DNA of 64,000 nucleotides from Aphrocallistes beatrix (lineage: Eukaryota > Porifera > Hexactinellida > Sceptrulophora > Aphrocallistidae), in assembly GCA_963281255.1 (NCBI GenBank), contig OY725490.1, positions 744,001 through 808,000 on the forward strand. Direction: 5' to 3'. The position numbers and the translations under genes were made by a program. Under the pieces are notes generated by a model. It saw only the letters and a list, made by a program, of their open reading frames with translations, made no database searches and was not told the origin of the DNA. Positions 1 to 64,000 of the stretch are shown here, piece after piece. The stretch's first letter is position 1. Each line of letters starts with the position of its first letter.

Positions 1-1719
1 GTAAGATATACTCATTAACTTCTATTACATATATAGATGTGAATGCGAAAAGCTTTTGAATTTCTGACTTGAAACTGAACAGATAGACTATAATTGATGT
101 TATTTCTCTAAATATGAGTAACTTTATACTCGCAAAGAAAAATGCAATCCAAAGATATAACAGCATGATATTAGGAATTGCTTGTCTAAGAGTAGTAGGT
201 GATTATTGTATTTTGGTTTAGCATCTTGTTCATACTTATATGTTAGATCTGATTCATGTCCAATCTTTATAAGAAAGACTTGATTGTCATTTTCAAATAT
301 GTATGTTCCGTAAGTAGATTTCGTATAGGGTCTGTATTCTACTACTAGATTTCTGTTACATTTCTAATCTATTATTTCAGATCCATAACCATCTGATTTA
401 AAGTGGTTTAGCTAAGACAAAAATTCAAATCAAGGAGTGATTCGGCTGAAATCACAGAAATCCCCCACCATTCGCGAGGCTAAGTTCCTGGAAAATGCCG
501 CGATACACATTTGAACTATTAATAGTTAACATTTCAATTTCATTATTCAACCCAATAAGTAAAATATCAACTGTGGCACAAGAGGTAGTTCATCGTTATC
601 ATGTATAGTAGTAAATAGTGCCATATGTGTCACATGGTGGCAGTGATTGATCATTTGAAAACTTTGAGAATTAATAATTGATTATTAATATTCTACGAAT
701 GCGCAGATTTCGAATCTGAAATCAGATTAGTTGTATTATCACGAAAACTTTGGTCCAGGGGACCATTTTTTTCAGGAAAAATTGTCCGGGAGACTAATTC
801 TTTCATGGAAAATTAGATTCTATCAATCATTTGACATCCTCGATTTTTTGATACTTTTCAATTGTCGAACAACCAAGCTGTTTGACTGACAATTCATATT
901 CTGAACTCTCTTCCTATTGAGTGCCTACCTATTCCAACTATAATAACTAGACCAAATAACAGCTACCGTTTGCCACTGGGGCTTGACATCCTTTCCAAAT
1001 GGTGATGCATTTTTCATTGAAATATTGATTAGGGCGGACCAAAATTTCTTATGGAAAACTGGTCCCCCGGACCAAAATTTTCGCGGACCAATTTTCCAGC
1101 GACAGTTGTCACTTAGCGTTTAGGAGTTTTGATCTTCAGTAAGACCCATTAAGTATTAAATGCTCGTGAAATAATGAAGTGTAGAAATATTTTTGTCCGG
1201 GAAGTTTATTAGTTCAGCCATGCCGGACCAAATTGACTAGTCAAAAATTGGTCCTGCCAAAACCGGACTAGCCATATTTAAAATTAAACCCGTCATAAGT
1301 GATCTAGATGAAATCGAACCAATCGTATCTGTGACTACGGCCTGATAATTGTGAATAGACTGTTAGTAACAAACAATTGGAGCTTTGAATAATGAATTCT
1401 CTTTTGAATTAAAATTCAATTTTAAAAAGCTGTTTTCTGGAATATACATTAATATTCTCAATGACTAATATAATATATTTAATCTAATCTTCTTACTTAC
1501 AAGGTTAGAATGTAAATATTTCACAGACTAATTATCAAAAGGGCATGCTTAATTTCCGGAACAGACGAGTCAAGATGCCTAATTTCTAAAAAACTTTATC
1601 CTATCTCAATTTAGGTATCAATTTAGGTGGCTTTCAAGATGAAAAATATAATCGTAGACTAATTGTCGCTAAAACAGTCAATTCCACACAAAGGATATTA
1701 CAATAGAATATTAGTATCC
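1..1719. other. Repeat-rich non-coding stretch upstream of gene A
   Basis: No exon is recognisable here. The stretch holds a degenerate GGTCC/GGACC repeat (about 745-1275) and, near 1541-1585, a partial copy of the GGGCATGC hairpin element found complete elsewhere in the window. The rest is AT-rich and featureless to my eye. Confidence 0.5.
745..1275. repeat. Degenerate GGTCC/GGACC-rich repeat
   Basis: Clusters of GGTCC, GGACC and CCGGAC words lie at both ends and near 1040-1100. They resemble the better-preserved element at 42756-43391, which also pairs a GGTCC-rich head with an inverted GGACC tail. Edges are approximate and no target duplication was found. Confidence 0.35.
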
Positions 1720-1960
1720 AGTCTTCGTGTGTTACCAGTGATAGTATTTCTCATTGGTTTAGCATCTAGATGATAAGTCGGCAGTGATTTGTGTCCAATA
1801 TATACAATTACATATTGATCATCATTGTCAATTGTGTTGTGGGTAGACGATCAAGTAACACTGTATTCTGATATCTGCCACATGTTCAATCTTCAAACGA
1901 ACTCTCAACTTGTGAAAGTTTTCAAATTCTTAGAATCTGTATAAAAGAATAGATTGCAGC
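1720..1960 (+). promoter_or_regulatory. Promoter block of gene A with TATA box
   Basis: TATAAAAG lies at 1940-1947, about 95 bases before the chosen ATG. The preceding segment (a TTGGTTTAGCAT word near 1756, then an ACTTGTGAAAGTT word just before the TATA box) recurs beside other members of the cluster: reverse near 16380-16640, forward near 20030-20225, reverse near 36535-36625 and forward near 40955-41215. A block kept in front of paralogous first exons is most simply their promoter. A repeat carried along by duplication is the alternative. Confidence 0.55.
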
Positions 1961-2041
1961 ATGGAAAACATCATTTCAAAAAAACTTTACAATACTTTAT
2001 ATGATCTATTAACAATATTATTTTTGAAAATATTGTTAATA

Positions 2042-5000
2042 ATGGACAAATTGTTTCAAAATTTTTGTACTTCTGTCGTACATATTTGGATTTTATTCTT
2101 CTGCATACCATACGCAGTGCTTCCTGTTTCAGGTATTTTGATTTTATCTAACAATGAGTTTACAGAAATTAAGCATATAATGTTCAGGTTTTGTTAGAAG
2201 AAGCCCTTATGGCATAAACCTCTTTCTAAGATCTTGCAAAATTTAATTCCTTATCATTATCATTTAATTGAGGGATAAACTCATACGCTATCGATATGAT
2301 AAATTAATTGTTTACTTTTATTAAAAATAGATACATAAAGTAAGCAAGTTACAAAAATAGGCTAGAGCATAGCCTACTATAATAAGGCCTCAGAGTAACT
2401 TGCGAATTTGGCACTAGGGATGCAGTAGAAGATGGATGAAGAAATACATGAGCTGCCTTAAATCATTAACAAAGCACAATAGAGCTTAGGAATGTATTAC
2501 CAGCCTATATAAATATGGTGTCAAAGCACCCATATTCGTTGTTAAAATTTAGATTAGTCATCAAATGATCGCGCAACAGGCTATATTTGAGTCAAATTTA
2601 GTGATTTTCAGAGGTCGTTTAAGGGCACTTCTAAGTGCTTTTATTATAAGGTTTTTCGCATAGAACTGAGAAGTGAATGTGTTAATACGAAAAATGTGGA
2701 TTTGTTTCATGGAATGTTCTTACATTCCAGTGTTGCTATGGAAACGTGTTTTGGTTAGTTTGGACTATATCTTGAAAAGAGCGATAGCTAGACATTCAAA
2801 TTTAATCCCATTTGATAGCAAATAGGTGACTTCTTATTCAGCTATAATACAATTTCTGTGTCTAAATTCAATGATTTACGAGATATTCGACAAATTACCA
2901 AATGTGACCAATATGATAAATTGTCTAATAACTCGTAAATTATTGAATTAAGACATAGAAATTGTATTATAGCTTATAGGAAGTAGCCTATTTGCTATCA
3001 AATGGGATTAAATTTGAATGTCTAGCTATCGCTGTTTTCAAGATATAGCCCCAACTGACCAAAACACCTTTCCATAGCAACACTGGAATGTAAGAACATT
3101 CCATAAACAAATTCCAAATTTTTCGTATTAACACATTCACTTCTCAGTTCTATGTGAAAAACTTATAATAAAAACATTTAGAAGTGCCCTTAAACGACCT
3201 CTGAAAATCACTAAATTTGACCCAAATATAGCCTGTTGCGCGATCATTTGATGACTAATCTAAATTTGAACAACGGATATGGGTACTTTGACACCATATT
3301 TATATATGCTGGTAATACATTCCTAAGCTCTATTGTGCTTTGTTAATGATTTAAGGCAGTTCATGCATTTCTTCATCCATCTTCTACTGCATCCCTGGTT
3401 AAGTTACTCTTAGGCCTTATATATAGTAGGCTATGGCTAGAGACTAACTTCCAACGGTTGACATGTAGTTTTAGGAGTGTAGAATTCGAATAAAATATTT
3501 TCGGATCCATATAGGAAATTATTCCCAAAGTAGTTTAGATTGAGAAACTCCAGGCGCCCGCAGGGCGACTCTGCGGACACGCATTACCCGCAAGCTGCGC
3601 AGCCCAAGCAAGGAAAGCAAGCTTGTAATATATAAGTGTCTAGCTAAATAGCTCATGTTCCGCTTTTTCCTTGCAAAGGTTAGCATGTATGTGTCGCTGA
3701 TATTTTAACTCAACTGTGCATAGATAGTTAGAATGACAAAAACATTTGCGAATTATTTCACTTCTAGTTGAATTCAAATGGAGCTGCATTATCGGTCTGT
3801 TAAACAGGATGTTGAGTGCGAGATAGATTTCTGAATTCGTTCAATTGACAAGAACTGGATGTGTATAATTACTGTAATATTTATTGAATACTAATCTTTA
3901 GGTTCTATCTCTTCAACTTCAGCTCAGATTATTCAAACCCCAGAATACGCATGTATTGGAGACAGAGTCGATATAAGATGTGACCTACAAGTTCTAGATA
4001 CTGATTTGGGAGGAGAATTTTCCATTGATCGAGATATGATTTTCATTGTCGGTAATTCTATGAATATTATCAGCGAATCTCATCTTGGTTCAAACAACGT
4101 GTCCGGAGGAATCAATTTACAGAGGTTGTCTGGGGTATTGGATCCATCAAGCAATTCCACTCGAGTGATAGCGACTATTTCCTTGCTCAACTTCACCAGT
4201 TCTGATGCAGGTTTCCTTCTAGGATGCACTCAGTCCACTCTGGATATGAATAATATGACTCTATATCCGGTTTCTGCAACGACCACTATTGAGGCTAGAG
4301 GTATGCTCATTTATTTCTAAATTTAGACAAATGTTTTGACACTTGTAGCGTAAATTAATCACATTTTGACCGAATTTAGCAATAAATCGAATTAGAAATC
4401 TATTAATGATTCACAGTAGTTATTGTATTTGGACATCTCAGGTGGTTGTAAAGTATAACACAATCTATTCGTTAGTTTGTATGTACATAGAGACTGGCGA
4501 AATGTATGCACTCATTCAGAATCCATACTAGTCACAGCATCAAAGGCTGTGTCTACAAAATTTCACAAATTAGCATTGGATGCCGCAATCCTCTCACAGA
4601 ATTGCTGCACTCTAAAATTGGGCTGGCCACGCCTCTAGCTGGGCTAACCTCGGTGGACTTCCTTACGCATGTAATTTAGAAGCTTGACTCCGTATTCGGA
4701 GTTGATATTACATATGTTTGTCTATTGACGGCTATTGCAATAGTATGAGCTCTCTTCTATTTTTTCATTTGTGGATTTGAATTTAGTTGCTCCAGCTCCT
4801 GTTGCGAGTACAACTGCTTCAATCACGGAGTTTAACTCTACAACCTGCATGAGTACAGTGGATGTATCTCGGATGGTTTGGCCAAGTATGGGATCCTCAG
4901 CTGCAACTAATCAAGTCATATACCTGGATGGTTATGAGGTTAACAGAATCGATGTTGCAGAGGCTTTTGGTCAGGACAGAAGAGTCTTACTTCTCGATAC

Positions 5001-8000
5001 GAACTACACATACTCTCTAGCTGCTGCTAACTGTAACGGCACATCTCTTCAAGTTGCAGCATCTCCATTGAGTATATCAAGTGAGTTCAGAAATATAGCA
5101 TTCATACATTGTTGGATATAAATATGCTAATTTAGCCAATGACCATGATCTGTAAGTACAAACTAATGATTGATTTATTAGAGTCATGATTTCAGTTAAA
5201 TTTATATAGCATATTATCTAGATGTAGATAATCTATACACATTCCAACTGTTGAAATTGAAATTCAATTTCGAATACTCAGACTATTCATAATATCTGAC
5301 CTGTTCTGCAAGTAGTATATCGCTACAGTGCTCACTCTTCCATACACATGAACCCCAGGCAATTACTTTCGCTCATATTGAAACTCCAGAAGATTTTTCA
5401 GGGAAAAACGTTTAATAAATAAATGCTTATCAAGCCCTTTTAATCTGTTCTTACTGGAAAAATGCCAGCCACTTTTGCTCAATTGTTTCCTAAACAAGGT
5501 CATGTAGAATAAATTACTGGTTTATCATCCATTTCTTTCAAATTAGGGAAGCAAGGATGCGATTTTATATTTATATGTTTCACTAAATATATATGCACAT
5601 CCATACTAATGGTTCAAGAGTATCGAAAAATTGAATCAAATTATTTGATTTATCAAACTTGATTAATATTATTATTAGCAAATTGAAAATAATCAAAATT
5701 GAACTGTATAGGGATGATACATTGTCAAGACGACAGATAAAATTGGGATGAGCAAGGATAGAAGACAACAATTTTATTTTGCATAACCCAAGTATAACTG
5801 CATAACTCTCTCTATATACACATTTATGTGTCTGTAAAATTTGAAAATATTTAATATTACTTTTGCTGCAGGTCATACCATTGACAGCTCCTTCATTTCA
5901 ATCAACTACAATCAATTAAATAATGAAGCTAACATTGAATGGGTTAGTTTCTTCAATTTATTTTCTGAGTCTCATCATAAATAGCTCATCATAAAATTAT
6001 TTATTCACAATTTGCAATTAGGTTAATAGCATGGAAATGAATCTAGCACCTCTCCTCATTGATTACTCTCTCACAGTCAACTATCATTACACTCAAAACA
6101 GTGTAACGCAGTCATTCAATGGAGATTCTATACTCAGTCTCCTGTCAGATGTAGAAACCCACACAATTCAACTAACACCTCACAGCTTCTCTACGAATAG
6201 CGGAGTTTCTTTTGAGATAACCCTGAGCTTGAAAATGGTTCGGCAGTGTGGGCAATCAGTGAATGGATTCGAAGTCCCTGGTTCTTTAAACACAGGTACT
6301 GAAGAATAAAATCTATTTGTGTATTAAATGTTAGCTCTGAAATGCAAATAACAGTTTGAATGGCCTAACTGTGGAGATGAATATTGTTAGATCCTAGTAA
6401 TGACACAAGTAGATCTTTGCGGAATTTTGCTAATTTGGCATAATAAAAGTATCACATGATATGCAACCAACGTTATAATTTGTCATATGCTATTCACTTT
6501 ATTAATCTTTTTTTATCAAAACGTTATGCAATTGAAAATATTAGCTTGTTTCTATCCCTAATTTACAGGTATTCAGATACAACAATTTCCAGAATATGCT
6601 TGTCCTGGAGACAGAATTGACATTATTTGCAACTTTACTGTCCCTAATGCTTCTATTTATACGTTTCTTAACCCTCAAACTGATCTTTTCATTGTTGGTA
6701 GTCAGGGAAATTTAGTCCTGCAAACGGTGATTGGTGCAAACCAAGAAAGTGGTGGCGTCAACCTGCAACGCTTGTCTGGAACTTCAGATCCAGTTTCTCC
6801 AACAAACTTTATCGGAAACATCTCTCTTCTCAGCTTCACTCCCTCTGATTCTGGATTACTCCTAGGATGTACTCGGAACTATGAGGAAACGGGTTCTATG
6901 GAAATTAGATCAATATTTGCAGGAGTAAATATTCAATCTATCGGTATGTTATTTACTGTGATGATTGCGCATGGAAATTTCCTTAAAATAGTGTTCAAGT
7001 ATCGTACGCTTATTTATTTTCGATTAGATTTAGCATTATGTCCATCATATTTTAGAGGTGAAATATCCTTTATAATAATGTAAATTATGCTCCTCGATTT
7101 AGTGATATCTAATTCCGTGCGTTAGCTTAGCGTTTCTAACTTTTGTACTATTAACCGTAGAATGCCCAGAGGGGAGACAGTATCTCCGATATCGCGGATG
7201 TCTCCCAGCCATTTTCTATGCAACTGAAGCCATATAAATGCTGGGGATTCTACAGTTAATTAACCCAATAGAATCTACAGAATATATATATTCTGAACAT
7301 ATACACTTCTCAGGCCCGGCGGAAGCAACTTTTTATTGGTCCGGCCAAAGCGGAAGTTGGTCCGGCCAAAGTGGAAGTTGGTCCGGCCAAAAGCAAATTT
7401 GCATATGAAAATAAGCCATAATGGCATAAAATTGGTCCGGCCAAAGCCGGACCAGCCGGACCAGTTCCGCCGGCCCTGCTTCTTAAGCCTCCTAATACTG
7501 ACGTCTGTGTTTCAATTACTATTGATACACAGTACTTTTATGTTGCTAATAATACTTAGACTCAGAGCATAAATTTCTGTGATAGTAATATAGACTAACA
7601 TTCTAAAACAATCAGTCTATAAATCAATAATTCTTTGGAAAGTTGAAAATTAGTTCCATTCCATATCTAAATTCATTCTATTTATGATGCTTTAACCGAT
7701 TATTTTATCAGTAATTGCACTGTTCAGGTTCTCCTCTCACTCCTACGTCATCATCAATATCTAACTCTGTAATAAACCCATCAACTTGTAATGGTGCAGT
7801 AACTGTACGTTGGGTAGCTGCTCCTTCCAATCCTCCGAACTCACACATCTTGTATCAGAATGGGATAGAGATTGCCACCATTAATTATCCACTAACATCA
7901 TACACTCACACTACAACGCTGCTACTCAATACAGAGTACAGTTACTCTGTAGCAGCCAGCAACTGCAATGGAACTTCTCTACACTCTCAAAGTGCTCCTA

Positions 8001-9634
8001 CTCTTCCTTCTATTGCAAGTTAGTTCAGAAAATAATTATGTTTGAGCAAGAATTTGACCAATGATAAAACCTGCTTATAGTACGCTACTCATAATGGTTC
8101 ACCGTCCATAGAAAGGGAAAGTGGACGCCAAAGACACTTTTTAAGGAAAATTATTTATACATGTAATTTTGAGTCTTGAGGTAAAATTCGTCAATCTAAA
8201 GCTCAGAACCTAAAATAGATAGTCCAAAATACTATCAGGATGTATACGTTATATTGCAAAGGCCTGAAAATTGGAGATAATATGATTATACTTATATAGT
8301 AAGATACGGCGTTTCATTTTTTTTTCGCAAAATTTATCTACAAATTCAATCAATTTTTTAATATTATCAAAAGCATTAGAAATAAGAGATTTGATTCGTC
8401 CGTCCCAGAAATTAGGTATGCTTCATACTAATTAATTTCATTTCTGGCTAAGAGTCTTATATTGAAAATAAATCTCGATTCTGATTCTTTCAATGCCAAA
8501 GTTCCTTATAGATTAACTCAAACAGTATACACAATTACTTCAATTTATTGAAATATATTCTCTCTCTCAGGCTACGATGTTACCACTAATATCAGTATTT
8601 CTTACGATCAGAGCAATAACATTGCGAATCTCTACTGGGTTGGTCCACTATGCAACATTAGAATTAATAAGTAAAATATAGATAATTAACTTGCTATATT
8701 CCTTAATAGAATCTTACACAGAACTCCCTTCAAGTAATTCTCATCGAGTATTACGTACAAATCAACTATACATATACTCAAGATGGTGTCACGGAATACT
8801 TCAATAATGAATCCACACTCACACTATTCCCAAATGTCACTAGCTATTCAGTACTATTGACAAGTCACAACTTTTCTACGAGTATTGGACTGTCAACTGA
8901 AATTTCTGTTGGCTTACAAATCAACAGACAGTGTGGACAATTGGTCCCACAGAGAATTATCTTGGGATCTTTCACAGGTAATAACTATTCATACAAATGA
9001 ACCTAAGTCTTGTCAATTTCCTTTTGAATGAGAAGTGTAACTAAATATGCTTTCCAATAGTTTCCAATCCTGCACCAGGGATACCTGCATCTAATAGAGG
9101 TAAGCTGAGACACAACCTAAGCATTCTGAATTTACTATATTATACCAGTATACAAGTATAACTGCTATTTATATCTCTTACTCACTGTTGCCATTCTTAG
9201 CTGTCATCGGAAGCGTTTTGGGAGTGTTAGGTTTGCTTATTCTCTTCTTTTCGATTCTTCTCATCATATTCGTTGCTTTGGGGATGTATAGATGTTGTAC
9301 AATGATGACAGGAAAAGGTAAATTCTACTCTTATCTGCAATAATATCCATAGTATGAGTTTATTACAGACGTATCTCTTCAATAGATTCGATACAAGCAA
9401 ATGAGAAGAATGTTTCAGAGTAAGTGTATATAGGAAATCAAAAATACAATCTCTAAGAATTCTAAATCACTTTCTATGGCCCTTAATAAGATGTACAAAC
9501 CTTTAAAGCTATGTTCCCATCTTACAATTAACATACAAATTAACGCAGAATAAATAATGTTTTAATATCTATTTTGCAGCATTGAGATGAAGCAGAGAGA
9601 AGATGCAGCTGATAGAAAGTCTTCAACCAAGAAA
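2042..9634 (+). CDS. Gene A: Ig/FN3 single-pass surface receptor
   Basis: I do not know a name for this receptor. Exons: 2042-2132, 3902-4300, 4787-5080, 5872-5942, 6022-6295, 6569-6943, 7728-8018, 8571-8638, 8710-8977, 9061-9099, 9201-9317, 9386-9419, 9580-9634. All have AG/GT borders and matching phases, giving about 792 open codons. Order: signal peptide (starts MDKLFQN), Ig-like domain (PEYAC...C...SDAGFLLGC), FN3-like (NYTYSLAAANCNG), split FN3-like unit, then a second Ig-like, FN3-like and split unit, a Pro/Asn linker, a membrane span (GVLGLLILFFSILLIIFVAL) and a charged tail. Start 2042 is preferred over in-frame 1961 because gene E begins with the same MDK exon of 91 nt. The YANV-type last exon of its paralogues was not found. 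Reading through the last donor adds VSY and a stop at 9646. Confidence 0.75.
2280..3627 (-). repeat. Type II dispersed repeat, interrupted by a transposon
   Basis: The two parts (about 2280-2367 and 3436-3627) match the repeat units at 26150-26440, 32680-33040 and 46040-46500. The left part carries an ACATAAAGTAAGCAA word. The right part ends in a GC-rich head (CGCCCGCAGGGCGACTCT, then AAGCAAGCTTGTA). The palindromic element 2368-3435 sits inside it. Confidence 0.55.
2368..3435. mobile_element. Palindromic TIR element 1 (1068 bp, 7-bp TSD)
   Basis: Two arms of about 500 bp are near-perfect inverted copies meeting near 2900. The ends are CATAGCCTACTA and TAGTAGGCTATG. The seven bases GCTAGAG flank both sides (2361-2367 and 3436-3442), as expected for a target-site duplication. 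No transposase ORF is seen, so it is non-autonomous. It lies in intron 1 of gene A. A second copy of 1067 bp is at 16743-17809. Confidence 0.85.
7151..7259. mobile_element. TTAA-flanked MITE
   Basis: It is bounded by TTAA on both sides, with inverted ends CCGTAGAATGCCCAG and CTGGGGATTCTACAG. The core (GCGGATGTCTCC, CAGCCATTTTC) recurs in a diverged copy at 63093-63169, also within TTAA. TTAA targets are typical of piggyBac-type elements; the assignment to that superfamily is inferred. Confidence 0.65.
7311..7478. mobile_element. GGTCCGGCC TIR element with internal tandem units
   Basis: Inverted ends CAGGCCCGGCGGAA and TTCCGCCGGCCCTG enclose about four GGTCCGGCCAAAG units. The CAGG...CCTG termini suggest a hAT-type MITE, but flanking duplication is poor (only CTTCT shared). 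It lies in the intron between the second Ig-like and FN3-like exons of gene A. The short open frame through it is repeat-derived. Confidence 0.6.
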
Positions 9635-9649
9635 GTGAGTTATTAGAGA

Positions 9650-11097
9650 TGGAAAACTGTACAGTAAAGTAATTACATAAATTCTCCACTGACTCCACAT
9701 TCATGCAGTGCTACTGAACTATATTCGCTTGCATAGCTTTTATTGCTACTCAAATAATGAAAGTGCGTAATTCAAGTAGTTTATTGGCTTGCGGCGATCG
9801 GTTTGTGTACTTATTCTGGATTGGCAAAGTCCCACTTTTAACAGTCTTAGCTGCGCCTCATATAATATATCCTTAAACCTAGTCGTAGAACCTTCGACAG
9901 TAGAATGAGCATTCCAACGAAGATAAGACTCAACAGGGGCACAGCCGAAACTATGTTATTTGCTTGGGATATTCAATTGAAGAATTGTCCCGGATACTTA
10001 ACCAGGGGTGGTGCTAGGTAGGATCAGGTATGGCTCAGGTTTCATGCAAGGGTTTATCTAGGTGCTCGGGCGGCACTTTTAGGCGCCAGTCTGGTATCGT
10101 CCGAGGAGCCAAGGTGCTTGCAGTGGGGATTCAATTTTTGGTACCGGATTACCACCATCCCTGGAATCACAAAATAAACTGTTTGGGTACCAAATAACTT
10201 TTATCACCGAAAAAGTGCCGGACTTGAAAGTTCTAGATAAACCCATGGTCTCATGAGAGTTTGAATGTGCCATACCCACAGTGGGCTACACTTAAATTCC
10301 CGCACAACATAAGATACGTCTAAAATGTTACAGCAGCCATCGCTTTTCATGGTTTAGCACGAATATTACTCAAAATGTAAAGTGAAAAAGAACATTATCA
10401 TTAAGCAATGCTTTCTAGAAGTGTGCTCCACATTAGTTATGCTGTCTCCACCTGTAACCACTAGGGACAGTAGCATAGTGCCACTCTTAGAAAGAATACA
10501 AATAACTTGTATTATCCTTATTTCCTCCCTTATAGTCTCCAATAACAGAAACTGTATACTCCAATCCTCAGCAGATGAGTGATGATATACAAGTGGCCTA
10601 AGTATCTTGGACATTGCGTTTCTGTTACTTTATAATCAATATTTATTCCACTTTCTGTATACTAAAGTCTCCATTTATTTCTGTTATTTTGTAATGATTA
10701 AAGAACTGATGTAGATTTTAAGAATGTGATAATATTATAATTACTTCCAACGCGTTTCGCTTGTCAACACAGCGGTGCAACCAAACACTTCTCGTTCACA
10801 TGAACCCTTCGCGCACCCACACTGTTGAAAATTCAAGTCTAAATATATTTGACAAAAACAATGTGGTTCTGAGGCCACAAAATGAGTGGTATTTTGCATT
10901 AGGACAATTAATAGAATATATTTTCTACTTTTGTATAAGTTGCATCTATTGCATTGTGTGTCAGGTAATGGTTTCATGAATAGTCCTACAGATATAGATC
11001 CCTTTTCTAGTCATAGAATTGTTCTTTTTGATAATAAGTAGAGATAATTTTGAATCTAGAAAGTTAAATTTTCATAAACTAAACAAAAATAATCTTA
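9650..11097. other. Intergenic stretch between gene A and the NHL gene
   Basis: No exon fits the receptor family here; the missing terminal tail exon of gene A was looked for and not found. It holds the MITE at 10047-10247. Short overlapping open frames near 10366-10614 and 10741-10979 run on both strands without recognisable similarity and look like chance. Confidence 0.4.
10047..10247. mobile_element. hAT-like MITE (CAAGGGTTTATCTAG)
   Basis: Terminal inverted repeats CAAGGGTTTATCTAG and CTAGATAAACCCATG are flanked by 8-bp near-repeats GTTTCATG (10039-10046) and GTCTCATG (10248-10255). An 8-bp duplication suits the hAT superfamily. Related ends occur near 15899 and 49470-49485. Confidence 0.65.
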
Positions 11098-11982
11098 TTA
11101 CAAAGAAAATATCTGCAAACTGCATTCATAGTGCCAAGACAAAACAACTAATTTACGATCTTTAGTAATAGCTATTCCATTTGGATAATAGAACAGTCCT
11201 ACATTATGTCCTCGCTCTCCTAACGTTTGGAGGAGTGTGCCTTCATTCGAGAATATTTTTATATTGTGAGCATCTCTATCACTGATAATGAAATTCTCAT
11301 TTGCATCCAGACAGAAGAAGTAAGAGTTGGTGACTTGCATTCCAACACCCCAAGTAATTAAAGACCTTAATTTCTGACCAGCGATTGTGAAGATGTGAAC
11401 ACATGGAGAGCTACAGCTGAGTACATATATCTCTACTGACGTCAGTATGACGTCACATGGTAGTGTCATGGAGTGGTGTGAGATGTGTCGTACGTATTCT
11501 AGGTCGCTATTCAGGATTTGAACTCTATTGTTTCCTTGATCAGAAATGAAGATTTCTCCCTTAGTAGAGACAATAAGTTGCCTAGGCTTATCAAACTGTC
11601 CAAATTCAGATCCTTTTCCTCCTGCCTTAGCCACTAGATTGATGCCTACAGACACTTTGAAATGAAATACGAAGTGCTCAAACAGATCTGTCACATAGAT
11701 ATTGTCTCTATAGATGGCCACACCCCATGGATCCTTCATATGCTCATTCGAGAAGGTGCTGATAAACGCACCAGTCATTGAGAATATAGACACACGTGGA
11801 GGTACTGCTTCTACCACATAGATCAGGTCGGTTTCAGAATCGATGGCGATACCTCGTAGTATATGTACCTGTCCGGTGGTTATAGTTTCTACTGTTCCAG
11901 CAATCAAATGTTCATAAACGTGTTCTCTGTGTGATTCTGTGGAATATAAAAGTTGGAACGCTTTAGAAAATTGAATTGCCAT
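11098..11982 (-). CDS. NHL-repeat beta-propeller protein
   Basis: One open frame of 294 codons with NHL-type blades, for example RGIAIDSETDLIYVVE (about residue 43), WGVAIYRDNIYVTD (about 85), PRQLIVSTKGEIFISDQGNN (about 132) and PNGIAITKDRKLVVL near the end. This is the pattern of six-bladed NHL propellers as in TRIM/LIN-41-like proteins, which bind RNA or protein partners. No RING, B-box or filamin domain is seen, and an in-frame stop directly precedes the ATG. It is therefore either a stand-alone propeller or the last exon of a longer gene whose 5' exons I cannot identify. It lies downstream of gene B on the same strand. A 5'-proximal part with its flank is duplicated at 21108-21488. Function is not deducible. 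Confidence 0.75.
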   Translation of the reverse strand: MAIQFSKAFQLLYSTESHREHVYEHLIAGTVETITTGQVHILRGIAIDSETDLIYVVEAVPPRVSIFSMTGAFISTFSNEHMKDPWGVAIYRDNIYVTDLFEHFVFHFKVSVGINLVAKAGGKGSEFGQFDKPRQLIVSTKGEIFISDQGNNRVQILNSDLEYVRHISHHSMTLPCDVILTSVEIYVLSCSSPCVHIFTIAGQKLRSLITWGVGMQVTNSYFFCLDANENFIISDRDAHNIKIFSNEGTLLQTLGERGHNVGLFYYPNGIAITKDRKLVVLSWHYECSLQIFSL

Positions 11983-13575
11983 TTATCCTTCCAAAATTAA
12001 CCTTGATATTTGCTTATTGAAAGAATCTATTGAATACTATATGAGTCTCTTGCTATATATGAGTGATTTTGCAAGCATAAGCGGAGGATTATAGCTTCAA
12101 GTTTCATGTCGTGATCTCATTATCTACTTATTACGAGATATAGTCTGGCGCCAAATTAGATATAGAAAGATAAAGAATTTCTGAGGTCTATTAGTAAATA
12201 CGTTTTCATGATTCAGTAAGATAATCGGTTATGTCTAATAAGATGTGAAGTCAAAATACTTGTAGCAGCAAAAGTGTCTATTAAGCAAATTTAACTTTGC
12301 ATCAAATTATAATTACAGTTCACTCCGCTTATTAATTGGGTCACATCGTGTACTAATATTGGGTCCGATCGAGCTGTGTAGCACTAAAGCATCACCTACT
12401 GAGTCTAGTCACAAATACATTCACAGCCTTGCAACTACTCCCACAGAGCATTTCCAACTCTATCATACCCAATCCCGCTCTGATTCTCATGAACCAGATG
12501 CTGCCTCCTGCCCACTCTCCTCTTCTACTCAAAGTGCCGGTACCAGATATGTGTTATGACGGTGCAAACTGGTTGCATTAAATTCCCGGGAGCAGACCTT
12601 ACCTTGACACCTTATTCTATCTTCGGGACTTTTCTACGAGTCTCGAAGAGAACAGGTGATTAAAGTGCAAACAAGGACTCGACAGACCTCTTCAAGCTCC
12701 TCAGCCACGTCCTAAGTTCGTTACCTCCATCTACATCCGATCAGCACTCAGTGGCAGGTCCGACCAGGTCATGACCTGTCCCAACTCTCTGTTCGAATGA
12801 GAGCTTTCTCTCTCCGACTACTTCCTCTGTCTCCTTCCATCCTCAGGAGTCACTTTCTGGAGCATTCCGGTCCACTCCTCAATGGCTACGGCGGTTTCGT
12901 CCCCATACCAGGCCCTGCTTCCTCCATAACAACAACTAGACTGAAAAGGAATGTAGAGAATTAATGAGCGAAATCTGGCGGGCTGATCAGTGCGAACAAT
13001 CAGCTGGATGGAAGTATCAAAGTGACAATATTCACTGATAAACACCTGTCCACCTGTACCTTCACTAATCCTCTTCCTTCACCCCCACCGACACTTTGAA
13101 TCCTAACTTTTACACTTAATCAGTTGTTTATTACAGGAATCAATTCCATCGGCAAACGTTTCCTTCGAATTAGTGTGAATAACCATCCGTGTACAGTGTG
13201 ATGCCACAGTTAATGATATGTCAGGATTAAGTTACAGGATTTCAAAATGTGCACTATATTGTATACTGTTGAGTATTGGATTCCAAATGGAAAAGTCTAA
13301 TGAATCTCATTTATTATCAGCAATATGTATAGACTCTAAGTTTAAATAAATTTGAAGGAACCTAGTGAAGATTATCAAATTCCAATCAAAAACCAGAATA
13401 CAGATAAGAAAAGAATGTAATCAATACACTAAGAGGATAAATATGTGCAAATTGTCCAAATTAGAAACAAATACAGGTAAGCAATGGATAAATACAGGTT
13501 AAATACAGAAGTAGAGGAAGAAAAGCTCAATGTATGAGTTCAAAAAGGCCCAAATAGTTAGTCCTGAGCTGTCAC
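11983..13575. other. Intergenic stretch, duplicated at 21480-22580
   Basis: Most of this stretch recurs in the same orientation at about 21480-22580. It starts with a fragment of a TACAGT-type MITE (about 12316-12370). About 490 bases (roughly 12373-12858), less AT-rich than their surroundings, are absent from the second copy. No family exon is seen. Confidence 0.45.
12818..13045 (-). other. Conserved unrecognised open frame, copy 1
   Basis: This frame includes the words SLILYIPFQSS, CYGGSRAWYGDET and EEWT. The same words recur in frame at 21793-22005 in the duplicated segment, with a few conservative changes. That may reflect a real exon or only a recent duplication. I do not recognise a family, and I see neither a start context nor splice partners that prove it is coding. 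Confidence 0.3.
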
Positions 13576-15609
13576 TCACTTTGCTACATTCGCATAGACA
13601 GTATCTTCATTAGGAGCCTGTGGAAGGGATTAATATGTACTTAAATAAGCATAGTGTATATTTATTACTAAGAGAGAATTGGTCTATCTCTGATAACTTC
13701 CATCTATAATATCTTACTTTCTCGATTGAAAACTTTCCATCAACTGTATCATCTTCTCTCTGCTTCATCTCAATGCTACAAAATAGATATTAAAACATTA
13801 ATTATTCTGCGTTTATTTGCATGTAGAGATGACAACATGGCTTTCAAGGTTTGCACATATTACGTATTAAGGCCGATAGAAAGGGATTTTTAGAATGCTT
13901 AGTGCTTGTATTTTCGTAACATACACTTACTCTGAACCATTCTTCTCATTTGTTTGAATCGAATCTATTGAAGAGATGTGTCAGCAATAAACTCATACTA
14001 TGGATATTATTGCAGATAAGTGTAGAACTTACCTTTTTCTGTCATCATTGTATAACATCTATACATCCCCAAAGCAACGAAAATGATGAGAAGAATCGAA
14101 AAGAAGAGAATAACGAAACCTAACACTCCCAAAACGCTTCCGATGACAGCTAAGAATTGCAACAGTGAGTAAGAGATATAAATAGCAGTTATACGTATAT
14201 ACTGGTATAATATAGTAAATTCAGAATGCTTAGATTGTGTCTCAGCTTACCTCTGTTAGATGCAGGTATCCCTGGTCCAGGATTGGAAACTATTGGTAAG
14301 CATATTAAGTCACGTTTTTCATTCAAAAAGAAATTGGGAAGACTTGGGAACATTTGTATGAGTAGTTATTACCTGTGAAAGATCCCAAGATAATTCTCTG
14401 TGGGATCGATTGTCCACACTGTCTCATTATTTGCAAACCAACATAAATCTCAGTTGATAGTCCAATACTCGTAGAGAAGTTGTGACTTGTTAACAGTACT
14501 GAATAGCTAGTGACATTTGGAAATAGTGTGAGTGTGGATTCATTTTGGAAGTATTCTGTGACACCATCTTGAGTATAGGTATAGTTGATTTGTATGTAGT
14601 AATACTCGATGGGAAGTACTTGAAGAGACTTCTGTGTAAGATTCTATTGAAGAATAGAGCAAGTTGATTAGCTATATTTTCACCACATTACTACGTACTA
14701 GTGTAGCAAATTAGTGGACTAACCCAGTAGAGATTCGCAATGTTTGTACTTTGATTGTAAGAAATATTGATACTAGTGCTTGCAACATCGTAGCCTGAAC
14801 GAGAGAATAGGAGATTTAGTAAATATTATACTCTAAGTCAGAAATGAAACTTATTAGCACAAGCTTTTTAAAAATTGAATGGATTTGTAGATATTTGTAA
14901 AAACGTAACGTCGTCCTTTATAATTTGAGAAGCGCGCTTCGCTTGCTTTCGCTTCGCGGGTGGAAACTTTGTGTCCACCAGAGGCGTCGTTTCGACGCCT
15001 CTGCTCACATTGATTAATTATATGGTAGATAACATCTCTAGATACGTCTGTCCTATTGTTATAATCGATATTACTGAAAAAACGCCAAATTGTCTATTTT
15101 TAAGATTTATAATGAGTAATGATGACGTCATAACAGAGTGATGCATAATCATTTTGATCGCAGAGCCTCAAATCTCAAGATTATATGTAAAATAATTAAA
15201 GTGTCTTTAGCTCCAAACTCTGCATTTCTATGGACCGTGAACCATTATGAGCAGCGTGTACAAGCAAGTGATATTCTAATCTAATTCTTACTCAAACATA
15301 ATTATTTTCTAGACTAACTTGCAATAGAGGGAAGAGTAGGAGTACTTTGAGAGTGTGGAGAAGTTCCATTGCAGTTGCTGGCTGCTACAGAGTAACTGCA
15401 CTCTGTATTGAGTAGCAGCGTTGTAGTGTGAGTGTATGATGTTAGGGGATAATTAATGGTGGCAATCTCTATCCCATTCTGATACAAGATGTGCGAGTTC
15501 GGAGGATTGGAAGGAGCAGCTACCCAGCGTATAGTTACTGCACCATTACAAGTTGATGGGTTTATTACAGAGTTAGATATTGATGATGACGTAGGAGTGA
15601 GAGGAGAAC
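13576..15609 (-). CDS. Gene B: short FN3 receptor, inverted copy of gene A 3' half
   Basis: Exons in transcript order: 15319-15609 (FN3-like), 14724-14794 and 14373-14643 (split FN3-like unit), 14251-14289 (linker VSNPGPGIPASNR), 14033-14149 (membrane span), 13931-13964, 13718-13775 and 13576-13617 (ends TVYANVAK and stop). Borders and phases all agree and every exon is open. It is an inverted near-copy of 7728-9634 of gene A, with small in-frame indels (271 against 268 nt; 58 against 55 nt). No Ig-like exon is present. The place of the signal exon (about 16250-16345) shows the start ATG changed to ATA and an early stop, so secretion is doubtful unless another first exon is used. TVYANV fits the ITSM consensus TxYxx(V/I) and a YxN Grb2-type SH2 site. 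Confidence 0.6.
14928..15235 (+). repeat. Type I dispersed repeat copy
   Basis: It begins with the GCGCGCTTCGCTTGC head, then GACACTTTG-like and GGAGGC-like words. The body (ATCGATATTACTGAAAAAACGCC, then a GACGTCATAA word) matches 20256-20650. It sits in the gene B intron between the FN3-like exon and the split unit. Confidence 0.55.
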
Positions 15610-16249
15610 CTGAACAGTGCAATTACTGATAAAGCATCAAATTGGATAAAGCATCATTAATACAATAAATATCGATATCAATTTTAGATAAGAAATAGGA
15701 CCAATTTTTCACTTTCCAAAGAATTATTGGTTTATAGACTTATTATACAGTTCTAGAATGTTACTCTATGTTACGATCATCAAATTTCAGGTTCTGCGTT
15801 TAAGTGTTACTAGCAACATAAATGAACTGTCCCAATATTAAGTGAAACACAGACGTTAGCAATAAGAGGCCTAAGAGGTGTTTATGTTCGGTATATAGCA
15901 AGGGGTTATCTAGAACCGCGAGACGCTCCTTTAGGCGTATGATATTAAGCCCGAAAGTGTTTAAGAGCATGAAAGTTTAGAATATTACACAATTTACCTT
16001 ATATTATAATGTTGTTTATAGATTTAGACGTATGAAAATTGATGAGTTTGAGACTAGAAGCGTATCACTGGAGGGCTGTATACTACCCTGGTACCTATAT
16101 AGGGATATTCTGTGGATTCTAATGGGTTTCTAGTACAAAGTTTGGAAACACTAAACTAAACATAGAATTAAATATCATTAAAATCGGAATGTATTTTTGC
16201 AAATCTACTACATTATATTAGGATCTTCCAGCTCTTAAATGCTATAGTT

Positions 16250-16380
16250 CATAATATTAGACAAAAGTATGTAGAATTGGAAACAATTTGTCTATTATTA
16301 GCAAAATTTTCAAAATAATATTGTTAATATATAAAGATCATATAGAGTATTATAAAGTTTTTTTGAATTGATGACTTTCA
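16250..16380 (-). pseudogene. Relic signal-peptide exon of gene B
   Basis: Read on the minus strand this aligns with 1961-2132 of gene A (the GACAAATTGTTT word after the start), but the start is ATA instead of ATG and a TAA follows within about 13 codons. It is therefore a dead copy of the first exon. Confidence 0.6.
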
Positions 16381-16640
16381 CGTCACAATTGATTCTTTTA
16401 TAAAGATTCTAAGAGTTAGAAAACTTTCACAAGTTCAGATAGCGCTTGCAAAATTGAACATGCGGCATATATGAAAAGCAGGGATACATAAATGACAGTC
16501 CCTTATCTACACATGATCAGAAATGTTATCACAATGCGCTCATATGGATTGTGCACAAATCAGAGTCAACTCAGCACTTTCATCTACATGCTAAACCAAT
16601 GAGTGATACTGTCACTGGTACGAGGACAACTCAGTATGTT
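16380..16640 (-). promoter_or_regulatory. Promoter-like block of gene B (reverse)
   Basis: The minus strand shows TATAAAAG at 16395-16402, followed upstream by the same ACTTGTGAAAGTT and GGTTTAGCAT words as in front of genes A and E. It lies in front of the relic first exon of gene B. Confidence 0.5.
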
Positions 16641-16742
16641 TTGAGCCAAATGCTGTTTTTGAACCAGTGTTTTAATGCTGATCATACGAGTATCAGTGAT
16701 GTTTCAAATAGTACTGTACATCAACTCCAGATAAGGTAGAGC

Positions 16743-17809
16743 CATAGCCTACTCTAATAATGCCTCACAGTAGACTGAAAATCATGGACTAGGGATGAAG
16801 TAGTAGCCGAATGGATTAATACACGATTAGCCTAAAATCGTTAACCATGCAGAATAGGCATTAAGAATGTATTACCAGCATATATAAACATGGTATCAAA
16901 GTACATATATCCGTTGGAAAAATTTCGATTAGTCATCATATCATTGTGCAACAGGTCATTCTAAGGACAATTTTAGCGATTTTCGAAGCTGTTATAACCC
17001 TATTTCTAAATGGTATTAAGGTGTGATTTTTGTGTTGAACCAAGATTAGCACGAGTTGATTTGAAAAATTTAGAATTTTTCAATGGAATGTTGTTACATT
17101 CCCGCGTTGCTATGATAAAGCATTTTGGTCAGTTTGGGCCATTTCGTGCAAACTGTAATGACTAGAGCTTCAAATTTGATTGTGTTTGATAGGCAATGGA
17201 CTATTTCCTATTAGGTGATAATACAACTTGAATTTCTAAATTCAACGAGTTTTGAGTTATGGGTTGATTTTAAGGATGTGACCAAAACACTAAATTGTCG
17301 CATAACTCTGTAGTCTGTTAATTTTGAAGTTTAAATTGTATTATTACCTAATAGGAAGTAGCCAATTGCCTATCAAATACGATCAGATTTGAAGACCTAG
17401 TTCTTACAGTTTGCAGTATATGGCTCAAACTGATCAAAATGCTTTACCATAGCAACGCGGGAATGTAACAACATTCCATTGAAAAATTCTAAATTTTTCA
17501 AATCAACTCGTACTAATCTTGGTTCAACACAAAAATCACACCTTAATACCATTTAGAAATAGGGTTATAACAGCTTCGAAAATCGCTAAAATTGCCCTTA
17601 GAATGACCTGTTGCGCAATGATATGATGACTAATCGAAATTTTGACAACGGATATATATACTTTGATACCATGTTTATATATGCTGGTAATACATTCTTA
17701 ATGCCTATTCTGCATGGTTAACGATTTTAGGCTAATCGTGTATTAATCCATTCGGCTATTACCGCATCCTTGGTTATTTTACTGTGAGGCATTATTAGAG
17801 TAGGCTATG
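16743..17809. mobile_element. Palindromic TIR element 2 (1067 bp, 7-bp TSD)
   Basis: The two arms are near-identical inverted copies centred near 17275, with ends CATAGCCTACTC and GAGTAGGCTATG. The flanking bases GTAGAGC occur at 16736-16742 and 17810-17816. It belongs to the same family as 2368-3435 and has no coding capacity. Confidence 0.85.
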
Positions 17810-17829
17810 GTAGAGCATATTCAATGAAA

Positions 17830-20029
17830 TTTGATGATGCCATGATGCATTAATTATGCAGACAGTTTCATCAGATTGTCAAATAACTTCAATCCCATTT
17901 TGCCATTAAATATGCATAATTGAGAAACTCCATTTTGAAAAATGCTGAGGAGCCAATTTTATACTTTATGATATTTCATAGCTAATTAATTCATCTTATC
18001 TAGCTAAAGTATTTGCCAACTAATTTATGCGATCGATTCTATTCAGTTATCCTCATCCAAGTTGCAATGTTTAATTGAGTAGAACCATCTGATTTCGATT
18101 TTTTATTCAAATAATTTCAATTATTTTGGTTGCATGACAAAACTGATTCGGGGTTATTCATTTGTAACCTAACGACAAATCCTAAAGTTCAACGCTCTCC
18201 TTCCCTACACCACACCATGTCACAATCTCTTTACTTTTCCTTCAACCTTGGGACAAATCATAAACATACTTACCAAACATCCAGGGAAATCCAAGGATTT
18301 TACACTGAATACAGATACTTTTTAGCCAAATCCAGGGATTTTGAGTCAATTTATGTGGTCATTGATAACCTTTTAAAGTAATTGAAGCGAAATATATGGA
18401 TAATCTATCACAAAAATCTTTGAAACATGTCTAAATATTGATTTTACGACAAAAATAGTAATAATGATTAACATCAAGAAATTTTTCTTTGAAATCCAGG
18501 GAAATCAATGAAAAAACCAGGGATTTCACTCCTAGAATCCAAGGAAATTGTCGAAATGGGTTGGTAAGTATGCATAAACAGATTTACTGCCAACAACGAC
18601 GACATATTATATATCAAATAAACAAACTTTATTTGCACATAACAATAGCTTGAAACGGATTGTAAGAAACTGAAAGATCCTTACAGTACGATATTATGCT
18701 ACAATACTGAAACATCATAGTACAGTGGAACCTCCATAATCCGACATTTGTGGAAAATCAGCAAAATGTCGGATTATAGAGGTAAAATAACCTCCATAAT
18801 CCGACATTTTTTGATAGACGAATAATTTGTCGGATTATACAGGTCGAATTTGCATCACTGGAAAATCATTAAATTGTCGGATTCCGGAATAGCGAGGTGT
18901 CGGATTATAGAGGTTGTTTTCTATTGAAAAACGATCCGTGAACAGAAATAATGTCGGTTTAGAGAAATGTCGGATTACAGAGGTATCGGATTACGGAGGT
19001 TCCACTGTAATACTATAAAATTTCAATCGATAAGACTCGATTGGTAACTAGCAATAAAACTTCCTGTCTCCAATCTGTCATTTGCGAAACAATAGGTAAT
19101 TGATTGAAGGTCAGTTTCTATTACAGTCTTAAGATTTGTTTCCTTGAATTGAAATATATATGGTAAACAAACAAATAATTGATCATAAAGACTTGAAAAT
19201 TTAATTTCGAAACCAACACGTTTAAAATCTTTATATCAACATTTGAAAGTAAATATCTAGCTTATTTTTGGAATTTGTTTACTTTATGCATTTATTATAA
19301 GCAAAGGTAAATAAACATTTTATCAATTGATTCGAAAATATGATAGTCAAATTAATGCACCTAAAAACCCAATGTCAACGATTGGGAATTAGTCTCCAGC
19401 ATACTTTTCAAATCTAATCTAATGGTGCGAAAATATGTATATAAAGGTGTGAAAATATGCACATGACTTTTTTTTATTGTAATAAACCTTGATGAAATGT
19501 AGATATCTATATTAGTCATTGCTTTAATTTTTAATAACAATACTAGTTTATTGCAGTGTCGTGCAATGGTTTCTACCGTGAGAGTGAAGTCATATAGTAT
19601 ATAGGATAGAAGAGGTGTGAAATTTCTTTGTTATTTGTTTGCGGAGATGTGATAATTTCGCTTAGATCTTCGAACATAATATTAAGCTCAACATTTGACA
19701 CCTATATGCCAATTTTGATATCTCTAAAACCTGCAAATTCTTCAATTAATTCAGACAAACGAACAAAATAGCTACATCATAGATCCTATCGTCTTAGCAC
19801 ACTAGTATAATAAATGTTTGTTTCCAACAATTATTTTTCTATAAAGAACATGAATATATATCACATAGGACAGTGTTTGCAAATGTATTGGAGTCCGCAA
19901 GGACACTCAAGTATATGTAGCATAATATTTTTGAATATTGTCCGATTTAAATCAAACTTAAAGGGAAAGGTAAGAATAAGTAGATGATAATCCAAGTAAT
20001 TTTCAATGCAATTAAACAAAAGCAGCTGC
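17830..20029. other. Intergenic segment, inverted copy of about 37100-40480
   Basis: Words such as GCTGAGGAGCCAATTTTATA (17948), CAACCTTGGGACAAATCATA (18242) and the 18600-18720 stretch recur reverse-complemented near 40300, 40020 and 38110-38190. The segment also carries the MITE at 18723-19007 and a diverged type II repeat (about 19150-19500). No gene is seen. Confidence 0.5.
18723..19007. mobile_element. Pogo/Tigger-like MITE, TA target
   Basis: Terminal inverted repeats are CAGTGGAACCTCCATAATCC and GGATTACGGAGGTTCCACTG, flanked by TA on both sides. CAGTGGAACCTC ends and a TA target are characteristic of pogo/Tigger-group elements. Internal CGGATTATAGAGG words repeat in both orientations. 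There is no transposase. Confidence 0.8.
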
Positions 20030-20225
20030 TCCAGGCTCAAAACATACTGAGTTTGCCTCGTATCAGTGATGGTATCACTCATTGATTTAGCATTCAGATA
20101 AAAGTGTAGAATGACTCTGAGTTGAATACAATCCATATGAGCGCATTGCGATAACATGTTCAATCTTGCAAGGCTCCTCAACTTGTAAAGTTCTCAAATT
20201 CGTAGGGTTTGTATAAAAGAATCAA
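20030..20225 (+). promoter_or_regulatory. Orphan promoter-like block with TATA box
   Basis: It matches the block in front of genes A and E, with TATAAAAG at 20212-20219, but no signal-peptide exon follows. A type I repeat starts only about 35 bases downstream. The partner gene was probably lost or never copied. Confidence 0.5.
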
Positions 20226-20255
20226 TTACAGTTATTCCACGTTATTTTATATGTT

Positions 20256-20650
20256 ACAAGCGCGCTTCGCTTGCTTGCGCTGCGCAGCTGGCGGACACTT
20301 TGTGTCCACCGGAGGCTCCCTTCGGTCTCCTGGAGGTGACATTGGTTAATTATAAGGGAGATATCATCTCTAAATATGTCCATCTTAGTTTTAAAATCGA
20401 TATCACTCGAAAAAACACCAAATTTGTCAATTTCAGCCTTCTATCACTTAAAATGGCTGAGGTATGCTCGAATAACTGTATTGCTTAACTTTTAAAAATG
20501 TGACAATGACGTCATAATTACATGATGAGTCGATATTTTGCTCTGAGCTCAGAACTTACTGGAGCCATAGCCAAAATACTCCCACATGCCAAAAATCAGC
20601 TTTCTTCGCCCAGGCAGTTTCTTCAATCAATTCGTTACAGATATTATATA
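20256..20650 (+). repeat. Type I dispersed repeat, best-preserved copy
   Basis: It begins ACAAGCGCGCTTCGCTTGC and continues through GACACTTTGTGTCCACCGG, an AATCGATATCACTCG segment, TGACGTCATAA, and a tail (TTTCTTCAATCAATTCGTTA) running into a TA-rich microsatellite. Related copies lie at 14928-15235, 34490-34648 (reverse), 42000-42095 (tail part, reverse) and 44150-44530 (reverse). Terminal inverted repeats were not seen, so the class is unclear. Confidence 0.6.
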
Positions 20651-20689
20651 TATATACATATATACACATTAATCGAGTTTTAATAGTAA

Positions 20690-20726
<37 letters not shown>

Positions 20727-20760
20727 CACATTAATCGAGTTTTAATAGTAAATATATTGG
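20642..20760. repeat. TA microsatellites with repeated ATTAATCGAGTTTTAATAG unit
   Basis: Two (TA)n runs alternate with two copies of a TTAATCGAGTTTTAATAGTA unit. The same unit recurs near 29590-29620 and, reversed, near 41719-41750, each time beside a TA run. Confidence 0.6.
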
Positions 20761-20903
20761 CAATATTATTTTCGTGAAATATTGTGAAATATATTGAAGC
20801 GTGATGGACACATCATTTGATTCATTTCAAAATAGACCCAAAAACATTTTTGGATTGCATTCTTCCTTATCATGTGCTTGACATTTCACGTTCAAGGTAC
20901 CTT

Positions 20904-20930
20904 GATGTTGTTGTTGTTGTTGTTGTTGCA
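20904..20930. repeat. (TTG)n microsatellite
   Basis: About eight TTG/TGT units in a row. Confidence 0.8.
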
Positions 20931-20961
20931 TTTGGATTTTCACTGCATGTGATTAAAGACC

Positions 20962-21107
20962 GGGCATGCCTAATTTCCGGGACGGGACGGAACCGTCCCG
21001 GAAAATCTAGAGACCTAATTTCCGGGACGGGATCCCGTCCCGTCCCGGAAATTAGGTCTCTAGATTTTCCGGGACGGTCCGTCCCATCCCAGAAATTAGG
21101 CATGCCC
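20962..21107. mobile_element. GGGCATGC hairpin MITE, 9-bp TSD (copy 1)
   Basis: The element is almost wholly palindromic, from GGGCATGCCTAATTTCC to GAAATTAGGCATGCCC, with repeated CGGGACGGGA words. The nine bases TTAAAGACC precede and follow it exactly. A 9-bp duplication suggests a Mutator-like element. It inserted into the duplicated NHL copy and truncated it. Confidence 0.85.
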
Positions 21108-21488
21108 TTAAAGACCTTAATTTCTGACCAGCGATTGTAAAAATGTGAACACATAGAGAGCTACAGCTGAGTACATATATCTCTACTGACGTCAGTATGA
21201 CGTCACATGGTAGTGTCATGGAGTGGTGTGAGATGTGTCGTACGTATTCTAGGTCGCTATTCAGGATTTGAATTCTATTGTTTCCTTGATCAGAAATGAA
21301 GATTTCTCCCTTGGTAGAGACAATGAGTTGCCTAGGCTTATCAAACTGTCCAAATTCAGATCCTTTTCCTCCCGCCTTAGCCACTAGATTGATGCGAGCA
21401 GAGAATGTCCATAAACGTGTTCTCAGTGTAATTCTGTGGAATCTAAAAGTTGGAACGAAAATTGAATTGCCATTTATTCTTCCTTGAT
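21108..21488 (-). pseudogene. Truncated duplicate of the NHL gene
   Basis: On the minus strand this matches the middle of the NHL gene at 11098-11982 almost base for base (for example GKGSEFGQFDKP and TKGEIFISDQGNN), then lacks the C-terminal blades where the hairpin element starts. The 5' part between the start codon and AKAGGKGSEF is also deleted. It lies downstream of gene C on the same strand, just as the intact NHL gene lies downstream of gene B. Confidence 0.8.
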
Positions 21489-22586
21489 ATTTGCTTATTG
21501 AAAGAATCTATTGAATACTATATGAGTCTCTTGCTATATATGAGTGATTTTGCAAGCCTAAGTGAAGGAATATAGCTTCAAGTTTCATGTCGTGATCTCA
21601 TTATCTACTTATCACGAGATCTAGTCTGGCGCCAAATTAGATGTTGGAAAATATAGAATTTCTGAGGTCTATTAGTAAATACGTTTTCATGATTCAGTAA
21701 GATAATCGGTTATGTCTAATAAGATGTGAAGTCAAAATACTTGTAGCAGCAAAAGTGTATATTAGCAAATTTAACTTTGCATCAAATAATAATTACAGTT
21801 GACTTCGCTTATTTATTGGGTCACATCGTGAACTAATATTGAGTCCGATCGAGTCCTGGAGCCTGGAGGTCCACTCCTTGATGGTTTCTGCGGTCTCGTC
21901 CCCATACCAGGCCCTGCTTCCTCCGTAACAACCACTAGACTGAAAAGGAATGTAGAGAATTAATGAATGAAATCTGGCGGGCTGATTAGTGCGAACAATC
22001 AGCAAGTTGCAAAGTGACTATATTCCCTGATAAACACCTGTCTACCTGTAACTTCACTAATCCTCTCCCTTCGCCCCCACCTACACTATTGAATTCTAAC
22101 TTTTACACTTAATCAGTTTAATATAGAGTTATTTAATACAGGAATCAATTCCGTTCGCAAACGTTCGTTCCTTAGAATTAGTGTGAATAACCATCCGTGT
22201 ACAGGATGCCACAGTTAATGATAAGCCAGAATTAAGGTACAGGATTTCAAAATGTGTACTATACGTATTGCATACAGTTGGGTATTGGATCCCAAAAGGA
22301 TAAATATTAATGATCTCATTTATTATCCACAATATGTGCAGACTCTAAGTTTGAATAAATTTGAAGGAATTTAGTGAGGATTATCAAATTCTAATCAAAA
22401 ACCAGAAATACAAATAAGAAAAGAATGCAATCAATAAACTAAGAGGATAAATGTGTGTAAATTGTCCAAATTAGAAACAAATACAGGTAAGCAATGGATA
22501 AATACAGATTGAATACAGAAGTATAGGATGAGAAGATCAATGTATGAGTTCAAAAAGGCCTAAAATAGTCAGTCCTGAGCTGTCAC
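21489..22586. other. Duplicated intergenic flank of the NHL locus
   Basis: This is a direct copy of about 11990-13575, with a deletion of about 490 bases. It includes the conserved open frame (21793-22005, minus strand). Confidence 0.55.
21793..22005 (-). other. Conserved unrecognised open frame, copy 2
   Basis: It shares SLILYIPFQSS and CYGGSRAWYGDETA with the frame at 12818-13045. The family is unknown, and coding status is unproven because both lie within a recent duplication. Confidence 0.3.
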
Positions 22587-22884
22587 TCACTTCGCTACAT
22601 TCGCATAGACAGTATCTTCACTAGGAGCCTGTGGGAGGGATTAATATGTACGTAAGTAAACATAGTGTATATTTATTACTAAGAGAGAATTGGCCTATCT
22701 CTGGTGACATACTTTCTCGATTGAAGACTTTCCATCAATTGCATCTTCTCTCTGCTTCATCTCAATGCTACAAAATCCTTACTATTAAAATATTTATGTG
22801 TGTTTGTGTATCTTATATATTAATACGCCAGGATTTTCTTTTTTTTGTCCGAATGTTGGAACCATGTGCGGCGCTAGCGAGCTA

Positions 22885-23068
22885 CGACAGGGTGGGCATC
22901 ATCCCACAGAATCCCACAGAAATTCACAAGAAATCCCACAGAATCCCAATGGCATTCCCGCAGAATCCCACAGGAAATCCCATAGAGTCCCGCAAGAAGT
23001 CCAACAGAATCCTACAGATTCCCACATGTGGGATTCCCATAGCCTTAAAGTCATTCCCATTCCCATCT
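22885..23068. repeat. ATCCCACAGAA minisatellite
   Basis: Imperfect tandem ATCCCACAGAA/ATCCCAT units. Together with 23340-23400 they form one GTTGCCGTGGGAAT-type element, split by the nested elements described next. Relatives lie at 28379-28576 and about 29612-29685. Confidence 0.6.
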
Positions 23069-23339
23069 AGGGTTGCCAACTCGACTCATTTTGATTCCGG
23101 GAGATATTTGTTTTCGTGGGGGGGGCAATCGTGGGAGCTGCTTAGAAACAGAGAACAAAGATTTATAGGCCTAAGTTTAATAATCCAGTAATAAAGCAAA
23201 CTAACTAAAAAAGGTCTAGTGCTCCTTCTCTATTTCTGCTGTTTGAAAGTATACTTCTGCTGAGATTTATGATTAAACCTCCCGGATTGGATTTGCTAAT
23301 TTCCGGGAGACTCCCGGCCAAACAGGGTTGGCAACCCTA
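23068..23339. mobile_element. hAT-like element TAGGGTTGCCAAC, 8-bp TSD
   Basis: Inverted ends TAGGGTTGCCAAC and GTTGGCAACCCTA are flanked by TTCCCATC at 23060-23067 and 23340-23347. It lies nested in the GGGAAT minisatellite element inside a gene C intron. Confidence 0.85.
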
Positions 23340-23406
23340 TTCCCATCCCATATGGGAATCTGTGGGTTTTCCCTTGGAAATTCCCACAGATTCCCATTCC
23401 CACGGC

Positions 23407-23644
23407 CAGGACCGGTTCTACGGGGGGGTGTGGGGGGTGTGACACCCCCCCACTATTTTAATGTAGTCGGCTATTTTCAATATAGTCGGCAGCTTCACAT
23501 TTTAGTCGGCAGTTTCACGTTTCTTTCATTTTAATGTAGTCGGTTATTTCCTAAATAGTCGGCAGTTTCACAATTCTGTCGGCAGTCAGCAAAATTAGGT
23601 CGACACCCCCCCCCCCCCAATAACTATTTCTAGGTGCGGCCCTG
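23407..23644. mobile_element. hAT-like element CAGGACCG, 8-bp TSD
   Basis: Ends CAGGACCGGTTCTACGGG and GTGCGGCCCTG are flanked by CCCACGGC at 23399-23406 and 23645-23652. Inside are G and C runs and repeated TAGTCGGC words. It is nested in the same minisatellite element. Confidence 0.8.
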
Positions 23645-26149
23645 CCCACGGCAACCCTGATTTAAGATAATAATAGATTCAGAAAATTGAAGGTTCAAAT
23701 CTTCACCATATAAGGAATATATATTCCAAATTTGGTGTGATTAGATCCGATTAAATCTCCAGGAGCGAGCAGACTGACGTACGGACGTTACACACCGATC
23801 ATGACATAAGGTATCTCCTATTCTTGGAGCTGCACAAAAAATAGAGGCATGTTCTATATGAAAATAATATGTTTGATTAACTAATATTTAATTAAATTAT
23901 CCTTTATATGAAATATTTGAGGTGACTAGTCTTTACGATTTATTGCTATTATAATATCCAATTATATGAGCAGTAGTTAGTTAGCATCATACCCCATACT
24001 AAATAAACTTACTCTTTTTCTTTCTTCTCAATTACTGCTTCTGTAATAGAATGTTTATATTAAAATTTACTGTATTTGGCTCTTAACAAATAGGAGATAA
24101 CCAACCTTTTTCTGTCAACATTTTATGCCATATAATTGCGCCAATAACAGCAAAAATAACGGTTAAGATAATGAAGGCAAGGATGAGGAAGCCAATAATT
24201 CCCAAACCAATCGCAGCAGCAACTAAAATAAATAATTCATCAAAATGTATTCTTGAAGATTTTAAAATATCAGACTGCGAGTGAGTAAAATCATAAATTC
24301 ATTAAGACATACCATTGATAGAAGCAGCAGTTTCAGATCCAGGGAGAGTGACTATGAGAAAGCATTCGTAACAAAAGCGTATCCAAAGATCTGCCTGCAG
24401 GATCTCTAAGGCCTACTGGCAGTGGCGACCCAGAAATTGAACCTGGCCAACTTAAACAGGTTTCCTTTTTGCCAATTTTACACACTATTAGGATTCGCGG
24501 TGGATTTATAATAATACCTAATAAATACCCCTGATATGATGATTACAAAAAATATCAACAATTCTTTTACGTATATGAAAAGATCAAGACAAAAATTTAG
24601 GGAGCAATCATTATTTGTGGAGTCACACCCTCCATGGCACTCAGTGGATCCACTACTACCAACTGGACCAGGAGATTTGTCGTTTTAGGTTGCTACAGAT
24701 GATGTCGGAGTGTTGATAATCTCTCCTGATCTGTAATGAGTGATACAGGAGGATAAAGTTTTTGATTAGATTGGTGCATATTCTAATAATTCACAAAATT
24801 ATAGTTATTGTAAATTCATCTAATTTTAGAAACGTACCATTATTAGGAGCAGCAGTTTCCGTTTGAGGATTGGTTGCTATAAAAAAAAGCACCAGTAACC
24901 AAAGGCATAGGGAGGGGGGTCAGTGGGGGAAGCTTTCCCCCTGGCTGGATAAAGTCGGAATATTTATTTAGTAAATTATAAAATAATCGGTGAGAGAGGA
25001 GTTTATCAGGGGTAACTTGTATTTCTAGTACCTTAAAATTAGATAAATCTGTCCAGATCTTGGGACAAATCGTTGTTAACTTCCAGGGGCAAAGTTCCTG
25101 GACCCCACAGGGGACTTATAGCGCCCCCAGACCCCCATCTGGTTGATATACCCCCCTACAAAAATTCTTGCATACGCCCATGCATGTAGCTTACTCGAAT
25201 TATAATGGAATATTATATTCTAATTCTCGGTAATATCATACTTAGCTCTATGTAATGCATTGATTAATTTCTCTTCCAAACTTTCCTTTCTGATTTATCA
25301 GACTTGTACGCTCATTCTAAACATATCTTAAGAAAATACAAGTATAAGTACATTGTATATATCCTCTCACCTTGAAGAGTGCTGTTGCTAGGAGCAGTAG
25401 TTTCTGTTCGAGGATTAGTTACTATAAATAATCACATGAAACATATACTAAGAGTCCGGAAAAACTCCATACCCCCGCTCATGAATTTATGGATTTTCTG
25501 CAACCGCCCGCGCATATTTCAGCTAAAGTATTTTATGTTTTCAAAAGCTACTTATTGTATAACAGTCAGTACTTACCTTGGAAGAATCCAAAAATGATTG
25601 AATCTTGAATCACTTGGCCACATTGCCTCATAATTTGTAATCTACTGAAATCTCAGTAGACAGTCCGTCAACAGCAGAAAATACATGGCGATTCAACTGT
25701 AAGGAATAACTGGTGTTAGTCGACAAGAGATTCAGTGTTGTGTTGGTTTGGAAATGCTCTGCACTTTCATCTCGAGAATATATATAGTCGATTTCAAGGC
25801 TATATTGAATGGATAGAATTTGGAGAGAATTCTGAGTTAGATTCTACAAGACGAAACAAAGTTTTATAAATTAGGCAATTACAGGTCTCAGTACGTTACT
25901 ATGGATATAGTATACTAACCCAGTTGAGATCTACTGTGTCACTGGTCTGGTTGTAAAGAACACTGACATTACTGCTCTCAATGCTGTAACCTAATGGAAT
26001 AAATCATATATCATATAATGTAGCTCTCAGTGTATATTGATTTCAACACACTTGTAATTCGAGTCACTATAGTAAAAGAATCAAAATGCAGAAAACTGTA
26101 AATATGTGATAATTTAGGGGTTTTCAGGGGTGTAGATTTCGAATATCAT

Positions 26150-26440
26150 ATTTTCGAGTAAATTTGATGATCAATTTGTTTACTTTTGTTTACAATAGAT
26201 ACATAAAGTAAACAAATTACAAAAATGGGCTAGAGACTAGCTTCCAACGGTTGACATGGGTTTTTAGTGCTGTAGATTTCGAATATTATATTTTCGGATC
26301 CATATGAAAAATTTTTCGTTGGCCTTAAAAAATTCCCAAAATATGTTAGATTGAGTAACTCCAGGCGCCCGCAGGGCGACTCTGCGGACACACAGTATCC
26401 GCAAGCCGCGCAACGCAAGCAAGCGAAGCGTGCTTGTATG
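26150..26440 (-). repeat. Type II dispersed repeat copy
   Basis: One GACTAGCTTCCAACGGTTG unit is joined to the GC-rich head (CAGGCGCCCGCAGGGCGAC, then CAAGCGAAGCGTGCTTGTA). It lies in a gene C intron. Confidence 0.6.
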
Positions 26441-26965
26441 TGATAATTTATTGGTGTTAAAAGTTTAAATGAATGCTTACTTACTATTATGGGATTATGC
26501 TAGATAATTAATCTAAACATTCGAAACAGAATAATTTCAAATCAACAAACTCACTTGTAATACTGAAAGTATCAGCATTAAATTGAGGAGATGTTCCATT
26601 GCAATTAGCAGCAGACACAGAATAGGTATACTGTGTATCTAGCTGTAGAGATCTTACATCAGAAGAATTGAGAGAAGAATTAGTTCTAGCAATTTCAGTT
26701 CCATTCAAATATACAAGATAGCTGCTTGCTATAGCATTGGAATGTTGCGTATCAGTCCAAGATAGAGATATCGCACTCTCACAAGTTGTAGAGTTGAAAA
26801 TATCAACAGTGGCCACCAGACTACTAACAGCACTCGGAGCAACTAGAAGGAGAGAACTTGCTAGTAATAATTAGACAAAAACTGATCTGTTTAGTTTAAT
26901 TTAGTGATAATATTTTGTGAGACAAGTCATTATGTTAAGTTTCGAGAATAACTTTTTAGAATACT

Positions 26966-27589
26966 CAGGGCTGGGTTTGGTTAACCGATTTTATGGTTCA
27001 GTTATTTTGGTTCCCTCCAGGGCGGTGAACCGGTTAACCGATACCAGTATTAATTGGTAGAAATATAGATTTTGAACTAAGCTTTATCCGGGCATGCTTA
27101 ATTTCCGGATGGTACGGGACGGTATCCCGTCCCGGAAATTAGGTATCTTAACCCGTCCCATCCCGGAAATTTGACATCTTAACCCCTCCCGTCCCGGAAA
27201 TTAGGTACCTTTTCTGTCCTGTCCAGGAGATTAGGCATCTTGACTCGTCCCGTCCCAGAAATTATAGCATCTTAACTCGTCCCGTCCCGGAATTTAGGTA
27301 TCTAGATTTTCCGGGACGATCCCATCTCGTCCCGGAAATTAGGCATGCCCGCTTTAACCTGATATTGAAAAAGTGAAAAAATTTCAGTGGTCTCGAAATA
27401 TACTTTGCGGTTAGAAAAGGGAATTCTATTACATTTACAAATTTTTAGAATTAATATTCTTAAATCTCTTTCGGAAAACAAAGAATGTAGTGTGAAATTA
27501 AGAAAATAAAGCAGATCGGCTAACCGATCTACGAATTAACCGTTAACCGAAATTGACAACGGTTAGCCGGTTAACCGAATCCAGGCTTG
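26966..27589. mobile_element. GGTTAACC TIR element, 7-bp TSD (copy 1)
   Basis: Ends CAGGGCTGGGTTTGGTTAACC and GGTTAACCGAATCCAGGCTTG are flanked by GAATACT at 26959-26965 and 27590-27596. The hairpin element at 27090-27350 is nested inside. Relatives lie at 55667-56013 and 60750-61272. Confidence 0.8.
27090..27350. mobile_element. GGGCATGC hairpin MITE, 9-bp TSD (copy 2)
   Basis: It runs from GGGCATGCTTAATTTCCGG to GGAAATTAGGCATGCCC, with several TTAACCCGTCCC units between. The flanks GCTTTATCC and GCTTTAACC match at 8 of 9 bases. Confidence 0.8.
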
Positions 27590-28378
27590 GAATACTCAAA
27601 GTGCCAAAAATATCCACGAGCATTCTCTGTCAGGGATAGTGCTTAGCAGTTATGCCTTCAGTAAAACTAACCGAGAGATTGAATATGCAATCCTGCAATT
27701 GATTGAAAGGTTCTTGCATCTCCAGAAAAATATCGAGCAGGTCCTAGAAGAAATCCAGCATCCGAACTTGTAAAAGTGAGAAGAGAGATGTTTGTTAGAT
27801 ATCTTGTATCGGTGAGCGAGATCTGAGTATTAGACAAACGCTGCAAGTTAATTCCTCCACTAACAGTATCAGTACCAAACAGGAAGCCAGAAATTATGTT
27901 ACTAGAGTCACCAACAACAAATAAACTACTTCCTTGATCAAATCTGTTTCCTACATCGGTTTGTAGCGTCAGATCACAGACTATGTCAACTCTATCTCCT
28001 GGACATGCGTATTCTGGCACTTGTCTAACCTGAATACCTGCAAATGGAAGAATTACATTTCAAAGCTATTCAATACACATTCAATCAATTGATTTAATAC
28101 AAAGGATGGTAAATTTCTGAGTAAATTTTGAATTTAGTTCCTAATATAGAATCTTTTAAAAATTATATGTTACCTGTAACCAAGTGGGCATAGATTGACT
28201 ATTTAAACGTGGAAAAAAGTTAGAACTATCACAGAAACTAAAATAGTCAATATTCTATTTATTTTTGTTTACAATAGATGCCTCATTAAAAATATGTCAG
28301 CTCATTTTTAATATTAAAGATTGATTGTTTCTTCATCGTGACTCTGGCAGAAAATTTACTCTCGTAAATAGTAAATAG

Positions 28379-28576
28379 GTTGCCGTGGGAATGAAATTTC
28401 AATTCTCATTCCCATCCTATTCCCATAGAATTCCTATGGGAATCCCCATGGGGATTCCCATAGGACCCTTATGGAATCCCCATAGAAATCCTATGGGAAT
28501 CCCCATAGGAATCTTGTGGGAATCCTATGGGGATCCCCACGGGGGGAAAATCATTCCCATTCCCACTGCAACTCTG
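28379..28576. mobile_element. GTTGCCGTGGGAAT element with ATGGGAATCC minisatellite
   Basis: It starts GTTGCCGTGGGAATG and ends CATTCCCACTGCAACTCTG. GTAAATAG flanks both sides (28371-28378 and 28577-28584), an 8-bp duplication. The inside is made of palindromic ATGGGAATCCCCAT units. Confidence 0.7.
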
Positions 28577-28908
28577 GTAAATAGAGCTTTGATGATCTGC
28601 TGACTTCCTAGGTTTGGGAATATTGTATATTTAAACTCACCTGTGTTTCTATATCCAATAACAGCATCCTCATTCATTGATGGTTCACCTGATCGTATCA
28701 CTTGTAAAGTAACAATTATATCAGTAGAAACTCCACTATTCGTAGAGAAACTATGTGGAGTCAGCTGTATAGTGTGAGTTACGACTGTAGATAACGTGCG
28801 ACTCAACAGAGAATTATTATTGAAAGACTCTGTAACACCTTCTTGAGTATAGGAATAGGCATTTTGGAGGGAATAATCAATGACGATATCTGTAGTGAAG
28901 GCATTACT

Positions 28909-30224
28909 CTATAATACAGATAAAGTAAAGATAGGATAATATACGTAAATATCTCTACAGATAACCTATCACGTTGCATTAGATCATACATTATAGGCCC
29001 TGCGATAAAGTTGAATAGACTTTAATTTAAAAGTATTATTTTACCTAACTATACAATAAAATGTCAGAAACAGAGTTTGTCTATCTTTGTAGTTCCCTTT
29101 GTTCAATTAATTCAAAGTGAGAATGGTATTGATGCTTCTGTACATGCTAGTCCACAAAGGTACATTAGAAATACAATACACTGTTGATGGGAAATTTGAT
29201 TCAGTTCTTTGAAGGTTTGAAATCTAACATTAATATCGAAATATACGCACTCGAATAAATCAATCTAGAAGGTTCCTATAGATAATCCTTTCCAAAGCGC
29301 AATTACTGTACCTGTATCCCCTTGTGCCACTTACCATCATTATATATTATGGAAACAAGTGGATCAAGGTGGCACAAGCGATATTCATTCCCTTACGCAT
29401 AATTGATGAATGGAAAACTTCTAAACTGAGTAACTTGAGTGTGTAAATTTCGAATTTGATGTCAGACTTTCAGTAGCCGTCGTGAGTTTAATGAATTGGC
29501 CGCAATGGAGAGATCCATTTAGTATCATTTATGATGCAAAGCAATATGGTGCTCCAATACATTTGGCCAGGTAGTGTATGTATATACGCAAACATTAATC
29601 GAGTTTTAATAGTAAGGATCCCCATTCCCACCCCATATGGGAATCTCTGGGTTTTCCTTTGGGAAATCCCACGGCAACCCTAGTAGTCCTGGACATCCCC
29701 GCTCCACCAGAATTGGATTCAAAGCAGATTTAATAATGAGTGATAAGAATAAAAAGTGAGCTTCAGATTCACTACTCCTTGAGACCGATGTCCAAACAGA
29801 ATTACAAAAATGTAGTGTACGAATACTTAAACTTACCTTTATAATATCAATAATGTAGAAATCATATCATAACGGAGAAAATATGTTTCCATATACTCAT
29901 ACTCAATGCTGAAAATTATTCATAAATTTTTACTATCTCAAATACCCTACTTGCTTTCGTCTCAGGTAAGCACTGTAGTAGTGGTGGCTCACCATTATAC
30001 ATGGTAAGAACTTCATCTATATATATTACTTTCATAAATAGATTGACCAATATGGGTCTACTACAATACAATCGTTGATTGTATAAGACAATAAGTGCAT
30101 AGTCCGCATCTGATTTGTTACGAATAGATACTACAAAGTAGGAAAAGAATATAGACTTAGTTGGCATTATGCTAGCCAATTAATTTAAACATTATACACA
30201 TAATTATTCCTAAATTTAACTCAC
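28909..30224. other. Gene C intron region without a recognisable exon
   Basis: The first half of a split FN3-like unit should lie here but I cannot find it. A fragment of the GGGAAT repeat (about 29612-29685) and a TTAATCGAGTTTTAATAG unit (about 29592) are present. Otherwise I see nothing. Confidence 0.4.
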
Positions 30225-31195
30225 TTGTAGTACTAAAGTATTAGCACTTAATTGAGGATACAATTAGCAGCAGACACCGCATAGTTGTACTGTCCATCTA
30301 ATTGTAGAGTTCTTATATCAACAATGGAATTGACAGAAGCATTAGTTTTATTAATTTCATTTCCATTCAAATACACAAGGTAGCTGCTTGCTGTAGCATT
30401 GGAATGTTGTGAATCAGCCCAAGATAGAGATATCGAACTCTCACAAGTTGTTGAGTTGAAATAATCAACAGTGACCACCAGACTACAAACAGCACTAGGA
30501 GCAACTAGAAGGAGAGAACTATGAATACTACAAAGTTTGTAGTTGATTATTGTATACATTAAATTAACTTCTCGTTTGTGAGAAATTACTACAATTCATC
30601 GCTTGAATGTAAAATGGTTTTCTTTCTGAAGAAATTTCTTTCATAATGAGGTTATGTCTACTTGTACATCTTCAGTGCACTTCAATACTATTCTATAGAA
30701 TCTATGGTCCTATATAATTGAATAGGCACACAGTTTTGGAGATAAAGCTTTTTGTACAGATGAAATATTACGTATATGTAAATCTGCACCTAAAATTTGG
30801 ATTCTGCGAAATTATCATGATCACGTGGCATTTTTGTGACTATTCCTAGAAAACTATTCAACATAGAAAGTTCACATTCACAAAGGTAGATTACGATCTC
30901 ATCTAAGACCAACTTCATCTTCAAATCGACTGGACGATTACAAGCTTAGCAGTTTTCGGTTAAAGAATCCTGCCAGATATTCAATATAATTATTCGATGT
31001 ATATTTTGATGCGTAATGATAGAGCAATAATTAGACAAAAACTGATCCATTTTGGATAAAGTTGGTGATAATATTTTGTGAGAATGACCATTATATCGAG
31101 TATTGAGAGCAACTTTTCAGAATACTCCAAGTACCAAAAATTTTTCATGAACTCTTATCAGGGATTGTACTTTGTCGTTACACCCTCAACCGATA

Positions 31196-31490
31196 AAACT
31201 AACCGAAATATCCATTCCTGCAAATGATTGAAAGGATAATGCGGAAATGGTTCGACTTTTCGAAAAAGGAAATAATTCGAATTGCGGATTTAGGAAATAG
31301 TTCGACTTTTTATCATTATGATTAATGGTGTGTTTTTTTGCGAACTAATTCCTTTTTTGGAAAGTCGAACTATTTCCGGTTTTTGTGCGAACTATTTCCA
31401 CCATATCATTGAAAGGATCCATCATCTCCAGAATAATCTCGAGTAGTTCCAAGAAGAAGGGAACCTCAGAACTTGTAAAGGTGAGAATTA
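31196..31490 (-). pseudogene. Broken Ig-like exon upstream of gene C
   Basis: The flanks of the insertion (31196-31237 and 31408-31490) match the 3' part of the gene C Ig-like exon (27660-27790), including the downstream intron start, but with several indels. A small inverted-repeat element splits it. It is not functional. Confidence 0.6.
31238..31407. mobile_element. TIR MITE with about 11-bp direct repeats
   Basis: Ends TGCGGAAATGGTTCG and CGAACTATTTCCACCAT are inverted copies. ATTGAAAGGAT flanks both sides (31227-31237 and 31408-31418). It interrupts the Ig-like exon relic. Confidence 0.75.
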
Positions 31491-33135
31491 CTTTAATATA
31501 AACCTCTTATTTAATAATAAATCAATCATTTTCTGAAGAACGATGTGAGGAAATTACTCAGAGATTTAGCTAGAAACGATTTACTTTTAAAATCTTAAGA
31601 TATCTGTCTTTAGCATTGTCATCATTTCGGATACTTATTAGCCAATTGCTTTGCTAACTAAACACTCAATACTATAGCTCAATACCAACAGACAGCGGAA
31701 GAACACACATTTTAAATTAATACTTCAAACATATAAAGACTTTTGCTTAAGATGAGTATATCTCTCTTACTTGGTCTTATGGCTAATGAATTAATTTAAA
31801 TATAGACCATCTATCAAACTAGAATTACTAATCTATGATCACGTGGGAACTTAGTGATTCATTGTATTTTTGAGATATATATTTATGTGGTTTACAATTT
31901 AGAAGTTATGTTACTATATTTAGATCTCCAAAAATATACCCTTAGAGACCAAATACGGGAGTCTAAAATGAATTTTAGTAAGCCTTGTCAACCAAACTCA
32001 GAGTGCTTCAATCTTGGAGAGTTCATAACACTATTTGTATCGCGTTACAGTACTTGTAAATGGGAACTTTCTATAATACTCCTACTTATGTCTTGTGATG
32101 CAATAATTATCTTTAAAATAGTCATTCATTCAATATTCATTAAATTTCCTTCTCAATTTCTTCCAGGTGCAACTTCAAATACTGTTTATAGGCCAATCAA
32201 TGCGATGCTTACAATGAAAGTACATTGAAAGTATATAAATTAATATGCACATTGTAATAGCTATATATTCCATTTTGAAATCTATACTCATTTAATGATT
32301 TCTTTTGAATCCTTTAACTCAAAGCTTACATCAATATCAGCCTTTTATAATGACCTTCGAAAGCATTAGATTTAGTGGAACTTCTAGTATGGGAGATGTC
32401 TTATGTCATGATCGGCGTGCGACGTCCGTCTGCTCAGTCCTCGAAATTCGATCGGACCAAATTGCACTAAATTTGGACCATATATTCCTTATATGAGATT
32501 TGAATCTCTTTTTATGGAAATGTTTAGTTAACCAGAATCTAGGGATTTAACTCAATTATATTATTATATTATAGAGTTATATTATAGTTATATTATAGAG
32601 TATGGCAGTAAAAAAGATTATGTGTATATTTTCACACCTTTATATACATATTCTCACACGATTTGACGAATTTTGAAAATTATGCTAGAGACTAGCTTCC
32701 AACGGTTGACATGGGGTTTTTAGGGATGTAGATTTCGAATATCATATTTTCAGATCGATATGATAAATTATTTGTTTACTTTTGTTTACAATAGGTATAT
32801 AAAGTAAACAAATTACAAAAATAGGCTAGAGGCTGGCTTCCAACGGTTGAGATGGGGTTTTCAAGGGTGTAGATTCAGAATATTATTTTTTTCGGATCCA
32901 TATGAGAAATTATTCGTTAACCTTTGTTTACAATATTTATATAAAGTAAAAAAATTCCCAAAATAGGTTAGATTGAGCAACTTCAGGCGCCCGCAGTGTC
33001 CGCAAGCCGCGCAGCGCAAGCAAGCGAAGCGCGCTTGTATCGATTATTTTACATTAGCTGAATGATTAACTAGATGATTGTTACTATGGATTTGGAAGGA
33101 TAAATATCTGCATATTTATTTCCATCAAATTGCAG
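31491..33135. other. Intergenic stretch with type II repeats
   Basis: The first 1.1 kb has only short open frames, none recognisable. From about 32600 to 33040 there are two type II units followed by the GC-rich head. Confidence 0.4.
32600..33045 (-). repeat. Type II dispersed repeat, two tandem units
   Basis: Two units beginning GACTAGCTTCCAACGG or GGCTGGCTTCCAACGG, about 130 bases each with an ATAAAGTAAACAAATTA stretch, precede the head (CAGGCGCCCGCAG, then AAGCGAAGCGCGCTTGTA). The outer end carries a TATTTTCACACCTTTATA word shared with 19440, 37150 and 46500. Confidence 0.6.
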
Positions 33136-34352
33136 GTCAAACCATATCCTCTAAAAACATCGCATCACCGACTATCAAATCATTAACGAGGCAGAACTTG
33201 TATGGGTAAGTTTACGATATCCATAGAGAGATATTTACATCCTATCTTTACTTATAGAGTAATGATTTCGATCAAGCCTCATCATTGATTATTCCATCCA
33301 AGATTCCTATTTCTATACACAAGAAAGTGTTTAAGAGTCTTTCAATAATAATTCTGAATTGAGTTGCACGTTATCTGAATTCGTAACTCACACTATACAG
33401 TTGACTCCACATAGTTTCTACACGAATACTGGAGTATCTACTGAGACAATTGTTAATTTACAAGTGATATGAACTGGTGGAACATCATTTATTGAAGATG
33501 CTGTTATTGGATATGGAAACACAGGTGAGTTTGAATATGCAAAATTCCCAAACTCAGAAATTTGTAGTCTATTGATCAAAATAAAAGGTATATTTAAGAG
33601 ATTAAAAATTCTGCCCATGTCACGATGAAGAAGCAATCAACGCATTGTATCTAAATTGAGCTGACCTATGTTCAATTTGGTATCCATTGTAAACAAAAGC
33701 AAAAAACATTGGCTACTTGAAGAGTTCCTACGATTGTTCTAACTTTTTAACGTTCTAACAGTAAATCTGTGTCTACTTCGTTCCTGATAATATACATATA
33801 ATAGTTGAAAGCAGTTGTACTGAACTAAATTTAAATTTATCTGGATACAAGCGCGCTTCGCTTGCTTGCGCTGCGCTAGAAGGAACTAAAATTAAAATTT
33901 ATCTTGAAATTTACCATCGTTTATATAAAATCAATTGATTGAATGTCTATTGAATAGCCTTGACCTGTTATTCTCCCATTTCCAGGTATCCAGGTTACAA
34001 GTTCCAGAATACGCATGTCAAGGAGATAGGGTTGACATAGTCTGTGATCTGTCTCTACAAACCGATGTAGGAAACAGACTTAATCGAGGAAATAGTTCAT
34101 TTGTTCTTGGTGAATCTGATAACATAGTTTTGGCTTCAAGTTGGGTCACAATTGGTTAAGTGGAGAAATTAACTTTGCAGCTTCTGTCTACGTACTACTT
34201 TCATTTCGTTAAAAGATACAATATATCTAAGAAACGCCTCTCTCCTCAACTTTTCAAGTTATGAGGCAGTGTTTCTTCTTGGAGCTGGTCGGGATTATTT
34301 GGAGATAGAGAATCCTTCCGATCATTAGCAGGATTGGATATTCAATATCTCG
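33136..34352 (+). pseudogene. Pseudogene D: receptor fragment
   Basis: Three exon remnants keep their splice borders: 33136-33205 (first half of a split unit, 70 instead of 71 nt), 33258-33524 (second half, 267 instead of 268, in-frame TGA after LQVI) and 33986-34352 (Ig-like, 367 instead of 366, TAA at 34157). Order and sequence mirror 27672-28908 of gene C, so this is an inverted copy of that part. No FN3-like, membrane or tail exon follows before gene E. The F-strand cysteine is replaced (LLGA). Confidence 0.75.
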
Positions 34353-34489
34353 GTTAGTTTATATGTTAATCATAACTACACAGTACAATCCCTGACAAGA
34401 ATGCTCTTCGAAGTTTTTTGCACCTTGGAGTATTTAATATTATTCATATTTTCGCACATTTACTCAAAGAATGTGACAAATTTGATGAT

Positions 34490-34648
34490 TTTTGAGTGAT
34501 ATCGATTTTAACAGTAAGACAGACTTATTTAGAGAGATGTTATCTATCTTATAATTATTCAATGTGACCCCAAGCGCCATTTGTGCGCCTCCGGCGGACC
34601 AAAAGTATCCGCCTGCAGCGCAGCGCAAGCAAACGAAGCGAGCTTGCA
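34490..34648 (-). repeat. Type I dispersed repeat, truncated
   Basis: On the minus strand it reads GCTTCGTTTGCTTGCGCTGC, then a CGGAGGCGCACAAATGG stretch. The Tc1-type element starts at its edge. Confidence 0.5.
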
Positions 34649-35222
34649 CAGGGTGTAACGAAAGTGTTGATACCTTGTATTGCTAGTTCAAAAGTATCAT
34701 TCTTAGCGAACCATACAACACAAAAGATTTAAACTAACTCTACATAATTGATACACTACGTATACATAATTATGTTTTAGTACAAGTTTTCTTTCCAATT
34801 GTCAAAATTTATATTTTTTATAGCTTTTTAATCCTTTTGCTTTGAATTCTTCATTATGGATGTCCGTGATCACGAGATTTTGATTCGTTCTCGAGCAATT
34901 GGCATGCTAGAAGGTGGTACCATGCGGAAGGAGGTTGCTCAGTGCTTAGGGGTATCAGTTCCCTCAGTAAAACGATGGTGGAGTTCACATAAGCATAATA
35001 AAATTTCTACTCTGGACGAACTGATAAAATCAATAAAATTTGCATGGGAAGGTATTGGCTCTGATATTTTGGAGAATTTAGTAGCTAGCATGCCTGAATG
35101 AATCAGACTTGTATTAGAACGAAATTTATACATATAAATAAATAAATAATAGTGACAATTTAATCAATATATTCCAAGTTACGTTATAAGATCAGAGGTA
35201 TCAACACTTTCGTTACACCCTG
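34649..35222 (+). mobile_element. Tc1/mariner-type element, internally deleted
   Basis: Inverted ends CAGGGTGTAACGAAAGTGTT and AACACTTTCGTTACACCCTG are perfect over 20 bases and continue as GATACCT/AGGTATC. The frame at 34856-35101 encodes a helix-turn-helix start (RSRAIGMLEGG, CLGVSVPSVKRWW) joined directly to the C-terminal part of a Tc1-like transposase (WEGIGSDILENLVASMP). The whole DDE catalytic region is missing and a TGA falls where the C-terminus would continue. It is non-autonomous. A TA follows the right end; the left flank reads CA. Confidence 0.85.
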
Positions 35223-38185
35223 TATATACAAGTATATATACACTACCTGGACAAAAGTATTCCACTACCACGAAAACCTCTATACAAATAGTATATTTAG
35301 TATATTTAATTTCAAAATTTACAGCCATTTTCTTGGTGCAGAAAGAGGTCAGAAGTCATGAACACCTGTAGAATACCACACATATAGAAGGAATTTAATT
35401 TAGTAATTATTTGTTTCCGCTGCGATACCCGCATGCGGATAAGCCTTATCTGCATGCAGATTTGGTGCTTGGACACCTACTAAGTTAGTTTATTGTATTT
35501 AAGGTTAACTGATAATGCATAGTCTTTGGGTGTCGGACACGCACTAAGCAAATCGGTGACCACACCTCATAATACGTGCGCCGGCCATGATCATCGCTTT
35601 GAACAGGTATTGTAAAATGACATTGATGATATTCTACGCAAATGTCCGTTTTATTAAGTGGTCATTAATGAGGTCCGACTGTAAGAGAGCTGATGTAGTA
35701 GTAAAATTCAAAATAAGAACTAGAATTCGAAATACCTACAACCTCAGCTATCAGAATAAGTAATAGTTTTCTAGCGTCGGAAAATCATATATTAAAAATA
35801 CTTTGGGGCACGCACTGATTGAACTTTGGAGCATGGCTGATTATTTCTAAGCAAATGTGCTGTTCATTGTAGTATTTCTGATAAATCTTTTCTGAAAAAT
35901 TAATATAACATCAAACTAATCTCTAAGTATGTAAGGGATTAATTGTTATCATAGCTATCAGAATTGATAGGTTGTGCCTAATGTGAAACATAGAATATCC
36001 TAGGCTTATCCCTCCCCGTCCCTTCTAAGTTTTAGTTGCAACCAATTTTCAGATATCCTGCAATAAACAGCAAATAATCTAAGAGACAATCAGTGGTTTT
36101 TTAATGGATCTGAGAAAGACTCAAATTGACAACAGCATAGAAAAATAGAATAAGTCAATGATGGTGAAGAGAAAAGAAAAAGTGAGCTTCAGATTCACTA
36201 CTCCTTGGGACCCATGTCCAAACAAGATTACAAAAATGTAGTGTACGAATAAAAAAAGTGGTTAGGCCATGGCCTTCCAGTCGCACTGCTTCATACTGTC
36301 ATGTGTATATATCCAAAAGAAATTGATTTACTTGGATGATAAATCGATATCAGATGGCTCTGCTCAATGACAACATTCCAATTTGAATAAGAATCAATGA
36401 CTAGAATCGATTGCATCAATTAGTAGGTAAATATTTTGGCTAAATAAGATGAATAATTTGCTATCAAACTTCATGAAATATAATTTTGGAACCTCAGCAT
36501 TTTCAAACAAAGGATTTTGCTCAATTATGGATATTTGATGGAGCCAACTGAACACTTGTATCTACATACTAAACCAATGAGTGATACCGTCACTGGTACG
36601 AGGCGAACTCAGTCTGTTTTGCTCCGGGAGCAGCGCTCTCGCTTGATTATTTTGAAAATTCCTTGGATTTCTTATCCACTTATTCTTATCTTTCCCTTTT
36701 GATTTCATTGGGCAAGTTTCTAAAATATTATGCCACATATACTTGAGTATCCTTGAGCACTCCAATACAATTGCAAAAAATGTCCTATGGGATCTATATT
36801 CATGATCTTTAAAGAAAAATGATTGTTTAGAATCTATAATGTCGCTATTTTATTCGTTTATCGGAATTGATTGAATAATTGGCAGGTCATAGAGATATAA
36901 AAATTGTCATGTAAGGGCCAAATGCTGAACTTAATATTAACCTCTAAGATCTAAGCGAAATTGTCACAACTCTGCAAACAAATGGGAAATCATTTCACAC
37001 TCCTTCTATGCAATATACTACATGGCTTCACTCTCACAATAGAAATTATTGTATGCCACTGCCATAAACTAGTATTGTTATAAAAATTCAAAGCAATAAC
37101 TAATATAGATATCTACATTTTTATCGTGGTTTATAGCGACAAAAACATTTTAGTGCACATTTTCACACATTTATATACATTTTAACATCATTAGATGAAA
37201 TTTGAAAAATATGCTGGAGACCATTTCCCAATCGTTGACATGGGGTTATTAGGTGCATAGATTTTGTATAGCATATTTTCGAATCTATTGATAAAATGTT
37301 TGCATACTTTTGTTTATAATAGATGCATAAAGCGAAGAAATTAAAAAGATGTGCTAGACATTTACTTTCAAATGTTGAGATGAAAATTGTTATTGTGTCG
37401 ATTTCGAAATTAAATTTCCAGTCTTTATGATCAATTATCTGTTTATTTACCATATATAGTATACTATATCAAAGAAACAAATCTTAAGACTGTAATAGAA
37501 ACTGTCTTTCAATCATTGACCTGCTGTTTTACAATAGAATTATAAAATAAGCAAATTTGAAATGGATTAGTGAAAATAATCAATATTTTCACCCATAGGG
37601 ACTTCTGAGTTGGTTTACATTCCCAGACGCCCGCAGCCGCAGGCCAGCTACATACCCACGCCACACAAATGCGCAAAGCGGGCTTATCCTAGAAAAGGCA
37701 ATATAACTGATATTTAGGATGAAATATGGTATTCACCAAGGGCGTTGCACGTCAGTCAAAGGTGATCCGACCCTTCGTATAGCAAAACTGCACTAAAAAT
37801 GGACCATCGCTCATTATTTTTCATAACAGCAAAAAGTGGTCAGTACTGGTTAGATTACTTTGTTGGTCAATTACTCATAACGATACTTTTTGTGAAAGAT
37901 TCTAGTTTTAATATTACCATTATGAGAATTCAGATTTGCTGATTGCGTTGTATGATATTGTATGACACTCTTGTATCTATATTGACCTTTGATAGAAGTT
38001 AATACTATTTAATATGAATGCATTTATAATCCTGCAAAACGAGACAGATTGGCGACAGGAAGATTTAATGTTAGTTACCAAACGAGTCTTATTAATTGAA
38101 ATTTTATAATATTACTATGATGTTTCAGTATTGTAGCATAATATCGTACTGTAAGGATGTTTAGTTTCTTACAATTCGTTTCAAG
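35223..38185. other. Intergenic stretch, inverted copy of 17830-20029 in part
   Basis: It begins with CACTACCTGGACAAAAGTATT, resembling a Tc1-type end without its partner. The block 36390-36640 repeats sequence near 17900 and 40300, and 37130-37530 is a diverged type II repeat. No gene is seen. Confidence 0.4.
36535..36625 (-). promoter_or_regulatory. Partial promoter-like block (reverse), no TATA found
   Basis: Read on the minus strand it carries the TCACTCATTGGTTTAG-like part of the shared block, but the TATA-proximal half is missing. Its orientation would suit gene C, yet no signal exon is found between it and gene C. Confidence 0.35.
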
Positions 38186-38409
38186 CATAGCCTACTACAT
38201 ACAGGCCATTTCCTATTTTAGACCAGGGATAAGATAAAGTCGAGTTTTTAATACAATGAAATTTAACACAATATCATTTTGATATATTTAATATCATGTA
38301 ATTATACATCCTCTACCCCACAATAATGGTATTACTGACTGCTGGCATAATTTAGTTGACGGACAAGGAATACTACATAAATATATAGGTGTATATATAT
38401 ATACATATA

Positions 38410-39113
38410 TTAATTAGAGGTAAGTTTAAGTATCTTCCTTTGAGTATCTTTGGGACAAGAGGTGGTAGAAGTAATATTCTTGGCCTTGTTGTTGAGTAAA
38501 CAGTTACTTGAAGTCATTAAAATACAACGTAGCATATCTTTTCCGTCAATACAGCAATCAGTACTCTCAAAAGCCCAATCCTCACATTCTTCATCTTCAA
38601 TTTTTAGAATAGCCAACTGAGCCTCATCCAAATGCTCCAGGTGCGTATCGAAACTAGGCGAGTGGACACATGTGTCATCAACAAATGCCTGTACATTCGG
38701 ACACCCTCGTAGAGCCTGGTCTACCGCTCGCTGATAGGTAGCCTGTGAGTTTGACAATCCAAAAGGCATGCGGTTGAATTCAAACTGGCCGCGCGTTGAA
38801 ACAAGTTCCATTTAACTGGTACCACAACCGCCGTCTCATGTACAACACTATGCTGCGTCGTGGCCTGAAATACCCCTCTTCGACTTCGTGTATGTGGGCA
38901 ATAGCGAACCTCGTATCCTCTTTCGCCACATTTCGCACAGTGCCGTTCCGGGCATTGGGCCATAAAGTGCCTGTCCGAGTCGCAAATAAAGCACCGACCC
39001 TTCTTAGGGAATTGGCTTGCCGGATATTTCCTTGTAGGTCCATCCCGCCTCCCCATTGCCCCTTTGCTGCGTGGCGCATCCTTATATGTATAGAAACAGT
39101 TGAGAGCTAACAT
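38410..39113 (-). pseudogene. Ty3/gypsy-like gag zinc knuckle and RT fragment
   Basis: Minus strand, two overlapping frames. The upstream frame (39113 to 38721) has one full zinc knuckle (CFICDSDRHFMAQC, CX2CX4HX4C) and a second with Tyr for His (CAKCGERGYEVRYC). The other frame (38811 to 38410) has reverse-transcriptase palm motifs FNRMPFGLSNSQATYQ and AFVDDTCVHS (the xVDD catalytic box). Protease and most of RT are missing and the frame switches at the junction near 38811. It then runs into unrelated sequence ending with a Ser/Thr-rich tail. It is a captured remnant, not an active polymerase. Whether it is transcribed is unknown. Confidence 0.7.
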
Positions 39114-39219
39114 TCAAGAACAAATACAACGTAAAAGTAAAAAGGAACCATATAGCAGAGAAAGAAAATAGCCATAACATTGATATATAATTTATTGGAA
39201 CGTAGACTAGTTTCATATA

Positions 39220-39393
39220 CAGTCGACTCTCGTTAGTACGTACACCAAGGGACCATCAAAATATGTACGTCTTATCCGGAGTTCGTACTAACCAAAGTAT
39301 TTTGTATGTACTTTAGTATGTAGGGGATTTTTAAAGTGTACTTCTTATCCGGAGCTACGTCTTATCCGTGTTCGTACTAACGAGAGTCTACTG
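39220..39393. mobile_element. TA-flanked MITE (CAGTCGACTCTCGTTAG)
   Basis: Ends CAGTCGACTCTCGTTAGTAC and GTACTAACGAGAGTCTACTG with TA on both sides. CTTATCCGGAG words repeat inside. It is of pogo-like type and nested in the gag/RT-bearing element. Confidence 0.75.
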
Positions 39394-39595
39394 TAGTTGC
39401 ATCAAACAAATGATGAATTAGATTAGGAACAAAAATTATTTATTCATATTATGGGTGCGTAAGAAAATCCACTTTATCTTATCCCTGGTACCATGGAAAA
39501 TTGTTCAGTGAAAAGGCCTTATTGTAGTAGGCTATGTTTCAAGCTATTAGTATGTGCAAATAAAGTTGTTTATTTGGTTTTTAATATGTTGTCGT

Positions 39596-39984
39596 CAGTG
39601 GCGGCGCCAGGGGGGCCAGGGGGGCACGTGCTTATTCACTATATTCACATATTCACAGTTCAATATATTCACGCAGTGTCATGGACGATGACAGGCTGGG
39701 AGACCTTGGAACTTTATCAATAAACAGAGAAAGATCGTCCCGAATCAACATGGAGGACATCGTGGATGACTTCGCAAAACTAGGAAATCGTAGAATCGCA
39801 CTTATATAAGTACGTATTTATAATTTCATACAAATATAAATAAATCAATTGCTGCTACAAATGTCTTTAATGATTAGTTCTCATTGACGGATAATCTGTA
39901 CCCAAAAAATGTTGGTGCCCCACTGGAAATGATTTGTGCCCCCAAGGTGCCCCCCCCAGTGGCGGCGTCCTGGCGCCGCCTCTG
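39596..39984. mobile_element. hAT-like element CAGTGGCGGCGCCAG
   Basis: Ends CAGTGGCGGCGCCAG and CTGGCGCCGCCTCTG are flanked by GTTGTCGT (39588-39595) and GTCGTCGT (39985-39992), matching at 7 of 8 bases. GGGGGCAC and GTGCCCCC words face each other inside. Confidence 0.8.
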
Positions 39985-40954
39985 GTCGTCGTTATTGGTA
40001 ATAAATCTGTTTATGATTTGTCCCAACGTTGAATGGAAAAGTGAAAGAGATTGTGACATGGTGTGGTGTAGGGAAGAAGAGTGTTGAATTTTAGGATCTG
40101 TCGTAAGGTATCGAATAACTCCGAATTAGTATTTTCGTGCAACCAAAATAATTGAAATTATTTGAATAAAAAATCGAAATCAGATGGTTCTACTCAATTA
40201 AACTTTGCAACTTGGATGGGAATAACTGAATAGAATCGATTGCATAAATTAGTGAGTAAATACTTTAGCTAGATAAGATGAATCAATTAGCTATGAAATA
40301 TCATAAAGTATAAAATTGGCTCCTCAGCATTTTTCAAAATGGAGTTTCTCAATTATGCATATTTAATGGCAAAATTGGAATGAAGGTATTTGGCAATCTG
40401 ATGATACTATCTGCATAATTAATGCATCATGGCATCATCAAATTTCATTGAATATGCTCTACCTTATCTTCAGTTGATGTACATTACTATTTGAAACAGC
40501 ACTGACTTTTCAAGAACTAGATATGTCTACCTTCACTTCTCCATTTTAAACTTAGACATTTAGTGCATCTCCTAGTATAGGAGATGTCCTATGTCTTGTT
40601 CGGTGTGTACGATTAAACGTATAATCACTTCTAAAATTGAAATCTGTTTGCTTGGAGTGAAAACTGCTGACCATTGAAATTGCAAGGTTTTAATACTACT
40701 GCTGGCTTAGAAATGTCCGACCAATAAAGATTTAAACTTAACCCAATAAATATAAATAAAGCATGAGGTTATTCACCCCGACCGGCTGGTGTATAAACTG
40801 AATCAACATTTTATTAGAGAGAATTAATTAACGCTAAAGTATTTTAGAAACTTGTTCGATTGAAATCAAACTTAAAGAGAAAGATAAGAATAGGTAGATA
40901 AATAATCCAAGGAATTTTCAAAATAATCAAACAAAAGCAGCTACTCCAGGCTCA

Positions 40955-41215
40955 AAATATACTGAGTTGTCCTCGTATCACTGACGGCATACTCATTGGT
41001 TTAGCATGTAGATACAAGTGTTGAGTTGGCTCTGATTTGTCTGCAATCCATATGAGCGCATTGCGATAACATGTTTGATCATGTGCAGATAAGCAATCGT
41101 AATTCATGCGTCCTTGTTTTTCAATATATGCCACATGGTCAATTTTGCAAGCGCTATCTCAACTTGTGAAAGTTCTCAAATCCATAAAGTCTGTATAAAA
41201 GAATCATTTGCTGTT
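40955..41215 (+). promoter_or_regulatory. Promoter-like block of gene E with TATA box
   Basis: It shares CTCATTGGTTTAGCAT and AACTTGTGAAAGTTCTC with the block of gene A. TATAAAAG starts at 41194. The first coding exon is at 42330, so a 5' UTR intron or the insertion of the MITE at 41778-41950 must lie between. Confidence 0.5.
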
Positions 41216-41777
41216 ATTATACATTAATTTATATGATCTATTGATAATACTACTTAGTAAATATCATTGAAAGATGAAATTTATATTTAGCTTCCATATA
41301 ACTATTTTGTTCCAATTAATAACATATCAGGAATACAAAAATGCCAATGAAGTACGAGTAAGGAATCTTGTGAACCACTTTCTAATGTGTAATCCTCCGA
41401 GATGCGACATCTTTGGGAGTAGATGTTTGTCCTTAAACTATAATGATCAAAGAATCCCCCGGATTGTGAATATACCACATCATTAATAATATTGAATGAG
41501 TAAAAGTTTAGTCCCAACTATGTACCATTTTTTGTAAAGATAATAAGTAAATTCCATAAGAAATGTTCACATTAATAGCTTATCAAGAATGGGAAAATGC
41601 CAGAGGAATGAGTGAAAAATTAGTGAACGACTCTTTTAATCTCTAATTCCCAAGAAGTTGCATCGTTGAGGGCATATACTTGTATGGAATCTCAGAGGTT
41701 TTCAAATCTTGGAAGTCCTCCCAAATAACCTTACTATTAAAACTCGATTAATGTGTGTGTATATACGTATATATATA

Positions 41778-41947
41778 CAGTCGACTCCGCTTAATAGAGT
41801 CACATCGGTCAGAGGGTATTTTGACCCGATTAAGCGGAGAACCCTATTAACCGAAAATATTTTTGTATTAGCTTCTATGTGTGAGAGCTATTCTGGTCCT
41901 ACCAAAAGTGACCCGATTAAGCGGCTGACCCAATTAAGCGGAGTCGA

Positions 41948-41950
<3 letters not shown>
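41778..41950. mobile_element. TA-flanked MITE (CAGTCGACTCCGCTTAAT)
   Basis: Ends CAGTCGACTCCGCTTAAT and ATTAAGCGGAGTCGACTG with TA flanks. Relatives lie at 62408-62561 and 63276-63433, with a fragment near 12316-12370. Confidence 0.8.

Positions 41951-41998
<48 letters not shown>
41951..41998. repeat. (TA)n microsatellite
   Basis: About 23 TA units, directly abutting the MITE. Confidence 0.85.
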
Positions 41999-42000
<2 letters not shown>

Positions 42001-42329
42001 ACGAATTGATTGAAGAAACTGCGAGGCGCAGAAAGCTGATTTTTGGCATGTCGGAGTCTTTTGGCTATGGCTCCAGTAAGTTAGCATCTAACATGTTCTA
42101 AAAGCATTTGGGTTAGAATTTAAAATAAAGCAAGGGAGGCTCAAAGAAAGATTGCGTTTCCATTTTTTTGGACCACCCGGTAATTAAATATTTTAGTCTG
42201 TGGTAGAAATTGAGTTCAAAGATATTCCGAGATGGTCCCGACCAGTCCCAGAAACTAGAATGAACTAAATGATTTATTCTTAGACTATTTCTATAGCTAT
42301 ACAGTTATCACAGGAAGTGCACAATAATA

Positions 42330-45300
42330 ATGGACAAATCATTACAGAATATTCCTTACTCATTCAAACGTTTCTGGATATCAATTTTCCTCATCTCAGG
42401 CTTGACGCTCTACGTTCAAGGTAACCTACTGCTAAAAAATTTTGTCCACTCTATGCTACATTCCTTAAAACAAGGATCGCGCATCTGAAGTGCCGCTCTC
42501 TAGAGCTCGCTACTTCAATTTCTGTGCATAGGCGTAGGCTAGAGGAAGGTTAATAGGGCCATTACTCTACCAATAATTTCTCAAAGGCTATTTTATTCTA
42601 TTAACCAAAAGTATACCTCCCGTGGTGTATATTATTAAAATGCAAGTAGTAGCATAATAATTGTAGTTCTTATTGTCCCATAATTGTACTTTAACTACTT
42701 TATAATTATGGATATTTCTCCACAAATCGAATTATACACTGCATTTGAGCCTAAGGACCTGTCACAAAAAAGATGGTCGGGGGGGACCAATTTTGGCAGG
42801 CTAAAACTGGTCCCCCCCATGCCAAAACTGGTCCGGGTTAAATTTTGTGTCATTTAATTACGTACACTAAAGTAGTCCTCTCCTCATAGGATGTGATGAC
42901 ATTACAATCACTCTAGGAGGTCTCTATTAATAGGGAGTCTATTCAATACATGCCAACTGCCCGTTTTTTTTTTCTACAAGTATGTAGAAGTTTTACTATT
43001 GCGTCCCGCCATGTCCCGCAAACTTCAATGCTGCGCCCCGCTTTTATCATGGCTCAAGAGAAAAAATGTCTGTCGGTAGACCGATAGTGCAGCTGACTTG
43101 GCACGTGAGATATGAACATTGTAATACATCGGGACTACTAAATTTTTGAAAACTCAAATTTCGCAGCGTACGGAGACACATACATATATATGGACGGATA
43201 TGGTACACCGTCCTTGCCATAGGGACATATCTCTGCAGAAACTGCACTAAAAATGGTCCACCGGACTAGATTTTGCAGCCAAAACTGGTCCGGGTGAGCA
43301 AATTTAGTTAGGGGGACCAAATTTAGTCAGGGGGGACCAATTTTGACTACCAAAACTGGTCCCCCGGACCAATTTTTGCCTGACAGACCCTTCATTCATG
43401 CATTCCCTTCATGCGTTCATAAAACTTTTGCATACCACAAAACTCAAGCGCGGAGACCTAAATTATTTATGCAATATCTCTGATTGTTTCAACAGATTAT
43501 ATTCTAATTAAACTATTTTCGAAAATATACTATGTGGAAATTACTCAGTACAATTGTATCCATTTTTATGCAAAAGAATATATATCCTTACCTTTAAAAC
43601 ATGATTAATCTGTATATATGCATCAGAGTGGACCATGGGTCACTGGGTCATGGGTCATGGGTCACTTGGGTCACATAAATCGCTGGGTCAGCTGGGTCAT
43701 GGGTCACGACCTCTTGACCCAGTGACCCAGGTGACCCAGTGACCCAGTGACCCAGTGACCCAGTCACTGGGTCACTGGGTCACTGGGTCACTGGATTACA
43801 GGGTCATGGGTCACTAGGTCACTGGATTACAGGGTCATGGGTCACTGGGTCACTGGATTACAGGGTCATGGGTCACATGGGCCACATAAATCGATGGATC
43901 ATCTCTGTAGTTTTAGAAGGTTATAAGAATAAATTAATTGGTTAACATCATTTACTTGTATGTGTTGTGTTAAACTAGTCTGGGTCACTGTGTCACGTAC
44001 TGGGTCACTGGGTCACATACTGGGTCACTGGATCACGTACTGGGTCACTGGGTCATGGGTCACTGGGTCATGGGTCACGCATGCAATGGGTCAGATGGGT
44101 CATGGGTCACTGTAAGTGACCCATGGTCCACTCTGATATGCATATCTATATAAAAAATTGATTGAAGAAACTGCTCGGCATAGAAAGCGGATTTTTGCAT
44201 GTTGGAGTCTTTTGGCTATGCTCCACTAAGTTCTGACTTCAGACATTAATGTTAGTACAACAGGGAATTATGACGTCATTGTAACCTCTTTTGTAATTAG
44301 AAATTTCAGCTTTTCGACTATAACAAAGCCATTTATAAAACGCTTTACATATGGCGCAACTATCAACAAGAAATGCTTACTCATCATTCTGTTATGACGT
44401 CGTCATTTCGCATCAAAATTTGAAAAATTGTCAAATTTTGTGATTTTCGGGTGATATCAATTATAACAAAATATGGCGGACGCAAAGTGTTCGCCAGCCG
44501 CGCAGTTAAGCAAGCGAAGAGTGCTTGTAATTTTTAAAATGTGAACTTTGTGGTTCCAAATTTATATTACTTTCAGGATTAATTATTTAATATTAAACAA
44601 ATTCCTTTGATCATGAACCTAATTTTTCTTCTCCGGTTCTGAATTCACGATTAACCATAGATGAGTGACATTATTTTAGTAGAAAATCTGAAAACAATTA
44701 GCCGTTTCTATGTAATCAACTGGCGCATGCAAGTTGACTCTGCGGACATGTAGTGTCCGCAAGGCGCGCAGCACAAGCAAGCGAAGCATGCTTGTTATCA
44801 CTAAAATATCAGGATATTTACGAATTAAGCTCCTTTTCATTACGTAGGCCCATTCTTTAGACGGAAGTTATATCTGCATTGCTCATTTTTTTAGGGTATT
44901 TATCTATGTATTTGTATGCACATATCAACACTTTTGAGAATAATGAATATTGTCAGTCAATTAACCGATCTTAATACTATTTCTGTTCATTTCTAGGTAG
45001 TGCTACATCCGATCAGATTCCTGCATATGCTTGCACAGGAGACACGGTTGTTATAAAATACGAATTAGCACTTGATGAGCCGGATCAATATGAATTTGAT
45101 TTTCCACGAAGGGGAACCTTCTGCATTGAATTTACTGAAATCGAAGAATCTCAATTCGGTACAAATTATTTGGTCAATGGAATAAATCTGCTACGAGTTA
45201 CTGCCTCTTTCGATCCAGCAAACAATGGAGAGATTGTGAGGGCCAACCTTACCATAGTCAACTTCACAACTTCAGATGGTCTTTTGGATTTTGGCTTTTC

Positions 45301-48300
45301 TCATTCGTATAATGATCGTGGCGTATCTTCCGAAACATATTATGAAGCAATAGGGTATATAATATTTGAAACAGGTCTGTTACTCGTTGAATTATTAAAT
45401 TAAAGAAAGTTTTACCATAGCCTACCTAAGTCAGATTTCACAGTAGAATGTTAATTTTGTACCAGGGATACGGTCGAAGCCGATTAAATAAATACAGGAT
45501 TACCCTAAAATCGTCAAGCATGCAGAATGTACTTTAAGATTGTATTGCAGGCATATATAAATTAGGGTGTTTAAATACCCATATCCTAGCCACTAAACAC
45601 AAGGATTCGAAATAATATGAGCTATGAAAACATCCAAAGGATTGTGAATTTGTTATTAAATCAAGCATTAACTAGACAAACTTCAAACACTCAATCTTCC
45701 CTCAAACAAATTATCCTTTTGAATTTAATTGGTAAAATCTGTCCATTTGAAATCAGACCAACCTTAACGGTTGGTACGGTCCAAGAAATAGAGTCGTGAG
45801 AAAAGTAATTTAAAAAAGAATGATAATATACTACAAGAGCCATAAGGTTTTCTAAGTATACCAAACTATGGATGAATTGGATAAATCTACAATAATAATA
45901 GATACATCAAAGGCATCGTCATTATCCATGATTAGTAAGCATTATATTTAGTCACAAGCGCTCTTCGTTTGCTTTCGCTGCGCGGCTTGCGGACACTGTG
46001 TGTCCGCAGAGTAGCCCTGCGGGCGCCTGGAGTTATTTAATCTAACCTATTTTGGGATTTTTTTGCTTTATATAAATATTGTAAGCAAAAGTTAACGAAT
46101 AATTTCACATATGGATCCGAAAATATAATATTCTAAATCTACACTACTAAAAACCCCAAGTCAACGGTTGAAAGCTGGTCTCTAGCCTATTTTTAAAATT
46201 TGTTTACTTTATTTATCTATTGTAAACAAAAGTAAACAAATTAATTATCAAATTTACCCCAAAAATACTATATTCGAAATCTACACCCCTGAAAACCCCA
46301 TGTCAACCGTTGAAAGCAAGTTTATAGTATATTTTTGAGATTTGTTTACTTTATGTATCTAATGCAAACAAAAGTAAACAAATAATTTATCTTAGAGATT
46401 TGAAAATATGATATTCGAAATCTACACCCCCTAAAAACCCCATGTCACCTGTTGGAAGCTAGTCTCTAGCATATTTTTCAAAATTCGTCAAATGGTGTGA
46501 AACTATGTATATAAAGATGTGAAAATGTGCACATAATCTTTTTTATTGCTATACATTATGATGCATTTAAGGTATCAAACATAAGTTGTGGCTTTGAAGT
46601 ATTAATAACAATGACAATCTATTGTAGATTTCTATTGTGATAGTGTAGTCCTATATTTTGTATAGAAAAGGTGTGAAAATTGTGTTCCAGTTTTTTTGTA
46701 GAGGTGATAAAATTTCGCTTAGATCTTAGAACTTAATCGTAGCCATATCATTTGACACCTACATGCTAATTTTATATTCCTACGACTTGCCAATTCTTCA
46801 ATCAATTCGGACAAACCCACAAAAAAAAGTCCTAGCGTTTTGATATATAAGCTATCACCAATTAAGCCAAACTGATATGTTTTTGTACTATTATTACTCT
46901 CTAATCTACTAATACACATCTAGACATATATCAAACAGAATTCCTGAGCCGAAAATTGCCCAGCAAATCATTGTCTGGTTGATTTGAGAATTAACCTGGC
47001 ATCAGATGAGGTCACAATTTACCTTTGCGAATATGAATTTTCTACTTTGAATAGTTTTCTAGCTATAAGTAGAAGAATAAAAAATGATAATTTTTGTAGA
47101 TTTGAAAGTTAAAGAGTTTGGCGCAACTCTTCATTTGGTATTTCATCTTTACAATAATTTCAATGCTCTCTCTCCAAAACGCTTGCCCTGAGAGGGAATA
47201 CGGTCAAACACCAACACTCATTTTAGAACTGTGCGCCTATACTACTTGCATATAGGACCATAGATTCTATAGAATAGTATAGGAAGCCTACTTCTGAAGG
47301 TGTACAAGTATCATGACATGCATTATTAAAAAATTCTTCGGAAAGAAAACCATTTTACATTCTAACGATGAACTATATTAATTTCTCATAAATGAGAAGT
47401 TCATTTCAATGTCTATAATGATCAGCTACAATATTTGTATTATTCATATGAAGTTCTCTCCTTCTAGTTGCTCCTAGTGCTGTTACTATTCTGGAGACTA
47501 GTGCTAACTTTTTCAACTCTACAACTTGTGAGAGTGCGATATCTCTATTTTGGACTGATTCGCAGCAGTCCGATGCTACAGCAAGCAGCTACCTTGTATA
47601 TTTAAATGGAGCTGAAGTTGGTAGAACTAGTGCTCCCGTCATTTTCTTTCTTGATGTAAGAACTCTACAGCTAGAATTTCAGTATATATATTCTGTGTCT
47701 GCTGCTAACTGTAACGGGATATCTCCTCAACTAAGTACTATCTTGAATATTGAAAGTGAGTTTGTTGATCTATATTTTTATGTAGTATTCTATGTAGAAT
47801 GTCAAAATTGATTGGCTAGCATAATCCTAAAATATTAAGTCTAAATATTCATTTAAATTTCTTAATATCGACAGCATAATACATATTTATATAGTTTTCC
47901 AGCAATTTAATTCATTCGCATTACTGACACGTAATTACAAGTGTCCTTGAAAAGATATATATTGGGAGTATAGATTCCACGCAGTAAACAGTGAAAATCC
48001 TATATATTTATGCGATCTTTTTTCCAATTTAAAAAATTGGCAACTTGAGCCGTAATAAACGCGGAACGCGTGGTTAAAGTTCCTGGACATGGCTGAAAGT
48101 GATAGAATAGTTTTGTACGCAAATGGAATTAGAAAAATGGGCATGGTTTTCATCAAAATGCATGCAAAAACGTGTCCCTCGAGAGAATTAGCCGAATAAA
48201 AGAGTGAAAAAGACGGAACTTCCCCGCTAAAACCGGGGCAGTTGGCATTAATGCCATACAACTAGGTTGCAATCATATTTTGCAACCTGGATTATTTTCT

Positions 48301-51300
48301 TTCAAATATTTTCTCCGCAAATTAGCATCCTATATCGTTTATTGTAACTGAACCATGGATACATTAGAGAAATCCTTAATGGTGAAAGACATCAATAGCA
48401 TCATCAGCCATGTTTAGCAAACATTTCATCAAGTCATTGGACTATTGATGAGCCATGATAACGTTATACGTAATTTAATGGTGCCATCAATAGTGCTGAT
48501 CTTAGTGTTGCAACTGAGTGTCAGGTTTATGGCTATGCCATTTGAATTGGCTTGATAGCCGCAAAAGTAAGATTTCTCAGGTTATACTATTTAAATTACT
48601 TAGCTCCTCCCTCTCTTACTCCTGTCTCATCTACAACTTACATCTCTACCATCGATCCATCTTCTTGTGCCGTTTCAATCGGTGTAAACTGGTCCACTTC
48701 TTTACAAAATCACAAACAAATCCTGTACGAGAATGGAATAGAGATAGCATCAATCGATTATCCACTCACTTCATATTCCCAAAATACTACAATACAACTC
48801 AATAGAGGGTACAATTACTCTGTAGCTACCAGCAATTGCTATGAAGTTTCTTCACAATTCGAAAGCGCTATCATATCTCCCATCAAAAGTGAGTTCAGAA
48901 AGAATTTTCAATTGACATTTGTTAACTCTAAACGTCTTCACTATCTAAATTACTTGATTATTTACTAAAAACTTATTAATCATTGAAGAAAGCAATCAAA
49001 CCAATCTCAATTACTAATCTACAGGAAGCAAATAAGATCATTGCACATCATATATCAATAAATTACAGTCGATTATCTCCCTTGGCTGGAATTGGGATAT
49101 TTCCCGGGAAACGAGAAGTCAAATATATGTGCGGGATCCCGGTCCAGCAACACTAGTTAAAATTTATACAAAATTAAAAGTGGAGAATATTAATATTTTA
49201 TCTGTACTGATAAACAGAAATAGCAGTCATTTACATCGACCAATCATATCTCGAGGCCAAAGAATTATTAGAACTTGTTTGTGGGGAGCAGGGTATTATA
49301 CAGCCTTCCAGAGATACGCTCCTAATCTAAAATTTCTAAATTTTCATACTCCTAAATCGCTAAATAACATTACAATATTGGCTAAATTGGGTATTTTTCT
49401 AGATTTTTACGCTCCTAAACACTTTGCGGCTTAAAATCATACGCCTAAAGGAGCGTCTCGCGCTCCTAGATAATCCCCTGGTGGGGAGACTGTACACTTT
49501 ATCATAAATGGGGAATTTGTATTAATTAGTATTGAAATTCCACATTTCTAATCAAAATTCTACATTGGTTTCCTGATCAAAATTGGATTGGGTGAACTCC
49601 ACGTAGTTTCCATTAATAAATTATTTTCAAATTTCAAAGTCAACTGTGAAGGTAAAGCCCTGATTGTGTGTTGGGATAGTTTTCGATGTTTCGTGAAATG
49701 TCTGTCGAAGTTGTGTGAGAGATTTGTAAAAGACAGATATCACACACCGTCTATGCCATAAGAATTCTCCAATGATAAGAGTAGCAATAACAATATGTAT
49801 AGTCTTGTTTCTGGTGAATATTTCTCGTAGAAATGTATGGTATTATTTGTCAATTATTGATGTATAGGTATCAAGAACATCTTGCTTCCCGAAAATGGCT
49901 AATATTTGATAAAAAATCTATATTTTATTATTTTTAATTAGGTTACAACATTACAAGCAATAATGTCAGTATTCTCTACAATGAGAGTAGTAACACACTA
50001 CATCTCCACTGGGTTAGTACACAGTAACTGATTGAGAGTTTCTATCTCATATATTTATCTCTGATTTGTATTTAATTAGGATTTGACTCAAGATTCGGAT
50101 CAAATTCTCCTCATTGAATATTTCTTGCAAGTCAACTATACTTACACTCAAGACTGTGTCACAGAATATTTCAACACTCAAATCACACTCAGTCTCTTCT
50201 CAAGTATCACGGAACATTCTATGCAGTTGGTGCACCACAGCTTTTATACTGTAAACGGATTGTCAACGGAGATACCAGTTAGCTTGCAACTCGTGAGGCA
50301 ATGTGGTCAAGCATTTCCACAGAAGATCTTAGGATCAATAAGTAGTAAGTATTATCCTGACTTATATCATTAACATTCTATCCTAGAAGCACTTAGCTTG
50401 CTTCGTGCTGCACTGCTATAGAACATTTCATGCCTTTGTTCATGAGTCGCCGATGCTAATAAAATAATTACAATAGCCGCCTATTCGAGTTAAAGTCAGA
50501 TGCCATAATCAATTGGTTTCCATGCTCCGATCATTTTAAGAATAATGAGCATGCTTCGAATTGACTTCGATTAATACTCTTCATCAAATATATTATAAAA
50601 GTGCCATTTGGAGGGCGAAAATGCTGCAAATCGCTTTAAACATTGAAAATAGTCATTCAGTGCATAAAGAACTAAAACAGCTCATTGACTCATTACCCAA
50701 TGACCCTTTGACACATTGACACATGACTCATTATGTGACCCAGTAACCCATCAAGTGAAGGATTTATACATGACGACGCATGGTAAACTCTGTCTCGCAT
50801 ACGCTATTGGAGGCTAAATTCCTCTGCAGTTCATTTTACTTTAGTTTGCATTCAATAATCTGGAGCTGTCATGTCTTATAATACGTCTATTGCGCGGAAC
50901 GTTCTCTTTCGTATCGGCAATATTTATCCATTACTTCAGTATTACGATTGAGTAATCAAAGGTATTAGAGTATCTCCATACAAAATGTGGTTATAGGCTT
51001 TGTAACGACTAAATTATGTTGAATTTGTTTCGTAATTTAGCTTTTCTTTCTTACGTCTCACCATCAACATCAACATACATCTCTACTATCGATCCATCAT
51101 CTTGTGTTGCTTCAATCAATGTAAGCTTTCCTGCTCAAAATTACTCGCAAATCTTGTACGAGAACGGAATTGAGATAGAATCACTGGATTATCTACTCAC
51201 TTCATATTCCCATAATACTACACTACTACTCAATAGCGAGTACAGTTATTCCATAACTTCCAGCGACTGCAACGGAATATCCCCACAGTCCGAAATTGCT

Positions 51301-53974
51301 ACAATCTCTCCAATCACAAGTGAGTTTCAGAGGAAATAAAATAGTTGAATATAATCGAAATCTATTCGTTTAGGAGGTATCATGTATTTTTCGAGAGGAT
51401 GAATCATAATACAAAATTCAATTATTTGTAAATTTCTCAACTTGAAAATATAAAACCTCGAATACGTTTCGTATAGAAAAAACGTTCCAAATTTATTTCA
51501 TTTTCTTCCAATAGGCTATAACTTCACAAAGGATGATGTCAGTATTCTCTACAATGAGAGCAGTGACTCAATAGATCTCCACTGGGTTAGTACACTGTTA
51601 CAGGCTGGAGAGTGGAGTTAAGTAATAAAAGCATTATCTCTGTCTTGTCTATAATAGAACCTAACTCAGAATTCCTTTCAAATTCTACTCATTGAGTACT
51701 TCTTGCAAATCAACTATACTTACACTCAAGATGGTGTAGCAGAGTATTACCTCAATCAAACCACATTCTCTCTCTTCTCAAATATCACGACCTCTTCCCT
51801 ACAGTTGATTGATCATACCTTTTCTACTAACAATGGATTGTCAACAAACATATCGGTTAGCTTGAAACTCATGGAACAATGTGGACAAGCACTCCCACAG
51901 AGAATACTCTTGGGATCATTCAGTAGTAAGTATTAACTAATATAATTTTAATGCAGTTACCGCAGAAGTATTTTACTTCAAATATCTAAACCATCCGAAA
52001 GTTACTTCGCTGACTGTCGTCTGTGATGCGTCAGATCATTTAAAAGTTACTTTCGTTCAATTTTCAAAGGTGGATTGAAATCTCCAATTATGTTTAATAA
52101 ATCACATACAAAGGTTCACTCAATCACTGTGTAGGAGTGGATCCATTGATTGGGAAAGCACAATAGTTGCAGTTGCAGTTGCTACAAAGTATATACAAAT
52201 TTGTGACGCTGCTCAATCACTTTGCCATACAGCTCTTATATTAAATATACCTATGGAATGCATTGCCTGTAACTTAGGCTTATAAAATAACAATTGGATT
52301 CATTTGTTTCATTCCTGCATCTGGAAAGATATCCGAAACATTAAATCTTTAAAAACTGAAAGTACATTGATGCGATATATCTCAGGTATTGGTAATTAAG
52401 AATAGCATCAGTGATGGGGAAATTCTCAATTATTGACGACGCAGAGTGTGTTAGATATTTCTGATGGGAACCTGCCAAGATGCATTATTCCCAAGCTGGT
52501 GTACCAAAAAACATCAGTAACTAGTACTCGTAGATACCATTGTTATTGCTGTAGCCGCTGTCTATAACCATAATGAAGAATATCTGTGATCTTAGAGCAA
52601 TTGAACTTTGTATTGTGGTTTTTAAGCAGTTTTGAATCCTTAATATGCACTTAATTAATGATTATCAATTCTTATAGCTACCACTCCGTCTGTAGAAAAT
52701 GCTGCTTTCAACAGTGGTAAGTTTCAGACATATTTATATATATAAAATCTACTGCAAAGAATTGATTGTTGATTTATAATCAACTCAGAACATTTCCTAT
52801 ACGTATGAATTCTTATATTTAGTTATCCCTGGGAGCATTTTGGGATTGATAGGATTTCTCATTCTTGCCGCATGCATTTTTCTCATCATCGTCGTCAGCG
52901 TTGGAATGTATATCTATTGGAAGCATTCGAAGGAAGAAGGTCAGTTATATCTCTCTGAGTGATTATAAATTAAGAATTGTCTATAATATTTATGAATGAT
53001 ATCTAATAGACACTAATCAAACAAATGAGGGAAAAGATAAAGAGTAAGTTTATTCTGGATGGAGTATATTAAACCACTGCTCTCATCTTTTGATATTTAT
53101 AGTATTAAATCGTAAAAAATAGCATTTCCAATACAGTAGATACTGGTTAATAAGAACATCGTTAGGTGTCAATCAAAATGTTCCTATAACCTGTGTGTGT
53201 TTACACAGTATTGGACAATAAGATACTAACAGTGCAGGATTCTTCAGTGAACTCAGGCTTGGGAAATTTTATCTAAAATCTAATATGCTAGAAGAGTGAC
53301 TTTCTAGTCGCACCATTTTTTGTAATAAGGTTCTGCACGTGAATATAGAAAATGACATTTTAAAATTTGCACAGAAGAGTATTAGAAGATTAGAATTGTT
53401 GTTTTAGTTCATTTTGATATTGAGTTGTGAATTTCTGAATGATGAATAATAGGATAAATTAAGTTAAATTGTTCTTCTATTGGTTATGAGAATAACTGTA
53501 GATGCGACTAAGAATCGAAAGATTTTCGATCTATAAATACAGTCAAACGTTTTATTTACATACATAGTACCTATCTTCTATAATTCTGTAGTCTTGAGCT
53601 GAATCAGAAAGAAACCGATCAAGCAAAATCTCCAAACGATAGCGTAAGTTCCTTGAGAGAAATACAATTATTACTGTACTTGTATATTGATATTATGATT
53701 ATGCATTTACAATACTGGTAGTTTCAAATTCATATCCTGATTGAAACACCACTTATCGCCTACATTCGCGCTTTGCGCACTCTCGTAGCGCGTCTGGCAA
53801 ATATTTTATATTCGAAAAGTTCCATTCGAAGAGATATTCAGCATTGATAATAATGACTACTTTCACCAATCCATTTCGAAATATTTTATGTTTATATTTG
53901 TCTATCACATTTATTCATTTCCTCTCCTCTAGGCTCCCAATAATATCTATGCTAATCCAGAAAATTGTGATTGA
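42330..53974 (+). CDS. Gene E: Ig/FN3 receptor with YANP tail
   Basis: Exons: 42330-42420, 44997-45374, 47468-47755, 48604-48888, 49942-50012, 50080-50344, 51041-51319, 51515-51585, 51658-51925, 52678-52716, 52823-52939, 53010-53043, 53592-53643, 53933-53974. They sum to 2280 nt, a multiple of three, with every join in phase and no stop until the end (759 residues). Order: signal peptide (MDKSLQN...FLISGLTLYVQ), divergent Ig-like domain, two FN3-like domains in a row, split FN3-like unit, FN3-like, split unit, linker, membrane span (LIGFLILAACIFLIIVVSV), charged tail, and NIYANPENCD before the stop. Many NxT/S sites fit an extracellular role. The Ig-like exon has lost both usual cysteines (VVIKYEL, LLDFGFS). 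Compared with gene A, one split unit and the second Ig-like exon are absent. No family name is known to me. Confidence 0.78.
42756..43391. mobile_element. GGACCTGTCA inverted-repeat element
   Basis: The left end (GGACCTGTCACAAAAA, then GGTCGGGGGGACC) and right end (CCCCCGGACCAATTTTTG, then TGACAGACC) are inverted copies over about 35 bases. Further GGTCC/GGACC words lie inside. No clear flanking duplication was found. It lies in intron 1 of gene E. Confidence 0.6.
43624..44135. mobile_element. hAT-like element filled with GGGTCACT minisatellite (copy 1)
   Basis: Ends CAGAGTGGACCATGGGTCAC and GTGACCCATGGTCCACTCTG. ATATGCAT flanks both sides (43616-43623 and 44136-44143), an exact 8-bp duplication as in hAT elements. 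The interior is tandem CTGGGTCA/CATGGGTCA in both orientations around a unique core (TTTTAGAAGGTTATAAG). It lies in intron 1 of gene E. Confidence 0.9.
44150..44530 (-). repeat. Type I dispersed repeat copy (reverse)
   Basis: It matches 20256-20650 in reverse: the tail (ATTGATTGAAGAAACTG), TTGGAGTCTTTTGGCTATG, ATGACGTCAT and the head (CGCGCAGTTAAGCAAGCGAAG). Confidence 0.6.
44700..44795 (-). repeat. GC-rich head fragment of type II repeat
   Basis: Contains GACTCTGCGGACATGTAG and AAGCAAGCGAAGCATGCTTG, the head shared by the type II repeats, without the body. Confidence 0.5.
45416..45600 (+). repeat. Single arm fragment of a CATAGCC palindromic element
   Basis: It begins CATAGCCTACCTAAG and shares ATGCAGAATG and GGCATATATAAAT words with the arms of elements 1 and 2. 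The opposite arm and flanking duplication are missing. Confidence 0.55.
45955..46560 (+). repeat. Type II dispersed repeat, three tandem units
   Basis: The head (GCTCTTCGTTTGCTTTCGC, then CTGCGGGCGCCTGGAG) is followed by three diverged units of about 140 bases, each holding a CCCCATGTCAACCGTTG-like and a TTGTTTACTTTAT word. It ends in the AAATGTGCACATAATC stretch. Confidence 0.65.
49244..49490. repeat. Partial CTAGATAATCCCC repeat
   Basis: The end ACGCCTAAAGGAGCGTCTCG...CTAGATAATCCCCT matches, reversed, the stretch 15899-15960. Only one terminus is clear. It lies in a gene E intron. Confidence 0.4.
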
Positions 53975-54308
53975 CTCAGGACTAGCGTTCACTAACTTTA
54001 ATAGCACTTTTGAACTAATCCATCATCTTTTCATTTCCTATTTACTCAGTGTGTATCATATTCCTCTTAGTGACATACTTCTATTTATCTCTCATTTGTA
54101 TTTACCAGTTCATATATTCAATTATTAATTATTTTTCGTAATTCATCAATTATCGAGAATATGAGCTTACTTTATAACAACAATCTTCGAAGCAAAACGA
54201 AAGCAATGTTTTTTAAAAATATGAAATAATAGGTTGTAATTAATAATGGATTTCTCAAACCTCATTGCATTAGTAAAGTCAAATTCAAATTCTACCTAAT
54301 GCGTAGTA

Positions 54309-54816
54309 GCAGTATCCGATGGTAAACGGAACTTTCGTCTCAGGGAATTTCGTATCCGGAAATTTGGTCTCGGAATTTGGTCTCTTGGAAATCTCGTATC
54401 CGGAATTTTCGTATCCGAAATTTTCGTCCCCGGCATTTTTGTATCATTAGAGACTAAAATAAATGGGCACTAATATGTAAGGAACGGAAAGTGTGGCTTT
54501 TGGAGTGGAGTATGTTTGAAAAAAAGGGTGAAAATGGGGCATTTTGATTGAGAAATCAGTAGGTGCGAAAGGGGTATTTCAGGGAACGAAAATTCCAGGG
54601 ACGAAAGTTCCGCCATTCATATGATTGTTATCTTAAGAAATATAAGATGACCGTGAAGAGTATCATTTTTAATTACTTAAAAAGAAACATTTTGATACGA
54701 AAATTCCAGGTACGAAAATTCCGGATACGAGATTTCCAAGAGACCAAATTTCCGAGACCAAATTTCCGGATACGAAATTTCCTGAGACGAAAGTTCCGCC
54801 ATTCGTATCCGATACT
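54309..54816. mobile_element. Inverted-repeat element of GTATCCGGAAATT words
   Basis: The outer 140 or so bases on each side are inverted copies (GGAACTTTCGTCTCAGG at left, CCTGAGACGAAAGTTCC at right), made of repeated TTTCGTATCCGG and TTTGGTCTC words. The centre is unique. Open frames through it come from the repeat. No clear target duplication was found. Confidence 0.65.
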
Positions 54817-54857
54817 ATTAATCCAGCGTTATAAAATGTTCAATTGGATAACTCATT

Positions 54858-54893
54858 TTAAACCTAACTAAGGTTGACCTTAGTTAGGTTTAA
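54858..54893. repeat. Short perfect palindrome
   Basis: AAACCTAACTAAGG and CCTTAGTTAGGTTT face each other across TTGA, just 3' of the inverted-repeat element. Confidence 0.7.
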
Positions 54894-54908
54894 AACGGAG
54901 GTTAACCA

Positions 54909-54974
54909 AGATACTCTCATACTACGTATTGTCGTTTGATTTTTCAACTGATAATACGTAGTATGAGAGTATAT
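54909..54974. repeat. Hairpin with 20-bp stem
   Basis: ATACTCTCATACTACGTATT and AATACGTAGTATGAGAGTAT are exact complements around a loop of about 22 bases. Confidence 0.75.
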
Positions 54975-55107
54975 TTTATTTCTTTGCATCGATTAACTGA
55001 TACATTTGGGTGATTAATTCATATAACAAAACAACAATAAACAAATTAGGGCAAAAACCTGAGAACAGAAAAGTAGGGATAAAAGTTCATATGAAAATAT
55101 GAAATAA

Positions 55108-58100
55108 CTAAGCTAATTCTGCGTTGCCACCTGAATGTTCTGGATTAGCATACACATCCTCTGCAATCTGAGGCTAGAAGAGAGAATAAATGGTGAAACA
55201 TAAGATGCATTAGAATGTTAAATATCTTTTTATTGTAGTGAACGATCATAAGCTATGGATATTATCAAGGCAATACTGCATATAGGTTGATTGCGTTACT
55301 ATTGGGACATATCTCCATGGACATTTTAGTGCCCATACATATTAAATTTCATTGGTCAATTGGGACAAATATGACTTTAGATATTTCCAGATTAAAGAGT
55401 TGACTGTAAAAAAGTAAATACAGCACACCTTGACCAAGATCATGAATATTGTAAAATTGTTCGTATAGTTTCTAAATAGAATCAATTTGATTCTGGCACA
55501 ACATGTTGGTGGTTCTTTCACTATAAGTTGATAAGCATACTTGTAGCTACCTGTTCAATCTTCTTCTCTAGATCATTCTGTCCAAACCTTAAAAGGAACA
55601 AAATAATAGAATAGAATAATTGATTATGAATAAGCACTGAACTGTAAGATGTAAGGAAGTTTTGCACAGGGCTGGGGTTGGTTAACCGATTTTAGGGCTC
55701 AGTCATTTGGTTTCCTCCAGGGCGGTTAACCGGTTAACCGATGTCAATATAAATTAGTAAAAATATGGATTTTTGGACTAATCTTTAACCTGGTATTAAT
55801 AATTTTATAATTTTCAGTGGTCTCGAAATATATTATATGATTATAAAATAGGAATTATACTGTATTATCAAAATTTTAGAAGCAATATTCATGATTCTCC
55901 GTAGAAAAACAATGAAATTAGTGTAAATATTTATAAAATAAAGCCGATCGAGGATTTCCTTAACCGTTAACCGGGATTGACGGCGGTTAACCGGTTAACC
56001 GAATCCAGCCTTGTTTTGCATTTACATATACGTCTTCGCCAGTAAGAGTATTCATACTTGGTGTAACAAAATTGGAATAATTTTACATTCTGGGAAATTC
56101 CTACTTGGCGTGGAGCATGCATATAGTACAGCTGTATTATGAATATATATTCAAGGAATTTCATTTTAGATTTAGAAAAAATCAATGATACAGGGTCATT
56201 CAGATTTCAAGTTTAGGGAGTTATTGTGATTCCCTATTGGTCAATAGAATCAATGCCAACTGTAATGTTAAATCCTTGGATTCTGATTTTGATGATACAT
56301 TTTAACACTTTTTGTGAAAAAGTTTGAAGATTTTGCAGAATTTGTCAGGTCCGATTCTCCATCATATAAGGAGTATATAGTCCAAATTTGGTGCAATTTA
56401 GCCCAATAGAATTTTCAGGCGCGAGCATACGGGAGTACGTACGTTATACAACAATCATGACAAAAGGCGTCCCTTATACTAGGAGCTCCATTAAAAACAG
56501 TAAGCATTCTAGTACAATTTCGACTAAATATTTCAAAGAGTTATATAAACTTACCCCTTAATTTTCTGTCCATTTACTGAATATGAGCCTATTAATACAT
56601 GTAATCTATAAACTGAGATAATGGGACAAGTAGAAGCCTAGGGTAGCGGATATACGAAATCTACAGAGTATAGAGACAGAAGAAGTGGATGAAATCGCTC
56701 ATTTGTTCAAAAAATACTTATATTTAATACGATTTCGTAGGAATTAGAAGTTGAGGCAAATTTTTCATTGTTCCTCTTGTACTCTTAATTTTTTGAAAAG
56801 GTTAGATTATTGAGGGCATGCTTAATTTCCGGGATAGGACGGGTTAAGATGCCTAATTTCCGGGACGGGACGGGTTAAGATACCTAATCTCCGGGACGGG
56901 ACAGAAAAGGTACCTAATTTCCGGGACGGGGCGGGTTAAGATACCTAATTCCCGGGACGGATTCCGTCCCGTCCCGGAAATTAGGCATGCCCGATTATTG
57001 ACACTACTAAAATTTAGTTATTATCCCAGTAGGTCATTACAGTGGTAGTCAGATGTAAGCTGGTAGTCGCAGTTTCCTTCTTGATAAACTTCTGGAATTA
57101 GATGAAACTACCCCCTATCCAAAACTACTGAAAACTGTAAGATTTCGTACTTATTACACAATGAATAACTTGTGTTCTCTGCTATGTAGAGATATCCCTA
57201 CTTTGCGCAGAAAAAATTCTTAATTTAAGAGCAATCTAACTAACCTCTCCTTCTCATCATCGAATAGCATGTGAACATTCCCCAAACTACTAAGATTATG
57301 AGCAGAACAGAAAAGAAGAGAATTCCGAAGCAAATGATCCCCAAAATGCTTGCGATAAGAGCTAAGAAAGGAATTCTAGTTAAAGATACCGCCCGTGAAA
57401 AATCCATAGGTTTGGCTTACAGCATATATCAAGAATAGAGATATATAAGATGTTAAGCGTGGGCAGGTAGTGCAATTAAAAAATATTGAGACATGCCAAA
57501 CAGTTTTTGGTTCACATTTCTAGTTTTTGAATTACAGCGTCTCAAAGTCGGTTTTTTCCGTTTTTCCCTAGCACATCTTAATGGTAAGCCCTCCTGCACT
57601 CTGTGATTTTTTTAAAGCACATGTTTGGATCAAATGCTTCGAAAATTTATTCATAGATAGTCTATCATATTTGCCACTTCATAGGACCAAAAGAAAGTTA
57701 AAATTTTAAAAATTGTAAATTTTATCGGTGTCCGAATAAAAAGGGCCAAAAAACGGCGAAAAAAGTCCGATTTTCTTTGCAAATCAGCAATAAAACCACA
57801 AATTTATAAAATATCAAAAATTGAGTGGTCCTACGCTCATCGCCTAATGATATGGAACAACTCCTGAAATTTTCAAACCTCTATCTCAAAGCAATTTTGA
57901 GTTAAAATTTTTGAAAGACGGTCAATTTTGGAATTTTAAAGTCCCGAGATATAGGGATTTGAAGTTTTGATTGTAAGAACGATGTAAAATGAGCTATTAA
58001 CGAAAAATAAAAGCATCCATGGACATTTAATCGCGTGTATACTAATTAATTAGATGTATTCCAACAGATTTTGGTGAAAATAGCAAAATTATACTGAAAA

Positions 58101-61100
58101 TTCACAAATTACCTTGAGGCCCCTAACCCCGAATATTTTGAACCAATTAGGGAATGTAAATCATATTCCTAGCAGTACAATGTATAATTCATCGGTTTAG
58201 AATGAATAAAGAGCTACCAAAAAGTATATTAGGAAGTTAGAGCGAGAGTCTACGACTTTAGTTTTCAAGTTAGGATTTTCGAAAAATGCTACGTCATCAC
58301 GTGATAAAAATTTGAAACTTAGCATTCCATTCCATGTAGTACATTTATTATTTAAGAATCAGATATATACCGTCTTGAAAAGTATATTAGGAATTGAGAG
58401 CTAAGAATTTTGGTGTATATTTCCCGAGATATGGAGGAATCTGTTTTTGGACCATAAATGGGGGGGCTTTGACTAAAATTTGGAGATCAATGATTTGAAC
58501 TTCCAAAATAATCATGTTGGGTGCTTCAAAGTTTCTGTATACATTGCTAGTGACTATTGCATTGTTTTTTGAGTATAATAGCTACTTTTGGGAACTTATT
58601 TCATGACAAGATTCACCATTTTCTAATATATTCAAAGTTCTCCATAGAATTTGTATTACAACAAAAACGATGATTAGTCTAGAAATATTTACTTTTTGAC
58701 AAAGAGATGTTTGAGGAACCTATATATTATCATATATATCCTTTCATTTAAGATTATTATAGATTATATATCTTCAATAGTTTTTAAGCATTGACATCGA
58801 GCACTTTGGGGGCCATAGAGTGGTTTGATGTCCGAACTTTACCTACAATATACTATAACTTACGAACTAATGGTCCGATCTGAACAAACTTTTTTTTTAA
58901 ATGTTCAGAATTTTTTTCTATACACAATAGCTAATATCACAACGGCCATTTCCCGAGCATTTTAGAAATGAAGTCCCTCATAAAGATATTTTTGATTGGA
59001 TTTCAGGTGCCTCTTTTTCTAATTCATCTGTTTTATAATATTTAAAGGGGCCAAAACCATTTTGAGGTTCGTATAATTGAAAAAATATCAGATAAGTTAG
59101 AAAATAATTGATGAATGCCCCGCAAAATCACGAATAACTTTCCGATTTTTAGTACGCCTGAGCTTTAGGTGCCCAGTTCTAGAATATCAAAATAAATACC
59201 GTCCAACAAGTACGATTAGATGGTAGACTACTCAATAATCCGATGGAATTGACAATAAAAAATTCCACAATTTTTTTTAATGTTTTGCGATGTTTTTCGA
59301 GGGCGGTATCCTTAAATTGAATCAAATGTGTGAAATTTACTCTAATACTTTGGTAGAATAGTATGTGAATCAGAGTGGACCATGGGTCACTGGGTCATGG
59401 GTCATGGGTCACTTGGGTCACATAAATCGCTGGGTCAGTTGGGTCATGGGTCACGACCTCTTGACCCAGTGACCCAGGTGACCCAGTGACCCAGTGACCC
59501 AGTCACTGGGTCACTGGGTCACTGGATTACAGGGTCATGGGTCACTGGGTCACTGGATTACAGGGTCATGGGTCACATGGGCCACATAAATCGATGGATC
59601 ATCTCTGTAGTTTTAGAAGGTTATAAGAATAAATTAATTGGTTAACATCATTTACTTGTATGTGTTGTGTTAAACTAGTCTGGGTCACTGTGTCACGTAC
59701 TGGGTCACTGGGTCACATACTGGGTCACTGGGTCACGTACTGGGTCACTGGGTCATGGGTCACTGGGTCATGGGTCACTGGGTCATGGGTCACTGGGTCA
59801 TGGGTCACTGGGTCATGGGTCACTGGGTCATGGGTCACGCATGCAATGGGTCAGATGGGTCATGGGTCACTGTAAGTGACCCATGGTCCACTCTGATGTG
59901 AATGCTACTTTAAAAATTGAAGTTCATATCTGAGTCTAACTGACCAATGTTTGATCCAACAGGTTCAGGAGGTCCAGGTGCGAATTCTATTGGAGAGCAG
60001 AATTACGTAATATTATATGTATACGTATAGGTAAGTATTGAGTCAAAATCGGGTTTATGACATCAATCTTTGCACACATTGTTCATAGTAATTTCAATAG
60101 TAACTTCATCGGGTTTTTTGTCGTCCATAAAATGTATCAAATGGACAATAAAGTCGATTTCGACTGAACATGATCATTAGAATGACTGATGTACTACAAA
60201 AGTAGAGTATCGCTAGTACGAACATGAATTAGACGAAACTCCAAAATAGAAGTTAACTTTTAAAATCCTTAACGTATAGCAAAAATACTACAAATTACCT
60301 CAAGTAAAACGTGTTACAGTTAATGCATACACTTTTCGACGTTTTTTGCCGAATTTTCTAACAAAATTCCACTGTAGTTAGCTTTCTGCTTTTTGCAAAA
60401 TGAGGGAATTACCTGACGTAAATGATCCCAAAACGATTCTATGCGGAAAGGTTTGTCCACATTGTTGCATGGGTTGTAAGCTAACCGACATCTCAATTGA
60501 TGTGTCGCTGTTATTTGCAGAGAAGTGGTGAGGTGGTAAATATACTGAATGACTTGTGGCATTTGACAATAGGTGGAAGTTGGAGGTGTTTGAGAAAGAT
60601 GACACTTTACCATCTCGAGTATAAGTGTGGTTAACTTGGAGATAATACTGGATGAAGACATTCCGAAACTCATTCTGCATATTAGAAGTCTACATGGATG
60701 ATATGGGGGAATCATAACAACATTGCTAACTCATTGCATTAATGCAATACAAGACTGGATTAGGCTAACCGCCGTCAATCTCAGTTAACGGTTAAGGAAA
60801 TCTTAGATCGGTTAGCTGATCGGCTTTATTTTATAAATATTTACATTAATTTCACTGTTTTTCGACGGAAATTCATGAATATTACTTCTAAAAATTTGAT
60901 AATACAGTCTCATTCCTATTTTCTAATCAGATAGTATTTCGAGAACACTGAAAATTATAAAATTTTTGATACCAGGTTAAAGATTAGTCAAAAAATCCAT
61001 ATTTTTGCTAATTAATATTGACATCGGTTAACCCAGGGCTGTCCAACTATATTTACTTCGGGCCGCAACTGCTTCATACCATTTAGTGGCGGGCCGCAAT

Positions 61101-63778
61101 ACAGGGACGTGCACTCGGGATGGGTATGGATAGAGGCATTTTGGACGCAACACGGGCCGCACAAAGCAAGGCCGCGGGTCGCCTGTTGGACAACGCTGGG
61201 TTAACCGGTTAACCGCCCTAGAGGAAACCGAAATAACTGAGCCCTAAAATCGGTTAACCAACCCCAGTCCTGTGCAATAGAGTAACTAACCCAGCTAAGA
61301 ACTGCTACATCACGGTCCTGCTTGTAGTTCACACTGACTCCAACGCTAGTAACCTCATAACTTCCTAGTAAGCAAGAAACAGATTTATATCTTCTAAAAG
61401 AGGTGGGATAAAGCTTAATTAAAATGATTATATTCTGTGGGCGCCCAAAGATTGACTAACCATCGCCACAGATCATTTAGAGCCATTTTATTAGGCTAAA
61501 TTACGCTGAGATTCCATGAAAAACGAGTAATTTACTCCTGAAAACTTGAAAATATTCCATTAAATTTCTAGTCGTCTCTGAGATAATTACTAAGTAGTAA
61601 TAAATATATCTACGCTAGAATCTCAAAAAAGAGACATTCCGAAAAGTGGATAGCCCCTCTACAAAGGAAAACCTCGTGGTATGGAATGAATTCACCATAT
61701 AGCTATGTAATAGTTAAGCACTCTCCGAGAGGTGTAAATCTCTCTACAACAGACCAAAACCATGTCTCCAATCTGTCCGCTATTCAGACTCCACTGTATA
61801 CTATTGCCTAACATCGGGCATGCCTAATTTTCGGGACGGGACGGAACCATCCCAGAAAATCTAGGCATCTAATTTCCGGGACGGGACGAGTCAAGATACC
61901 TAATCTCAGGGACGGGACAGAAAAGGTACCTAATTTCCGGGACGGCATTCCGTCCCGTCCAGGAAATTAGGCATGCCCTAACATCCCAAAATCAGAAACT
62001 TTTTATTTGCCCTACCTATCGTAGGGAGGACAGCACTTTGAGAGTGTGGAGAAGTGCCCTTGCAGTTGCTTGCTGCTACCGAGTATTTGTGCTCTGTATT
62101 GAGCAGAAGTATGTTGGAATGGGAGTATGATGCTAGTGGAGCATTTAACATGGCGATTTCAATCTGGTTGTGATACAGTGTGTGTGAGTTAGGCTGTGTA
62201 GGAGTAGGCCAGTTAATATTGACTGTAGCGACACACGTTGAAGGGTTCAGTGTGGAGATGGAAATGATTGGTGAGACGGGAGTGTCAGGAAAAGCTATAT
62301 ACTCAAGTATAATCGAAAAGTTCAATTGAAAAATTCAAAAAGTATTTGTAATAACATCACTTCCATGGGTTAGTAATGATTCTCAATGTAAATATCGCTT
62401 CTATATACAGTCAACTCCGCTCAATCGGGACAAGTCTCTAGGAACGGAAAGGTTCCCATACATAGAAGCTAATACTAAATTTCATTCGGTTAATTGGGAA
62501 TTCCGCTTAATCGAGACAAAATATCCGGGACCAAAGTGTCCCGTTTAAGCGGAGTCACCTGTATACCCAATTATTTTATTCAGTACTCTTGAAGGTCATT
62601 ATAGACATTTTGTTATTAATCAATCATTGAATTATCATATAAGTACATACCGAAAGCTTGTAGATTCACTCCTGTTTGTAGCCGCTTAGCAGAACCAGAG
62701 TTTCCATCATTGTATTGCAGATTGCATCCCAGCAGAATGCCAGTGTCAGAACCAGTGTAGTTGTTAAGAGAATAATTCAGTTTGAAATTAAGTCCGTGAG
62801 AAGATGTATCAATGGACGGAGTTAATCGTTCCAGAGTGACAGTACCAGCGTTTCCGTTTGGATCTACGATACCAGAACCGTTGATAATAATGTCGGGAGT
62901 TCCAACAACTAAAAGCTGAAGCTGGTCCTGGGTGAAGGCATCGGTGATGGGATTAGGGACAGTTAAGTCACAGACTATAATGACATCGTCGCGTTCACAA
63001 GCATACTCCGGCACCTGACGAACCTGGATACCTAGAAGGTTAATGTTAAAATTTGAACAATATATTTAAATCATAATCAATGCATAATTTAATTAACCCT
63101 AGATTATCGAAATCTCGCGATATTGCGGATGTCTCCAGCCATTTTCAATGGGAAAGAAGCTTAGGTTAAAGCTAGCAAGTCTGTGTGACTAGTGTAATCA
63201 AGAGAATCAACTAACTATTAATTTTTTCAAATGAGAATGTAAGTATTAGACAAAAGCTTCGTAGAGTTTATAATACAGTCGACCGCTTAATCGGACCATT
63301 TTTGGCAAGAACTGAATAGTTCTCACACATAGAAGCTAACTCAAATATTTCGGTTAATAGGATTCACCGCTTAATCGGGTCGAGACTCGAAATGTCCTCT
63401 CACCGATGTGGTCTTATTAAGCAGAGTCGAAGCTATATCTTAATCCTTGTAAAATAATAATTACCCTAGATTTAGAAGAAGTTTAAACTAACCAGTGTTT
63501 CTATGTCCTGTAACGACCTGTCCATTTCCATCCATAGACGAGCCACAATTCAACAGCTGTAAGCTCACTACTATCTCAGCTGATACGCCGCTATTGGTAG
63601 TGAAGCTGTGAGGTTCTAGCTGCACCGTATGGTTCATATTACCACTAGTGGTAGATGAGAGTTTGAATGCAACTACTTCATCGTGATATAAGGTGATACC
63701 TCCACGCGTATACGTGTAGTTCATTTGGAGAATATAATCGAGTAAAACAGTTTGAGTAGGATCCTGTGTTTCTGAAAT
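55108..63778 (-). CDS. Gene F: Ig/FN3 receptor with YANP tail, 5' end off window
   Basis: Exons in transcript order: 63493-63778 (second half of a split unit), 62651-63031 (Ig-like, PEYACERDD...LLGC), 62016-62294 (FN3-like), 61291-61364 and 60413-60674 (split unit), 59945-59986 (linker FAPGPPEPVGSNI), 57245-57361 (membrane span, GIICFGILFFSVLLIILVVW), 56555-56576 and 55551-55587 (short tail exons, less certain), 55108-55167 (DVYANPEHSGGNAELA and stop). They sum to 1560 nt, a multiple of three, and every join is in phase. The first exons, including the signal peptide, must lie beyond 64000. The tail motif YANP matches gene E; genes B and C have YANV. The intron before the membrane exon is about 2.6 kb and holds a minisatellite transposon. 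Confidence 0.72.
55667..56013. mobile_element. GGTTAACC TIR element, 7-bp TSD (copy 2)
   Basis: Ends CAGGGCTGGGGTTGGTTAACC and GGTTAACCGAATCCAGCCTTG are flanked by TTTTGCA at 55660-55666 and 56014-56020. It lies in a gene F intron. Confidence 0.82.
56814..56992. mobile_element. GGGCATGC hairpin MITE, 9-bp TSD (copy 3)
   Basis: From GGGCATGCTTAATTTCC to GGAAATTAGGCATGCCC, with GATTATTGA exactly repeated on both sides (56805-56813 and 56993-57001). It lies in a gene F intron. Confidence 0.88.
57362..59370. other. Gene F intron body of unknown origin
   Basis: About 1.9 kb between the membrane exon and the minisatellite element shows no long open frame and none of the repeats seen elsewhere in this window. 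Its composition is fairly even, with frequent AAAATTTTGA-like words and short T runs. Confidence 0.4.
59371..59895. mobile_element. hAT-like element filled with GGGTCACT minisatellite (copy 2)
   Basis: Same ends and unique core as 43624-44135. The exact 8-bp flank ATGTGAAT occurs at 59363-59370 and 59896-59903. The number of CTGGGTCATGGGTCA units differs: more on the right and fewer on the left. The open frame of repeated GSWVT words inside is a by-product of the minisatellite. Confidence 0.9.
60750..61272. mobile_element. GGTTAACC TIR element, 7-bp TSD (copy 3)
   Basis: Inverted orientation: it starts CAAGACTGGATTAGGCTAACC and ends GGTTAACCAACCCCAGTCCTG. TGCAATA flanks it at 60743-60749 and 61273-61279. 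A hAT-like MITE is nested at 61034-61198. Confidence 0.82.
61034..61198. mobile_element. Nested hAT-like MITE CAGGGCTGTCCAAC, 8-bp TSD
   Basis: Ends CAGGGCTGTCCAAC and GTTGGACAACGCTG, with GGGCCGCA and GGGCCGCAC words inside. GGTTAACC is exactly duplicated at 61026-61033 and 61199-61206. Confidence 0.88.
61816..61978. mobile_element. GGGCATGC hairpin MITE, 9-bp TSD (copy 4)
   Basis: From GGGCATGCCTAATTTTCGG to GGAAATTAGGCATGCCC. CCTAACATC can be read on both sides, with the shared C bases making the edge ambiguous by two. It lies in the gene F intron next to the FN3-like exon. Confidence 0.8.
62408..62561. mobile_element. TA-flanked MITE (CAGTCAACTCCGCTCAATC)
   Basis: Ends CAGTCAACTCCGCTCAATC and TTAAGCGGAGTCACCTG with TA flanks; relative of 41778-41950. 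It lies in the gene F intron between the Ig-like and FN3-like exons. Confidence 0.75.
63093..63169. mobile_element. TTAA-flanked MITE, diverged copy
   Basis: TTAACCCTAG and CTTAGGTTAA termini, with GCGGATGTCTCCAGCCATTTTC inside matching 7151-7259. Confidence 0.5.
63276..63433. mobile_element. TA-flanked MITE, diverged copy
   Basis: It starts CAGTCGACCGCTTAATCGG. The right end AGCAGAGTCGAAGCTA is mutated. Same family as 41778-41950. Confidence 0.6.
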
Positions 63779-63809
63779 CTACGAATACAGATTGCAGAAT
63801 AGAAGTAGC

Positions 63810-64000
63810 ATACTTGCCAACTGTCCCGTTTTTTTGCGGGACGTCCCGCTTTTCACTCTTCTATTGAGCTAATTTTCTCGAGTGTCCCGCTTTTACATGA
63901 AATTTCCCCATTATGTCCTGCTTTTTTGTATTCTATGTACGGTAGAACTCGGATAAGATGTACCCCTCCGGGAAGCAAAAAAAGTACGTACTATCCGTAA
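63810..64000. repeat. TCCCGCTTTT repeat and a MITE end at the window edge
   Basis: A GTCCCGCTTTT-rich stretch resembles those near 42960-43040 and 48000-48250. From about 63950 a GTAGAACTCGGATAAG end begins, resembling the TIR of the 39220-39393 MITE family, and runs off the window. Confidence 0.4.

Follow-up and report, generated by a model that had tools for sequence, protein, structure and literature searches.

The closest known counterparts of the receptor family described here would appear to be the Alr complex of Hydractinia symbiolongicarpus and the FcoR complex of Botryllus schlosseri. Alr is reported to comprise 41 genes, with ITIM/ITAM-type motifs on candidate genes (PMC11999971, PMC12065747), and the FcoR receptors of the fuhc locus have tails with ITIM, hemITAM or core Yxx[ILV] motifs that differ between members (PMC12065747). 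The relevant excerpt of the latter source states that cnidarian and tunicate allorecognition receptors converge on ITIM/ITAM signalling. For DAP10, the section of the source that treats it describes a YINM sequence in which a p85-binding YxxM and a Grb2-binding YxN are combined (PMC7226588).

We analysed a stretch of 64,000 nucleotides from the glass sponge Aphrocallistes beatrix (the window; positions 744,001 to 808,000 of contig OY725490.1, C3 below) together with related sequences in the same genome. The initial annotation had read the motif TVYANV just before the stop codon in the last exon of one receptor gene, gene B. Our results place the motif at 13576-13617 on the minus strand, where it continues the reading frame of the exons for the transmembrane segment and tail; its position near the end stands, but it does not directly adjoin the stop, as the residues AK intervene. 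A plus-strand reading of this interval was ruled out, the motif being absent from that strand. The codons of the exon are GCT CCT AAT GAA GAT ACT GTC TAT GCG AAT GTA GCA AAG TGA, and a polypyrimidine-AG acceptor (ttccacag) stands in front of them. Joined to the three preceding exons, whose borders are all AG/GT, the terminal exon gives a single frame that stays open from the transmembrane part through to the stop. For all receptor genes described here, exon structure was deduced from splice signals and reading frame in the genome sequence. The exons of gene B that are needed below are as follows.

14033..14149, minus strand: gene B transmembrane exon, VIGSVLGVLGFVILFFSILLIIFVALGMYRCYTMMTEK (bounded by AG/GT, frame open when joined)
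13931..13964, minus strand: gene B second tail exon, DSIQTNEKNGS(D) (bounded by AG/GT, frame open when joined)
13718..13775, minus strand: gene B third tail exon, (D)IEMKQREDDTVDGKFSIEK (bounded by AG/GT, frame open when joined)
13576..13617, minus strand: gene B terminal exon, APNEDTVYANVAK followed by the stop (acceptor, frame, stop TGA)

The motif recurs in gene C, and genes E and F end in NIYANP and DVYANP, all of which had been annotated and is borne out by translation. Gene A, missing from the earlier list, was found to have a TVYSNP ending as well. The corresponding exons of the other short-tailed genes are given below; all terminal exons close with a stop codon.

9201..9317, plus strand: gene A transmembrane exon
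10536..10601, plus strand: gene A terminal exon, SPITETVYSNPQQMSDDIQVA, with TVYSNP (translated exon)
24107..24229, minus strand: gene C transmembrane exon (range of the sequence match, C3:768107-768229)
22587..22628, minus strand: gene C terminal exon, APSEDTVYANVAK, with TVYANV (translated exon)
52825..52947, plus strand: gene E transmembrane exon (range of the sequence match, C3:796825-796947)
53933..53974, plus strand: gene E terminal exon, APNNIYANPENCD, with NIYANP (translated exon)
57237..57362, minus strand: gene F transmembrane exon (range of the sequence match, C3:801237-801362)
55108..55173, minus strand: gene F terminal exon, PQIAEDVYANPEHSGGNAELA, with DVYANP (translated exon)
C3:896875-896910, minus strand, outside the window: gene H terminal exon, DPNTVYANPEN, similar to that of gene E

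A search for related genes listed 10 matches, namely nine transmembrane exons and one tail exon, and searches with the transmembrane exons of genes J and H found nothing beyond these members. An ending of the form [VI]Y[AS]N[PV] closes six of the nine related transmembrane genes (A, B, C, E, F and H), a count that for gene H leans on the Y.N filter because the gene was first found with it. Paralogues without the terminal tyrosine form a minority of three: gene I (C3:516 kb) has the terminal exon with Phe in place of Tyr (DVFENQ); for gene G (892 kb), in other respects close to H, neither a comparison with that gene nor a scan of 6 kb revealed a terminal exon; and the last exon of gene J (1849 kb), by our reading, is IPTDTESQD without Tyr, with VYNN one exon earlier. 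The initial annotation had named tail exons without the tyrosine in further paralogues as a refutation of its reading, and this objection applies in part. In the six genes with the motif, the Tyr codon varies silently between TAT and TAC and the Asn codon is constantly AAT; six tails are too few for a selection test.

Both strands of 258 kb of C3 were also scanned for exon-like stretches, defined as AG followed by 8-35 codons and a stop and holding [VI]Y[AS]N[PVL]. The resulting 12 rows represent nine distinct stretches, seven of which come after receptor-family exons and two of which (both IYSNL) do not; the association of motif exons with the receptor family is above chance. One of the seven, at 743.6 kb just upstream of the window, is the tail exon APNEDTVYANVTVQD (with stop) of a receptor copy at C3:741291-743640, a truncated copy in which neither a second X exon (see below) nor a transmembrane exon was seen. 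The window also holds an NHL-repeat gene of one exon, which lies between receptor genes A and B (11101-11982, minus strand; NHL E 2.8e-14) and a partial copy of it between B and C (21055-21507, minus strand), as if the NHL gene had been duplicated together with the receptor unit.

The family extends well beyond the window. When the ectodomain exons of gene A were used as queries, at least 130 matches were obtained, at least 126 of them on C3 between 0.517 and 1.834 Mb. In gene M (976.5-978.6 kb), the transmembrane segment and the tail share one exon, which carries SQYECI and ends in PEYANLK before the stop. This exon as a query gave 37 matches (E up to 5), from which 28 stretches were taken to make, with gene M, a sample of 29 long tails; seven weak matches on C1, C10, C17 and C18 (E 0.079 to 1.65) fall outside this sample. 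The long-tailed relatives are spread over C3 0.95-1.61 Mb. YANLK and a stop form the in-frame end of 27 of the 29 tails, and in the other two (L065 and L066), which are frameshifted, the YANLK letters are present in another frame. The usual long tail reads KPAPSHPYEYIDLDxxSGNISSPTQQQSPQDYVPMSSVxKQDSTxxPTQYANLK before the stop. Within the sample, YVPM occurs in 21 tails, YxxM in 24 and YE[YCH]I in 27.

Some members depart from this pattern. The tail at C3:1449280-1449889 (L067/L090) has six tandem YVPM blocks before a terminal SEYANLK, and these blocks may form a graded array for PI3K docking. In gene K (912.6-917.8 kb), the tail exon is longer (C3:917034-917789) and bears a YxxM array that includes YYTKM, YTQM and YIQM, and this tail is weakly matched (E 0.0117) by an open frame with similar repeats near 937 kb (C3:937262-937633). 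A tail of the YANLK family was also found at C6:1344415. On C14, a one-exon receptor (C14:3872476-3873867, plus strand) joins three I-set Ig domains (E 1.6e-31) to a YANLK tail, so the ending is not tied to a single ectodomain type. Across both groups, YxN is present in six of the seven short terminal exons (the seventh having Phe for Tyr) and in all 27 in-frame long tails, yet the homology of the two endings is not proven, given that the long tail occupies one exon and the short one four.

It had been proposed that the tyrosine site is under selection. This is supported in the long-tailed family, and the short tails are too few to extend it to them. Specifically, YANLK shows zero amino-acid differences among 26 paralogues while its codons vary (pN 0.000, pS 0.250), compared with pN 0.151 and pS 0.202 in the remainder of the tail and pN 0.333 and pS 0.533 in the transmembrane part; the frameshifted L065 and L066 and also L067 were left out of these 26. 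Counted as distinct codon states in the same tails, YANLK has 0 nonsynonymous and 5 synonymous states against 122 and 45 in the remaining tail (Fisher p 0.0018), a test that is only rough because the states are not independent events. Between the C14 tail and 24 others, pN reaches 0.493 outside the motif, and YANLK again shows pN 0.000 with pS 0.687.

With regard to domains that could read the motif, 62 SH2 profile matches were found in the genome; 20 stretches were examined and four of these were compared with solved structures. A Grb2-like SH2 domain lies at C17:549043 (E 1.5e-44), where the Trp aligns with that of human Grb2 (FLWMVKF under FLWVVKF), and the adjoining match at C17:547932 is similar by eye. 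A further Grb2-like domain lies at C10:3608826 (E 2.2e-41), with the Trp seen by eye in SIWVLKL. The order SH2-iSH2-SH2 of p85 is found at C12:2710325-2711449 (E 1.5e-39 to p85alpha) and, by position, at C2:796661-799625; the iSH2 matches on C12 and C2 are below the curated cut-off, and the control of that search matched in one archaeon. According to the part of the source that gives the binding rules, Trp EF1 of Grb2 reads Asn at pY+2 and p85 reads Met at pY+3 (PMC7337045). The proposal that YAN would suit the YxN preference of Grb2-type SH2 domains is in line with the Asn at +2 in six of seven short and 27 of 27 long tails. The predicted p85 docking features are likewise present, as YxxM in 24 of 29 long tails and as p85-type SH2-iSH2-SH2 proteins in the genome; the short tails of the window are without YxxM. 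An SHP2-like SH2 domain is also encoded (C8:161304, E 1.8e-40), so the SH2 readers present do not single out Grb2. A whole-genome search for the Wnt domain found none, possibly a limit of the search since its control was silent everywhere; glass sponges are reported to be without Wnt in the portion of the literature that we cite (PMC10282587).

The outer part of the receptors had been described as Ig/FN3 ectodomains. The exons read as Ig are modelled with confidence as a beta-strand domain but show no convincing Ig profile match, and the fn3 match is below threshold. The exons concerned are listed here for gene A.

6565..6945, plus strand: gene A second Ig-like exon (a beta-strand domain in the model)
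7715..8020, plus strand: gene A FN3-like exon (an open frame; its fn3 match, E 0.0073, falls short of the curated cut-off)
8743..8976, plus strand: gene A exon for the membrane-proximal domain X (this member matches no Pfam family)

When 13 members of the Ig-like exons in the window were scanned against Pfam, the sole Ig family was Ig_2, in one member and at E 0.34, and a search against PDB sequences gave no match up to E 5. A model built from 13 sequences has nine strands (pLDDT 92.8), and in the alignment the later two Cys are absent in 1 and 2 of the 13 rows; "Ig-like" is accordingly used here as a structural inference. Domain X was modelled with strands (pLDDT 86.9) and has no convincing family match. 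Values of dN/dS were 0.40-1.19 for the Ig-like exon in the 10 of 45 pairs with at least 60% identity and 0.15-0.41 for domain X in five of six pairs; some of the copies compared may be pseudogenes. Among the matches listed, FN3 exons also form dense clusters at C1 0.58-0.81, C4 5.2-5.9, C6 0.78-1.47 and C12 4.34-4.35 Mb, which are perhaps parallel receptor expansions. An open frame of more than 1000 codons with Ser/Thr-rich minisatellite repeats (C3:1820001-1823853, minus strand), near FN3-like and X exons, is perhaps a mucin-like stalk.

Judging from the tail motifs and the kinds of SH2 domain encoded, these clustered receptors probably dock Grb2 through YxN and PI3K through YxxM once phosphorylated. 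The terminal exon would be a C-terminal phosphotyrosine docking site on a single-pass receptor belonging to a large clustered family. In expressed receptors, a fast-changing ectodomain would bind a ligand or cluster, and a Src-type kinase would then phosphorylate the tail tyrosine. A Grb2-type SH2 domain could bind the resulting pY-x-N. In long-tailed members, the p85 subunit could in addition recruit PI3K to the pYVPM nearby, and YEYI is a candidate site for a Src-type SH2 domain. Short-tailed members such as gene B would have retained the YxN plug alone.

It is also conceivable that the ending is not a phosphotyrosine site, being instead a C-terminal sorting signal of the YxxO type, where O is a bulky hydrophobic residue, or a by-product of recent 3'-end duplication and gene conversion. 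The motif does lie at the extreme C-terminus, YANL (27 of 27 long tails) and YANV (genes B and C) fit YxxO, and genes G and J manage without a terminal motif; YxxO, however, has no requirement for Asn at +2, and Pro at +3 in genes A, E, F and H is a misfit. Homogenisation would be expected to leave the tail with a lower pS (0.20) than the transmembrane part (0.53), as is the case, so part of the likeness of the tails may be gene conversion. Yet pS of YANLK (0.25) is not below that of the remaining tail (0.20) while its pN is 0 against 0.15, and the C14 receptor retains YANLK despite high divergence. Gene conversion does not account for a pN of 0 where pS matches that of the flanks, and we regard a sorting signal or by-product as unlikely.

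A switch or inhibitory reading is similarly improbable. The initial annotation had found that TVYANV fits the ITSM; with an ITSM or ITIM, the phosphorylated tail would act as a switch or brake by recruiting either phosphatases of the SHP type or an SH2 protein like SAP. Genes B and C do satisfy TxYxx[VI] with their TVYANV, an SHP2-like SH2 domain is encoded, and the best Pfam match of the transmembrane segment and tail of gene B, although weak, is SIT, the SHP2-interacting transmembrane adaptor (E 0.0066, 17.4 bits against a cut-off of 27.6). The relaxed pattern TxYxx[VIL] occurs in 14 of 27 long tails, an ITIM pattern at YAN in 3 of 27, and SQYECI of gene M can be added. The strict TxYxx[VI], in contrast, is found in 2 of 7 short exons (B and C alone) and in 0 of 27 long tails, the residue at -2 is variable (T, D, N, P, S or A) but Asn at +2 is constant, and neither ITSM nor ITIM accommodates the Pro that genes A, E, F and H have at +3. 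Compared with YxN in 6 of 7 and 27 of 27, these counts led us to reject the ITSM as a signature of the family. In genes B and C themselves, ITSM-like use may hold because TVYANV is one letter from the NTB-A ITSMs, which the portion of the source that lists them gives as TVYASV (human) and TVYAQV (mouse) (PMC7226588).

In our best reading, the predicted docking of Grb2 and PI3K follows the logic of DAP10 more closely than that of an inhibitory switch. In the parts of the open-licence literature searched, we found no description of tails like these in sponges or other early animals. The layout of the family in this one genome suggests that it may serve immunity or allorecognition. A clustered family that couples fast-changing ectodomains to docking motifs of the Grb2 and PI3K types would represent a further route from recognition to signalling, and the peptides and SH2 domains involved can be tested directly. 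A wider proposal, which we put forward tentatively and consider rather doubtful, is that this is a megabase-scale recognition complex of an early-branching animal using a PI3K and Grb2 (costimulatory) code instead of ITIM/ITAM, in which the outer domains change fast, the inner plug is frozen and the tail modules (YxN, YxxM arrays, YEYI) are varied as a graded read-out.

Among ITSM receptors of the SLAM family (NTB-A, 2B4), the TVYASV listed in the relevant part of the source (PMC7226588) comes close to the TVYANV that genes B and C carry, but the sponge receptors as a family conserve neither the Thr at -2 nor the V/I at +3. As described in the cited excerpts, Alr resembles the present family in being clustered and having unusual Ig-type ectodomains, and FcoR in being clustered with tail motifs that vary by member. 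The likeness to Alr is one of description, the motifs common here being YxN and YVPM; FcoR combines Ig and sushi domains in its ectodomain and uses other types of motif. The long-tailed members are reminiscent in motif content of DAP10 and of CD28-type costimulatory tails, which carry a p85-binding YxxM and a Grb2-binding YxN, since they too would combine the two. In DAP10, one tyrosine on a partner chain serves both, whereas here separate tyrosines lie on the receptor itself, and the genes of the window carry YxN only.
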